The notes below the pieces were generated by a model. That model made no database searches, was not told the origin of the DNA, and worked only from the letters and a program-made list of their open reading frames with translations. Shown here piece by piece: positions 1 through 64,000 of a stretch of 64,000 nucleotides of DNA; position 1 is the first letter of the stretch, and each line of letters opens with the position of its first letter. Source of the DNA: Terriglobales bacterium (GTDB lineage: Bacteria > Acidobacteriota > Terriglobia > Terriglobales > Acidobacteriaceae); the NCBI GenBank assembly GCA_025934735.1, contig JAICWP010000021.1:1-64000 (forward strand), given 5' to 3'. A program made the translations under genes and the position numbers.

Positions 1-2
1 AA

Positions 3-1190
<1,188 letters not shown>

Positions 1191-1194
1191 ATCG

Positions 1195-1252
1195 TGTAGC
1201 GGCGGGGCCCTGCCCCGCCTGCACGGGCAAAGCCCCGTGCCCACACAGGCAG
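1195..1252. repeat. BIME: two facing REP-like hairpins, tuf-rpmG gap
   Basis: Two GC hairpins in tandem. GGCGGGGC-CCT-GCCCCGCC occupies 1201-1219, and GCACGGG...CCCGTGC occupies 1221-1240, followed by CCACACA. The order and flanks match the dispersed family described for the RAYT locus near 50 kb. It lies between tuf and rpmG, where it may also act as an mRNA-stabilising or processing structure. Confidence 0.75.
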
Positions 1253-1270
1253 ATTGGACGGGAGTGACGG

Positions 1271-1420
1271 ATGCGGGAAATTATCAGCATGCAGTGCACG
1301 GTGTGCAAAGAGCGGAACTATTCGACCACCAAGAACCGGAAGACAACGCCGGACCGGCTGGAGTTGGCCAAATTTTGCCGGCGCTGCCGCAAGCACACCC
1401 CGCACAAAGAAGTGAAATGA
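1271..1420 (+). CDS. rpmG: 50S ribosomal protein L33
   Basis: Small large-subunit protein of 49 residues. It has four cysteines as two CxxC pairs (C9/C12 and C36/C39), so this is the zinc-binding L33 form. The sequence [18 protein letters not shown] followed by [17 protein letters not shown] is characteristic of the family. The ATG at 1271 is preceded by GGGAG with a six-base spacer. The gene sits between tuf and tRNA-Trp, as in many bacteria. Confidence 0.95.
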
Positions 1421-1425
1421 TCGGG

Positions 1426-1513
1426 TAATTGGGTGGGTAATTGTGCAGTTGAAACATGCGTCGAGCTGGATGGTTTCAGATTACACAATTACAAATTGCT
1501 CAATTACTCAATC
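1426..1513. repeat. AT-rich word-iterated intergenic repeat (AATTAC words)
   Basis: Short words such as TAATTG and its complement CAATTA recur on both sides of a spacer. The left half has GGGTAATTG-type words and the right half has ACACAATTAC and CTCAATTACTCAAT, so the halves can pair imperfectly. The same kind of sequence is found at 3090, 24524 and 45942. Confidence 0.6.
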
Positions 1514-1518
1514 AGAAC

Positions 1519-1594
1519 AGGGGCGTAAGCTCAACGGCTAAACTGCCGGTCTCCAAAACCGGACTTGGGGGTTCGAATCCCTCCGCCCCTGCCA
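1519..1594 (+). tRNA. trnW: tRNA-Trp (anticodon CCA)
   Basis: Cloverleaf of 76 nt. Acceptor stem AGGGGCG (1519-1525) pairs with CGCCCCT (1584-1590). The anticodon stem CCGGT/ACCGG encloses the loop CTCCAAA with anticodon CCA. The T arm contains GGTTCGAATCC, and GCCA is encoded at the 3' end. Location between rpmG and secE is the usual one for tRNA-Trp. Confidence 0.96.
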
Positions 1595-1624
1595 GACTTT
1601 GGAGTACGGCGATGTGGGAGCGGT

Positions 1625-1918
1625 ATGGCAGTCAAAGAAGGACACAAGAAGTTCATGGCGAAAACAGTGGCAGCAGCAGGATTTGAAGGCAACAGCATTA
1701 GCGAGCGGCTGAAGTCGTGGCCGCAGCGCATTAAGAGTTTTTATTTCGACGTGCGCACGGAGATGAAGAAGGTCACCGCGCCGTCATTCAAGGAAGTGCG
1801 CGCCACAACTACGGTGGTGATTATTACGGTGTTCCTGTTCGGGGTTTATTTCTGGGTCGTGGATACGGTCCTGAGCAAGAGCATTGACCAGTTGCTGCGC
1901 TATTTGTCGCATCGCTAG
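1625..1918 (+). CDS. secE: Preprotein translocase subunit SecE
   Basis: Small inner-membrane subunit that clamps SecY in the SecYEG channel. The 97 residues contain an amphipathic segment (FYFDVRTEMKKVTAPSFKEVR, about 39-59) and one transmembrane helix at about 62-83 (TTVVIITVFLFGVYFWVVD). This is the single-span form. The ATG at 1625 is chosen because GGGAG lies four bases upstream. An in-frame ATG at 1565 falls inside the tRNA T arm and is rejected; ATG 1655 is a shorter alternative. nusG follows after 27 bases. Confidence 0.93.
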   Translation: MAVKEGHKKFMAKTVAAAGFEGNSISERLKSWPQRIKSFYFDVRTEMKKVTAPSFKEVRATTTVVIITVFLFGVYFWVVDTVLSKSIDQLLRYLSHR

Positions 1919-1945
1919 GCGCGCACGGAATACGAGACGTTTTAG

Positions 1946-2575
1946 ATGGCAGACGAAAACAAAATCGCAGAGCAGGCGCAAGCCGGCGAGGGCCAGGAAG
2001 GCGCGGAAAACGCCGTTCCCGGCATGGAGCGTCCGGCGAACCCGAACATGAAGTGGTACATCGTGCACACGTACTCCGGGTTCGAGCGCAAGGTAAGGGA
2101 ATCGCTGGAGTCGCGAGTGCGGGCCTTCGGCCTGGAGGACAAGATCGGCCGCGTGCTGATTCCAACCGAACCGGTCACCGAAGTCCGCGGCGGCAAGAAG
2201 TACACCAGTGAGCGCATGTTCTATCCCGGCTATGTGCTGGTGGAAATGGACATGAGCGACCACGTGTGGCACGTGGTGAAGGCCACTCCCCGAGTCACCG
2301 GTTTCGTCGGGACGGGCCAGCAGCCCACGCCGCTTTCCGCCGACGAGGTCAATCAGATTGTTTACCGGGTCAGTGAAGGCAAGGACAAGCCCAAGCTCAA
2401 GGTGAAGTTCGAGAAGAACGAGCAGGTCAAGATCACCGAGGGCCCCTTCGCTAACTTCACCGGCGTTGTGGACGACGTCAACGAAGACCGCGAGACGCTG
2501 AAAGTGATGGTCACGATTTTCGGCCGCGCTACCCCGGTGGAGCTGGAGTTCGGGCAGGTAGAAAAGGTCGCGTAA
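1946..2575 (+). CDS. nusG: Transcription termination/antitermination protein NusG
   Basis: Elongation factor that binds the RNA polymerase clamp and links it to Rho or ribosomes. The 209 residues start with an acidic, poorly conserved leader of about 34 residues. The NGN domain follows ([19 protein letters not shown] at 36-54, then GYVLVEMDM and TPRVTGFVG). A C-terminal KOW domain contains [15 protein letters not shown]. It lies directly after secE and before rplK, the standard arrangement. No alternative assignment is plausible. Confidence 0.97.
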
Positions 2576-2655
2576 GAGGTTGAAGGTGTCACAGTTTCGC
2601 TTCGCGGTTCGGACAATGAGCTGCGAGCTGATAGCTAGGAGCTAATAGCCGCTTT

Positions 2656-3087
2656 ATGGCAAAGAAGGCAGTCGGACAAGTGAAGCTGCAGATTCCGGCG
2701 GGCAAGGCGACGCCGGCGCCCCCGGTGGGCCCCGCCCTTGGCCAGGCGCAGATCAACATCATGGAGTTCTGCAAACAGTTCAACGCGCGCACCAACGCCA
2801 AGGAACTGGAAGGGCTGATCATCCCGGTGGTGGTCACGGTGTGGAGCGACCGCTCGTTCACCTTTATCACCAAGACGCCGCCCGCTTCGATTTTGCTGAA
2901 GCGCGCCGCGGGCATCGCCAAGGGTTCGGGCACGCCCAACAAGGATAAGGTGGGCAAGGTGACTGAAAAGCAGGTGGAAGAGATCGCGCGCCAGAAAATG
3001 CCCGACCTCAACGCCGCTTCCATCGAATCCGCCATCAAGAGCGTGAAAGGCACCGCCCGCTCCATGGGAATTGACGTCACGGCCTGA
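2656..3087 (+). CDS. rplK: 50S ribosomal protein L11
   Basis: Binds the GTPase-associated centre of 23S rRNA. The 143-residue length is typical. The N-terminal domain carries the conserved proline-rich [18 protein letters not shown] and [13 protein letters not shown]. The C-terminal RNA-binding domain ends with [20 protein letters not shown]. It precedes rplA in the ribosomal operon. Confidence 0.98.
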
Positions 3088-3336
3088 GGAATTTGTAATT
3101 GGGCAATTTGTAATTTGCGAGTGCCAGGTTTTTTGAGCCGAGCGGAACAGGTTTGGCCAGGTTTGGTCGAGACGATCGGCGCGAAGGTAAAAGCGTACGA
3201 CGTGGAACGTACGACCGCGGAAGCGCACGGCTTTAGCCGGGCGACGAGAATGGGTTTTGAACTGGGGCTTTAGCCCCGGTGTCGCATACCACGGCCATTC
3301 AGGTCAGAGAATGGCGGTGGGAGACAAGGAGCAAAA
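3088..3336 (+). other. rplK-rplA spacer with two small hairpins
   Basis: Gene-free 249 bases inside the operon. It begins with AATT words (3090-3119). It then holds a repeated GTACGAC-type segment near 3194-3215 and two hairpins with TTTA loops: CGGCT-TT-AGCCG at 3228-3239 and GGGGCT-TT-AGCCCC at 3264-3277. L1 is known to autoregulate such leaders in other bacteria, but I cannot match these hairpins to an L1 site. They also resemble the dispersed palindromes elsewhere in the window. Confidence 0.5.
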
Positions 3337-4047
3337 ATGTCAAGCAAAGCAGGCAAGAACATTACGAAGGCGCGGAAGGCGGTGGAAAGCCGCCCCTACT
3401 TGCTGCAGGACGCGGTTCCGCTGCTGCAGAAAGTGAAGTTCGCCAAATTCGACGAGACGGTGGAAATCACCTTGCGCCTGGGTGTGGACCCCAAGCATGC
3501 GGACCAGATGGTGCGCGGCACCGTAGTGCTGCCGCACGGCTTGGGCAAATCTAAGCGGGTGCTGGTGATCGCCAGCGGCGAAAAGGTGCGCGAGGCCGAG
3601 CAGGCGGGCGCCGACATCGTGGGCGGCGAGGACATGGTGGAGAAGATCCAGAAAGAGAACTGGACCGATTTCGACGCCGTGGTGGCCACGCCTGACATGA
3701 TGAAGTCGGTGGGCCGATTGGGCAAGGTGCTGGGGCCGCGCGGCCTCATGCCGAACCCCAAGACCGGCACCGTGACCTTCGACATCGCCCGGGCAGTGCA
3801 GGAAGTCAAAGCAGGCAAGGTGGAGTTCCGTACCGACAAGACGGCGCTGGTGCACGTGCCGGTGGGCAAGATGTCGTTTGCGGCCGATAAACTGGTGGAC
3901 AACGCGACCACGGTCATCACCAGCGTAGTCCGCGCTAAACCGGCGGTCGCCAAGGGCAAGTACATCAAGGGAGCGACCCTGAGTTCCACCATGGGGCCGG
4001 GCATCTCCATTGACACCACGCCGATGGAAGTCGCAGGCAAGGCGTAA
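3337..4047 (+). CDS. rplA: 50S ribosomal protein L1
   Basis: Forms the L1 stalk that helps release deacylated tRNA, and in many bacteria represses its own operon. The 236-residue length is normal. The conserved [12 protein letters not shown] and the segment [15 protein letters not shown] are present. AAGGAG six bases before the ATG at 3337 fixes the start, and the gene follows rplK. Confidence 0.98.
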
Positions 4048-4049
4048 AA

Positions 4050-4142
4050 GCAGCTAACCAGCTGGCTGGCTGAATAGCTGGCCGGCTAAAGCTAAAAAGG
4101 CGTAAGGCTAGTCGGCTAGTCAGCTAGACAGCCGGTCAGCAA
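4050..4142. repeat. CTAGC/AGCTGGCT word-iterated repeat before rplJ
   Basis: The rplA-rplJ gap is made almost wholly of variants of AGCTGGCTAGC-type words (for example CAGCTGGCTGGCTG and GTCAGCTAGACAGC), able to pair with one another. Matching blocks occur around 25490-25625 and 38105-38190. It occupies the place where an L10 leader would be expected. Confidence 0.6.
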
Positions 4143-4151
4143 AGGATCTAT

Positions 4152-4700
4152 ATGGCCGTTTCCAGAGCAAAGAAGATCGAGCAAGTGGAAGAGCTGAGCC
4201 AGGAATTCAAAAGCGCCAGCAGCGCTGTGGTGGCTACGTTCGCCAAGCTGACCGTGGCTCAGGATTTTGAGCTGCGCAAGGCGATTCGCGGCGCCGGCGG
4301 CAAGTATCGGGTGGTGAAGAACACCCTGGCCGAGCGCGCCGCCAAGGGTACGGCAGTGGAAGAGGCGCTGAAGGGTCTGGAAGGCGTGAACTCCATCGCC
4401 TACACCACCGGCGATCCGGTGGCCCTGGCCAAGGCCATTGCCAAGTACATTAAGGACGCCCCGGAGCTTACCCTCAAGCTGGGCGTGCTGGAAGGCCGCG
4501 TCATCTCCACCAAGGAGATTCAGGCGCTGGCCACCATGCCCTCGCGCGAGGAGATTTACTCCAAGCTGCTGTTCCTGATGAATGCCCCGGCGCAACGGCT
4601 GGTAACCGTCATGAACGCCGTGGGCCGCGACCTGGCCGTGGTGGTGAACCAGGGCGTGAAGGAAAACAAGTTCGCCGGCGAGAAAGCCGCCGGAGCGTAA
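4152..4700 (+). CDS. rplJ: 50S ribosomal protein L10
   Basis: Base of the ribosomal stalk. It binds 23S rRNA and carries the L7/L12 dimers. The 182-residue length is typical. The N-terminal globular domain contains RKAIRGAGGKYRVVKNTLAERA, and a C-terminal helix follows. It is paired with rplL as usual. Its leader is occupied by the CTAGC-word repeat, so a classical L10 autoregulatory leader is not recognisable. Confidence 0.97.
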   Translation: MAVSRAKKIEQVEELSQEFKSASSAVVATFAKLTVAQDFELRKAIRGAGGKYRVVKNTLAERAAKGTAVEEALKGLEGVNSIAYTTGDPVALAKAIAKYIKDAPELTLKLGVLEGRVISTKEIQALATMPSREEIYSKLLFLMNAPAQRLVTVMNAVGRDLAVVVNQGVKENKFAGEKAAGA

Positions 4701-4838
4701 GGATTTGGTTATCAGGTGCCAGGGGTTGCGATCCGGGTTCCTGCCGCGTGGTCTGGCGCGGGCAGGGTCCGAGAGCGCACTGGAAACCGGGCACACGGTA
4801 CCGAACAACAAAACTGATACCGAAGGATGGAGATAGCA

Positions 4839-5225
4839 ATGGCTGACTTGCAGCAATTAGAAGAGCAGATCGTAGGGTTGTCGCTGCTGGATGCGGCGCA
4901 GCTGGTGAAGAAGCTGGAAGAGCGCTTGGGCGTTTCCGCGGCGGCGGCAGCACCGGTGATGATGGCCGGCGGCGGCGCAGGCGCGGCGGCGGGCGCGGCT
5001 CCGGCCGAGGAAAAGGCGGAGTTCACGGTCGTGCTCAAGGAAGTGGGCGCGAACAAGATCAATGTCATCAAGGCGGTGCGCGAAGTCACCAATCTGGGCT
5101 TGAAGGAAGCCAAGGACCTGGTGGATGGCGCTCCCAAGCCGATCAAAGAAGGCGTCTCCAAGGACGAGGCGGAGACCATAAAGAAGAAGTTCACCGACGC
5201 CGGAGCTACGGTCGAGGTGAAGTAA
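4839..5225 (+). CDS. rplL: 50S ribosomal protein L7/L12
   Basis: Stalk protein that recruits translational GTPases. From ATG 4839 it is 128 residues: an N-terminal dimerisation domain ([21 protein letters not shown]), an alanine/glycine-rich hinge (about 38-58), and the conserved C-terminal domain with [20 protein letters not shown] and [18 protein letters not shown] lies six bases upstream of 4839. The in-frame ATG at 4827 overlaps that ribosome site and is rejected. Confidence 0.96.
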
Positions 5226-5697
5226 CGGCGCGTTGCGGGCGTGAGCGCAAGCGGGAGCCCGCAGGCGTCATCGGTTTTTACCGTTGTCCGCTATTTTCGG
5301 CGTTCGGGCGTCTGGGCCCAGAAGCCGGTTAGCGGGCGATTGATTTCCGTGAAGCCGGGGAGCAGTTTGGCTCATCTAAACTGGTACTGCTCCCCGTTCA
5401 CGAGCAAGCGCGAGCCAGGACACATCGCGCGTAGCGGCGAGCTCCAGCGCGGTCCGGACAAAGCAGAGCAACCGGGCGGCAGCTGGGCATGGCAGGCCTG
5501 ACAACTGGCGCGGGAAAAATACAATTCAGCAAACCGTCAGTGCCGCATCCGGCGCCCGGGGGGGAATCTTGTCCCCGCGGGTGCGCGTGTTTTTTGGGGA
5601 TTAGAAGTTTTTCGTGACCCGCGGCGACGCGCGGCCACTCACCAAATCGTTTTTAAGTCGCAGCCGCAAAGCTGCGCTGAAACTCTGGAGTTCGTAG
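5226..5697 (+). other. rplL-rpoB intergenic region
   Basis: A 472-base gap with no credible coding sequence, inside an otherwise tight operon. Its one clear structure is the long hairpin at 5356-5396, listed separately. Such gaps often hold attenuators, RNase sites or a secondary promoter. I could not identify a convincing -35/-10 pair. Confidence 0.6.
5356..5396 (+). promoter_or_regulatory. Long hairpin in rplL-rpoB spacer (attenuator or processing site?)
   Basis: A perfect 11-bp inverted repeat (CGGGGAGCAGT at 5356-5366, ACTGCTCCCCG at 5386-5396) encloses 19 bases. An alternative inner stem CAGTTT/AAACTG can form with the same left arm. No U-tract follows, so it is not a simple terminator. 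An RNase III-type processing site or attenuator is an inference by analogy with the enterobacterial rplL-rpoB region. Confidence 0.6.
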
Positions 5698-10167
<4,470 letters not shown>

Positions 10168-10378
10168 TGCTTAGCGTCCGGCGGGCCGGGGTCAGAAAAA
10201 CGGCCCTGCCCTCCGGGCCATGACGGGAAAGATCTGAAGGAAACGTGATCCGCTTGTGATTGCTTCTCCGCAGGCGGATCGGGAATAGAGCGGTTGCCAG
10301 TGGGCACTGAGAACTGGCCACCGGCAACTGAGGGGAAGCCGCTCGCGGTGGCGCAAACACCGCACACGGAGGAACACC
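10168..10378 (+). other. rpoB-rpoC spacer with hairpin
   Basis: A 211-base gap without a gene. GATCCGC (10247-10253) and GCGGATC (10274-10280) form a 7-bp stem around 20 bases, and GGCCC...GGGCC lies near 10202-10219. The end carries the rpoC ribosome site GGAGGA (10368-10373). Confidence 0.45.
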
Positions 10379-14566
<4,188 letters not shown>

Positions 14567-14581
14567 CCTGTTCAGAGTACG

Positions 14582-14617
14582 AAGGGGCGACCCGCAAGGT
14601 CGCCCCTTAAGTTTTTT
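14582..14617 (+). terminator. Rho-independent terminator after rpoC
   Basis: Perfect 11-bp stem AAGGGGCGACC (14582-14592) / GGTCGCCCCTT (14598-14608) with loop CGCAA, followed by GTTTTTT. It begins 15 bases after the rpoC stop codon and closes the ribosomal/RNA polymerase cluster. Confidence 0.95.
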
Positions 14618-14751
14618 ATCCCGTTGTTTTGAAGTACATGCACGCAAGTCCCGAGCCGCGGTTGCCGTCCAGCCCACCTGGCATCCTGGACCATCGGCAC
14701 CATCCGGCCCAATTGCGTCCCTGGCATTACGGGCATACCCTTGTCAGGGTG

Positions 14752-15627
14752 ATGTGGAGTTTCCTCCGCCTTTTGCGTCGTGCCCTGTGGCGTGCGGTTC
14801 AGCACGACGCCTTTACCATGGCTAAGGCGGCCGCTTACTCCGCCATCCTCACTCTTTTTCCCGCTCTGCTGGTAGTGGGGGCCACGCTGGCCACTTCGCA
14901 CCACACCGCGCCCATGCTGCGGGAGATTTCCTATGCCGTAGGCAAGATCCTGCCCACCGGCAGCGCCACCGCCGTCGCCTATTTGAAGGGGGCCACCACT
15001 CGTCCCGTCGGCCTGCTGGTCACCACGTCGCTGATTACCCTCTGGACCGCCTCAGGCGTCATGGTTTCCTGGATGGAAGGCTTCCGCAACGCCTACCAGC
15101 TGCCCAAAACCTGGGGCCTGGTAAAAGAGCGCATGATCGCTTTCGGCCTGGTCATCATGGCCGGCATCCCCATGCTGTTCGCCACCATCCTGGTGGCTTT
15201 CGGCACGCAGATTGAGACCCGCGTCATCTTCTACGTGGGTCATGCCTACGGTCCCTATGTGCTCATCATGTGGACCCTGATCCGCTGGGCCATCGCCCTC
15301 CTCACCAGCATCGCCGTGCTCGCCCTCATTTACCACCACGCTGTGCCCCGCACCCAGCCCTGGCACACTGTGCTTCCCGGGGCTTGCCTGGGCACCGCCG
15401 CCTGGTTTGCCGCCACCGTGGCCTTCGGCTGGTATCTGCAGCATTATGCCGAGTACAGCATTCTCTACGGCTCCCTGGGTATCGCCATCGCCCTGCTGGT
15501 ATGGATGTTTATGGTTTCCGTGATCGTGCTCGTCGGCGCGGAAATGAACGCCATGCTCTTCCCCCGTTGCCTGAACCTTAAGGACCGGCCCGCCAAACAC
15601 CGCGAACCCGAAATTTACGTTCGCTGA
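14752..15627 (+). CDS. YihY/BrkB-family inner membrane protein
   Basis: Polytopic membrane protein of 291 residues from ATG 14752. The N-terminal AKAAAYSAILTLFPALLVVG matches the conserved YihY/BrkB start (substrate unknown for the family; once mislabelled RNase BN). About six hydrophobic segments are visible, including VGLLVTTSLITLWTASGVM, AFGLVIMAGIPMLFATILVA and LGIAIALLVWMFMVSVIVLVGAEMNA. The frame extends upstream to a TTG at 14629, but that extension starts near the rpoC terminator and is not membrane-like, so I prefer 14752. Only a weak AGGG precedes it. Confidence 0.85.
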   Translation: MWSFLRLLRRALWRAVQHDAFTMAKAAAYSAILTLFPALLVVGATLATSHHTAPMLREISYAVGKILPTGSATAVAYLKGATTRPVGLLVTTSLITLWTASGVMVSWMEGFRNAYQLPKTWGLVKERMIAFGLVIMAGIPMLFATILVAFGTQIETRVIFYVGHAYGPYVLIMWTLIRWAIALLTSIAVLALIYHHAVPRTQPWHTVLPGACLGTAAWFAATVAFGWYLQHYAEYSILYGSLGIAIALLVWMFMVSVIVLVGAEMNAMLFPRCLNLKDRPAKHREPEIYVR

Positions 15628-15714
15628 ACCCCAGTTGCCAAAATTACCCTTTATCGCCAACAATGTTGCGCATGGCTTTTTTGGTCGCTTTCTTCCTCCT
15701 CCCGGGGTCTGTCC

Positions 15715-17292
15715 GTGGATAAAACCGAGTCCCTCGAAGGTATTCCGGTTGTAACGGCCCAGACGGCCAGTATCGGCAATAATGGCGCGGGGACCGCCGC
15801 TGAGCGCCGCGCCAAAATCGTCTGTACTCTGGGCCCAGCGTCGAATTCCGAGGCCATGATCCGCGAGCTGTTGCGCGCCGGCATGGACGTGGCCCGCCTC
15901 AACTTCTCCCACGGCACGAACGAGGAGCATGCCCGGGTGATTGAGCGGGTGCGCCGCGCTGCCGAGAAGGAAGACCGCACCGTCTGCATCCTGCAGGACC
16001 TGCAGGGGCCCAAAATGCGCACCGGCCGCCTGAAATACCGCACTCCGGTGGCGCTCAAGGCCGGCTCCCGTTTCACCATCACTCCCCGTGACGTTCCCGG
16101 AACGCCAGCCATCGTCTCCACCACCTTCCAGGACCTGGCGCGCGAAGTCGCCACCGGCTCCCGCATCCTGCTCTCCGACGGGCTCATCGAGCTGCGGGTG
16201 AAGGCCATCCGCAATGACGACGTGGAGTGCGAGGTGGTAAACGGCGGCCTGCTAGCCGAGCACCAGGGCATCAACCTGCCCGGCGCCGTGCTCAGCGTGC
16301 CCTCGCTGACCCAGAAAGATTACAAGGACCTGGAGTTCGGCCTGGAGCATGGCGTAGACGTGGTGGCCGTCTCCTTCGTGCGCTGTGCCGAAGACGTGCG
16401 CCGCGTCAAGCGCCTCATAGGCGAGCGCAAAAGCGATGTGCCCGTCATCGCCAAGCTGGAGAAGCCCCAGGCGGTGGAGGACCTGGACAACATCCTGGAA
16501 GCCGCCGACGGGGTGATGGTGGCCCGCGGCGATCTGGGCGTGGAAATGCCGCCGGAAACCGTGCCCATCATCCAGAAGGAAGTGATCCGCCGCGCCTCCG
16601 ACTTTCGCAAGCCCGTGATCACCGCCACCCAGATGCTGGAATCCATGGTCGAAAACCCGCGCCCTACCCGTGCCGAGGCCAGCGACGTGGCCAATGCGGT
16701 CTTCGACGGCACCGACGCGGTCATGCTCTCCGGCGAGACCGCCAGCGGACGTTATCCCTGCGAGGCCGTTACCATCATGGCCAGGATCGTGGTGGAAGCC
16801 GAAACCCACCTGCGCCAATCCGAGCCCCCTCGCCGCCGCCGCGAGCACCGTGCCACATTTTCCATAGCAGAAACCATCTGCGAATCCATCGCCCATGCGG
16901 CTGCCGACGTGCACATGCGCGCTATCGCCGTCTTCACCGAAACCGGCAATACCGCCCGCCTTATTTCCAAGCACCGCCCGCGTGTGCCCGTGTTTGCCTT
17001 TACCCCTTTTGCCGAGGTTGGCAACCGCCTCAACCTGCTATGGGGCGTACAACCCATAGTCCTGCCGCAAGCCGTCCGCTCCTCGGAAGAAATGGTCCAG
17101 GGTGCGGAACGCCAGCTCCTGCAGTTGAGCAGAGTGGCGCCCGGCGACGTTCTGGGCGTAGTGGCCGGCACCCAGCAGACTTCCGGCTCTACCAACTTCA
17201 TTCGCCTGCATGTGGTGAATCCGCCAGAGCAGCGCCGCCCCGAGCGCCGCAATTCCGGCCGTGGCGGCGGCTTTCCCCGCAAGCGGAAGTAG
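15715..17292 (+). CDS. pyk: Pyruvate kinase
   Basis: Converts phosphoenolpyruvate and ADP to pyruvate and ATP in glycolysis. The 525 residues include RRAKIVCTLGPAS, the substrate-loop ARLNFSHG, VMVARGDLGVEMPPE and the signature VITATQMLESMVENPRPTRAE. It is longer than the usual 470-480 because of an extra N-terminal leader of about 30 residues and a basic tail (RPERRNSGRGGGFPRKRK). The start is GTG at 15715 with only a weak ribosome site, so the exact N terminus is uncertain. It appears monocistronic. Confidence 0.95.
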   Translation: MDKTESLEGIPVVTAQTASIGNNGAGTAAERRAKIVCTLGPASNSEAMIRELLRAGMDVARLNFSHGTNEEHARVIERVRRAAEKEDRTVCILQDLQGPKMRTGRLKYRTPVALKAGSRFTITPRDVPGTPAIVSTTFQDLAREVATGSRILLSDGLIELRVKAIRNDDVECEVVNGGLLAEHQGINLPGAVLSVPSLTQKDYKDLEFGLEHGVDVVAVSFVRCAEDVRRVKRLIGERKSDVPVIAKLEKPQAVEDLDNILEAADGVMVARGDLGVEMPPETVPIIQKEVIRRASDFRKPVITATQMLESMVENPRPTRAEASDVANAVFDGTDAVMLSGETASGRYPCEAVTIMARIVVEAETHLRQSEPPRRRREHRATFSIAETICESIAHAAADVHMRAIAVFTETGNTARLISKHRPRVPVFAFTPFAEVGNRLNLLWGVQPIVLPQAVRSSEEMVQGAERQLLQLSRVAPGDVLGVVAGTQQTSGSTNFIRLHVVNPPEQRRPERRNSGRGGGFPRKRK

Positions 17293-17356
17293 CGCGATTG
17301 CCGGCCGCCGAACTCCCCCGGGCCAGCATTGCTGCAAGAGGAGTGGTGCGTATCAG

Positions 17357-17410
17357 GGCACGCCTTCAGGCGTGCCGGCCAGCGCCTCCTTTATGGGGGG
17401 CTTCAGCCCC
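17357..17410. repeat. REP-like hairpins downstream of pyk
   Basis: GGCACGCC-TTCA-GGCGTGCC at 17357-17376 and GGGGCT-TC-AGCCCC at 17397-17410. They have the size and loop style of the dispersed REP-like elements but a different stem sequence, so they may be a separate subfamily. There is no U-tract after either. Confidence 0.55.
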
Positions 17411-17540
17411 TGAGACGGGGATGAGCTGAAGAAATATTGGGGACGCAGCGCCTGAAGCCGTCCTATCCACCCAGCATCACTTAGCAGGGCATCGCTGTTT
17501 TTGAACTGTTGCCTGCCCGGTCGTACACTAAAACCGACCA

Positions 17541-17831
17541 ATGCCCGAAATTTTTTCTATTGCCGTCTTTGAGCCCCTGCAAGGCAAGGAGCAGGAGGCT
17601 CTTGAAGCCCTGCGCGGCCTGATTGGCCTGCTGGCGGAAAAAAACTACAGCCGCGATTCTCTCTATCGCGATCGAACCTCGCGCCGCTACCTGGACCTGC
17701 GCTACTGGTCCTCGGAGAAGGCTCGCCAGGAAGCACACGAAGATCCTGAGGTACACAATTACTGGGCGCGGCTGGGAAACCTGGTCCGCATCGAGCAGGT
17801 GTTCGAGACCTTCGATCCAATCGAATTGTGA
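17541..17831 (+). CDS. Antibiotic biosynthesis monooxygenase-like (ABM fold) protein
   Basis: 96-residue protein resembling small dimeric alpha-beta barrel (ABM-type) domains. It has a beta strand (EIFSIAVFEPLQG), a helix with an E/A-rich face (QEALEALRGLIGLLAEKNY), then RRYLDLRYWSSEKARQEAHEDPEVHNYWARLGNL and a final strand. The alternation of strand, helix, strand, helix, strand is the basis for the call. No catalytic residues can be assigned, so a true oxygenase role is unproven. It stands alone between pyk and the hydrolase gene. Confidence 0.65.
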   Translation: MPEIFSIAVFEPLQGKEQEALEALRGLIGLLAEKNYSRDSLYRDRTSRRYLDLRYWSSEKARQEAHEDPEVHNYWARLGNLVRIEQVFETFDPIEL

Positions 17832-17848
17832 GTTGCTGAGAGTTTGAG

Positions 17849-17897
17849 GAGGCGGGCCTATGCCCCCCACTGCACGGGACAAAGCCCCGTGCCCACT
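17849..17897. repeat. Degenerate BIME before the alpha/beta hydrolase gene
   Basis: A damaged GGCGGGC...GCCCCCC stem is followed by GCACGGG-ACAAAG-CCCCGTGC (17872-17891) and CCCAC. The arrangement is that of the dispersed BIME family, with mismatches in the first hairpin. Confidence 0.6.
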
Positions 17898-17911
17898 CTG
17901 ACGAGGAAACC

Positions 17912-18607
17912 GTGAGCGGCGAAGCTGACTACGAGCTTATTTCTGAAGAATCCGCTCAGCCGGCGGTGCGTGGATTTCTGCACCGGCCGCAGAAACCTTC
18001 GGGCGCCGGGCTGGTCCTGACCCACGGCGCGGGTGGTAACTGCCAGATGCTGTTGCTGCGTGCCCTGGCGGATGAGTTCGCTGGAAAAGGCTGGCTCGTG
18101 CTGCGATGCGACCTGCCTTTCCGGCAATTGCGTCCTCACGGCCCGCCTTCGCCCTCTTCCGCCGCCCGCGACCGCGATGGCCTGCGCCGCGCCGTGAAGG
18201 TTCTGGGCAAACTGGCCTCTGGTCCTCTCTATCTTGGGGGGCACTCCTACGGCGGGCGTCAGGCCAGCATGCTCGCCGCCGAAGACCCGCAGATCGCACG
18301 CGCCCTGCTGCTGACCTCCTATCCGCTCCATCCGCCTGGCAAACCAGCGCAGTTGCGGGTGCAGCATTTCCCCCAATTGAGGATCCCGGCGCTGTTCGCC
18401 ATCGGCACCCGCGATCCCTTTGGCACGGTCGAGGAACTGGAGTCAGCTCGCAAGCTGATTCCTACTCCAACATCAGTCGTGGTGGTGGAAGGCGCCGGAC
18501 ATGATTTGGGTTACGGGCGAAAACAGGCAGGGCAGGAACTTCCGGCGCGTATTCGGGACGCTTTCATGGCACTTGGGGAGGCGCATTCACAGGCAGGGCG
18601 GGGATGA
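17912..18607 (+). CDS. Alpha/beta hydrolase (KANL3/Tex30-like)
   Basis: 231-residue cytosolic alpha/beta-hydrolase fold protein. GLVLTHGAGGNCQ (oxyanion loop), the nucleophile elbow GGHSYGGRQAS, the acid region FAIGTRDPFG and the histidine region VVVEGAGHDLGYG supply the Ser-Asp-His triad in the right order. This pattern is typical of the KANL3/Tex30-like dienelactone hydrolase relatives; the natural substrate is not known. The start is GTG 17912 with GAGGAAA a few bases upstream. No functional partner is adjacent. Confidence 0.85.
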   Translation: MSGEADYELISEESAQPAVRGFLHRPQKPSGAGLVLTHGAGGNCQMLLLRALADEFAGKGWLVLRCDLPFRQLRPHGPPSPSSAARDRDGLRRAVKVLGKLASGPLYLGGHSYGGRQASMLAAEDPQIARALLLTSYPLHPPGKPAQLRVQHFPQLRIPALFAIGTRDPFGTVEELESARKLIPTPTSVVVVEGAGHDLGYGRKQAGQELPARIRDAFMALGEAHSQAGRG

Positions 18608-18833
18608 ACGTTACGCGAGTGCCGTCCCTGCATACAGGCATGGGCTGCCTCAGTCCTGGAATAATATCGGCCAAGCGCAATGAAGCTCGCAAGTAGCCGA
18701 ATTCCGAATGCCTATGTCCGTACGCAGCCATCTCCCGGGCACGGCCGGTTTTTTGTACAGTATGCTAACGCCTGTTCACGCCAGTTGTCGCGTTGGAATG
18801 TGATATCAATGTGCCTATTGGGGAGGTGTTCCT

Positions 18834-19235
18834 TTGCTGGGTACATCGCTTTACGGCTTGGCGGCTATCACAACTGCCATTCAACTCCGGTCTCTGATGT
18901 CAGACGTTATACGCTTTTCGGGTGTGCCACCCTCACCCATTCAGTACATTGCCCTAGCGGGCTCTGGTCTCCTGGGCGCTGCTGCCGTATTAGCGTGGCG
19001 TCAACGTCGAAGGTCCTTGGCGGTCGCTGTATGCGGTGCGATGATGTTGTGGGCGTTTTATGGTCGTCTCTTCCTCTCAGGATGGAAGATCGTTGTCTCA
19101 TCCCGCTTCAATCTGGAGTTCGTCACCAACATTGGGCCACTCGCATTTCTCACAATCGCTACTATTTATGCGTGTTCACAAGCAGTTAAATGGGTGACCG
19201 TCAGGCGGCGGACAACGACTCAGCCGATTTCTTAA
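18834..19235 (+). CDS. Hypothetical four-helix membrane protein
   Basis: Not recognised. 133 residues with four predicted membrane segments: LYGLAAITTAIQL (weak), IQYIALAGSGLLGAAAVLAW, LAVAVCGAMMLWAFYGRLFL and IGPLAFLTIATIYACSQAV. A basic loop WRQRRRS follows the second and a basic tail ends the protein. The start is TTG 18834 with GGGGAGG seven bases upstream, which strongly supports it. Base use is less GC-rich than in the neighbours, and a longer open frame (18680-19189) overlaps it in another phase. This suggests a recently acquired or poorly conserved gene. Confidence 0.55.
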   Translation: MLGTSLYGLAAITTAIQLRSLMSDVIRFSGVPPSPIQYIALAGSGLLGAAAVLAWRQRRRSLAVAVCGAMMLWAFYGRLFLSGWKIVVSSRFNLEFVTNIGPLAFLTIATIYACSQAVKWVTVRRRTTTQPIS

Positions 19236-19398
19236 CCAGCCCATTTGAACGGAACCGCCTCAATTGTTGTGAAATCCCCTTCACGTAACTTACGGCCCTT
19301 TGCATGACGCCTTTGTATTGGAGCCGCTCCCAGGCAAAAGGGAAATTGTGGCTGGCCAAATGCTAAGTGCTTTAATTGCTAACGGCTAACGGCTGCTT

Positions 19399-20274
19399 CT
19401 AATTCACCCACGGCGGCGATTTGGAGTCGCCGTCGGGCTTCTTCCCGTCCGGGTCGCGGTAATTGCCGTGCTCGTCGAAATACACGTCCCGCCCGTGACG
19501 ACGCATGTAGACCTGGAACTTCCGGGCCGCACGCCGCCGCTTCCAGCGATAGTAGGAATTGCGCATCCCGAAGTAGTGCTCCGAGAAGGCGTACGTCAGC
19601 CCCTGCCGCGGCAGGAATTTCACGTACAGATACCCAAATAGAGCCCCGCCGAGATGCGCGAAGTAGGCTACCGATTGACCGCGGTGTCCGGGCCCCAGGC
19701 CCTGGAAAGCACCGGCCAGCGCAATCAGGATCAATATTCCCACCAGGTACTTTGCCCGGATCATGAACGGCAGTGGGAACAGCATGAACTCCTGGTTGCC
19801 ATACAGGACGGCGAAGGCCACCATCACCCCGAAAATTCCGCCCGACGCGCCCACCGTCGGCGTAAGCGGCGAAATTCCCAGGAAAGTCACGCCCGGTACT
19901 GTCCCGAGGTAAGCGATAGCGATGGTCACCAGCGCGGCGCAGACCACGCAGTAGAAATAAAATTCCAGGAACCGATTGAATCCCCAGTCCGTCTCCAGTT
20001 GCGCGCCGAACATCCACAGGGTCAGCATGTTAAATGCGATGTGGAAGAGCCCGACGTGGACGAAGGAGTAGGTGACCAGCTGCCAGATCCAGCCATGCAC
20101 GACCGCGAGAGGCGTAAGCGCCGTCAAGGCCTCGATGGTTCCCCACGTGCCCGCAGCGAAGGCGATCATCAGCAACCGGAGCAGGTAGACGGCGGTATTG
20201 ATGATCACCAGCCACTTGATGGCCCGGGTGAACGGCGGAAACCCGAGGGTCATGGTGTAGCCGCGTGAAGGCAT
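19399..20274 (-). CDS. Rhomboid-family intramembrane serine protease
   Basis: 291-residue polytopic membrane protease. The catalytic serine is in GASGGIFG (S144) and the catalytic histidine is H207 in AYFAHLGGALFGY. H78 and N82 in HIAFNM form the oxyanion region. Six hydrophobic segments precede a basic, hydrophilic C-terminal tail of about 70 residues (YRWKRRRAARKFQVYMRRHGRDVYFDEHG), as in bacterial rhomboids with a short C-terminal accessory domain. Substrates are unknown. It is transcribed in the same direction as gatB, with about 100 bases between them. Confidence 0.92.
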   Translation of the reverse strand: MPSRGYTMTLGFPPFTRAIKWLVIINTAVYLLRLLMIAFAAGTWGTIEALTALTPLAVVHGWIWQLVTYSFVHVGLFHIAFNMLTLWMFGAQLETDWGFNRFLEFYFYCVVCAALVTIAIAYLGTVPGVTFLGISPLTPTVGASGGIFGVMVAFAVLYGNQEFMLFPLPFMIRAKYLVGILILIALAGAFQGLGPGHRGQSVAYFAHLGGALFGYLYVKFLPRQGLTYAFSEHYFGMRNSYYRWKRRRAARKFQVYMRRHGRDVYFDEHGNYRDPDGKKPDGDSKSPPWVN

Positions 20275-20344
20275 AAAGGTTAGCTTAGCAGGAAATTGCG
20301 CCCCAAGTGGAGCGGCCGACGCTAGTCAGTCCAAGCTGCGCCCA

Positions 20345-20374
20345 ATCGTCAATCGTCAAATCCTAAATCGTCAA

Positions 20375-20380
<6 letters not shown>
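20345..20380. repeat. AATCGTCAA-word repeat between gatB and the rhomboid gene
   Basis: CAATCGTCAATCGTCAAATC followed by CTAAATCGTCAATTAC: four iterations of a short TCGTCAA word. It is another member of the word-iterated intergenic class, using a different word. Confidence 0.5.
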
Positions 20381-21850
<1,470 letters not shown>

Positions 21851-21914
21851 AGAACCAAATTATATAGGCGTCGCGTTAAGCTGCTGAGCGCGGCGGGACG
21901 CCAGCGCCAGTCAG

Positions 21915-23795
21915 CTATTGCCGGCTGCCGTGCGGCTTGATGATCTCCCCCAGCACGTCCGGCTGGCCCTCGCTCCTCACCAGATGCGGAAAGCGCGGGC
22001 CGCCATCGTAACTCACGGTGTAAGTCTTGTAGTAGCCGATGTTCTCAACCAGCAGTTGCATGGGCGCGCGGGCTCGCAGAGTGGCCAGCAGCACCTCCGG
22101 CGACCACTTCCGCCCATTGACTGCCACCAGCTTCATGCCTGGGGCTATGCCTGAGGCGGCCGCAGCCATGCCCGGAATCACATCCACGATGGTGCCCTCC
22201 TCCTCCTTCTTCTCCTGGCGAATCATCATGCCCAGGGAATCGGTCAGATCCATCCCGTGGGCGAATTTCTCGCCTGCCTGCAGCAGTTCATTGGGCGTGT
22301 CGTTATAAACGAGGCGCCAGCCGCCCTGCTCAATTCCGCCCAAGGGCGCGCGTGGGGCAGCGGCATAGACGCGCGCCTGGAAGAATCCCCGCCAGTCGTA
22401 GGGCGCAACCTGGTTGAGCGCGGCCACCACATCATCCAGAGTGTAGGGCTTCATCTCCGGCGGCCCGCTGGGCGGCCCCTCGAAGGCGCGGCAGAAATCG
22501 TCCAGCGAACGCCGGCCATTGGATTGCTTGCGGATGATGGTGTCCGCCTCCAGCCAGATGAGCTCGCTCTCTGGATAAAAATCCGCGCTGCGCCGCCATG
22601 CCGTCCACTCCCGCGGCGCTTCATACAGGATCTGCGCCGAAACCGCCGTATCCTCCAGCGGACGCCAGATGCGCCCGGCGCGGTGGTCCATTTCCGCAGC
22701 CGTCAGCGCCAGTTGCTCGCGGAACTGTGCCGGAGTGTACAGGTCGGAGCGCGCCGTCAGCACCTCTCCCAAATACGTGGTGAGCCCCTCATAAACCCAC
22801 AGCAGCTCGCCCTTCATGGGCTGCTGGTAATCGGAAGTGGCCAGGCCCGCGGGACGCCGGTACTTGCCATTCCAGGAATGCACAAATTCATGCGGCAGCA
22901 GGCCGGCCATCAGCTTGCGCAAGTTCGGGTCAATCAGAGTGCGCTCGGGCGCGCGATCGTCGCTGGACTCGTGGTGCTCCAGGCCGTTGGGCGGTTCCAC
23001 GTCGCTCAATGTGAGCAGGAAGTGGTAGTCGCGGTAATGATGGGCTCCAAACAGCGCCTGCGCTTCCGCCATGAGCTGCGTGTAGTCGGTGACCGATTGT
23101 TCCGGAATCTCCAGGGCGGCTGCGGAATCGGCCGCTATGTCGAGTTCCTGCGGCGGCGCCCCTGGCGTGGGCAGCGGTACAGCACGGTAGTTCGCGCCCG
23201 CCAGCACCGGCGAATCAACCAGCGTGTTCAGCGGAGCAGGGGCAAACGTTATACGTTCGCCCGCATGGCTGGCCACGGGCAGCGCGGTCCCAAAATTCCA
23301 GCCGGCCGGCAATTCCAAGGTAGCCGTGTACTGGTAATCCCGCGCCGGCTTGCCTGCGGGATAAAGCAGCACCACGTTCCAGTTCAGGATCATCAACTGG
23401 TCGGTGGAAACCGGATCGAAGCGTCCCGGCCCGCGGCTGGGGGTGACATAATCGAAGCTGGCCTCCAGCGTGCTTGTGCCCGCGGGCACGCTGACGTGGA
23501 AGGCGTACATGTCCACATCGTCGCGATTCCACGGAAGAACCCGGCCGCCGGCGCTGAAGCGCAAGCCGACCACGTTTGCAATCGGGCCCGTGGGCCGGTG
23601 GTTTCCCGGCAGCCACTTGGGGTAATAAAGCGTGAGGGGGCCAGCGGACACCGGAAACGTCAGCTGCGCGTGAAAGATTCTCCGCGGCGCCTCGCGTGCA
23701 TCCACGTTGAGCGTAATGGGCGCGTTCTGCGCCGTGCTGGCAATAGCAAAGAAACCGAAACTCAAAAGGAGGACGACAGCAGTTCTTCTGTGCAT
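21915..23795 (-). CDS. M61-family (glycyl aminopeptidase-like) metallopeptidase with PDZ domain
   Basis: Secreted or periplasmic zinc peptidase of 626 residues from ATG 23795. A signal peptide MHRRTAVVLLLSFGFFAIASTAQ opens it. The N-terminal beta domain is followed by the M61 zinc motif HEFVHSWNGKYRRP (about residues 302-306 for HEFVH) and the downstream helix EGLTTYLGEVLTARS supplying the third ligand. A C-terminal PDZ-like domain follows (EEGTIVDVIPGMAAAASGIAPGMKLVAVNG). An in-frame ATG nine codons upstream (23822) would hide the signal peptide and is not preferred. Confidence 0.9.
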   Translation of the reverse strand: MHRRTAVVLLLSFGFFAIASTAQNAPITLNVDAREAPRRIFHAQLTFPVSAGPLTLYYPKWLPGNHRPTGPIANVVGLRFSAGGRVLPWNRDDVDMYAFHVSVPAGTSTLEASFDYVTPSRGPGRFDPVSTDQLMILNWNVVLLYPAGKPARDYQYTATLELPAGWNFGTALPVASHAGERITFAPAPLNTLVDSPVLAGANYRAVPLPTPGAPPQELDIAADSAAALEIPEQSVTDYTQLMAEAQALFGAHHYRDYHFLLTLSDVEPPNGLEHHESSDDRAPERTLIDPNLRKLMAGLLPHEFVHSWNGKYRRPAGLATSDYQQPMKGELLWVYEGLTTYLGEVLTARSDLYTPAQFREQLALTAAEMDHRAGRIWRPLEDTAVSAQILYEAPREWTAWRRSADFYPESELIWLEADTIIRKQSNGRRSLDDFCRAFEGPPSGPPEMKPYTLDDVVAALNQVAPYDWRGFFQARVYAAAPRAPLGGIEQGGWRLVYNDTPNELLQAGEKFAHGMDLTDSLGMMIRQEKKEEEGTIVDVIPGMAAAASGIAPGMKLVAVNGRKWSPEVLLATLRARAPMQLLVENIGYYKTYTVSYDGGPRFPHLVRSEGQPDVLGEIIKPHGSRQ

Positions 23796-23919
23796 CTGAA
23801 TTTCCGTCGAAAAACCGCCCATGTTAGGCCGCGCGTGCTGCTGGCGTCAAACGCCGTCCATTCCTGCAAGTTCCGGCAATCACATTTACAATCTATATTT
23901 GGCCTTGGCGGCGATTGCC

Positions 23920-23985
23920 GCGTAGCTAACAGCCAAGAGCTAAGAGCCAACGGCTCCAACTGAGAACTGGCAATTGCCAGCTGAT
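23920..23985. repeat. Word-iterated repeat before cobO
   Basis: Runs of AGCTAACAGCCAAGAGCTAAG-like words followed by AACTGAGAACTGGCAATTGCCAG. It belongs to the same general class of iterated-word intergenic sequence, and it overlaps the cobO ribosome-binding region, where no strong Shine-Dalgarno is seen. Confidence 0.45.
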
Positions 23986-23987
23986 TT

Positions 23988-24524
23988 ATGCCCGACGTTC
24001 GTCGCGGTCTCATCATCGTGAACACCGGCCCCGGCAAGGGCAAGACCACCGCCGCCATGGGCACGGCCTTGCGCGCCGTCGGCCAGGGCATGCGCGTGCT
24101 CATGTTGCAGTTTCTCAAAGGCTCCTGGCACTACGGCGAACTGGACGCGGTGAAGGCTTTCGGCGACCGCTTCCTCATGAAGCAGATGGGGCGCGGTTTT
24201 GTGAAGGTAGGGGCGGAAAAGCCCGATCCCGAAGATGTTCGCCTGGTAGAGGAGGCCTGGGCCGAGGGCGCCCTCGCCATCAATTCCCGGAAATGGGACC
24301 TGATCATTCTCGATGAAATCAACTACGCCATCAGTTATGGCATGCTGGACCCGGCCAAGGTGGCCGAAATCCTCAAAAATAGGCCGCCTATGGTGCATGT
24401 TATATTGACGGGCCGCAACGCCCATCCGATAATTGTCGAACTGGCGGATACGGTCACCGAAATGCGCCAGGTGAAGCACGCTTACGAGAAGGGCGTCGAG
24501 GCGCAGCGGGGAATCGAGTACTGA
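23988..24524 (+). CDS. cobO: Cob(I)yrinic acid a,c-diamide adenosyltransferase
   Basis: ATP:corrinoid adenosyltransferase of the CobO/BtuR family, 178 residues. The P-loop GPGKGKTT lies at 14-21. MLQFLKGSWHYGE and LIILDEINYAISYGML are the characteristic family segments, and the C terminus has LTGRNAHPIIVELADTVTEM. It adenosylates corrinoids for coenzyme B12 synthesis or salvage. No other cobalamin gene and no B12 riboswitch is visible nearby, so salvage is the more likely context (inference). Confidence 0.94.
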   Translation: MPDVRRGLIIVNTGPGKGKTTAAMGTALRAVGQGMRVLMLQFLKGSWHYGELDAVKAFGDRFLMKQMGRGFVKVGAEKPDPEDVRLVEEAWAEGALAINSRKWDLIILDEINYAISYGMLDPAKVAEILKNRPPMVHVILTGRNAHPIIVELADTVTEMRQVKHAYEKGVEAQRGIEY

Positions 24525-24642
24525 TTGAGTAATTGTGTAATTTGGTAATTGCGTAATTGGAATTCCAAATCAGCACCTGGCGGATAGGTTGCTGGTCAGG
24601 TTTTAAATTACCCAATCACAAAATTACTCAATTGCAAATTCC
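24524..24642. repeat. AATTAC-word inverted repeat in the accD leader
   Basis: The left part (TTGAGTAATTGTGTAATTTG) and the right part (AAATTACCCAATCACAAAAT then TACTCAATT) are imperfect inverted copies separated by about 55 bases. They could fold into a long AT-rich stem ending just before the accD ATG. It is the most complete example of this class in the window. Confidence 0.65.
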
Positions 24643-24643
24643 T

Positions 24644-25489
24644 ATGGCTTGGTTCAAACGCGAAGGCGGAGAGCTGGACACCTCGGGCGAGAAGAAAGTC
24701 CGCACCGAGGGCTTGTGGGTAAAGTGTGACCAGTGCCGCCAGATCATCTGGAAGAAGGACCTGGCCGAGAACCTCAACGTCTGCCCCAAATGCGACCGCC
24801 ACTTCCGCATTGACGCCCGCACCCGTCTTGCCCACCTGCTCGACGACAACCAGTACGAGGTTGAAGACGACAACTTATCTTCCACCGATCCGCTCAAGTT
24901 TGTGGACCTCAAGTCCTACCGTCAGCGCTTGCAGCAGGCCCAGGGAGATAGCGGCCTGAAAGATGCGGTCATCAACGCCCGCGGCAAACTGGAAGGCCGG
25001 CCGGTCATCGTCAGCGCCATGGAATACTCCTTCATCGGCGGCAGCATGGGCGCGGTGGTCGGCGAAGCCATTGCTCGCGCCGTGGAACGCGCCACCGACA
25101 GCCAAACTCCGCTGGTCATCGTTTCCGCTTCCGGCGGCGCCCGCATGATGGAAGGGGTGGTCAGCCTGATGCAGCTGGCCAAAATTTCCGCCGCCCTGGC
25201 CCGCATGCATGAGGCCCGCGTGCCCTACGTTTCCGTGCTCACCGATCCCACCACCGGCGGGGTGACCGCCTCCTACGCCATGTTGGGTGACCTCAACATC
25301 GCCGAGCCGGGCGCGCTCATCGGCTTTGCCGGCCCTCGCGTCATCGAGCAGACCATCCGCCAGAAGCTGCCCGAAGGCTTTCAGCGCAGTGAGTTTCTGC
25401 TGGAGCACGGCATGCTCGACGCCGTGGTGCACCGCAAGCAGCTCAAGCCCTACATTGCGCGGGCGCTGGCGTTTATGGCGGCTGCCTAG
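24644..25489 (+). CDS. accD: Acetyl-CoA carboxylase carboxyltransferase subunit beta
   Basis: Carboxyltransferase subunit that with AccA transfers CO2 from carboxybiotin to acetyl-CoA, the first step of fatty acid synthesis. 281 residues from ATG 24644. An N-terminal zinc ribbon has C28, C31, C47 and C50 (KCDQC...NVCPKCDRHF). The crotonase-like core has SGGARMMEGVVSLMQLAKI and DPTTGGVTASYAMLGD. The frame is open upstream to 24557, but that part is the AT repeat. The partner accA is not in the window. folC follows, the common accD-folC order. Confidence 0.96.
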   Translation: MAWFKREGGELDTSGEKKVRTEGLWVKCDQCRQIIWKKDLAENLNVCPKCDRHFRIDARTRLAHLLDDNQYEVEDDNLSSTDPLKFVDLKSYRQRLQQAQGDSGLKDAVINARGKLEGRPVIVSAMEYSFIGGSMGAVVGEAIARAVERATDSQTPLVIVSASGGARMMEGVVSLMQLAKISAALARMHEARVPYVSVLTDPTTGGVTASYAMLGDLNIAEPGALIGFAGPRVIEQTIRQKLPEGFQRSEFLLEHGMLDAVVHRKQLKPYIARALAFMAAA

Positions 25490-25625
25490 CTGACTAGCTA
25501 ATTAGCTGTCGAGCGTAACCGCCGCTTTCCTTGCTGAATTTGCCTGTGGAATACTGTTTCCATCCGGCCCATCCAGCTGAGCGAAGAAGCCAGTCAGCTA
25601 GCCAGCTAGAGAGCCAGTCAGCTAC
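25490..25625. repeat. CTAGC/AGCTGGCT word-iterated inverted repeat, accD-folC gap
   Basis: The left end (CTAGCTGACTAGCTAATTAG) and the right end (AGCCAGTCAGCTAGCCAGCT, then AGAGAGCCAGTCAGCTAC) are imperfect inverted copies around a unique centre. The right end abuts the folC start codon. It uses the same words as the blocks at 4050 and 38105. Confidence 0.65.
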
Positions 25626-27065
25626 TTGTCCTACGATTCCGCAGTAGCGAACCTGTATGCGCTCGGCCACGAGCTGGCCCGCACGCCTTCGCACAAGTTC
25701 GACCTCGCCCACATGCGGGTGCTGCTGGCCGCGCTAGGCCATCCTGAGCGCCGCTTCCCTTCAGTGCTCATCGCCGGCACCAACGGCAAAGGTTCCACCG
25801 CCGCGACTTTGGCAGAGATCCTGCGCGCCGCCGGATACCGCACCGCGCTCTATACCTCTCCCCACCTGGTCCGGCTGAATGAGCGCATTCGCATTAATGG
25901 CGAGGAAATCGCTGATCCGGGGTTTGCTGCCATTCACGGCCGGGTTGAGGAAGTTGCCAACCGACTGGTTGCCGCCGGCGAACTCCCCTGGCATCCCAGC
26001 TTTTTCGAGATGCTGACCGCCATCGCCTTCGAGCATTTTGCCCAAGCCAAGGTGGACATCGCCGTGCTGGAGGTCGGCATGGGCGGCCGGCTGGATGCCA
26101 CCAACGTGGTCGAGCCCCTGGTTTCAGTGATTACGGACATCGCGCTCGATCACCAGAAATTTCTCGGCAACACGATCGCTGAAATTGCCGGGGAGAAGGC
26201 CGGCATTATCCATCCGGGCGGCGTGGTCGTAACCTTGCCCCAGCATCCCGCCGCCAATGACGTAATCGGCAACGTCGTGCTCGAGCGCGGCGCCCGCGCC
26301 GTGAGCGCCGTTCCCTATGTTCCTCCCGTCTCACCCGCCGCCGATGCTTTTAGCCGCGAAGCGGCAAAAGAATGTGGCCCCGGGAGGGAGCCCGGGGTTT
26401 CGAGCTACCCGCTCGAAGTGATGGGTGAGCAGATTCTGGTGGAATCGCCGCTCGTCGGGCGCCACCAATGCCGCAACATCGCGCTCGCCATCGCCGCCGC
26501 CGTCGAATTGAATTCGGTCAACGTAGGCAAGAACCGTGTGGGCACGGGGCTTCGCCCCGCGCAGGGCGAGCGTAGCTCGCCACCGCCACCTGCCTTCAAC
26601 ATCTCTCCCTCGAACATCGCCACCGGCATTCGCCAAACCCGCTGGCCGGGACGCTTTCAAACCATTCCCGCTCACGACGGCTGGCCGGAGCTCATCCTGG
26701 ATGTCGCCCACAATCCCGCCGGCGCCTGGGCTTTGCGCTCTGCGCTTTCTCAGCACTGCGCAGACCGCCCGCTCACGTTTGTATTCGGCGCCATGAGCGA
26801 CAAAGCTATCGCCGAAATTGCCGAAATCCTTTTCCCCCTGGCCGAGCGCGTCATCGCCACCCGCGCGGAAAATCCGCGTTCGGCTGCCCCGGAAGAAATC
26901 CGTGAAGCCGCGGCCCGCACTGGAGCCGAGGTGCTTTGCGCGCCCGACGTCCCCGCCGCCCTCGCCCAGGCCCGCTCGCTGGCGGGTTCCCCGGGCTTGG
27001 TCGTGGTCACCGGTTCCATTTACATTGTGGGAGAGGCAATGCGCGAATTGAAGCTTCGCGCCTGA
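25626..27065 (+). CDS. folC: Bifunctional folylpolyglutamate synthase/dihydrofolate synthase
   Basis: Adds glutamate to dihydropteroate and folates. 479 residues. The P-loop GTNGKGST lies at 51-58, followed by YTSPHLVRLNERIRINGEEI, the conserved EVGMGGRLDATNVV, and VISDIALDHQ-like VITDIALDHQKFLG. The C-terminal domain has DVAHNPAGAWAL. It starts at TTG 25626 right after the CTAGC repeat, without a clear ribosome site. Two low-complexity inserts are present: one near residue 235-260, and one at residues 304-319 that is the translation of a REP/BIME element (VGTGLRPAQGERSS). The gene appears intact despite this. Confidence 0.93.
   Translation: MSYDSAVANLYALGHELARTPSHKFDLAHMRVLLAALGHPERRFPSVLIAGTNGKGSTAATLAEILRAAGYRTALYTSPHLVRLNERIRINGEEIADPGFAAIHGRVEEVANRLVAAGELPWHPSFFEMLTAIAFEHFAQAKVDIAVLEVGMGGRLDATNVVEPLVSVITDIALDHQKFLGNTIAEIAGEKAGIIHPGGVVVTLPQHPAANDVIGNVVLERGARAVSAVPYVPPVSPAADAFSREAAKECGPGREPGVSSYPLEVMGEQILVESPLVGRHQCRNIALAIAAAVELNSVNVGKNRVGTGLRPAQGERSSPPPPAFNISPSNIATGIRQTRWPGRFQTIPAHDGWPELILDVAHNPAGAWALRSALSQHCADRPLTFVFGAMSDKAIAEIAEILFPLAERVIATRAENPRSAAPEEIREAAARTGAEVLCAPDVPAALAQARSLAGSPGLVVVTGSIYIVGEAMRELKLRA
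26537..26581. repeat. REP/BIME-like element inside folC
   Basis: TGTGGGCACGGGGCTTCGCC is followed by CCGC and the second hairpin GGCGAGC-GTA-GCTCGCC (26565-26581). Both hairpin types occur at intergenic copies (for example 30345-30390). Here the element is read through in frame as part of FolC. Confidence 0.8.
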
Positions 27066-27070
27066 GTCAT

Positions 27071-27901
27071 TTGGCATCTTCGTCCAACCAGAGTTCGAAT
27101 CTCTCACCAGTTGCTGCGGGCGAGAGTGCGCGCGCTACACCTGGCTGGAAGCACCTGCTCAGCCGCCTGCGTTCCTATTTCATTTTCGACCCGCTCATCT
27201 GGTGCTACACCATCGTCTTGGCCATTTCGTCGCTGCTGTCGTCGTTCCTGGACCGCGATGGCCGGATCCAGCATGCCCACGCCCGTCTGTGGTCGTGGCT
27301 GATCCTGAAGACAAGCCTGTCTCCTCTGACCGTGCACGGTCTCGATCGCATTAATACCTCTAAGCCCCATCTTTTCGCCGTGAACCACGCCTCTGCCATG
27401 GACATCCCTGTGCTTTATGTGGGGCTGCCCTTCCAGTTCCGGATCGTGGCCAAAAAGGAACTGTTCCGCTATCCCTTCATGGGCTGGCACCTGAGCCGCT
27501 CCGGGCAGGTGCGCATTGACCAGCAGAACCCTGCCAAATCCATCAGCATGCTTAAGTCGGCGGTCAAGACCCTGCAGTCGGGCATGCCCCTGGTCATCTT
27601 CCCCGAGGGCGGCCGCACCCCTACGGGCGAAGTTAAGGACTTTTTGGCGGGCGCATTCTTCCTGGGTATCAAGGCACAGGTGGATATCGTGCCCATGGCC
27701 ATCGTAGGCAGCTACGAGATGCTCAAGATGAACACCTTTCACATCCAGCCGCGGCCGCTCGAGTTGCTGATGGGCAATCCCATCCCGACCGCCGGGCTCA
27801 CCCTGCGCGACATGGAAGCGCTCTCGGCGCGCGTCAAGTCAGCTATCGAAGACCTCTACTACTCCCGCGCCGCCACTCCCGATCCCCGCCTGGCTGGCTA
27901 G
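27071..27901 (+). CDS. plsC: 1-acyl-sn-glycerol-3-phosphate acyltransferase
   Basis: Membrane-associated phospholipid acyltransferase that makes phosphatidic acid. The HX4D catalytic motif is NHASAMD (H106, D111), and the substrate motif FPEGGRTPTGEVKDF lies near residue 177. An N-terminal hydrophobic segment (LIWCYTIVLAISSLLSSF) anchors it. 276 residues from TTG 27071, six bases after the folC stop; no good ATG or ribosome site is present, so the start is tentative. Its stop codon overlaps that of the convergent CsaA-like gene within one CTAG. Confidence 0.88.
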   Translation: MASSSNQSSNLSPVAAGESARATPGWKHLLSRLRSYFIFDPLIWCYTIVLAISSLLSSFLDRDGRIQHAHARLWSWLILKTSLSPLTVHGLDRINTSKPHLFAVNHASAMDIPVLYVGLPFQFRIVAKKELFRYPFMGWHLSRSGQVRIDQQNPAKSISMLKSAVKTLQSGMPLVIFPEGGRTPTGEVKDFLAGAFFLGIKAQVDIVPMAIVGSYEMLKMNTFHIQPRPLELLMGNPIPTAGLTLRDMEALSARVKSAIEDLYYSRAATPDPRLAG

Positions 27902-28251
27902 CCCGCCCGCGTGCCATCGGGCACGGGCGCTTCGGGAACCGCCAGCACCGGCCGAATCCCATCGGCGTAGCCGATGTCGAACAACATTCCTTCCGAAACC
28001 AGTCCGCGCATCTTGCGGGGCTGCAGATTCACCACAAACAAGGCCTGCTTGCCCTTAATCTCTCCAGGATTTGAACGCTCCTGCTTCAGGCCCGCAAGGA
28101 TGCTGCGCTGGTGGTCCCCGAAATTTACCTTAAGCTGAACCAGGCGGTCGGCTCCGGGCACGTCAAAGATCTCCTCAATGGTGCCTACACGAATATCAAT
28201 TTGCTCCAGCACGTCCGCGGAAATGGCAGGTTTGACGGCGGCAACATTCAT
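27898..28251 (-). CDS. CsaA-like tRNA-binding protein (MetRS C-terminal-type OB domain)
   Basis: 117-residue stand-alone tRNA-binding OB fold. ISADVLEQIDIRVGTIEEIFDVPGADRLVQLKV is the classical opening of the MetRS C-terminal/CsaA family, with NLQPRKMRGLVSEGMLF further on. In MetG the same domain dimerises the enzyme; as a separate gene it is usually called CsaA or a tRNA-binding protein. The gene diverges from thrS across 133 bases and overlaps the plsC stop by four bases. Confidence 0.88.
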   Translation of the reverse strand: MNVAAVKPAISADVLEQIDIRVGTIEEIFDVPGADRLVQLKVNFGDHQRSILAGLKQERSNPGEIKGKQALFVVNLQPRKMRGLVSEGMLFDIGYADGIRPVLAVPEAPVPDGTRAG

Positions 28252-28384
28252 AGCGAAAGTGTAGTCGAACTTCCGTTTCTTACTGTTGGATCGGCCGATG
28301 ACGCCTCTTGCGGTTTTGGCGAGGTTTGCTTCCCGCCGTTCGCCTCCGCTAAACTCGACCTTTCAGAGCACAACCGCTTTTCGC

Positions 28385-30334
28385 ATGCCCGACACCATCA
28401 AAGTCAAGCTGCCCGACGGCAGCGTGAAGGAAGAGCCGAAGGGCGCTACCGCTTTCGACGTCGCTGGCCAGATCAGCCCGCGTCTGGCTTCGGCTGCGCT
28501 GGTGGCTAAGTCCAACGGCGACCTGATTGACCTGACCAAGCCGCTGGAAAAAGATACTGATCTGCGCATCCTCACGGAGAAGGACCAGGAGGCGCTCCAG
28601 GTTTACCGGCATTCCACCGCCCACCTGATGGCGGCCGCGGTGCTCGAACTCTTCCCTGAAACCAAGCTGGGCCACGGCCCTGCCACCGATACCGGCTTCT
28701 TCTACGATTTTTATCGGCCCACCCCCTTCACGCCCGAGGACCTGGAGAAAATCGAAAAGAAGATGCAGGAGATCGTGCAACGCGACGAGCCCTACGCGCG
28801 CGAGTGGCTGCCCCGCGACCAGGGCCTGCAGGAGTTTCGCCAGGAAGGCGACTTCATGAAGTGCCACTTCATCGAGCAGTTCACCAAGCCCGATGAAAAA
28901 ATCTCCATCTACCGCACCGGCAAGTTCACCGACTTTTGCCGCGGGCCGCACCTTCCGTCTACCGGCAAGATCAAGGCGTTCAAGCTGCTGAACATCGCCG
29001 GCGCCTACTGGCTGGGCGACGAAAAGAATCCGCAACTGCAGCGCATTTACGGCACCGCTTTTTTCAGCAGGAAAGAGCTCGACGACTACCTGCACCAGCT
29101 GGAGGAGCAGAAGAAGCGCGACCACCGTGTATTAGGCAAGCAGCTCGACCTGTTCTCCATTCAGGAACTGGCTGGGCCGGGGCTCATTTTCTGGCATCCC
29201 AAGGGCGGCATCATCCGCAAGGCCATGGAAGACTGGATGCGTGATGAGTACCTGAAGCGCGGCTACTCGCTGGTGTACACGCCGCACGTCGCACGCGTGG
29301 ATTTGTGGAAGACCAGCGGCCACGAAGGCTACTACGCCCAGAACATGTTCACTCCCATGGAGCTCGACGATGCGGATTATCGCATCAAGCCCATGAATTG
29401 CCCGTTCCACATCCTGATCTACAAGGACCAGCTGCGCTCCTACCGCGACTTGCCGGTGCGCCTGGGCGAGCTGGGCACGGTTTACCGCTACGAGCGCTCC
29501 GGGGTGATGCACGGCCTGCTGCGCGTGCGCGGCTTCACTCAGGATGATGCCCACATCTTCTGCACCCCCGGCCAGGTCGAAGGCGAAATCCTCGGCTGCC
29601 TGGATTTTGCGCTCGAAACCCTGCACAGCTTCGGCTTCGAGCAGTACACCGCCGAGCTTTCCACCTGGGATCCCAAGGACCGCAAGAATTTCCTGGGCAG
29701 CGATGAGCAGTGGGAGAGCGCCAACCGTTCCCTGGAGAACTCGCTCAAGAAGCGCAATATTCAGTACAAGATCATTCCGGGCGAGGCCGCGTTCTACGGC
29801 CCCAAGATTGACATGAAGCTGGTGGACGCCATTGGCCGCCTCTGGCAGCTCTCCACCATCCAGTTCGATTTCAACCTGCCCCAGCGCTTTGGCCTGGAAT
29901 ACGTGGGCGAAGATGGCCAGCGCCATCAGCCGGTGATGGTGCACCGCGCCTTATTTGGATCGGTGGAGCGCTTCTTCGGCGTGCTGATCGAGCACTATGC
30001 CGGCGCATTTCCCGTGTGGCTCTCGCCGGTGCAAGCCGTGCTCGTTCCCATCAGCGAGCGCCATCACGAGTACGCGCAGAAACTCGCGGATCAGCTCAAG
30101 GCCGCCGGCGTGCGCGTCCACGTGGATGCGCGCAACGAAAAGATGAACGCCAAGATCCGCGAGCACACGCTGCAGAAAGTTCCCTTCCTGCTGGTGGTAG
30201 GCGATAAGGAAGCCGAAGCCGCCAAAGTCAGCGTGCGCAGCCGCGGCAAAGGCGACGAAGGCCAGGTTCCCGCCTCTGACTTTCTGGCCCGCATCACCCG
30301 CCTCATCAGTTCCAAATCCGCCACCTTGGATTAA
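28385..30334 (+). CDS. thrS: Threonine-tRNA ligase
   Basis: Class II aminoacyl-tRNA synthetase, 649 residues from ATG 28385. An N-terminal TGS domain (IKVKLPDGSVKEEPKGATAFDV) is followed by the editing domain with HSTAHLMAAAVLELFP and GPHLPSTGKIKAFKLL. The catalytic core has KPMNCPFHILIYK (zinc cysteine) and RYERSGVMHGLLRVRGFTQDDAH, and the C-terminal anticodon domain ends the protein. The upstream in-frame ATG at 28286 would add a non-homologous 33 residues and is rejected. No T-box leader is seen. Confidence 0.97.
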   Translation: MPDTIKVKLPDGSVKEEPKGATAFDVAGQISPRLASAALVAKSNGDLIDLTKPLEKDTDLRILTEKDQEALQVYRHSTAHLMAAAVLELFPETKLGHGPATDTGFFYDFYRPTPFTPEDLEKIEKKMQEIVQRDEPYAREWLPRDQGLQEFRQEGDFMKCHFIEQFTKPDEKISIYRTGKFTDFCRGPHLPSTGKIKAFKLLNIAGAYWLGDEKNPQLQRIYGTAFFSRKELDDYLHQLEEQKKRDHRVLGKQLDLFSIQELAGPGLIFWHPKGGIIRKAMEDWMRDEYLKRGYSLVYTPHVARVDLWKTSGHEGYYAQNMFTPMELDDADYRIKPMNCPFHILIYKDQLRSYRDLPVRLGELGTVYRYERSGVMHGLLRVRGFTQDDAHIFCTPGQVEGEILGCLDFALETLHSFGFEQYTAELSTWDPKDRKNFLGSDEQWESANRSLENSLKKRNIQYKIIPGEAAFYGPKIDMKLVDAIGRLWQLSTIQFDFNLPQRFGLEYVGEDGQRHQPVMVHRALFGSVERFFGVLIEHYAGAFPVWLSPVQAVLVPISERHHEYAQKLADQLKAAGVRVHVDARNEKMNAKIREHTLQKVPFLLVVGDKEAEAAKVSVRSRGKGDEGQVPASDFLARITRLISSKSATLD

Positions 30335-30344
30335 CTCCCGTCTG

Positions 30345-30390
30345 TGTGGGGACGGGGCTTTGTCCCGTCCAAGGCGAGCGTAGCTCGCCT
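30345..30390. repeat. BIME left of the RAYT remnant
   Basis: TGTGGGGACGGGGCTTTGTC with CCGTCC forms hairpin one, followed by GGCGAGC-GTA-GCTCGCC (30373-30389). It lies just after thrS and may protect the 3' end of its mRNA. Confidence 0.75.
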
Positions 30391-30463
30391 GAAGAAATTC
30401 TCAGCCTGATCACAGACGCTTTCCCCGAACCGGAGGACCATATGCTGCGCTCATCGGAGAGCC

Positions 30464-30583
30464 TGGACCCAGAAGATTGCATACATCATGAACAATCCCG
30501 TTCGTAAAGGCTTGGTATCGCACGCCGAAGATTATCTGTGGCTGTGGAGGAAAACCGAACGCCAGCAACGCTCATGCCGATGA
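30464..30583 (+). pseudogene. Truncated C-terminal fragment of a REP-associated transposase (RAYT)
   Basis: The frame ending with TGA at 30581-30583 reads AWTQKIAYIMNNPVRKGLV and continues SHAEDYLWLWRKTERQQ. This is the C-terminal signature of Y1/RAYT transposases (aromatic residue, then NPVRxGLV, then DYxW) and parallels KVEYVCQNPLRAGLV in the intact RAYT near 50 kb. The HUH part is missing upstream, so only a stub remains. BIME elements on both sides (30345-30390 and 30582-30624) reproduce the architecture of the intact locus. No start codon or ribosome site is evident. Confidence 0.7.
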
Positions 30584-30624
30584 GGCGAGCTTCGCTCGCC
30601 AGGACAGCCGAGGGCGGCTGTCCT
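30582..30624. repeat. REP-like hairpins right of the RAYT remnant
   Basis: GGCGAGC-TTC-GCTCGCC (30584-30600) is followed by a perfect 10-bp stem AGGACAGCCG/CGGCTGTCCT (30601-30624, loop AGGG). Together with 30345-30390 it brackets the transposase fragment. Confidence 0.7.
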
Positions 30625-30635
30625 CACAACTGATT

Positions 30636-31247
30636 TTATTTCGCCGTCAGCCCCACGCTGGCGCCGGTGGTCATATCCATATACACGTAGGATTTCAGCA
30701 CCTCGCGGAACGCGGGCAGCGCTTCGCCCAATGCCTGTTTGGAGCGCGAGCTCAGCACCAGCAGCGCCACCACTTGCGGTTCATCCACGTAGGCCACCAG
30801 CTCATACGAGCCCTGGTTCACGCCGTAGAAGAAGCGCACCTTGGCGAGCTGGCTGTCGCCGGCGGGCAGGTCCCGCGCCTCCACCACGTTCATCTGGGGA
30901 AAGCGCTGCCGGAACCCATCCAGATCGCTCGCCATCAGTTGTTGCAGGCTTTGTCCTCGTGGCTTTTCGGCGATGTTGGGGTAGATAACGCTATCCGCCT
31001 GGTCCCAGGTGGAGCCCTGCGGATAGAGCACGCAGCAGGTGCCCATCTTCTGACCCGTGGCCCGGTCCAGCACCCATCCCTTAGGCACCGAAACCATGAA
31101 TCCGCCATGATCGGAATAAATTATGGCGGCGTTCTGCTGGGTGGCAGTCGTGCTCGGCAGTTTCAGTTGCGACCTGGAAATTCCAGGCGTTACGGGGGAC
31201 GGTACGGTGGTATTGAGCAGCAGGAAGGCGATCAGGCTCAGCAGCAT
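30636..31247 (-). CDS. Hypothetical secreted protein
   Basis: Not recognised. 203 residues with a hydrophobic N terminus (MLLSLIAFLLLNTTVPSPV) that looks like a signal peptide or anchor. A mature part follows with GGFMVSVPKGWVLDR, CCVLYPQGSTWDQADSVIYPN and VRFFYGVNQGSYELVAYVDEP. The pattern (a 'VPKGW' entry, then beta-rich segments) resembles small exported proteins common in acidobacterial genomes, without a known role. GAGGT lies upstream of the ATG. The two neighbouring cysteines could be oxidised in the periplasm. Confidence 0.7.
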   Translation of the reverse strand: MLLSLIAFLLLNTTVPSPVTPGISRSQLKLPSTTATQQNAAIIYSDHGGFMVSVPKGWVLDRATGQKMGTCCVLYPQGSTWDQADSVIYPNIAEKPRGQSLQQLMASDLDGFRQRFPQMNVVEARDLPAGDSQLAKVRFFYGVNQGSYELVAYVDEPQVVALLVLSSRSKQALGEALPAFREVLKSYVYMDMTTGASVGLTAK

Positions 31248-31518
31248 GAAAATGGACCTCGGGCGTAAAGCCCCGCCACTGATCCCTGGATGAGCCGATA
31301 TTAGCCCTCCCCGCGGCCGGTCGGAAGGTTACCAAGGCAGCGGTACCGGAGAGCGGTAGGGCTTTAACTAGCGGTGCATCAGTAACATAGCCAAGCGGTC
31401 CATTCGTTATGGAAACGATTGAGCCTTGCCCTGACGTAAAAGGCCGGCGGTCCACGGCTGAATGCTGAATGCTGATTGGTGGTTTTTCGCAGTCAATCTT
31501 CCAATCTTCAATCGTCAT

Positions 31519-32982
31519 TTGCCTTACGATGTACTCGTGCACCACCTAGTCCAGCGCGTCTGCCGCAATATTCGGGAGCAGGAGCTGTTGCGCCCCGGCG
31601 ACAGGGCCGGTGTGGCTGTTTCAGGCGGCGCGGACTCGGTTTGCCTCCTGCGGTTGCTGTTGGAACTGCGCGAAGAGTTAGGGCAGGTGCTCTCCGTAGT
31701 CCACGTGAATCACCAGATTCGCGGTGCCGACGCCGACGCCGACCAGCAATTTGTGGCCGATTTGGCGCTGCGCCACGGCCTCGCCTTGCACGCGTTCACG
31801 GTGGACACTCCCGCCTATGCCGCGGAACGCCGCCTCAGCCTGGAAGCGGCGGCTCGGGAGGTCCGTTACCAGTACTTCCAGCGGCTGCTTGCGGGCAGTG
31901 TTCTGGGCAAAGTTGCCACCGCCCACACCCTAGACGATCAGGCGGAAACCGTGCTGTTGCGCCTGGCCCGTGGCACTGGAATCAAGGGTTTGGCCGGTAT
32001 TTATCCCAAATGGTCGGTGGGCAGTGGCCAGTGGCCAGAGCGGGCCATTGTTCGACCTTTGCTGCAAATCCGCCGTTGCGAGTTGCAGGCTTATCTGCAG
32101 AGCTTGGGCCAAGCCTGGCGCGAGGACGCCAGCAACCTCGACCCGCACTTCGCCCGGAACCGCGTGCGTCATAAGGTGTTGCCCGTGCTGCAAGAGGAGC
32201 TCAACCCGCGCATCCGTGAACTGCTGGCGGAAACTGCCGAAATTGCTCGCGCCGAGGAGGAGTACTGGGCAGCCGAGGTTTCCCGCATCCTGCCGCAGGT
32301 TTGGTCCGTCCCGGGCACGGGGGCCCAGCCGTATTTGCAGACTGACACGCTCTGCCGGCTTCCCTTGGCCATGCAGCGCCGACTGGTGCGGGGAGCGGCA
32401 GAGTCTATGGGCCTCAGCCTGGCGTTTCAGCATGTTGAGGGGTTGCTGGAGCAGGCCCAGGCGCCTCCGGTCGGCGAGAAGCAAATCGTGCTTTCCGGCG
32501 GATGGCGCGTGCTGCGCCTTCACAACCGGCTGCAGTTTGAGCCACCGCAATCTGGCCAAGCCCTTAATAAGAAAGACTTTGCTTATCGCCTCTCTTCTCC
32601 GGGTGAAGTGGCGGTGGCCGAGACGGGCACGATTTTCCGTGCGATTGTGGGGCCGATCTCTCCGGAGCATGCCGGCCAGGCTTATGACCCGTCCCGCCTC
32701 GCAGGCCCTCTGCAGATCCGAAACTGGCGTCCAGGCGACCGCTTCTGGCCAGGCCACACCCGGGCCGCCAAGAAAATCAAGGAGCTGCTCCAGGAGCGCA
32801 AAATCCCGCCGGCCCAGCGCCGTACCTGGCCGGTGGTCACGATGGCCGCCTCCGGCCCGGAGCAGGTTATCTGGCTGCGTGGCTTTCCTCCTCCCCAGCA
32901 TTGGCTGGCAGTTTCTGGACAGGAACAGGGGTTGGTTATCGAGGAGTGCGCTTTGCAGGACGACTTGCATGGGGCAGAATAG
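31519..32982 (+). CDS. tilS: tRNA(Ile)-lysidine synthase
   Basis: Modifies C34 of tRNA-Ile(CAU) to lysidine using ATP and lysine. The PP-loop SGGADSVCLLRLL lies near residues 35-47 from the TTG at 31519, followed by VVHVNHQIRGADADADQQF, ATAHTLDDQAETVLLRLARG and the conserved DASNLDPHFARNRVRHKVLP. The C-terminal domain has LQIRNWRPGDRFWPG. The frame is open upstream to 31462, but that part is a low-complexity repeat. A GTG at 31537 is another possible start. The Hpt-like gene follows closely, the usual tilS-hpt-ftsH order. Confidence 0.93.
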   Translation: MPYDVLVHHLVQRVCRNIREQELLRPGDRAGVAVSGGADSVCLLRLLLELREELGQVLSVVHVNHQIRGADADADQQFVADLALRHGLALHAFTVDTPAYAAERRLSLEAAAREVRYQYFQRLLAGSVLGKVATAHTLDDQAETVLLRLARGTGIKGLAGIYPKWSVGSGQWPERAIVRPLLQIRRCELQAYLQSLGQAWREDASNLDPHFARNRVRHKVLPVLQEELNPRIRELLAETAEIARAEEEYWAAEVSRILPQVWSVPGTGAQPYLQTDTLCRLPLAMQRRLVRGAAESMGLSLAFQHVEGLLEQAQAPPVGEKQIVLSGGWRVLRLHNRLQFEPPQSGQALNKKDFAYRLSSPGEVAVAETGTIFRAIVGPISPEHAGQAYDPSRLAGPLQIRNWRPGDRFWPGHTRAAKKIKELLQERKIPPAQRRTWPVVTMAASGPEQVIWLRGFPPPQHWLAVSGQEQGLVIEECALQDDLHGAE

Positions 32983-33026
32983 CGGCTGAGCTGGGCGGAC
33001 CCGCCCGGCCGGAGAACCGGACAGAT

Positions 33027-33572
33027 TTGAGCTCAAACAACATTGGCGCGGCCACGGCCCACCTGAAGCCGGTAATTAGCGCCGAGCAGATTCAAAAGCG
33101 GGTGCGCGAGATGGGACGTCAGATCAGCGCCGACTACCGCGGTAAGACGGCGCACGCACTGGCCGTGCTGGAGAACGGTTTCATGTTCATGGCCGACCTG
33201 GTGCGCGCTCTGGACGTGCCGCTGATGTGCGAGTTCATCAAGCCGCTTTACCGCGACCGCATCCAGGGCACCACCACCAGCAAGGAGATTTTCTTCAGCC
33301 CGGAAATCGAGGTGCGCGGCCACCACGTGCTGCTAGTGGAAGGCCTGGTCCACTCCGGCGTGACCACGGACTTCCTGATGAACGGACTGCGTTCCCGCGG
33401 GGCGGCCTCGGTGCGCCTGGCCACATTGCTTGACCGCCAGGCAGCGCGCCGGGTAGCCCTGCAGCCCGACTACTTCGGGTTCCTCGTGGACGACAAGTTT
33501 CTGGTCGGTTACGGTCTCGGTAACCCACTGCTCGAGCGCAACTTGCCTTATCTGGCTGCGCTTCAACCCTAG
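33027..33572 (+). CDS. Hypoxanthine phosphoribosyltransferase-like protein with altered PRPP loop
   Basis: 181 residues from TTG 33027 (GGAGAA upstream), in the tilS-hpt-ftsH position. The family framework is clear: ENGFMFMADLVRALDVPL, ATLLDRQAARRV, and PDYFGFLVDDKFLVGYGLG followed by RNLPYLAAL at the C terminus. The PRPP-binding loop, normally VEDI(V/I)DTG, reads VEGLVHSG (105-111 for EGLVHSG). Thus the second acidic residue is Gly, and the catalytic-base Asp is His. The flexible loop is also changed (KPLYRDRIQGTTTSKE). It may be a paralogue with other specificity or a non-catalytic protein. I therefore give no symbol. Confidence 0.85.
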   Translation: MSSNNIGAATAHLKPVISAEQIQKRVREMGRQISADYRGKTAHALAVLENGFMFMADLVRALDVPLMCEFIKPLYRDRIQGTTTSKEIFFSPEIEVRGHHVLLVEGLVHSGVTTDFLMNGLRSRGAASVRLATLLDRQAARRVALQPDYFGFLVDDKFLVGYGLGNPLLERNLPYLAALQP

Positions 33573-33691
33573 GTGACCTCGGTCATTCAAATCCCCGGGC
33601 CACGATGGGCTCAAACCGGGTTACAATGTATCCACGTGAGTTATTGCTTCTATCCAAATCGGCGGTAGAGCATCTAATTCATAGGAAGTGT

Positions 33692-33711
33692 GCGGCTTGA
33701 CAGCCGCTTTT
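33692..33711 (+). terminator. Small terminator-like hairpin before ftsH
   Basis: GCGGCT-TGAC-AGCCGC followed by TTTTCC. The stem is only 6 bp and the U-run is short, so termination of the tilS-hpt transcript here is possible but uncertain. The TTGACA inside it resembles a -35 box but lacks a matching -10. Confidence 0.4.
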
Positions 33712-33754
33712 CCGAGTGGTTTTCGACCCTTCATTGGCTGATTAGGAGTATGGC

Positions 33755-35665
<1,911 letters not shown>

Positions 35666-35701
35666 AATCAGTTATCAGTTCCCGGTTCTCAGTTCTCAGA
35701 T

Positions 35702-35732
35702 GGGCGGCCCACAAGGCCGCCCTTAATTTTTT
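35702..35732 (+). terminator. Rho-independent terminator after ftsH
   Basis: Perfect 8-bp stem GGGCGGCC (35702-35709) / GGCCGCCC (35715-35722), loop CACAA, then TTAATTTTTT. It lies 36 bases after the ftsH stop. Confidence 0.92.
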
Positions 35733-35800
35733 GCGCGCCGCTGGTTTCGCAATCCACCCGCAAATTCTTCGCGAATGTCATCGTGTCTCCTTCTTTAAAT

Positions 35801-35995
35801 GTCATCCTGAGCGGAGCAAGCCGGTTTGCTTGCGAATCGGTTTGCGGAATCGAAGGACCCCGCGTTGTCCTTCCCATATCTGCAGTTCCAGGGAATTCTC
35901 CCCACGTTCTTCGCAGGGAACTCCCTTGCGCAACCCGGCACTTGCGATCGCGTAGGGGTCTTTCGACTCGGGCATGGGCCCTCGCTCAAGATGAC
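35801..35995. mobile_element. MITE-like element, complete copy (195 bp)
   Basis: Terminal inverted repeats GTCATCCTGAGCG (35801-35813) and CGCTCAAGATGAC (35983-35995), one mismatch. The interior, read on the minus strand, aligns along its length with the copy at 46696-46879, sharing CCCGAGTCGAAAGACCC, GATCGCAA, AAGGGAGTTYCCTGCGA and GGTCCTTCGA. It has no coding capacity. It occupies most of the ftsH-decarboxylase gap, which otherwise holds the terminator and the next BIME. Confidence 0.75.
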
Positions 35996-36000
35996 AGTCG

Positions 36001-36053
36001 TGTAGAGGCGGGGCTCTGCCCCGCATGGACGGGGCGAAGCCCCGTCCCCACAA
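36001..36053. repeat. BIME: two facing REP-like hairpins
   Basis: TGTAGAGGCGGGGCTCTGCC with CCGC forms hairpin one, and GGACGGGGC-GAA-GCCCCGTCC with CCACA forms hairpin two. It starts five bases after the MITE-like element ends and lies just upstream of the decarboxylase gene. Confidence 0.8.
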
Positions 36054-36067
36054 GCTACAATCTCTCC

Positions 36068-37501
36068 ATGGCTGCCTCTGAAAAGCCCTCCCTGCCCGCG
36101 GAACAGGTCATGGATTGGGACCAATACGTTTCCGAATTCCAAAAAGCCGCGCACCAAGCGGTGGATTGGGTCGCCGACTACCTGTGCGACGCTCGCCGCT
36201 ATCCCGTGGTCCCCAACATGAAGCCGGGCGACCTGGTGGATGCGCTACCCCGCTCCGGCCCCCAGCGCGGCGAGACCCTCGAAACAATTTTGAGCGATTT
36301 CGATTCCAAAATTATTCCCGCGGTCACCCACTGGAACCATCCGGGGTTCCTCGCCTACTTTGCCTGCACGGGTTCCACGCCTGCCATCATTGCGGAGATG
36401 CTGGCGGCGGCGCTCAACACCAACGGCCTGCACTGGGATACTTCCCCGGCCGTGGTCGAACTGGAGCAGGTGACGCTGGGCTGGTTGCGCGAGTGGATGG
36501 GTGTTCCTGGGGATTGGTTCGGCATCATTTACGATACCGCCTCGGTTTCCAGCTTCCACGCCATCTGCGCGGCACGCGAAATGGTGGACCCCGACGCCCG
36601 CCTGAATGGCTCCAGCGGGAATCTGGTGCTCTATACCTCCGAGCAGTCGCATTCTTCCATTGAGAAGGGAGCCATCGCCGCCGGTATCGGCCAGCTCAAC
36701 GTGCGCAAGATCTCGGCGGATGCCGAATTCCGCATGAACCCGGAGGCGCTGGCGGGGGCCATCGAGCAGGACCGCAGCGCAGGCAAGAAACCTTTCTGCG
36801 TGGTGGCCACCGTGGGCACCACTTCTTCCACCAGCGTGGATCCCGTTGCCGCAATCGCGGACGTCGCAGAGAACCACGGCCTGTGGCTGCACGTTGACGC
36901 CGCCTATGCTGGCACGGCCGCCATACTGCCGGAGTGCCGGGCCATTCTTGCCGGTATTGAACGCGCTCACTCGCTGGTGATGAACCCACACAAGTGGCTG
37001 TTCACCAACATTGACCTGAGCGCGTTCTACACTCGCCGGCCGGACGTCCTGCGCCGCGCCTTTTCGCTGGTGCCGGAAATCCTGCGCGCCTCCACCGATC
37101 CGCGCGCCATCCATTTGATGGATTACGGCGTGCCCCTGGGGCATCGTTTTCGCGCTCTCAAGCTGTGGTTCATCCTGCGCTACTTCGGACGGGAACGCCT
37201 GCAGCTCATTTTGCGTTCGCATATGGACTGGGCGCGGCGCATCGCCCGCGAGATCCAGGCCGACTCGCGTTTCGAAGTGGTCGCACCGGTGCCCTTCTCG
37301 GTGGTTTGCTTCCGCTACAAAGGCTCGGATGAGGAGAACCGCCACATCTTCGAAAAGGTAAACGCCTCAGGAAAGTTTTTTATCTCCCACACCCACCTTG
37401 GCGGCCGTTATGTGCTGCGCCTGGCCATTGGCAACCTGGGAACAAACTGGGAAGACGTGCGGGCCGCCTGGGAGATGATTCAAGGATCCAGGGGTCAGTA
37501 G
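36068..37501 (+). CDS. PLP-dependent group II (aromatic-L-amino-acid-type) decarboxylase
   Basis: 477 residues from ATG 36068. The PLP lysine is K309 in MNPHKWLFTNID. Upstream lie GIIYDTASVSSFHAICAARE, SEQSHSSIEKGA and the cofactor aspartate region HVDAAYAGTAAILPECR. These are hallmarks of the AADC/tryptophan-tyrosine decarboxylase family. Substrate cannot be fixed from sequence; aromatic amino acids are the family norm. The frame is open upstream through the MITE and BIME, which are not part of the protein. It appears to be a single-gene unit. Confidence 0.92.
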   Translation: MAASEKPSLPAEQVMDWDQYVSEFQKAAHQAVDWVADYLCDARRYPVVPNMKPGDLVDALPRSGPQRGETLETILSDFDSKIIPAVTHWNHPGFLAYFACTGSTPAIIAEMLAAALNTNGLHWDTSPAVVELEQVTLGWLREWMGVPGDWFGIIYDTASVSSFHAICAAREMVDPDARLNGSSGNLVLYTSEQSHSSIEKGAIAAGIGQLNVRKISADAEFRMNPEALAGAIEQDRSAGKKPFCVVATVGTTSSTSVDPVAAIADVAENHGLWLHVDAAYAGTAAILPECRAILAGIERAHSLVMNPHKWLFTNIDLSAFYTRRPDVLRRAFSLVPEILRASTDPRAIHLMDYGVPLGHRFRALKLWFILRYFGRERLQLILRSHMDWARRIAREIQADSRFEVVAPVPFSVVCFRYKGSDEENRHIFEKVNASGKFFISHTHLGGRYVLRLAIGNLGTNWEDVRAAWEMIQGSRGQ

Positions 37502-37519
37502 CCAGCACTCAGGAGAACG

Positions 37520-37573
37520 TGTGGGGACGGGGCTTTGCCCCGTCCAGGCGGGGCAAAGCCCCGCCTCTACACA
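37520..37573. repeat. BIME between the decarboxylase gene and purE
   Basis: TGTGGGGACGGGGCTTTGCC with CCGTCC, then AGGCGGGGC-AAA-GCCCCGCCT and CTACACA. It is a near-perfect inversion of the 36001-36053 element. It lies between two convergent genes and could serve as a bidirectional mRNA-end structure. Confidence 0.82.
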
Positions 37574-37574
37574 A

Positions 37575-38081
37575 TCATTTTTGCGATTCCTTCAGCTTGC
37601 GCGACTTGGCTTCTACTCCCTGCGCCAACTTCTGCTTGTGGGCAATGAGCTTGGTGGCAATCCCGGCATCGCTTACGCCCAGGATCTGGGCTGCCAGAAT
37701 GCCCGCATTGGTGGCGCCCGGCTTGCCGATGGCGACGGTGGCCACGGGAATACCAGCTGGCATTTGCACCGTTGCCAGCAGCGAGTCCATGCCCTGCAGA
37801 GAGGTGGAAGGAATGGGCACGCCGATGACTGGCAGCGTGGTGTGGGCGGCGATCACGCCCGCCAGGTGGGCGGCGCCTCCAGCCCCGGCGATGATCACGC
37901 GAATGCCGCGCTCCGCCGCCTTGGCGGCGTATTCGGCGGTGCGCCCCGGCGAGCGGTGCGCCGAGGTCACGTCCATTTCATACCCGATGCCAAACTCCTC
38001 CAGCGCCTTGCCCGTTTCGCGCATGATCTCCAGATCGGAGTCGCTGCCCATCACGATGGATACCAGTGTCTTCGCTGCCAA
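37575..38081 (-). CDS. purE: N5-carboxyaminoimidazole ribonucleotide mutase
   Basis: Class I PurE of purine synthesis (N5-CAIR to CAIR). 168 residues with the signature [24 protein letters not shown], the active-site [13 protein letters not shown], and [28 protein letters not shown]. The C terminus is slightly longer and basic. It is downstream of purD in the same direction across about 100 bases of CTAGC repeat, so the two are probably co-transcribed. PurK is not in the window. Confidence 0.96.
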
Positions 38082-38104
38082 GTTTCCGCTCCTTCTGAAA
38101 GTAG

Positions 38105-38190
38105 GCTGAACTGTATAGCTGGCTAGCTGGATAGCTGGCTAGCTATCTGGCTAAAAAGCTGGGCCGCCGGTTAGCTAGACAGCTAAATTA
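38105..38190. repeat. CTAGC/AGCTGGCT word-iterated repeat between purD and purE
   Basis: Nearly the whole purD-purE gap consists of tandem and inverted AGCTGGCTAGC-type words (TATAGCTGGCTAGCTGG, ATAGCTGGCTAGCTATCTGG, GGTTAGCTAGACAGCTAA). It is the clearest tandem example of this word family. Confidence 0.65.
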
Positions 38191-39459
38191 GCTTCTCACT
38201 GCCCGCGCGGCGATGTCCGTGCGGTAATGCATGCCTTCAAATCCGATGCCGGAAACGGTGGCGTAGGCGCGCTGCACAGCTTCGCCCAGCGTATCTGCCC
38301 GCGCGGTCACGCCCAGCACGCGTCCCCCAGTGCTGTAATAGACCCCATCCTGAAAACTGGTACCGGCGTGGAATACTTTCACTCCCGATGCCTGGCCCGC
38401 CCTCTCCAGCCCCAAAATCTTTTTTCCCGCGGTGAAAGTTCCGGGATAGCCGCCCGAGGCCAGCACCACGCACACTGCCGGCTGCGGCGACCACTTGAAG
38501 TCGCCATCGCTCACCCTGCCTTCAAGGGCGGCTTCCATGGCCGAAACCAGGTCACTCTCCAGGCGCATGAGGATGGGCTGGGTCTCAGGATCGCCAAAGC
38601 GGCAATTGAATTCCAGCACCATGGGCCCGGTCGCGGTCATCATCAGCCCGCAATAGAGCACGCCGCGATATTCCATGCCCTCGGACTTCATGCCCTCGAC
38701 CACCGGGCGGGCAATGTGCGCCACCAGCCAGTCGCGCATCTTGGCATCTATGATGTCGTCGGTTGAGTAGGCGCCCATTCCGCCGGTGTTGGGGCCGGTA
38801 TCGCCATCCTCCGCACGCTTGTAGTCCTGGGCGGCCATCAGCGGCGCCACCCGCTCGCCGTCGCTTACCACCAGGAAGGAAAGTTCCTCGCCCTGCAGGC
38901 ATTCTTCCAGCACAACCCGGCTGCCGGCTTCGCCCACCAGTTTGCCGGAGAGCATGTCCACCGCCACGGCCGAGGCTTCGTCCTTGGTCTTGGCGATGAC
39001 CACCCCCTTGCCCGCGGCCAGGCCGTCAGCCTTGACCACCACCGGGAGATGGAAATGTCCGAGCGCGTCCTTGATCTCCGCCGGTGAGGTGCAGACCGCG
39101 TAGTGAGCCGTGGGAATCCGGTGCCGCTGCATGAATTCCTTCGCGAAGGTCTTGCTTGCTTCCAGTTGTGCCGCCGCCCGCGTCGGGCCAAAAGCCCGCC
39201 AGCCGCGCTTGGTGAACTCATCCACCACACCCAGGCTCAGAGGCAGTTCCGGGCCTACCACGGTGAGATCGGGCTGAACGCGCTGCGCCGCCGCCACCAG
39301 CGATTCCAGCGACTTCACATCCGCCGGCACGCATTCCGCCTCCTGGCATATGCCGCCGTTGCCAGGCGCGCAGTACACCTGGGAAACGCGCGAGGACTGG
39401 CGCAGTTTCCACACCAGGGCATGCTCGCGCCCGCCGCTGCCGATCACCAGGATTTTCAT
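38188..39459 (-). CDS. purD: Phosphoribosylamine-glycine ligase
   Basis: ATP-grasp enzyme of purine synthesis (PRA + glycine to GAR). 423 residues begin MKILVIGSGGREHALVWKL. The ATP-grasp parts PVVVKADGLAAGKGVVIA, EECLQGEELSFLVVSDG, and the signature RFGDPETQPILMRL are intact. YSTGGRVLGVTA marks the C-terminal domain. The start ATG at 39459 fits the family, and 165 bases separate it from the divergent ABC gene. Confidence 0.97.
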   Translation of the reverse strand: MKILVIGSGGREHALVWKLRQSSRVSQVYCAPGNGGICQEAECVPADVKSLESLVAAAQRVQPDLTVVGPELPLSLGVVDEFTKRGWRAFGPTRAAAQLEASKTFAKEFMQRHRIPTAHYAVCTSPAEIKDALGHFHLPVVVKADGLAAGKGVVIAKTKDEASAVAVDMLSGKLVGEAGSRVVLEECLQGEELSFLVVSDGERVAPLMAAQDYKRAEDGDTGPNTGGMGAYSTDDIIDAKMRDWLVAHIARPVVEGMKSEGMEYRGVLYCGLMMTATGPMVLEFNCRFGDPETQPILMRLESDLVSAMEAALEGRVSDGDFKWSPQPAVCVVLASGGYPGTFTAGKKILGLERAGQASGVKVFHAGTSFQDGVYYSTGGRVLGVTARADTLGEAVQRAYATVSGIGFEGMHYRTDIAARAVRS

Positions 39460-39500
39460 TGCTGTTGCCCGGACAAATCAGGTTAGGGGGCATGGGGTTT

Positions 39501-39515
39501 TTCTGTCAAACAGAA
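39501..39515. promoter_or_regulatory. Small palindrome between purD and the ABC ATPase gene
   Basis: TTCTGT-CAA-ACAGAA, a perfect 6-bp inverted repeat in the divergent promoter region 42 bases upstream of purD. It could be an operator, but no regulator can be named. The word CAAACAGAA recurs near 46429. Confidence 0.3.
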
Positions 39516-39624
39516 CCACCGGCTAGCTGGTTTTTTGGCTGCCGGCCGGGCTGGCCCAATCAGCGCGGGGCGCAGGCCTGGGTGCCGCAGGAGAACAGAT
39601 TGCGCAAGCTGCTAGGATGAAGGC

Positions 39625-40713
39625 ATGGCTCCTTCCCTGCTCGAGGTTCGTCATCTGAACGTCGAGTTCCTGGTGCAGGCTAAGCCGGCTTCGCGACATT
39701 CGTCGCGGTTTGCGACTGCCGCCGCAGCATTGCAGTCGTTTGCGGCGGTGCGCGACGTCAGCTTCAACATTGGGCCAGGCGAGGCGCTGGGGCTGGTGGG
39801 CGAATCGGGCTCAGGAAAATCGGTGACCTCGCTGGCGATTATGCGTCTGCTGCCGCCGCAGGCCCGGGCGGGCGGAGAAATCCTCCTACGCGCGGCCGAC
39901 GCCGGCGCCGGCAATTCCGCTTACAACCTGCTCGACATTTCCGGGGAAGCAATGCGGCGGCTCCGCGGCGAGCGTATCGCTATGATCTTCCAGGAGCCCA
40001 TGACCGCGCTCAACCCGGTGATGCGGGTGGGCGACCAGATTGCCGAGGCGGTGCTGGCCCATACCAACGGGTCGCGGCTGGCCAAGCACGAGGCCTGGGG
40101 GCGCGCCCTGGAAGCCATGAAGGCGGTGACTATTCCCGACCACGAGCGGCGGGCCCGCGACTATCCCCACCAGCTTTCCGGAGGCATGCGGCAGCGGGTG
40201 ATGATCGCCATGGCAGTGGTCAACCGGCCGCAGTTGCTGATTGCCGACGAGCCCACCACGGCGCTGGACGTCACCATCCAGGCGCAGATCCTGGAGTTGC
40301 TGGCCGACCTGCGGACGCGCTTTGGCTTGGCCATGCTGTTTATCTCCCATGACCTGGCGGTGGTCTCACGGGTGGTGGACCGGGTAGCCGTGATGTACGC
40401 GGGCAGCGTGGTGGAGATGGGCACGGTGAGGGAGATTTTCCGGGCGCCCGCCCACCCCTACACCCGAGGGCTGCTGCAGGCGGTTCCCACGCTGCGCACC
40501 GACCGCACCCGGCCCCTGGCCACCATTGAAGGCACGGTGCCGGGGATCGCCGCCTTGCCCCCGGGCTGCGCCTTTGAGCCGCGCTGCTCGCGCCGGGTGG
40601 CGGACTGCAGCCGCCAGTTGCCGCCCCTGGTGGAGGTGGCGCCGGGGCACCTGGCCCGCTGTCCGGTGCTTAACACCTCAGGAACTGTGAGCAACGCCGC
40701 CCGCACGCTATAA
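39625..40713 (+). CDS. Peptide/nickel-type ABC transporter ATP-binding protein (DppD/OppD-like)
   Basis: Cytoplasmic ATPase of 362 residues. Walker A is GESGSGKS, the signature is [14 protein letters not shown], Walker [13 protein letters not shown] and the H-loop ISHDLAVVS are all present. The C-terminal extension with [15 protein letters not shown] matches the oligopeptide-family domain that in some members binds an iron-sulphur cluster. The N terminus carries an extra insert ([20 protein letters not shown]). No permease or binding-protein gene is adjacent, so it must work with a membrane part encoded elsewhere, or be an orphan. Confidence 0.92.
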
Positions 40714-40735
40714 TCGCCAAGCGCGCCCCCTACGC

Positions 40736-41485
40736 ATGCGGATCCTTCTCCTCAGCGATATTCACAGCAACCTGGAAGCCATGCAGGCGTGTTTGGCGGA
40801 AGCGCCGCCGCACGACGTCCTGGTGAACTTGGGCGACATCGTGGGCTACGGCGCCAGCCCGAACGAAGTGATTGATCTTTCCCGTAGCGGCAAGTTGTTT
40901 GTGCGCGGCAACCACGACAAAGCCGCGTGCGGCCTGATGGACGTGACCGACTTCAATCCTGTGGCCGGCATGGCGGCGCTGTGGACGCGTGATCGCTTGA
41001 CTCCGGCGAACCTGGAATGGCTGCGGCAGTTGCCCCAGGGGCCGATTCGTGTGGATGAAACGCTGGACGCGCAGTTTGTGCACGGCTCACCCATTGACGA
41101 AGACGAATACCTGGTGACCCTGCGCGACGCGCAGGAGCCGCTGACCTATTCCTCGGTTGCACTCACCTTCTTCGGGCATACCCACATCCAGGGTGGCTTT
41201 TCCAAGAACTCGGAAAAGGGAGTGCTGCAACCGCTGTATCGCAGCCGCGACCAGCGGGATGTTTACGAGATGAAGCTGAACCCGGAGATCCAGTACCTGA
41301 TCAACCCGGGATCGGTGGGGCAGCCTCGCGACAGCGACTGGCGGGCGGCGTTTGCATTGTTCGATAGCGAGGCTTACGCCATCACCTTCTTTCGCGTGCC
41401 CTACGATGTGCAGCGGTCGCAGCAGCGCATTCTGGAAGCAAACCTGCCGCACCGGCTGGCGCAGAGGCTGGCCATCGGCCGCTGA
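40736..41485 (+). CDS. Metallophosphoesterase (YfcE/ApaH-like)
   Basis: 249-residue calcineurin-like phosphoesterase. Metal motifs are in order: LLSDIHSNLEA (Dx H), NLGDIVGYGA (GD), RGNHDKA (GNHD), FVHGSPIDED and FFGHTHIQGGF (GHxH). The family includes diadenosine polyphosphatases and protein phosphatases, so the substrate is open. It starts 22 bases after the ABC gene and precedes the RNase H gene closely, suggesting one transcript. Confidence 0.9.
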   Translation: MRILLLSDIHSNLEAMQACLAEAPPHDVLVNLGDIVGYGASPNEVIDLSRSGKLFVRGNHDKAACGLMDVTDFNPVAGMAALWTRDRLTPANLEWLRQLPQGPIRVDETLDAQFVHGSPIDEDEYLVTLRDAQEPLTYSSVALTFFGHTHIQGGFSKNSEKGVLQPLYRSRDQRDVYEMKLNPEIQYLINPGSVGQPRDSDWRAAFALFDSEAYAITFFRVPYDVQRSQQRILEANLPHRLAQRLAIGR

Positions 41486-41512
41486 GAACGACGCCGCGTG
41501 TAAACTCCCAAC

Positions 41513-42025
41513 ATGTCTCCTCGTTCCTCGAAGCCGCGCGCAAAAAAAGGCGTCTCCCCCCAAAAATCTTCCGAGCTTTTTCCTAGCCGGCGTCCCAGCG
41601 CGCCTGCCCAGTACCTGGTGGCACACATTGATGGCGGCGCGCGCGGCAATCCCGGGCCCGCCGGCTACGGAGTGGTGCTGGAAGACCAGCAAGGGCGGCG
41701 CGTGGCCGGGCTCAGCGAGTACCTGGGGCACCGCACCAATAATTACGCCGAATACAGCGGGCTGCTCGCGGCCCTGGAATATGCGCTGGCGCACGACCCC
41801 AAGGCGCTGAAGGTGATCAGCGACTCGGAATTGATGGTGCGGCAGATCAAGGGCGTCTACAAGGTCAGGAATGCGGCGCTGCTGGAGCTCTATCGGAAAG
41901 CACAACAAATGATCCGGCAGTTGGAGTGGTTCGAAATAGGGCACGTGCTGCGGGAGAGCAATCGCGAGGCCGACCGGCTGGCTAACGACGCCATGGATAG
42001 GGGTCAGGCACGAGCAAGGAGTTGA
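41513..42025 (+). CDS. Ribonuclease HI-family protein
   Basis: 170-residue RNase H fold. The four acidic catalytic positions are visible: HIDGGARGNPGPAGYG (Asp), NNYAEYSGLLAAL (Glu), LKVISDSELMVRQIKGVYK (Asp) and SNREADRLANDAMD (Asp). The short form without the basic protrusion is typical of the RnhA-like/reverse-transcriptase-like group in many bacteria. A basic, low-complexity N-terminal leader of about 30 residues (PRSSKPRAKKGVSPQKSS) is unusual. Likely role: removal of RNA in RNA-DNA hybrids. Confidence 0.88.
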   Translation: MSPRSSKPRAKKGVSPQKSSELFPSRRPSAPAQYLVAHIDGGARGNPGPAGYGVVLEDQQGRRVAGLSEYLGHRTNNYAEYSGLLAALEYALAHDPKALKVISDSELMVRQIKGVYKVRNAALLELYRKAQQMIRQLEWFEIGHVLRESNREADRLANDAMDRGQARARS

Positions 42026-42039
42026 GCCCCCATTGCCGG

Positions 42040-42140
42040 TCTCATCCTGAGCGACTTCAATCGCGCAGGATCTGGCGTGCACCGCCGCATAAGTGTCACG
42101 GCACGCGAGATGCTTCGGGGGTGAAACCCCTCAGTATGAC
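42040..42140. mobile_element. Short MITE-like element (about 100 bp)
   Basis: CTCATCCTGAGCG at the left and CCCCTCAGTATGAC at the right are related to the GTCATCCTGAGCG ends of the longer elements. The interior is different (GGGGGTGAAACCCC hairpin). It may be an internally deleted or related element. It sits just upstream of the S9 peptidase gene. Confidence 0.55.
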
Positions 42141-42168
42141 TTCTTCTATTAACGATTCTGGAGAACGA

Positions 42169-44160
42169 ATGAGCCTGCGATCCAAGCCGTTTTTGCTTAT
42201 TGCCGTTGTGATCTCTCTGGGTACCGCCGCTTTGGCCCAGCCGCGGCCGGCGCTGGAAACCCTGATCAGTTCGCTGGCGAGCACGCAGACGTACACCGAA
42301 GTGGCGATCTCGCCGGACGGGACTCGGGTCGCTTGGTCGCAGCCGCTGCGCGACAGTTCCGGGGCGGCCACGTGGAACACGGCTATTTACGTGGCGGAGG
42401 TGGCAAACCCCTCGGCTAAGCGGCGGATCACGGCGGGTTCGGAGGGCAGTGATTATTCTGAGCGCGACCTCTCCTGGTCACCCGATGGCAAGCGCCTGGC
42501 ATTTCTCTCCAACGTCTCCGGACAGGCGGAGCTGTATGTGGCCAACGCCTCCGGAGGGGCGGCTCACAAATTGACTGAGGTCACCGGCTACCTGGCTGCG
42601 CCCAGTTGGTCGCCGGACGGCAGGAGCGTTGCTTTCCTCTTCACGGAAAATGCGCCGCGGGCGGCCGGACCGCTCATGCCCATGACCCCGGAAACAGGCG
42701 TGATTGACAGCAAGATTTACGAACAGCGGCTGACCACGGTTGATGTGAATTCCGGGCAGTTGCGCCAGCTCTCACCCGCCGACATGTACGTGTACGAATA
42801 TGATTGGTCGCCGGACAGCCAGGGGTTTGCGCTGACAGCGGCTCATGGCGCCGGCGACGACAACTGGTACATTGCCCGCCTGTACACGCTGGGGCTGGAC
42901 GGCCGGATGAAGGAAGTTTATAAGCCGCCGCAGCAGATGGCGCAGCCGCACTATTCTCCGGACGGCAAGTCCATCGCCTTCATTGCCGGCATCATGAGCG
43001 ACGAGGGCGCCACCGGCGGCGACATTTATACGGTGCCGGCCAGCGGCGGCCAGGGGCGCGACGTGACGCCGGGAATCAAGGCCTCTCCCAACTGGCTGGC
43101 CTGGTCCTCGCCGGAACGAATTTTATTTTCTGAGAATTTGGACGGGTCGGTGGCTGTAGCCACGCTCGACTTGGCCAGCGGCAAGGTGGCCACCCTCTGG
43201 AGCGGGGCGGAAACCATCGGAGCCGACGGCTGGGGCGATCTCTCGCTGTCCTTCTCAAAAGATCAGAAGCAGTCGGCAGTCATTCGGCAGTCGTTCTCCC
43301 AGCCTCCGGAAGTCTGGGCGGGCCCGGTCGGCTCCTGGAAGCAGATGACGCACGCGAATCAGGCGCTGCACTCCAGCTGGGGCAAGGTGGAAAGCATTCA
43401 TTGGACCAACGGCGGCACGCCGGTGCAGGGCTGGCTGATGCTTCCCGCCAACTACGACGCCAGCCGCCGCTACGGGCTGGTGGTGGACGTGCATGGAGGG
43501 CCGGCCTGGGCGCACCTCTCGCGCTGGCCGGAAGCCTTCTTCAACACCTCGCTGCTTTCCAGCATGGGCTATTTCGTGCTCTATCCCAACCCACGCGGCA
43601 GCTATGGGCAAGGCGAGACCTTCACCCGCGCCAATGTGAAGGATTTTGGCTATGGCGATTTCCGCGACATCCTGGCGGGCGTGGACCGGGTGGTAAAGGA
43701 TTTCCCGGTGGACAACAACCGTGTCGGCATCACCGGCTGGAGCTACGGCGGCTACATGACCATGTGGGCGGTGACCCAGGGCAATCGCTTCCATGCGGCA
43801 GTCTCGGGCGCCGGGCTTTCCGACTGGCTGAGCTACACCGGCGAAAACGACATTGACCGCTGGATGACGGCCTACTTTGGCGCGTCGGTGTACGACGACC
43901 CGCAAGTGTACGCGCGCAGCGCCCCCATGACCTTCATCAAGAATGTAAAGACGCCCACCCTGGTGCTGGTAGGCGAGCGCGACGGCGAGTGTCCGGCGCC
44001 GCAATCGCGCGAATTCTGGCACGCCCTGAAGACCTTTGGCGTGCCCACCGAATTCGTGGTGTATCCCGGCGAGGGACACTTCATCGCCCGCCCCGAGCAC
44101 CAACTCGATATCCTGCGCCGCACGGTGGCGTGGTTCGACAGGTATCTGGGTGCGAAGTGA
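42169..44160 (+). CDS. S9-family prolyl oligopeptidase (secreted)
   Basis: Serine peptidase of 663 residues from ATG 42169 (GGAGAACGA upstream). A signal peptide (SKPFLLIAVVISLGTAALAQ) precedes a beta-propeller built from PD40/TolB-like repeats (SPDGTRVAWSQPL, SWSPDGKRLAFLSN, SWSPDGRSVAFLF). The catalytic alpha/beta domain carries the nucleophile GWSYGGYMTMWA (S525), the acid GERDGECPAPQS and the histidine GEGHFI. Likely periplasmic dipeptidyl or oligopeptidase. The upstream frame from 42022 runs through a MITE and is rejected. Confidence 0.92.
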   Translation: MSLRSKPFLLIAVVISLGTAALAQPRPALETLISSLASTQTYTEVAISPDGTRVAWSQPLRDSSGAATWNTAIYVAEVANPSAKRRITAGSEGSDYSERDLSWSPDGKRLAFLSNVSGQAELYVANASGGAAHKLTEVTGYLAAPSWSPDGRSVAFLFTENAPRAAGPLMPMTPETGVIDSKIYEQRLTTVDVNSGQLRQLSPADMYVYEYDWSPDSQGFALTAAHGAGDDNWYIARLYTLGLDGRMKEVYKPPQQMAQPHYSPDGKSIAFIAGIMSDEGATGGDIYTVPASGGQGRDVTPGIKASPNWLAWSSPERILFSENLDGSVAVATLDLASGKVATLWSGAETIGADGWGDLSLSFSKDQKQSAVIRQSFSQPPEVWAGPVGSWKQMTHANQALHSSWGKVESIHWTNGGTPVQGWLMLPANYDASRRYGLVVDVHGGPAWAHLSRWPEAFFNTSLLSSMGYFVLYPNPRGSYGQGETFTRANVKDFGYGDFRDILAGVDRVVKDFPVDNNRVGITGWSYGGYMTMWAVTQGNRFHAAVSGAGLSDWLSYTGENDIDRWMTAYFGASVYDDPQVYARSAPMTFIKNVKTPTLVLVGERDGECPAPQSREFWHALKTFGVPTEFVVYPGEGHFIARPEHQLDILRRTVAWFDRYLGAK

Positions 44161-44214
44161 GCGCTCGCAAAACCAGTCGGGCCAATTTGAGGGAGGGTGC
44201 AGCCCTACCGGTGT

Positions 44215-44375
44215 GTCATCTTGGGCGAGGGCGCATCCCCCAAGTCGATCTGTCATCTTGAGCGAGGGCGTACGCCCGAGTCGAAAGACCCCTACGAGAT
44301 CGCAACTGCCGGGCCGCGGAAGGGAGTTTCCTGCGAAGCCCTCGCGAGATTTCCCGCGGCGAAGAAAGTTTTAGG
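44215..44375. mobile_element. MITE-like element, truncated, with doubled left end
   Basis: Two left ends occur in tandem (GTCATCTTGGGCGAGGGCGC at 44215 and GTCATCTTGAGCGAGGGCG at 44252). The shared interior follows (CGAGTCGAAAGACCCC, GATCGCAACTGCCGGG, GAAGGGAGTTTCCTGCGAA). The right end is missing where the following minus-strand gene stops. Confidence 0.65.
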
Positions 44376-45873
44376 TGGCGGAAGCGGCGGCGGCGTGGGT
44401 GGGCAGGCCGGCGGCCTTTTTCATTTCCGCAACCAGCCACTCGGCTTCCTGCTTATCACGGAGCCCCTGGCCGGCGATGAACTTGTGCCCGTCCCGGCAG
44501 ACCAGCTGGATATTGTAGTAGGGCGTGCCCTGGGCATTGCCCATCTGCATGCCAATCGGAATGTCAATTTCCGTGATCTCGGAGCAGGGCGCCACGTGGC
44601 GCGGGCCCAGGCTCAGCAGGCCGCCGCGCACGGTCACGGTGCCCGCCTCAAAGGTCACTACTGATGAGCCCATCCACAGACTGAGCACGATCAGGAAGAA
44701 CACCAGGTCAAACAATCCAAAGAAGAATGTGAAGAAGATCGGTGCGTGCATCCACAGGAACCACACGATGGCCGTCCACACCAGAAAGAATGCGGTGGTG
44801 CCGAGGGCGGCGCCAAGATTGCGCAGCGCGGGAAATTTGAACATCACGCCGCCGGCGGGGCTGGGCTGCACCATGATTTTCGAGCCTGCTGGGCGCTCCA
44901 CCGGGCCGTCCGGCACATCGGCAAAAGCATTGCTGCGGTCCACGGGCGCGGTCAGGGCAGGGCTGTCCTTGGTGCGAAACACCGGCACCTCGAAGATGTC
45001 CAGGTAGTTCACGCCGGGGACGTCGGCATCGGCTTCCAGAAGCCAGAGAATGGCGTCATTAGGATTCGTGTTGTCGCAGGCCAGGGCGTCATTGGGGATG
45101 TGGAAGTCCACCGGGATGAGAGCGCCGTCGGGACCGGGCATCAGGCGCTCGGGCGTTATGGCCTGTTGTTCGCGCCAGCGAATGTTTTCCCACACGCTCT
45201 GATTCTTGCCGCTGCCGCTGACCACGCGGTTGACGCAGGTGAGCTTCAGCTGAACGCCCTTGGCGGCACCGTGGGGAAAGCGCGCCTGAATGTTACCGCG
45301 CAGGCGGCCGCCGATCACCCCGGGTGGCGGCGACATGAGGAAACAGGTCTTGCCGAATTCGATGCGCCGCAGGGTGATTCGCACCGCCCAGATCAGCAAG
45401 CCGATGCCTGTCAGCGGGAAAATGAAAGCCATCAGGATGAGCGGGTTCTTGTGCAGCATCTCCGCCGATATTTTGATGAAGGTGAAGTACACCAGCGGTA
45501 TGCACAGCCCATTCCACAGCAGAGCGGCGATCCAGGTGGCGACGACGGAGGTTTTCAGCCGGCTATAACAGCGGGATTGGGCCCAATCCTCGCGCCACAT
45601 CCAGGGAGAATCAGGAAATGTCCCTTGCAGGTCAGCTATGATGCGCTGCCGGCGTCGCCCCTGGGTGCCGGCAAGCACCATGCCGACAGCAGCTCCGATA
45701 AAGACGAAGGCCGCGCTGCCCACAACCGCGGCCAGAGGCCACGGCAAAGTGCCGTTATTCAGGTTGTACACCGCCAGGAACGCGGCAAACAGCCCGACTA
45801 GGGCGAAGGGCAGGGCCACAAGAACGGCGCCGACGGGCACCGAACGGGGCGGATTGGGCACAGAGGCTGACAT
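44371..45873 (-). CDS. Hypothetical polytopic membrane protein (DUF3592-like)
   Basis: Not firmly recognised. 500 residues from ATG 45873. Two N-terminal membrane helices (VGAVLVALPFALVGLFAAFLAV and LAAVVGSAAFVFIGAAVGMVLA), then two central ones (VVATWIAALLWNGLCIPLVYF and ILMAFIFPLTGIGLLIWAV). A long beta-rich soluble part follows (VQLKLTCVNRVVSGSGKN, VWENIRWREQQ, IPVDFHIPNDA). Two late helices (LGTTAFFLVWTAIVWFLW and FFFGLFDLVFFLIVLSLWM) and a C-terminal domain complete it. The architecture resembles DUF3592-type membrane proteins. The frame extends upstream to 45939 without support. Confidence 0.7.
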   Translation of the reverse strand: MSASVPNPPRSVPVGAVLVALPFALVGLFAAFLAVYNLNNGTLPWPLAAVVGSAAFVFIGAAVGMVLAGTQGRRRQRIIADLQGTFPDSPWMWREDWAQSRCYSRLKTSVVATWIAALLWNGLCIPLVYFTFIKISAEMLHKNPLILMAFIFPLTGIGLLIWAVRITLRRIEFGKTCFLMSPPPGVIGGRLRGNIQARFPHGAAKGVQLKLTCVNRVVSGSGKNQSVWENIRWREQQAITPERLMPGPDGALIPVDFHIPNDALACDNTNPNDAILWLLEADADVPGVNYLDIFEVPVFRTKDSPALTAPVDRSNAFADVPDGPVERPAGSKIMVQPSPAGGVMFKFPALRNLGAALGTTAFFLVWTAIVWFLWMHAPIFFTFFFGLFDLVFFLIVLSLWMGSSVVTFEAGTVTVRGGLLSLGPRHVAPCSEITEIDIPIGMQMGNAQGTPYYNIQLVCRDGHKFIAGQGLRDKQEAEWLVAEMKKAAGLPTHAAAASAT

Positions 45874-45941
45874 TCTGCGTGAGTATGCCTGCGCCCGGGC
45901 GGAAGGCCAATAGCACGGGTGGGCTGCAACGGAAGTCACTT

Positions 45942-46033
45942 AATTGATGATTGAAGATTGACGATGGGGTCTTGGGCGGAGATGCCGCGGCGGCGTTCAA
46001 TTACACAATTTCCCGATTACACAATTACTCAAT
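45942..46033. repeat. AATTAC/GATTGA word-iterated inverted repeat
   Basis: TTAATTGATGATTGAAGATT on the left faces TCAATTACACAATTTCCCG and ATTACACAATTACTCAATC on the right. This is the same class as 1426-1513 and 24524-24642. Confidence 0.55.
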
Positions 46034-46079
46034 CTTTGTGTCCCTGTGGGAGAAGTTTGAAAGGGGCGGTTAAAAGAAA

Positions 46080-46245
46080 GAATCCCGAGGGGATGTTGAA
46101 ACCTATTCTCCTCAGCCAGTAGCTCGCGTTAGACCCTTGCCAACCTGCACTCGCGGCCACCCTTGCGGGCAACTACGGGCGATTGTTCGCTTGGGCTCCG
46201 GGCTCACTGCCAACCGGGAAAACCGGCCAACGCCTCGGGACTCCA
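46080..46245 (+). ncRNA. ssrS: Probable 6S RNA
   Basis: About 166 nt forming a long rod. The closing stem TCCCGAGG (46083-46090) pairs perfectly with CCTCGGGA (46233-46240). The 5' strand contains GATGTT and then CTCCTCAGCC, resembling the GATGTT...CCCCTGAGCC of enterobacterial 6S RNA. The 3' strand of the would-be central bubble has a small hairpin CCGG-GAAAA-CCGG (46214-46226), a known feature of 6S. Internal pairings such as TTGCC/GGCAA continue the rod. 6S RNA binds sigma-70 holoenzyme in stationary phase. The call rests on my structural reading, not on a covariance model. Confidence 0.6.
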
Positions 46246-46695
46246 TTTTGCTTTCAGCAAGCTCCCGTTCGCCTCAACCAGCGCTTCGCTTTTAGACCCT
46301 CGCTGACCCTCCGAACCGGCCTTGCAGCCAACCCGGTGATCCCGCTTGAGCCCCGGACTCTGCGCCAACTGGGTAAACTCAAGAACTGCCGAAGAACGAG
46401 TCTGTTTTACTCCTCCTGTTTTTTAAGTCAAACAGAAACGAAAAGTTTTAGAGTGCGTGTTTTCAGGGAATTGCAACGCGTACACAGGGGTATGCCAGAA
46501 AATGGTGCAGCCATGGAATGGGCGTTTCGCATAACTGGGGGCAAGGCCGCGAATTTTGTGGCGATAACGCCTGATGGCGAAGTTGATGGAAATGAACGGT
46601 GTTACACCGCATGTGAAAATCGTGGCCAAAATTGTCTTCCGCCACCCATCGGCGCGCCTGTCCTGTTGAGCGAGGGGCATGCCCGAGTCACCTCT

Positions 46696-46879
46696 GTCAT
46701 CTTGAGCGAGGGCGCATGCCCGAGTCGAAAGACCCTACCCGATCGCAAAGTGCCGGGCGGCCCAAGGGAGTTTCCTGCGAGAATTCCCGGGAGCCGCAAG
46801 ATATGGAAACACCACAGAGAGGTCCTTCGACTTCGCCGACCGCTTCGCAAAGCGAAGCGTCTGCTTCGCTCAGGATGAC
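46696..46879. mobile_element. MITE-like element, complete copy (184 bp)
   Basis: Ends GTCATCTTGAGCG (46696-46708) and CGCTCAGGATGAC (46867-46879) are inverted repeats with one mismatch. The interior is shared with 35801-35995 in the opposite orientation. It has no coding capacity. An extra left-end fragment lies just before it. Confidence 0.75.
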
Positions 46880-46993
46880 ATTGGCAAAGTGCCGCCACTG
46901 TTAGCCACTGCCCTCTCGAACTGACGGCGCACTACCACATCCTCCTCCGAAGGTTTTACACTAGATAGTTTGAGCATCTGACAAGGGGCAATC

Positions 46994-49804
<2,811 letters not shown>

Positions 49805-49814
49805 CCGGGACAGG

Positions 49815-49896
49815 TGTGGGCACGGGGCTCTGCCCCGTAGAACGAAGCGTGTGGGCACGGGGCTCTGCCCCGTGCATCCGGCCGCCAAGGCCGGTA
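49815..49896. repeat. BIME, left direct copy flanking the RAYT gene (82 bp)
   Basis: Two tandem copies of TGTGGGCACGGGGCTCTGCC-CCGT joined by AGAACGAAGCG, then GCATCCGGCCGCCAAGGCCG. It is about 95% identical, in the same orientation, to 50538-50618 on the other side of the transposase. Confidence 0.85.
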
Positions 49897-49927
49897 GGTT
49901 CTTCAGATCACCGGCACCTCGCCTCGC

Positions 49928-50377
49928 TCAGAGCCATGGATATGGCTCGCCGTCTTGCACCAATCCTGCTCTAAGCGGGTTTTGGCAGACGTACTCAACT
50001 TTCTCGGCCAGGCTTTCATTGCATCGCAATCCATGGTCTAAAAATTCTTCCTGCCACACGGGCCCGCTTCGGTGCAGGGCGTGATTGATGTTGTGTGCTG
50101 CTCGCCCTTTCAGGCTTCGCATGATGTCTGGAAGCGAGTATAGCCATCCCTCCTTATCTCTCAAAGGAGTGAAGATGATATGAACGTGATCGGGCATTAC
50201 GACAGCGGCATGCAACTGGATTTTTCTTCCGTGTTCCTGCAGGCAGCTGTCCAGGGCTAACCCGCGCATCGCCTCCGAAAGTCGCCATCTCCTGACAGTC
50301 GCAAAAGTCACAAAAATAGGCCGGTAGTCTTTCTGAAGGTGCGGAAGTGTTCGCCGGTAAGAGTATTTGTGGAGCAT
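49928..50377 (-). CDS. REP-associated tyrosine transposase (RAYT, Y1/HUH family)
   Basis: 149 residues from ATG 50377. The HUH motif is VVMPDHVHIIFTP. The candidate catalytic tyrosine is in KVEYVCQNPLRAGLV, and the C terminus is GEPYPWL. PVWQEEFLDHGLRCNESLAEK is the usual preceding helix. RAYTs nick at REP palindromes and are held to mobilise them. The frame extends to 50473 only by reading through a REP (translated VGTGLCPVQ), so that extension is rejected. BIMEs on both sides make this a REPtron-like locus. The catalytic motifs look intact. Confidence 0.88.
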   Translation of the reverse strand: MLHKYSYRRTLPHLQKDYRPIFVTFATVRRWRLSEAMRGLALDSCLQEHGRKIQLHAAVVMPDHVHIIFTPLRDKEGWLYSLPDIMRSLKGRAAHNINHALHRSGPVWQEEFLDHGLRCNESLAEKVEYVCQNPLRAGLVQDGEPYPWL

Positions 50378-50387
50378 GGCGAAAGCC

Positions 50388-50437
50388 AGCCGCGGCTCAG
50401 CCGCGGCTTGGACGGGGCAGAGCCCCGTCCCCACACA
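50388..50437. repeat. REP pair adjoining the RAYT start
   Basis: GCCGCGGC-TCA-GCCGCGGC (50389-50407) followed by GACGGGGC-AGA-GCCCCGTC (50411-50429) and CCCACACA. It sits directly upstream of the transposase gene, the position where a RAYT-recognised REP is expected. Confidence 0.8.
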
Positions 50438-50537
50438 TCTCATTTCTTTATCAGAATAAGTTCTCCTGGCCATCTCAATGAGGCACCTCGCTGGGAATAA
50501 AATCTTCGTCGGACCAAATCGGGACCTGCCTGGATGG

Positions 50538-50618
50538 TGTGGTCACGGGACTCTGCCCGTAGAACGAAGCGTGTGGGCACGGGGCTCTGCCCCGTGCATC
50601 CGGCCGTCAAGGCCGGTA
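50538..50618. repeat. BIME, right direct copy flanking the RAYT gene (81 bp)
   Basis: Direct near-duplicate of 49815-49896. The first hairpin is slightly decayed (GGTCACGGGACTCTGCCCG), while the linker AGAACGAAGCG, the second hairpin and CATCCGGCCGTCAAGGCCGG are kept. Confidence 0.85.
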
Positions 50619-50744
50619 TTTTAGTCACGCACATCCCCTCATCCCTATCTGGGAGTGCCATGGTACGGGTTAAGGTAAGTCTCGCCGGTTCATCTACTTG
50701 CAAGGAAGTCCCTGATCGTGTGTATCTCCCGGTTTTACAAATAC

Positions 50745-50775
50745 TTGCAGAAATATCGTGTCTGTGAGGTAAAAT
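50745..50775 (+). promoter_or_regulatory. Candidate csp promoter
   Basis: TTGCAG (50745-50750) and TAAAAT (50770-50775) with a 19-base spacer. The boxes are good but the spacing is long. The implied leader of about 105 bases is in keeping with cold-shock mRNAs, which usually have long leaders. Confidence 0.4.
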
Positions 50776-50888
50776 GTGGGTGCGTTTGATCGAAAGCGGT
50801 TTGTAAGCAGTAGCGCTAAACAGCACCTGCCTGCACTGTCCTGCATTTGATCTCGCAACAAATCACCAGAAAAGGAATTGGCAACACA

Positions 50889-51089
50889 ATGGAAACAGGA
50901 ACCGTAAAGTGGTTTAACGACGCAAAGGGCTATGGCTTTATCAGCCGCCAGAATGGCGAAGATGTTTTCGTCCACTTCTCGGCAATCCAGGCGAGCGGCT
51001 TCCGCAGCCTGCAGGAAGGTCAACAGGTCCAGTTTGACGTCGTAAAAGGACCCAAGGGCTGGCAGGCAGAGAACGTTAAACCCGTGTAA
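50889..51089 (+). CDS. csp: Cold-shock protein (CspA family)
   Basis: 66-residue single cold-shock domain that binds single-stranded nucleic acid and acts as an RNA chaperone. [15 protein letters not shown] contains RNP1 (KGYGFI), and [10 protein letters not shown] contains RNP2 (VFVHF). The C terminus is [13 protein letters not shown]. The start ATG 50889 follows the family; AAGGA lies about 11-12 bases upstream. It is monocistronic, with its own terminator. Confidence 0.96.
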
Positions 51090-51105
51090 TCTGAAGCATC
51101 CAGCT

Positions 51106-51142
51106 CAAGAAGGGCGGCCTCGTGCCGCCCTTCTTGCTTTTA
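51106..51142 (+). terminator. Rho-independent terminator after csp
   Basis: Perfect 13-bp stem CAAGAAGGGCGGC (51106-51118) / GCCGCCCTTCTTG (51124-51136), loop CTCGT, then CTTTTAAT. Confidence 0.92.
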
Positions 51143-51191
51143 ATAGCTACGGCTCTTAGGCTTCGGCTGTGGCTCAGACGAACGAGAGCTG

Positions 51192-52109
51192 CTAAATCCC
51201 TACCGCCTCGTACCCCCCCGTCTCCCCCTTCGTCCGCTGGCGTGGGAAGTAGTAGGGCGAGCGCCGCTGCAGCATTCTCTCCCGCAACTTCATGCCGGCA
51301 AAGAGCGCGCCGACGATGACGCCGCCGGTGAGAGCCACCGCGGCGAACGCGCGCCCGGGATGGAGGACCATCGGTTCGGCCACCCGGCTAGTCGCCACGG
51401 CCACCCTGCCGGCGGTCCCGGTGGCTTCCTTGAACTCGCGCACAGCCCTTCGCCCGCCACGCTCCAGCGCGCGATGCGAATACAGCATGCCGTAACGTGC
51501 GGGGATGGAAGCGTCTTCCCCACCCCGCACCACTTTGTGCTCCTTGCCGCTATCCTCCTGATAGTCCAGCAACTCTTGGATCGCGTCCTCCAGGATGCTG
51601 GGGCGTGTCCACAAGGAACGAAAGGCCACCCGTCCTGACTTGTCAATCAGATAGGTGGAATTAGGCAGGCCACCGTACTGCCGGTGTACTTTGCCGTCCA
51701 ATTTGTCGAGCAGGATGGGCATTTCCACCTCTTCTTCGTCGCGAAACAGCTCCGCGGCGTCCGCTTTATCGTTCATGGAGCGATGCGCGGGCAGATCGTC
51801 GCCGGGATGCGCCTCGCGCACGTACACGAAAAGGAACTCCACTCCCTCTTCGGAGTAATCCTCGTATAGATGGTTGAGCCCGCGAATGGATCCGGCCGTC
51901 ATGGGACAGGTCGCCGACCCAAACGTGAGCACTACATTCTTCTCGCCGGCATAGTCACTCAGCTGAACTTTGTCGCCGGCCAGCGACTGCAGCTCAAAAT
52001 CCGGGGCTTCCTCTCCGGGTTTCGGGCCGCTCATCTTCCTGGCCGCCAGATCATTTTTCACGTGCTCGCGGGTGAAGCTGCGGTAGTTGTAACTCTTGGA
52101 TCCGAACAT
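51192..52109 (-). CDS. Deiodinase-like/thioredoxin-fold redoxin with C-terminal membrane anchor
   Basis: 305 residues from ATG 52109 (GGAG six bases upstream). The redoxin domain begins KPGEEAPDFELQSLAGDKVQL. The active site is FGSATCPMTAGSIRGLN, then EFLFVYVREAHPGDD and LPNSTYLIDKSGRVAF. This layout resembles the iodothyronine deiodinase-like branch of the thioredoxin superfamily, in which the active residue is Cys or Sec; here it is Cys (TGC). A C-terminal hydrophobic segment (FAAVALTGGVIVGALFAGM) suggests membrane anchoring. Substrate unknown. It is divergent from the selenocysteine peroxiredoxin gene across 250 bases. Confidence 0.78.
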   Translation of the reverse strand: MFGSKSYNYRSFTREHVKNDLAARKMSGPKPGEEAPDFELQSLAGDKVQLSDYAGEKNVVLTFGSATCPMTAGSIRGLNHLYEDYSEEGVEFLFVYVREAHPGDDLPAHRSMNDKADAAELFRDEEEVEMPILLDKLDGKVHRQYGGLPNSTYLIDKSGRVAFRSLWTRPSILEDAIQELLDYQEDSGKEHKVVRGGEDASIPARYGMLYSHRALERGGRRAVREFKEATGTAGRVAVATSRVAEPMVLHPGRAFAAVALTGGVIVGALFAGMKLRERMLQRRSPYYFPRQRTKGETGGYEAVGI

Positions 52110-52289
52110 GAAGCACTCCAATAACTGCGATGGAATTGTGAGGTTACTGACGGTGGCAGATTTCATCCGCCTGGCGATCTTGCTCCACTCATTTCGATGC
52201 GGTCGCAAGCGGCTTTGTTATCCAGCATTTCCGGAGACACGGAGCGAAGAACCCGAGTGGTCAACAGAAGGAATTGTTGTCTCGCTGCC

Positions 52290-52319
52290 TTGCCCCTGCT
52301 CCAACCCGCTGGTTAAGAT
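52290..52319 (+). promoter_or_regulatory. Candidate promoter of the Sec-peroxiredoxin gene
   Basis: TTGCCC (52290-52295) and TAAGAT (52314-52319) spaced by 18 bases, followed by a leader of about 34 bases with GGGAGG (52350-52355) four bases before the ATG. Confidence 0.4.
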
Positions 52320-52359
52320 AAACGTTTTACTGTCGTTTTGCTGATTCCAGGGAGGTTTC

Positions 52360-52860
52360 ATGCCCGCATTGGCGGTGGGTGCCATGGCGCCCGATTTCGA
52401 GCTGTCGGGAGTGATAGGGGAGCAGCCGCACCGCTTCCGCCTCAGCGACTATCGCGGCAAAAAGCACGTGGTATTGGCATTCCATCCCCTGGACTGGACC
52501 CCCACCTGAGCCGCCCAGGTGCCGTCGTTCCATGCCGAACTGGCAAGGTTCGCCGGCCTGGATGCCCAGGTCGTGGGCATCAGCAACGATCCCATTCCCT
52601 GCCACATCGCATGGCAGAAGAAGGACATCGGCATGGTGGACTTTCCGCTGTGCAGTGATTTCTATCCCCACGGCGAGGTGGCCCGCAAGTACGGAATCTT
52701 GCGCGAGGGGCCGCCCATCGCCGGCATCAACGAGCGCTGCGTTTTCATTGTGGATAAGGGCGGGCGTATCGCCTTCAGCCGCGTCTATCCTCTTGACGAG
52801 ACGCCTGAGATCCCGGAGTTGCTGGACGTGCTGCGCAAGATGCAGGAATCGGCCGCATAA
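52360..52860 (+). CDS. Selenocysteine-containing peroxiredoxin (UGA at the peroxidatic position)
   Basis: AhpC/TSA-fold peroxidase of 166 residues if UGA at 52507-52509 is read as selenocysteine (residue 50). Upstream sequence runs APDFELSGVIGEQPHRF, LSDYRGKKHVVLAFHPLDW and TPT. Downstream it continues AAQVPSFHAELARFAGL, VVGISNDPIPCHIAWQKKD, FPLCSDFYPHGEVARKYGIL and CVFIVDKGGRIAF. Cysteine peroxiredoxins have Cys exactly at the UGA (PLDWTPxC). There is no frameshift and the frame is otherwise open. GGGAGG four bases before ATG 52360 is strong. A standard gene caller would split or truncate it. A cysteine (C80) in the PCHxAW segment might resolve the selenenic acid (inference). Confidence 0.88.
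52530..52548 (+). promoter_or_regulatory. Candidate bacterial SECIS element (Sec-peroxiredoxin)
   Basis: Stem UGCC/GGCA (52533-52536 with 52542-52545) carries the five-base loop GAACU, which begins 27 nt after the UGA. The stem extends through an A-A mismatch to CC/GG. A stem-loop in this distance range with G in the first two loop positions is the general bacterial SECIS pattern. Recognition by SelB is inferred. Confidence 0.55.
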
Positions 52861-52886
52861 GAAAGGGCACGGCTTTCGCCGTGTCC
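52858..52886 (-). terminator. Probable terminator of the TonB-receptor gene
   Basis: Stem GGGCACGGC (52865-52873) / GCCGTGTCC (52878-52886) with loop TTTC, 9 bp with one wobble. On the minus strand it is followed by TTTCTTAT. It lies about 50 bases past the receptor stop and right after the peroxiredoxin stop. It could act in both directions, though no U-tract follows on the plus strand. Confidence 0.55.
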
Positions 52887-52934
52887 TCAAGAGGCGATAC
52901 TTCTGCACGCCCGACCAGCCGCAAGGCCACGCGC

Positions 52935-55900
52935 TCAGAATGCGAAGCGCAAGGCAAACTGCATGAAGCGAGGCGTGGTCAGCGTCGTAAGGTATTTGCC
53001 GAACTGTGTCGGGTCGTAGGAGAGCGAAGGTTGAGCGCCGCGCACGTCGTAACGCACCGAGTTGGTTGCGTTGAACGCTTGCCAGCTGAACTCCAGCGTC
53101 CTCTGCTCACCCAGAGAGAAATCCTTGCTGACGCCGGTGTCAATCTCAAACATCCCATTGCCAATCACGTTGTTGCGGACCCCTGACTCGCCCGGCCACT
53201 CCGGGCGGAAGGCCGCTTCGGCGGCCACCGGATTAGCGAAGATGTCCGGACCGATGCCTACCCCGTTGACGATGGCGTTCTTGGGATTGGAGGCCACCGG
53301 AGGCGGCCCGTTGGGCATGGCGTCGCCTTCGATGTTCCAGTTGGTTGCCCACGTGAAGCCGTTATCAATTGTGATGGGGAAACCACTGGTCCAGCGGAAC
53401 AGGCCGGAGACGTGCCACCCGCCAACCAAGGCTTGAAGTGCGGTGCCGGCGCTCCCTGCCAATTTTTGGCCCTTGCCAAACGGGAGAAGGTAAACCAGGT
53501 TGGCGTTCATCTGGTGGTAGGCGTTGAAGTCGGAAAGCCCGCGCAGAGAAAGCGGGTCCCATGAATTGATGACAATGCCGCCACCGTTCAAATCGCTGCC
53601 GGTCCCGCCAGTTCCTTCATAAGGGCCAACTCGTTCGGCAGCGGATGCCTCGTCGAACGACTTGGAAAAGGTGTAATTAAACTGCCCCTGCAGGTTGGAC
53701 CAGCGGGCGTTGTAGGTCACCTGTAGTGCGTTGTAGTCGGAGGTACCAAGGTTGCGCCAGGCGTACAGCGAGGCGAACTGGTCATGGAAAAAGGTGTACG
53801 GTCCGTACTTGCTGTTCGGGAGGGTCACTCCGCTAATGGCGTTGGGCACATCCATTTGGAACAAAGAGAAAGTTTCGTTATGCGGGTAACAATTCCAGAG
53901 TTCATAAATGGCCTGTGTGGCGCTCGGACTGCCGGGGTAGGTGCCGGGCGCGCAAGCCAGTTGTTGATTGGTGTTGCTGAGTGCACTCAAAGGTAGCCCC
54001 GCCCAGCCCGGAAACGTGTTCTCAAAAAATGGTATCGGTTTGATCTGGGAGACGGGCGTGTTGGCGGCGGCCTTGGAGAGCATGGTGGCTGCCTGAAAAT
54101 ACGTCGTCTTGCTTGCAGGATCGGTCAAATTGGCAGGCATGGCCAGGTCAACCTGCAAAGGCAGGCGCCGGCCTATGCTGCCCACATACGCCACTTGCAG
54201 CGAGGAATGAGGGGTGATTTCCCGCGAGAGCGAGAGATTGAAGACGTGCGCATAAGGCGTCTTTAGAGTCTGGTCCAGCCCCCAGTTGATGGCGAAAGCG
54301 GAATTGCTGGGAGTAACCGGGAAACCGCCACTCGGCGTGGGGCCGAACAAACAACCCGGGTCATTTAACGAGGCACAAGGCGCAGGCAAGCAGGAGGCGC
54401 CGATCAGGCAGGTGAAGCGTGGCGCATTCGCGGGCGTCACCACGCCAGCAGGGTTTCCCAGGTCGGTGGAAAGCCCGAATGAACCGTGCTGGTCAAAGCT
54501 GTTCACGATGGGAATGCCGAAGTGGTCGTAAGTGATGCTGTAGCCGGCGCGCACGGAGAACTGATCCTTCCGCCCAAGAATCTTGGAAGCCCACCCCTCG
54601 CCGGTGTCGGGCGCCCAAGCCACCGCTACCCGGGGTGAAAAATCCCGGTGATCCCAGTTCCACAGGCCCGGACCGTGATTGGCGGGTCCGCCCAGAATGA
54701 AGGAAATGTCTCCGGCATTGTTAGCCGGCTGGCCTTGGGCGGCCAAACTGGCGGTGTGGTTGAACCAGTCAGCGACGTTTTGATTAGTACAGCCGCCGGT
54801 CGCGGCCGCTACACAAGGCGCCACCTGCAAGCCGTTTGTCTCATGAGGCGGAGCTTCCAAAACCCAGCGCAGGCCGTAGGTGAGAGTCAACCGCGGCGTC
54901 ATGTGCCAGGTATCCTGCCCAAAGAACTCGTAGTTGTTCATGGCGTAGCGGCGCTTGATGGCCGTGCCTTGAGGCAGGGCGGCGCCGTTGCGGTTGAAGT
55001 TATAAATGCCGTCTCCCTCGGGGAAAATGCCCATCAGGATGGTAGCTGCGCTGTCGTAGTTCGGCCCGAAGTTCCCGTCCACTGCCGGAAAGCCATTGTT
55101 GCCCGGATCGAGCGGGCTGTTCGTCCCGGCGATGCCTCCCGTATTGAGATAGACGGCGTTGGTCTGCACGTCCGAAAACGAGTTGGCGTAGCTGATGTGG
55201 TCATCCCGAATCAGAAAGATATCGGTGCCAAACTGCAGGGTGTGGTTTCCCCGAGTCCAGTTCAGGTTGTCGGTGAACTGGTGGACCGGCACAAATGTCG
55301 TCGTGGTGCGGGTGAAAGGGACCAAATCGTCGATCCCATTCAGAAAAACTCCCGGAACATTGGAGGTGCCTTCCAGCCCGCCGCCCTGGCGGACGAAGCC
55401 CCAGCGAAATTCGTTGACCAGCCTGGGGGAAAGGATGGAAGTAAGCCCCACGGTGGAACCCTTGCTGTCATCCAGCAGGGTTTTGGCCGCGGGCCCTCCA
55501 GGAAACTGCTGCTTTCCCGGTTGCCTGTTGTTTTGCGTCTGGCCGCGCCAAAACAGAGTTTCCGAGCCGCTGCTATTGATATACCAGTCAAGCCGGGTGA
55601 TGTAGGTATTGAAGCTGGAGTCGGCGTTCGAGGAGAAGCGGTAGCCTAGCGTGTTGGAGCCGTCGCCTGCATTTTCGTTGGCCATTGGATACTGGCTGAG
55701 GATGTTCTCGACCGCTGCATTTGGGCCGATTCCGAGCGGGTCCATGGCCTTGATCTGCGCCGGCCCAAGGGCATAGTAACCAGGCGCGACGCCCGGCACT
55801 CCGTTGACCGTCCCGCCGGGACACGCAGCCGTGTCCAGGGACCCGTCGGTGTTTCGTTGACACAAGTAGACGAGATCGCCGGCTCGCAGGGTTGCGCTGG

Positions 55901-56942
55901 GCACGCTGCGCAGTACGCTGCTGCCTTGGGCGTCGCGGCGTCCTTCATAGTTGGTGAAGAAGAACAGCCGGTTGCGCTTGATTGGACCACCGAAGGTGGC
56001 GCCGAATACATTGCGCAAGAGCTTCGGCGCCTGGTTGCGCTGCCCGCTAGCTAGCTGCGAGTCCTTGAGAAACGGGTCATTGGCGCTGAAAATGGTGTTG
56101 CGGTTGTATTCGTAAGCGGAACCGTGAAAGGCATTGGTCCCATTCTTGGTCACCAGCGCGACCTGAGCGCCGCTGGAATAGCCGGAGTCAGCATTGGCGT
56201 TGGCCGTGGTAACCCGGAATTCCTGGACCGAGTCAGGCGGAACCGTCAGGACGCTGGTAAAGGCGTAACCGTTATTCTGGTCGTTCACCCCAATGCCGTC
56301 GAGGGTGACATTGGATTGGTCGCTGCGCATGCCGTTCACTGCGCCACTGCGCGTATCCCTCGATGCATCCACTTCATTTCCCAGGTACGCCACGCCCGGC
56401 TGGAGGCTGAGCAATTGGACTACGTTGCGGTCGGCAATGGGCAACTGCGCGATCTGATTTTGCTCCACGGTGTTGCCCAGCGACGCATCCGTGCGATTAA
56501 TGAGCGGCGCTTGGCTTTCGACCGTTACCGATTCCGCCACACCCTCTACCTGGAGGTGGATGTTTATCGTGGAGGGCGTTTTGACGATCAGCATGACGTC
56601 CGACGCTACATATGGAGCAAAGCCCTTGGCTGTTACCTGCAGCCGGTATCTGCCAGGAGGCAGGTCAAGAAACTGGTAGAGCCCGGTGGCATTGCTGCTG
56701 GTGGTCCGCTGCAGGCTGGTGGTCGCTTCGGTCAACGTGATCTTCGCGCCGACCACACTCGCGCCAGACGGGTCAGAGACGCTGCCATTCAGCAGGCTGT
56801 TTGATTGCGCCGTCAGCAGCGGGGCAAGAAACGCCAATGCCGCGAACACCCAAATCGCGCGCCTCGCTTCTTGTACGCATCGAATGGCAAATTGGTACCA
56901 CCGCTCGTGACTGCTGCTCGCTGGCTGATGGATTCGCGTCAT
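52935..56942 (-). CDS. Oar-like TonB-dependent receptor with N-terminal carboxypeptidase-regulatory domain
   Basis: Outer-membrane protein of 1335 residues from ATG 56942 (GGGAGG nine bases upstream). An N-terminal export signal (RRAIWVFAALAFLAPLLTAQ) is followed by a CarboxypepD_reg-like domain (LLNGSVSDPSGASVVGAKITLTEA, then GLYQFLDLPPGRYRLQVTA). A plug domain comes next (VNGMRSDQSNVTLDGIGVND, VTKNGTNAFHGSAYEYNRN) and then a large beta-barrel ending in FMQFALRFAF, with a terminal Phe as expected for outer-membrane insertion. Paralogues of this type are abundant in acidobacteria and are linked to polymer or peptide uptake. Substrate unknown. A GTG at 56984 is a less likely start. Confidence 0.93.
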   Translation of the reverse strand: MTRIHQPASSSHERWYQFAIRCVQEARRAIWVFAALAFLAPLLTAQSNSLLNGSVSDPSGASVVGAKITLTEATTSLQRTTSSNATGLYQFLDLPPGRYRLQVTAKGFAPYVASDVMLIVKTPSTINIHLQVEGVAESVTVESQAPLINRTDASLGNTVEQNQIAQLPIADRNVVQLLSLQPGVAYLGNEVDASRDTRSGAVNGMRSDQSNVTLDGIGVNDQNNGYAFTSVLTVPPDSVQEFRVTTANANADSGYSSGAQVALVTKNGTNAFHGSAYEYNRNTIFSANDPFLKDSQLASGQRNQAPKLLRNVFGATFGGPIKRNRLFFFTNYEGRRDAQGSSVLRSVPSATLRAGDLVYLCQRNTDGSLDTAACPGGTVNGVPGVAPGYYALGPAQIKAMDPLGIGPNAAVENILSQYPMANENAGDGSNTLGYRFSSNADSSFNTYITRLDWYINSSGSETLFWRGQTQNNRQPGKQQFPGGPAAKTLLDDSKGSTVGLTSILSPRLVNEFRWGFVRQGGGLEGTSNVPGVFLNGIDDLVPFTRTTTTFVPVHQFTDNLNWTRGNHTLQFGTDIFLIRDDHISYANSFSDVQTNAVYLNTGGIAGTNSPLDPGNNGFPAVDGNFGPNYDSAATILMGIFPEGDGIYNFNRNGAALPQGTAIKRRYAMNNYEFFGQDTWHMTPRLTLTYGLRWVLEAPPHETNGLQVAPCVAAATGGCTNQNVADWFNHTASLAAQGQPANNAGDISFILGGPANHGPGLWNWDHRDFSPRVAVAWAPDTGEGWASKILGRKDQFSVRAGYSITYDHFGIPIVNSFDQHGSFGLSTDLGNPAGVVTPANAPRFTCLIGASCLPAPCASLNDPGCLFGPTPSGGFPVTPSNSAFAINWGLDQTLKTPYAHVFNLSLSREITPHSSLQVAYVGSIGRRLPLQVDLAMPANLTDPASKTTYFQAATMLSKAAANTPVSQIKPIPFFENTFPGWAGLPLSALSNTNQQLACAPGTYPGSPSATQAIYELWNCYPHNETFSLFQMDVPNAISGVTLPNSKYGPYTFFHDQFASLYAWRNLGTSDYNALQVTYNARWSNLQGQFNYTFSKSFDEASAAERVGPYEGTGGTGSDLNGGGIVINSWDPLSLRGLSDFNAYHQMNANLVYLLPFGKGQKLAGSAGTALQALVGGWHVSGLFRWTSGFPITIDNGFTWATNWNIEGDAMPNGPPPVASNPKNAIVNGVGIGPDIFANPVAAEAAFRPEWPGESGVRNNVIGNGMFEIDTGVSKDFSLGEQRTLEFSWQAFNATNSVRYDVRGAQPSLSYDPTQFGKYLTTLTTPRFMQFALRFAF

Positions 56943-57051
56943 TGACTTAGCCTCCCGGATGAACGCAACCAGGGGCGAGAACACTTGTAGCTTTCACCCG
57001 CCACCTGGCGTTTTTTTTTGATTCCCTGGGTCTTTTAGGTCAACCAAAAAA

Positions 57052-57072
57052 GTTCGGGAATTATACCCGAAC
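57052..57072 (-). promoter_or_regulatory. Palindromic operator overlapping a -10 box upstream of the receptor gene
   Basis: GTTCGGG-AATTATA-CCCGAAC is a perfect 7-bp inverted repeat with a 7-base centre. On the minus strand the centre gives TATAAT, a consensus -10 box about 118 bases upstream of the receptor ATG. No strong -35 is seen at 16-18 bases. A regulator bound here would block the promoter core. Confidence 0.5.
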
Positions 57073-57202
57073 ATCAGGTAAAGGAGCATTCATAAATGTG
57101 ATCGCTTAGGTGGGGTGTTTTCGATGCGGAAACGCGCCTAGGGAGAAAGCAAGAGGGCACGACGCAGATTGTGCCCGGCGAAGGCTATTTCGGAGAGCTC
57201 CG

Positions 57203-57802
57203 CTATTGCCGCATGCGGTCAATAGTCTGAAACAGCTGGCTGGTGTCGGTCACCTCGACATAGGGCTGGCTGGGGTTCTTGTTGCTTACCACATAAACGG
57301 TGGGCGTGTGATTGATGCCGATGCGGTTGCCCAGGTCGCGGTCAGCATTAACCTCTGCCGCCAGCTTGCCCTGGGGGTCAATCATGAAGGGCAGGTCAAC
57401 CTTGTGCTCGTTGGCGAAGCGCTGGGCAAACCCGTGCAGGTTGCCGGGCGTGATTTCCATCTGATGGGCAAACACCTGGGCGCGGAACTCGTCGCCCAGC
57501 TTCTGCGAGTGGGTGTCGAAATACCGTGCCATCACCGCCGCGTTGTAGGACCAGGCGTGCTTGGGGAGGGGGTAGTCGTGGCGCACCACGGGAATGTTGT
57601 ACTGCGCGCCGGCCCGGTCCAGCAGAGGCGAAACCTGGGCGCACATGGGGCACTCCAGGTCCTCAAAAACTACGATGGCAAGGCTGGCGCCCTTGGGCGG
57701 CCGCAGGGTATTGGCTATATCAGCCGGACCGGCCACGGCCACCGTGGCCACGGCCAGAAGCAATGCCAAAATTGCCACACCGTGTTTCGCTAAGACCTTC
57801 AT
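57203..57802 (-). CDS. DsbA-like thiol oxidoreductase (secreted, CPMC)
   Basis: 199 residues from ATG 57802 (GGAG eight bases upstream). A signal peptide (VLAKHGVAILALLLAVATVAVA) precedes a thioredoxin-fold domain with the active site FEDLECPMCAQVSP. The DsbA-type helical insert follows, and the cis-Pro region is INHTPTVYVV. It resembles thioredoxin_4 proteins of the DsbA/DsbG group. Role: disulphide formation or exchange in the periplasm. The CPMC cysteines are both coded by TGC, not by UGA. Confidence 0.88.
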   Translation of the reverse strand: MKVLAKHGVAILALLLAVATVAVAGPADIANTLRPPKGASLAIVVFEDLECPMCAQVSPLLDRAGAQYNIPVVRHDYPLPKHAWSYNAAVMARYFDTHSQKLGDEFRAQVFAHQMEITPGNLHGFAQRFANEHKVDLPFMIDPQGKLAAEVNADRDLGNRIGINHTPTVYVVSNKNPSQPYVEVTDTSQLFQTIDRMRQ

Positions 57803-58002
57803 AGTGTTATCTCCGCCAGAGCCGACGTACAAGGCCCTACCTTTCACAGGAACCCGTCATTTGTGCCCGGTGCTTATTGGATTAGATGCGCAGGCACCCA
57901 CGCCTGCTTACATTTCTATGGTACCCGAAGTAACCGCCGGCGCGCGATTCCCCCTGTACGCCCTAGGATCAGGGCGCGCTGGGGTGCGGCGTTTCGTGAG
58001 GT

Positions 58003-59553
58003 TCATAGCGGTATATTACCGTGCTTTTTGGGCGGGTTCTTGTCGCGTTTGCTGTCCAGCATCTCCAGTGCCTGAATGAGCTTCTTGCGGGTGTCGCGGG
58101 GCTGGATCACCGCGTCCAGAAAGCCGCGCTCGGCGGCCACATAAGGATTCGCAAAGCGGTCGCGAAACTCCTCAATCTTCTCTTGCCGCATCTGCTCCCG
58201 GTTGGCGGCCTTCTCCAGTTCGCGCTTGTAGACGATGTCCACCGCGCCCTCCGGTCCCATGACCGCGATCTCGGCCGTCGGCCAGGCATAGTTCACGTCG
58301 GTGCGGATGTGCTTGGAAGCCATCACACAATAGGCTCCGCCATAGGCTTTGCGCGTGATCACAGTCACCTTGGGCACGGTGGCCTCGGCGAAGGCAAACA
58401 GCAGCTTGGCTCCATGCTTGATAATCCCGCCATACTCCTGGTTGGTGCCGGGCAGGAAGCCGGGCACGTCCTCAAAGGTGACCAGGGGAATGTTGAAGCA
58501 ATCGCAGAAGCGCACAAATCGCGCTCCCTTCACGGAAGCGTTAATGTCCAGCGTGCCCGCCAGGAACGCCGGCTGGTTGGCCACAATGCCCACCGAGCAC
58601 CCGTTCAGGCGAGCGAATCCCACCACGATGTTTTTGGCGTAGTGCTCGTGCACTTCGAAAAAATAACCGTCGTCCACCACCGCCGTAATCGCGTCCTTGA
58701 TGTCATAGGGCTGGCTGGATTCGGCCGGCACCAGCGTGTCCAGCCGCTCCTCGGCTCGGTCAATAGGGTCGCTGCAGGCGCGCCGCGGCGGGTCATCGAG
58801 GTTATTCGATGGGAAAAAACTGAGCAGCTCGCGAACCATGGAGAGGCACTCGGCATCATCGTGGGCCAGAAAGTGGGCTACGCCGGAGGTCTCGTTGTGC
58901 GTGGTGGCCCCGCCCAATTGGTCTTTACTGACCTCTTCGTGCGTCACCAGCTTAATCACGTCCGGCCCGGTGATGAACATGTAGGAGGTCTTGTTCACCA
59001 TCACAATGAAATCGGTGATGGCGGGCGAGTACACGGCGCCCCCGGCGCATGGCCCCAGGATAGCGGAGATCTGCGGCACCACGCCGCTATAGAGCGTGTT
59101 GCGCAGGAAAATGTCGGCGTAGCCGGCCAGCGACATCACGCCTTCCTGGATGCGCGCCCCGCCGGAATCGTTCAGCCCGATCACCGGAGCCCCCACCCGC
59201 GCCGCCAGATCCATGATCTTCACGATCTTGCCGGCATTAGCCTCGGATAGTGAGCCGCCGAAAACGGTGAAGTCCTGGGCAAACACGAACACCAGCCGCC
59301 CTTCGATGCGCCCGTAGCCGGTGATGAAACCGTCGCCATAATACTTTTGCTCCTGCATGCCGAAATCGGCGCAGCGGTGGGTGACCAGCTTGTCGGTTTC
59401 CTCGAAGGTGCCTTCGTCGAGCAGGAACTCGATGCGCTCCCGCGCCGACATTTTCCCTTCCTTGTGCTGCTTTTCCCGGCGTGCCTGGCCTCCGCCCTCT
59501 TCCGCCAGCCCGTCACGCTTCTTCAGTTCCGCCAGCTTTTCTTCCAGCTTCAT
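58003..59553 (-). CDS. Acyl-CoA carboxylase carboxyltransferase subunit (PccB/MmdA-like)
   Basis: 516-residue biotin-dependent carboxyltransferase. The N-terminal part has [19 protein letters not shown], the first crotonase half has [24 protein letters not shown] and [16 protein letters not shown], and the second half has [19 protein letters not shown] and [16 protein letters not shown]. The C terminus ...KKHGNIPL is typical of propionyl-CoA carboxylase beta and methylmalonyl-CoA decarboxylase alpha. No biotin carrier, biotin carboxylase or epimerase gene is adjacent, so the complex cannot be fixed from context; propionyl-CoA carboxylase beta is the likeliest. Confidence 0.92.
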
Positions 59554-59623
59554 AGGAGGGGATTATATCGGGAGGAGACAACGTCGGCGGAAGGAACAGT
59601 AAGCAAGGCTCTGGCCGCTTCGT

Positions 59624-59992
59624 TCAGCGTAGCGCCTGCATGGCGAGCAGGTTGATGAACAGCGACATGCAGAACCAGATCAGCCCCATATGGCCCAGCC
59701 AGGCATCGTCAATTGTGGTCCAGCGCAGCAGGCGGCGGATTCTCCAGCGGTGGAGGCACATAGCCGTGAAGCTGGCAAGCAGTATGAAAATTGTTATGTA
59801 AATGATTGATGCTTGCTCCGGACGCGCACGGTAGGTTCGCCGCAGAGCCAGGCCAGCCGCCCAGAAGCTCAGGGCGTAAAAAAAGGTCAGTCCCAGAAAC
59901 CAGCCGGAGAAGAACTTCTTATAGAAGGATGCGTAGATTGAAATGCGAATCTTTTCACGCTCAACCCGATCCTCAATTGTTCCAGTTGCCAT
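59624..59992 (-). CDS. Hypothetical small membrane protein
   Basis: Not recognised. 122 residues from ATG 59992, with three predicted membrane segments: WFLGLTFFYALSFWAAGLAL, IIYITIFILLASFTAMCLH and GLIWFCMSLFINLLAMQAL. The N terminus is charged (IEDRVEREKIRI). The GGAG before the ATG is only one base away, so the start may lie elsewhere; the frame is open to 60049. Tryptophan-rich, basic loops (RWRIRRLLRW) separate helices two and three. Confidence 0.6.
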   Translation of the reverse strand: MATGTIEDRVEREKIRISIYASFYKKFFSGWFLGLTFFYALSFWAAGLALRRTYRARPEQASIIYITIFILLASFTAMCLHRWRIRRLLRWTTIDDAWLGHMGLIWFCMSLFINLLAMQALR

Positions 59993-60046
59993 ACTCCACC
60001 GCCTCAGCCGGGGCGGATTGTAGCATTTTCCGGCCACAAGGGCGGC

Positions 60047-60115
60047 CAATGCTAATTGCCAGCAATCAAATCGTGGCTGGCTAAATGCTAATTGCTAGTT
60101 GCTAATTGCTCTTCT
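60047..60115. repeat. CTAATTGC-word repeat
   Basis: ATGCTAATTGCCAGCAATCA then GCTAAATGCTAATTGCTAG and TTGCTAATTGCTC: iterated and inverted forms of one short word in the gap between two minus-strand genes. A shorter example lies at 19360-19397. Confidence 0.5.
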
Positions 60116-60717
60116 CAATCCGCATCCGCGCCCATGGGTTCGTACTTATATTTTTTCCCGTCCCAATAAATGACCGACGTGACCTTGTCTGGTTCTTCGG
60201 CGGCCACTGCCGCTAGCGGCTTTTTATGCCGCAGCACCTGGGAAAGCGACAGCCGGATGTAGGGCAGGTTGACGATGACGAACTTGGATTTGGGCTGGGC
60301 TGCGCGCCAGCCGCCATCGGCGGCCCCGTGTACGATCAGCACCGCCTGGCCTTCCAGGCGGGGATCGTCGGCGCCAAATTGCATCATCAGTTTGGGATTG
60401 CCGTATCCGAAATAGGAATGGTACGGGTCAATGACGGTGTAGTGGTACTCGACCGCGTTGAGCAGCGGGTTAACCGCTTTGGCGGCCACCGCCACATCTT
60501 CGATGCCATCCCCGTCAAAATCCGCTACCAGCGGCGTATATCCGGGCAAAGGCTTGTAGCCAGAGCCGAACTGGTCCTGGATTAACTTCTTCACCGCGGC
60601 GGCATCAGGCGTGGCCGCCAGCGCAGTTGCCGCAGGACCGGCGGGAACTTTTTGCGCGAACAGCAAAGGGCAAACCAATGCCAAGATGACAAGGAATAAC
60701 GGACTGCGCGTGTGCAT
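60115..60717 (-). CDS. Hypothetical secreted protein with single FG-GAP/VCBS-type motif
   Basis: 200 residues with a clear signal peptide (SPLFLVILALVCPLLFAQ). The mature part has a calcium-loop-like motif VADFDGDGIEDVAVAAK, as in one FG-GAP/VCBS repeat. FGADDPRLEGQAVLIVHGAADGGW and YIRLSLSQVLRHKKP follow. I see no catalytic motif; a periplasmic or surface role is likely. Small proteins of this design are frequent in acidobacterial genomes (general knowledge, not searched). Confidence 0.7.
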   Translation of the reverse strand: MHTRSPLFLVILALVCPLLFAQKVPAGPAATALAATPDAAAVKKLIQDQFGSGYKPLPGYTPLVADFDGDGIEDVAVAAKAVNPLLNAVEYHYTVIDPYHSYFGYGNPKLMMQFGADDPRLEGQAVLIVHGAADGGWRAAQPKSKFVIVNLPYIRLSLSQVLRHKKPLAAVAAEEPDKVTSVIYWDGKKYKYEPMGADAD

Positions 60718-60804
60718 GCCCCTACTCTACAACCGTTATGAGCCGCAGCAGTGGTTACCTCGGTGCCTCGTCTGATGCCTGGCGTGGCGCCGCCCCCGGC
60801 CAGG

Positions 60805-60856
60805 GTAGAGGCGAGCTGCGCTCGCCCTGCACGGGGCAAAGCCCCGTGCCCACACA
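60805..60856. repeat. BIME upstream of a secreted-protein gene
   Basis: GTAGAGGCGAGC-TGC-GCTCGCC followed by GCACGGGGC-AAA-GCCCCGTGC and CCACACA. It combines the GGCGAGC-type and GGGGC-type hairpins. Confidence 0.8.
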
Positions 60857-60869
60857 GCTAGCACCGTGG

Positions 60870-61589
60870 CTACCGCTTCCCAGACACGAATTCATTTCCG
60901 GCGATCAGGTAGCGCAAGGATCTTTCTGCCGCCTTGGTTATGCCCACGCGCGCAGTAGTGAGCACGCGCCGAGGCCGGTAGGCATCGTCGGCCAGGAAGA
61001 GGTCGGAGTGGAGGCCGGTCAGGTCTTTATCATTGTCCCGCGCCCGGGTGATACCCAAAGCTTCCGCCAGCCGCCCGGGGCCGCTGGTCAGCAGCCGCAG
61101 TACCCGCTGGTTCGCGGCCGCGCCTTCGAGCCCGCGCGCCTTTTCCATTTCTGCAATCCCTGCCAGAGGCTCCAGCGCGCGAAACAGCACGCACCCAGCC
61201 TTTCCCTCGGGCATGCAGGAAACGTTCAGGCAATAGTGGTTGCCGTAGATGAAATAGATGTAGGCGTGCCCCGGCGGGCCGAACAGCACGCGGTTGCGCG
61301 GCGTCAATCCGGCTGCGGCGTGGGCGGCAGGGTCATTGACTCCCATGTACGCTTCTACCTCGACCACGCGCCCAGCCAGCAGCTTGCTTTGCTCACGGCG
61401 CACCAGCACCTTGCCCAGCAGCTCGCGGCACACCCGCCGCGGGTCGCGGTTAAAAAACTCCCGCGGCAAGGCGTCCAGGCGTGCGGAATCAAAGGCTGTG
61501 GGCTGAGCAGGCACTGCTGCTAATTTCTCGCGAAGGCGTTGCGCATGGCAAGCATGTGGAGCAGGTTTCAAGGTTTTGGCCGCACTCAC
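60870..61589 (-). CDS. 3-methyladenine DNA glycosylase (AAG/MPG family)
   Basis: Base-excision repair glycosylase for alkylated purines, 239 residues. LPREFFNRDPRRVCRELLGKVLVRR leads to GRVVEVEAYMGVNDPAAHAAAGLTPRN (with the catalytic Glu in VEAY) and LFGPPGHAYIYFIYGNHYCLNVSC, the family signature. TSGPGRLAEALGI and RVGITKAAERSLRYLIAGNEFVS complete it. The first 30 residues are extra, so the start could be internal. Confidence 0.93.
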   Translation of the reverse strand: MSAAKTLKPAPHACHAQRLREKLAAVPAQPTAFDSARLDALPREFFNRDPRRVCRELLGKVLVRREQSKLLAGRVVEVEAYMGVNDPAAHAAAGLTPRNRVLFGPPGHAYIYFIYGNHYCLNVSCMPEGKAGCVLFRALEPLAGIAEMEKARGLEGAAANQRVLRLLTSGPGRLAEALGITRARDNDKDLTGLHSDLFLADDAYRPRRVLTTARVGITKAAERSLRYLIAGNEFVSGKR

Positions 61590-62086
61590 CGGAGATAAAT
61601 TTTATTAGAAGCAGTCGGCCTGCCTTGTCGCCGTCATTCTCATTCTTTCATGTTGAACGAGGGCAGATGTCCGAGTCGAAACACCCCCGCGCACACAGGC
61701 CGGCCGAGTTGCGGAAGGGAGTTTCAATCGGGGATTGAAGGACGAAACAACCACAGTGAGAACGCCTTCGGACGGCTGTGGCTGTGCGGCATCCTAGGGG
61801 TCCTTCGCTCGGATGCGGGTCTGTAAACCGCATCCTCGACTCAGGATGACAGTTGCAATATATCGCCGCTACACGAAGCTCCGGAAACCGGGAAACCTTG
61901 AAACCTGTGCAACCTTGAAACCTCTGAACGCTTGAGCTGCGCAACCTCGAACCTTGTTCTGCCAATTACCAAAGTCCACAGGTTCCCGGACTGTCACCGC
62001 CCGATACTTTAGGAACCTCGCCGCCGTCGCCAGGTCCGCATACCATGTTCCCGCCACCCGTTCTGCACCTTTGAGGAGGGATTTCT
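61590..62086. other. Gene-free gap with MITE-like element and word repeat
   Basis: 497 bases without a credible gene. It holds the MITE-like copy at 61648-61850, then CCTTGAAACCT-type iterated words (about 61883-61950), then the leader of the next gene with GAGGAGGGA before its ATG. Confidence 0.6.
61648..61850. mobile_element. MITE-like element, diverged copy (203 bp)
   Basis: The left end TTCATGTTGAACGAGGGCA and the right end CGACTCAGGATGAC are diverged forms of the family termini. The interior keeps CCGAGTCGAAACACCCC, GGAAGGGAGTTTC and GGGGTCCTTCG. It has no coding capacity. Confidence 0.65.
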
Positions 62087-62668
62087 ATGTTTCGAAAGAG
62101 TTTGAAGGCTCTGGCGGTCGTGCTCGCGCTGTCGCTCGGCGCCTTGGCCAAGATTCCAGCAGGCACGCCCTTGACCATCCGCCTGACTTCGGAGATCACA
62201 TCTCGTACCGCGCGCTCCGGCCAGACGTTTCATGGCACCTTGGCCCGCAGCGTGGTGGTGCGCGGCAAGACACTTGCCCGGGCAGGAGCTCCGGTGAGCG
62301 GCGTGGTATCTCATGCCAAGTCCAGCGGCCGCCTGCACGCGCCTGGCGAGTTAAGCGTCCGCCTGACTTCGATCCGACTGGACGGCGAGCTTGTGGCCCT
62401 GAGCACCAGCTCCGTCAGCACCAAGGGCAAGAGCCACAAGAAGGGCAATATCGAGAAGATCGGCGGCGGCGCGGCCGCGGGCACCCTGATCGGAGCTTTG
62501 GCCGGCGGCGGCAAGGGCGCCCTGATCGGCGCGGCAGCTGGTGGCGCGGCCGGCACCGGTGTGGCGGCGGCAACAGGCAAAGAAGAAGCTATCTTCCATG
62601 CCGAGCAGGCGCTCACCTTCCGGGTGCGCAGCGCCACAATGGAATCGCGCTCCACTCGCCGGAAATAA
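62087..62668 (+). CDS. Hypothetical secreted glycine-zipper protein
   Basis: 193 residues with a signal peptide (KSLKALAVVLALSLGALA). A beta-rich part with AGTPLTIRLTSEITSRTARSG and FHGTLARSVVVRGKTLARAG resembles the pattern of VirB10/TrbI-like short domains. A glycine-zipper segment follows (GGGAAAGTLIGALAGGGKGA and AAGGAAGTGVAAATG), which usually inserts in or spans a membrane. Function unknown; cell-envelope location is inferred. A strong GAGGAGGGA ribosome site precedes the ATG. Confidence 0.78.
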   Translation: MFRKSLKALAVVLALSLGALAKIPAGTPLTIRLTSEITSRTARSGQTFHGTLARSVVVRGKTLARAGAPVSGVVSHAKSSGRLHAPGELSVRLTSIRLDGELVALSTSSVSTKGKSHKKGNIEKIGGGAAAGTLIGALAGGGKGALIGAAAGGAAGTGVAAATGKEEAIFHAEQALTFRVRSATMESRSTRRK

Positions 62669-62713
62669 TCAGCGTGGGGGGGCGGGTCCGCCCCCCACAA
62701 GATTCCAACTCTG

Positions 62714-62807
62714 GTCATGTTGAGCGAGGGCGCACGCCCGAGCCGAAACACCCCTCCACCGTCGGAGCCACTGATCTGCGCAAGGGAGTTTTTGCCGGGC
62801 TGAATAC
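62714..62807. mobile_element. MITE-like element, left-end fragment
   Basis: Begins GTCATGTTGAGCGAGGGCGC and keeps CCCGAGCCGAAACACCCC and GCGCAAGGGAGTTTTTGC. The right half is missing, and the fragment stops just before the 3' end of the Sec-peroxiredoxin (Bcp) gene. Confidence 0.6.
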
Positions 62808-62812
62808 AAGGA

Positions 62813-63274
62813 TTACGAACTGCCCTTCAGCGCCGCCAGCACTTCCTCGGCGTGGCCTTCCGCCTTCACCTTGTGAAACACACGGGCAATCTTCCCGTCC
62901 GGCCCAATGACGAAGGTGGTGCGTTCAATTCCCATCACCTTCTTGCCGTACATGTTCTTTTCCTTCATTACGCCGAAGGCATTGGCCATCTTCTTGTCGC
63001 TATCAGAAAGCAGGGTGTAAGGCAGATCGTATTTCTGCTCGAATTTCTTTTGCCGCTCCGGCGCGTCGGCGGAGATGCCCAGAATCACGGCGCCGGTCTT
63101 CTGCAGCTTGCTGTATGCGTCGCGGAACCCGCACGCTTCTATGGTTCAGCCGGGCGTGTCGGCCTTGGGAAAGAAGAACAACACGACGGTCTTGCCCCGC
63201 AGCTCCTTCAGCGACACCATCTTGCCGTTCTGGTCAGGTAAACTGAACTCAGGCGCTTTATCACCCATTTCCAT
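62813..63274 (-). CDS. bcp: Selenocysteine-containing Bcp-type peroxiredoxin (UGA at the peroxidatic position)
   Basis: Thioredoxin-dependent thiol peroxidase of 153 residues if UGA at 63148-63146 is read as selenocysteine (residue 43). Before it lie MGDKAPEFSLPDQNGKMVSL and VVLFFFPKADTPG. After it lie TIEACGFRDAYSKLQKTGAV, GISADAPERQKKFEQKYDLP and RTTFVIGPDGKIARVFHKV. In Cys-type Bcp the motif is TPGCTxEAC; here the first Cys is UGA, and the second (C48) is kept as the likely resolving residue. GGAGAG precedes the ATG at 63274. The 3' part alone would look like a truncated gene. Confidence 0.9.
63117..63136 (-). promoter_or_regulatory. Candidate bacterial SECIS element (Sec-Bcp)
   Basis: On the minus strand GCGU-GCGG-GUU-CCGC-G-ACGC: eight base pairs with one bulged G, and a GUU loop beginning 17 nt after the UGA. 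The distance, the G at loop position one and the stem of more than three pairs fit the general bacterial SECIS pattern. Confidence 0.6.
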
Positions 63275-64000
63275 GCTTTGCTCTCCAATCCGCCATTTAT
63301 ACCGCAGGGCTGCCGCGGCCGTCATCTGCGGCCTGCTGAGCTTCGCCTGGGCCTCGCCGGCGTGGGCGCAATATGGCCGGCGGCCGCGCGTCTCCAAGGG
63401 CCCTCGAGCCACCGGCATCGTGCAGCTGCAGGGCAAGCGCGCGCGCCTTATTCCCCTGGTGATCATGATCAACGGCCAGTTCTACGACGCCAGCATCTAT
63501 CGCGCCGATCCCCGGCCCATGGCGCTGGATCCGGGCGTGGTTTACGAAGCCGAGCGCAGCGGCACGTCCGTGGGCCTGTTCACCGTGGGCAATGCCCTGC
63601 AGCTGAACAATAACTGGTATGGGGTAGGACACTGGGAAACTGACGAGGAAATTCAGCAGGCCAAGCAGGCGCGTAGCAAAGAGGAGGAGCAGGCGAAGGC
63701 CGCCCAGCGAGCATCGGCGCGGGCCGAGGATTCCGGGCCGCCGGTCCTGCGCCGCCCCGGCAACGAGAAACCTCCCGCGCCCAATCCGCCGCCGTCCAGC
63801 ACGCCTCCGGCCCAGAAACCCGCTCCGGCGCCTCCCGCCCCAGCGCCTCCGCAGCAGACAGCCAAGGCCACTCCAAGCACCCCATCGCCAGCGCCCGCTT
63901 CCAGCGGCAGCCCTGACGACTACGACCCTAACCGGCCGGTTCTGCGCCGCGGCGCTCCGGCAGCGACTTCGCAGGAGGAGACCTGGCCAGCCGAGCTGGT
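63273..64000 (+). CDS. Secreted proline-rich protein, partial (runs off the window)
   Basis: Open to the window end with no stop; at least 242 residues. An N-terminal basic signal peptide (RHLYRRAAAAVICGLLSFAW, then ASPAWAQ) is followed by a small folded part (LIPLVIMINGQFYDASIYRA, AERSGTSVGLFTVGNALQLN). A long Pro/Ala/Lys-rich region follows, with a motif seen twice (PPVLRRPG and DPNRPVLRRG). Unknown function; a periplasmic or surface protein is likely. The ATG at 63273 overlaps the divergent bcp start within one CATG, so either start might need revision. Confidence 0.75.
   Translation, partial: MLCSPIRHLYRRAAAAVICGLLSFAWASPAWAQYGRRPRVSKGPRATGIVQLQGKRARLIPLVIMINGQFYDASIYRADPRPMALDPGVVYEAERSGTSVGLFTVGNALQLNNNWYGVGHWETDEEIQQAKQARSKEEEQAKAAQRASARAEDSGPPVLRRPGNEKPPAPNPPPSSTPPAQKPAPAPPAPAPPQQTAKATPSTPSPAPASSGSPDDYDPNRPVLRRGAPAATSQEETWPAEL

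Follow-up and report, generated by a model that had tools for sequence, protein, structure and literature searches.

The founding work on peroxiredoxins with selenocysteine (Sec), or Sec-Prx, is reportedly that of Soehling et al. in 2001. In peroxiredoxins of the E. coli Bcp type, the resolving cysteine stands five residues after the peroxidatic one; in the protein analysed here this place is taken by Cys48, putatively the nearest thiol, as in a 2-Cys Bcp. The Prx selenoprotein family appears in a table of PMC9312934 as COG1225, Bcp, with the motif TxxU, and the class to which our gene belongs is therefore not new. A count given in PMC5029168 comprises 91 Prx selenoproteins in 78 organisms, and Prx with TxxU are named in PMC2398784 among the main marine selenoproteins. 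For the Acidobacteria, 4 selenoproteins were counted in 2006 (PMC1794560), and 3 are listed in Occallatibacter riparius (PMC12013277).

Here we analyse a gene from the window, by which we mean the whole stretch of 64,000 nucleotides under study, that is, as judged from its sequence, a real selenoprotein gene of the known Sec-Prx family (COG1225/Bcp type), here assigned to this genome for the first time. We consider it highly probable that its product is a selenocysteine-containing Bcp/PrxQ peroxiredoxin of a soil Acidobacteriota bacterium, of Terriglobales type as judged by its nearest named relatives, with Sec inserted via SelB and a hairpin located just after the UGA codon (Table 1). The comparison with the described Sec-Prx of COG1225 gives both likenesses and differences: (i) the family is the same, Sec stands at the peroxidatic position, and TPGU is a case of TxxU; (ii) unlike in the described cases, the host is an acidobacterium carrying several more TGA-bearing Trx-fold genes; (iii) in the relatives of the window gene the resolving Cys is often lost, of which we found no description in the literature searched. 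What is new, as far as that literature tells, is the pattern of Sec and Cys48 in these relatives.

Table 1. Positions of the features discussed, numbered from the first nucleotide of the window
Feature	Coordinates	Strand	Remarks
Bcp/PrxQ-type peroxiredoxin CDS	62813..63274	minus	153 residues counting U43; range includes the stop TAA
UGA codon, predicted Sec43, peroxidatic position of TPGCT	63146..63148	minus	column is TGA or Cys in homologues
Cys48 codon TGC, putative resolving cysteine	63131..63133	minus	inside 5' arm of the hairpin
Putative bacterial SECIS hairpin GCGU-GCGG-GUU-CCGC-G-ACGC	63117..63136	minus	loop GUU at 63128-63126
GGAG, likely ribosome-binding site	63283..63286	minus	8 nt before ATG; read from sequence
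Second putative Sec peroxiredoxin, AhpC-TSA family, WTPTU	52360..52860	plus	TGA at 52507-52509

The bcp frame runs from its ATG to a terminal TAA with a single in-frame TGA, which sits exactly at the Cys of TPGCT, as an earlier note on this DNA had proposed; the translation around it (TPG-U43-TIEAC48) agrees as well with the claim of that note that C48 is retained. The protein matches the NCBIfam family NF006960, thioredoxin-dependent thiol peroxidase (PRK09437), with 173 bits (cut-off 140), and Pfam AhpC-TSA with 145.8 bits, and two relatives of solved structure, 5enu (AhpC/TSA, E 1e-38) and 5iph (Bcp, E 2e-36), stand among its best matches. Thus NF006960 is the same family, from which the window protein differs in having Sec for the peroxidatic Cys, and NF040737 (peroxi_PrxU), whose name suggests a Sec form, is a different Prx subfamily (45.8 bits, below the curated cut-off of 270). 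By these tests the window protein is a member of the Bcp/AhpC-TSA family, with a UGA in the peroxidatic column where homologues have Cys, in a Sec-decoding genome; C48 stands at +5, the place of the resolving Cys in the atypical 2-Cys PrxQ, and may have that part here.

Homologues came from two partly overlapping sets of genomes. A search of the order produced a bcp match in 298/298 genomes, with best matches listed for 149 of the 298, and among these 149 the Bcp is of the Sec type in 53 and of the Cys type in 96; the codon was read in 53/53 Sec genomes and in 55/96 Cys genomes, the remaining 41 being scored as Cys because they show no stop. The second set came from named genomes, which were scanned for relatives; 155 were found, and the 80 best of these were used. 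By title, these 80 are 79 Acidobacteria (Terriglobales, Bryobacterales and alike, including Candidatus Sulfotelmatobacter and Candidatus Korobacter) and one Krumholzibacteriia bacterium. The pool of 189 loci comprises 172 distinct genes, in which column 43 reads TGA in 72, TGC or TGT in 100 and any other codon in none. No second stop was found in the 153 aligned codons of the Sec genes (72/72), and the stop seen at column 150 in three Cys genes is their normal end. TGA at column 43 is far from chance: across the 172 distinct genes Cys and Sec alternate at this column with no random stops, which is the outcome that the comparison of orthologues proposed in the earlier note was meant to look for. 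Two groups of apparent anomalies were rejected. A double recoding had seemed to occur in genomes G144 and G042 ('1 TGA, 1 TAG'), where the TAG of the G144 gene, L025, is an ordinary terminal stop. Five genomes of genus g15 (G062, G128, G220, G214 and G250), flagged as having TGA and no strong tRNA-Sec, have TGC at column 43 and are therefore not counter-examples.

This alternation bears directly on the most trivial explanation, namely that an ordinary Cys Bcp gene has acquired the TGA by a nonsense mutation or shows it through a sequencing error. Indeed, a single base separates TGC from TGA, and many relatives do have the Cys form; however, a TGA shared at one column by so many distinct genes, with no other stop along the frame, already refutes this possibility. 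In addition, a hairpin accompanies the TGA, and in the 94 codons downstream of the hairpin the window gene differs from its nearest relative, L020, by 43 silent and 14 amino-acid changes, so that the codons after the TGA are, by this comparison, under protein-level constraint. We give mutation or error a negligible probability.

The genome to which the window belongs (4.94 Mb, 99.8% complete) contains the Sec pathway: a tRNA-Sec with anticodon TCA (UCA), at 70.6 bits over a gathering score of 47 and with ARAGORN in agreement, SelB (351.5 bits, cut-off 242), SelA (554.4 bits, cut-off 268) and SelD (365.9 bits, cut-off 125), the selD gene having one in-frame TGA of its own, at residue 11 of the region matched. 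The objection that the organism might lack the Sec machinery, raised in the earlier note against its own proposal, thus fails, and the Sec decoding that it had claimed for this organism is supported by the pathway genes together with the Cys/Sec alternation at one column.

The same markers were followed across the order. As the tRNA-Sec and SelB models also match at low scores in non-Sec genomes, only matches over the cut-off were counted and, for the tRNA, only those of the upper group; a strong tRNA-Sec is one of 62 bits or more, a line set by eye after the scores had been seen. Among the matches listed, a strong tRNA-Sec is present in 47/53 order genomes with a Sec-Bcp vs 47/96 with a Cys-Bcp (Fisher p 1e-6). 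The six Sec-Bcp genomes without it (G100, G188, G262, G249, G260 and G187) all have SelB over the cut-off, so the tRNA-Sec gene is probably absent from the assembly or was missed by the filter; of seven Cys-Bcp genomes without a strong tRNA-Sec tested alongside, none has SelB over the cut-off. Hence all 53 order genomes whose Bcp reads TGA, among the matches listed, have a strong tRNA-Sec or SelB. Genome G203 has two strong tRNA-Sec matches, at C1:5127276 and C1:401231 (72.4 and 62.5 bits).

Could the UGA be recoded in another way, a near-cognate or suppressor tRNA inserting Cys or Trp, for instance? The counterpart residue in the homologues is Cys, and the Sec machinery could serve other genes only. 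Against this, the sole tRNA with a UCA anticodon among those found in the tRNA searches made here is tRNA-Sec, the tRNA-Trp within the window has the anticodon CCA, tRNA-Sec or SelB accompanies the Sec-Bcp in every order genome listed, and a SECIS-like hairpin follows the UGA. We therefore judge such a recoding very improbable.

The hairpin itself had been drawn in the earlier note as starting nine bases after the UGA, with its loop 17 nt downstream, and it folds precisely so in the minimum-energy structure. Its stem consists of 4+4 base pairs and a single bulged G; folded alone it gives -11.5 kcal/mol, and when the 42 nt past the UGA are folded together it lies within the structure of minimum energy, the whole of which gives -11.7 kcal/mol. 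The bacterial SECIS model described in PMC13188914 has a loop of 3-9 nt with a G in the first two loop positions (legend of its Fig 2), a stem of 4-16 bp, a distance from UGA to loop of 16-37 nt and an MFE of -7.5 or lower, and the window hairpin agrees with each criterion of that paper that we looked at (GUU; 8 bp, one bulge; 17 nt; -11.5). A search against Rfam with E values as high as 10 gave no match at the window hairpin.

For a comparison across genes, we used the local hairpin energy with the loop forced at the canonical place. Its median is -11.2 kcal/mol in the Sec genes (n=72) vs -5.05 in the Cys genes (n=100), with p 5e-17; in an earlier set, comprising the 72 Sec genes and the first 62 Cys genes, the medians were -11.2 and -4.65 kcal/mol. 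A hairpin of -5 kcal/mol or better occurs at this place in 65/72 Sec and 52/100 Cys genes, and one reaching -7.5 kcal/mol in 55/72 Sec and 16/100 Cys genes, so that 17/72 Sec genes fall short of the latter value. Comparison with synonymous recodings gave a modest effect. The plain test on the whole 42-nt fold discriminates weakly (mean z -0.65, 5/72 Sec genes), and for that reason a loop-placed test was used, which was chosen after the whole-fold result had been seen and separates Sec from Cys genes better: its mean z is -1.23 for the 72 Sec genes vs -0.17 for 62 Cys genes, with p of 0.05 or less in 11/72 Sec genes taken one by one.

These results must be set against the possibility that Sec is inserted but that the hairpin drawn is not the element needed by SelB. 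The codon-shuffle tests are weak for individual genes, and in seven of the 72 Sec genes the hairpin at the canonical place is weaker than -5 kcal/mol (L058, L065, L075, L080, L143, L157 and L168). Five of these belong to a clade of six Sec genes, completed by L074, in which the canonical hairpin is weak in 5/6, and 6/6 form a longer and stronger stem further downstream (-13.9 to -16.5 kcal/mol over 45 nt), the loop of which lies about 26 nt past the UGA. In this clade the SECIS has possibly moved; the Cys gene L047, outside the clade, folds similarly, so the downstream stem alone is no proof of Sec. Yet the window hairpin agrees with the published model on all counts, most Sec genes have a hairpin of at least -5 kcal/mol at the usual place, and the position of the GUU loop is constant across several stem registers while codon 48 varies. 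These registers are GCGU-GCGG/CCGC-G-ACGC in the window, GCGUC-CGG/CCG-U-GACGC and also CGUC-CGA/UCG-C(or U)-GACG in genes with Ser48, and UCGCGG/CCGCGA in genes with Arg48. Between the window gene and L020, none of the ten codons 44-53, which form the hairpin, has changed (0/10). For these reasons we see only a slight chance that another element serves SelB in the window gene, and we retain the drawn hairpin as its probable SECIS.

From these data we infer both the expression and the catalysis of the window Bcp. The ribosome would meet UGA43, SelB carrying Sec-tRNA(UCA) would bind the hairpin just downstream, and Sec would be inserted at the peroxidatic position. The oxidation of a selenolate by peroxide to a selenenic acid, which is then reduced by a thiol, is established chemistry according to PMC8533274; accordingly worded for this enzyme, the Sec43 selenolate would attack H2O2 or a hydroperoxide, and Cys48 would resolve the selenenic acid, giving a U43-S-C48 selenenylsulfide. 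Thioredoxin, which the name of family NF006960 makes the likely reductant, would finally recycle the enzyme.

The relatives depart from this scheme in one respect. Cys48 is kept in 98/100 Cys genes vs 35/72 Sec genes, and the 37 Sec genes without it have Arg (19), Ser (14) or Asn (4) instead; in 28 of the 37 the aligned protein has no other cysteine. These Cys48-less relatives suggest that Sec43 can be recycled without Cys48; they are probably one-Sec peroxidases for which an external thiol is the direct reductant. In a tree inferred for the 172 genes with codons 43-56 left out, there are at least 16 changes between Sec and Cys and at least 13 changes at Cys48. In 12 independent pairs differing in Sec, on well-supported branches, the Sec member is the one without Cys48 in 8.2 on average, the reverse holds in 0.0 and there is no difference in 3.8 (sign test, median p 0.008, range 0.004-0.008); pairing the other way round gave 10 pairs, with 8.3, 0.1 and 1.7, respectively (median p 0.008, range 0.004-0.04). 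The p of 0.008 is a second look: with 134 genes, the first tree offered too few pairs for a decision (p 0.125), after which 40 loci, one of them a second copy in G211, were added from the stop-free matches listed, favouring genera with both Sec and Cys forms.

Both Cys genes without Cys48 nest inside Sec clades that also lack it. One, L112, has Ser48, lies among Ser48 Sec genes (support 99/93) and retains an intact Sec-type hairpin of -11.6 kcal/mol, a combination which suggests a reversion from Sec to Cys; the other, L150, has Asn48 and lies among the four Asn48 Sec genes (100/97 and 100/99). Two further Cys genes, both with Cys48, stand beside Sec genes: L224 (100/99), with its hairpin intact at -9.6 kcal/mol, and L105 (100/100), with a partly broken stem at -6.1 kcal/mol. 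L112, L224 and L105 look like candidate fossil SECIS left by Sec-to-Cys reversion, and gene transfer or conversion may also be compatible with this single-gene tree. In PMC1794560, five Cys-to-Sec exchanges and no Sec-to-Cys exchange were counted for Prx, and in that 2006 paper the exchange was called mostly unidirectional. In the open-access literature that we searched, we found nothing on Sec-to-Cys reversion in bacterial Prx, nor on Sec linked to the loss of the resolving Cys in Bcp.

Taken jointly, these observations lead us to favour, with some reserve, the following reading for the Bcp of Acidobacteriota: Sec43 would make Cys48 dispensable, and the family would have swung repeatedly between Cys43/Cys48 and Sec43, the latter often with Arg, Ser or Asn48 as a one-Sec peroxidase; the SECIS, which overlaps codon 48, would change register or, in one clade, position; reversions would leave fossil SECIS, and the exchange would run both ways, unlike the mostly one-way pattern of 2006. 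The window gene adds a well-supported Sec peroxiredoxin to a soil phylum rarely met in the selenium literature searched. Its relatives represent a natural experiment, in which a single small enzyme occurs in close Sec and Cys forms, either with the resolving cysteine or lacking it, and therefore permit a direct test of how selenium benefits the enzyme and of whether Sec is lost as easily as it is gained.

The window holds a second peroxiredoxin, of another family and on the opposite strand, in which the same substitution occurs, as had been claimed from the sequence (Table 1). Of 30 loci retrieved for this gene, 28 were read, the window copy and some distant paralogues among them; 20 carry TGA and 8 Cys at its column. 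Elsewhere in this genome, five more Trx-fold genes have an in-frame TGA at the redox site, so that the genome looks rich in selenoproteins: L174 (C17:12920, motif TGGU), L175 (C44:45579, WUPFC), L176 (C38:74637, WUPYC), L179 (C20:94363, TPVU) and L215 (C4:5849, WUPNC). In L176 (C38:74637-74945), a metallo-beta-lactamase-like domain, recognised by eye from NTHYHLDH, is seemingly fused before the Prx-like WUPYC domain that contains the in-frame TGA.
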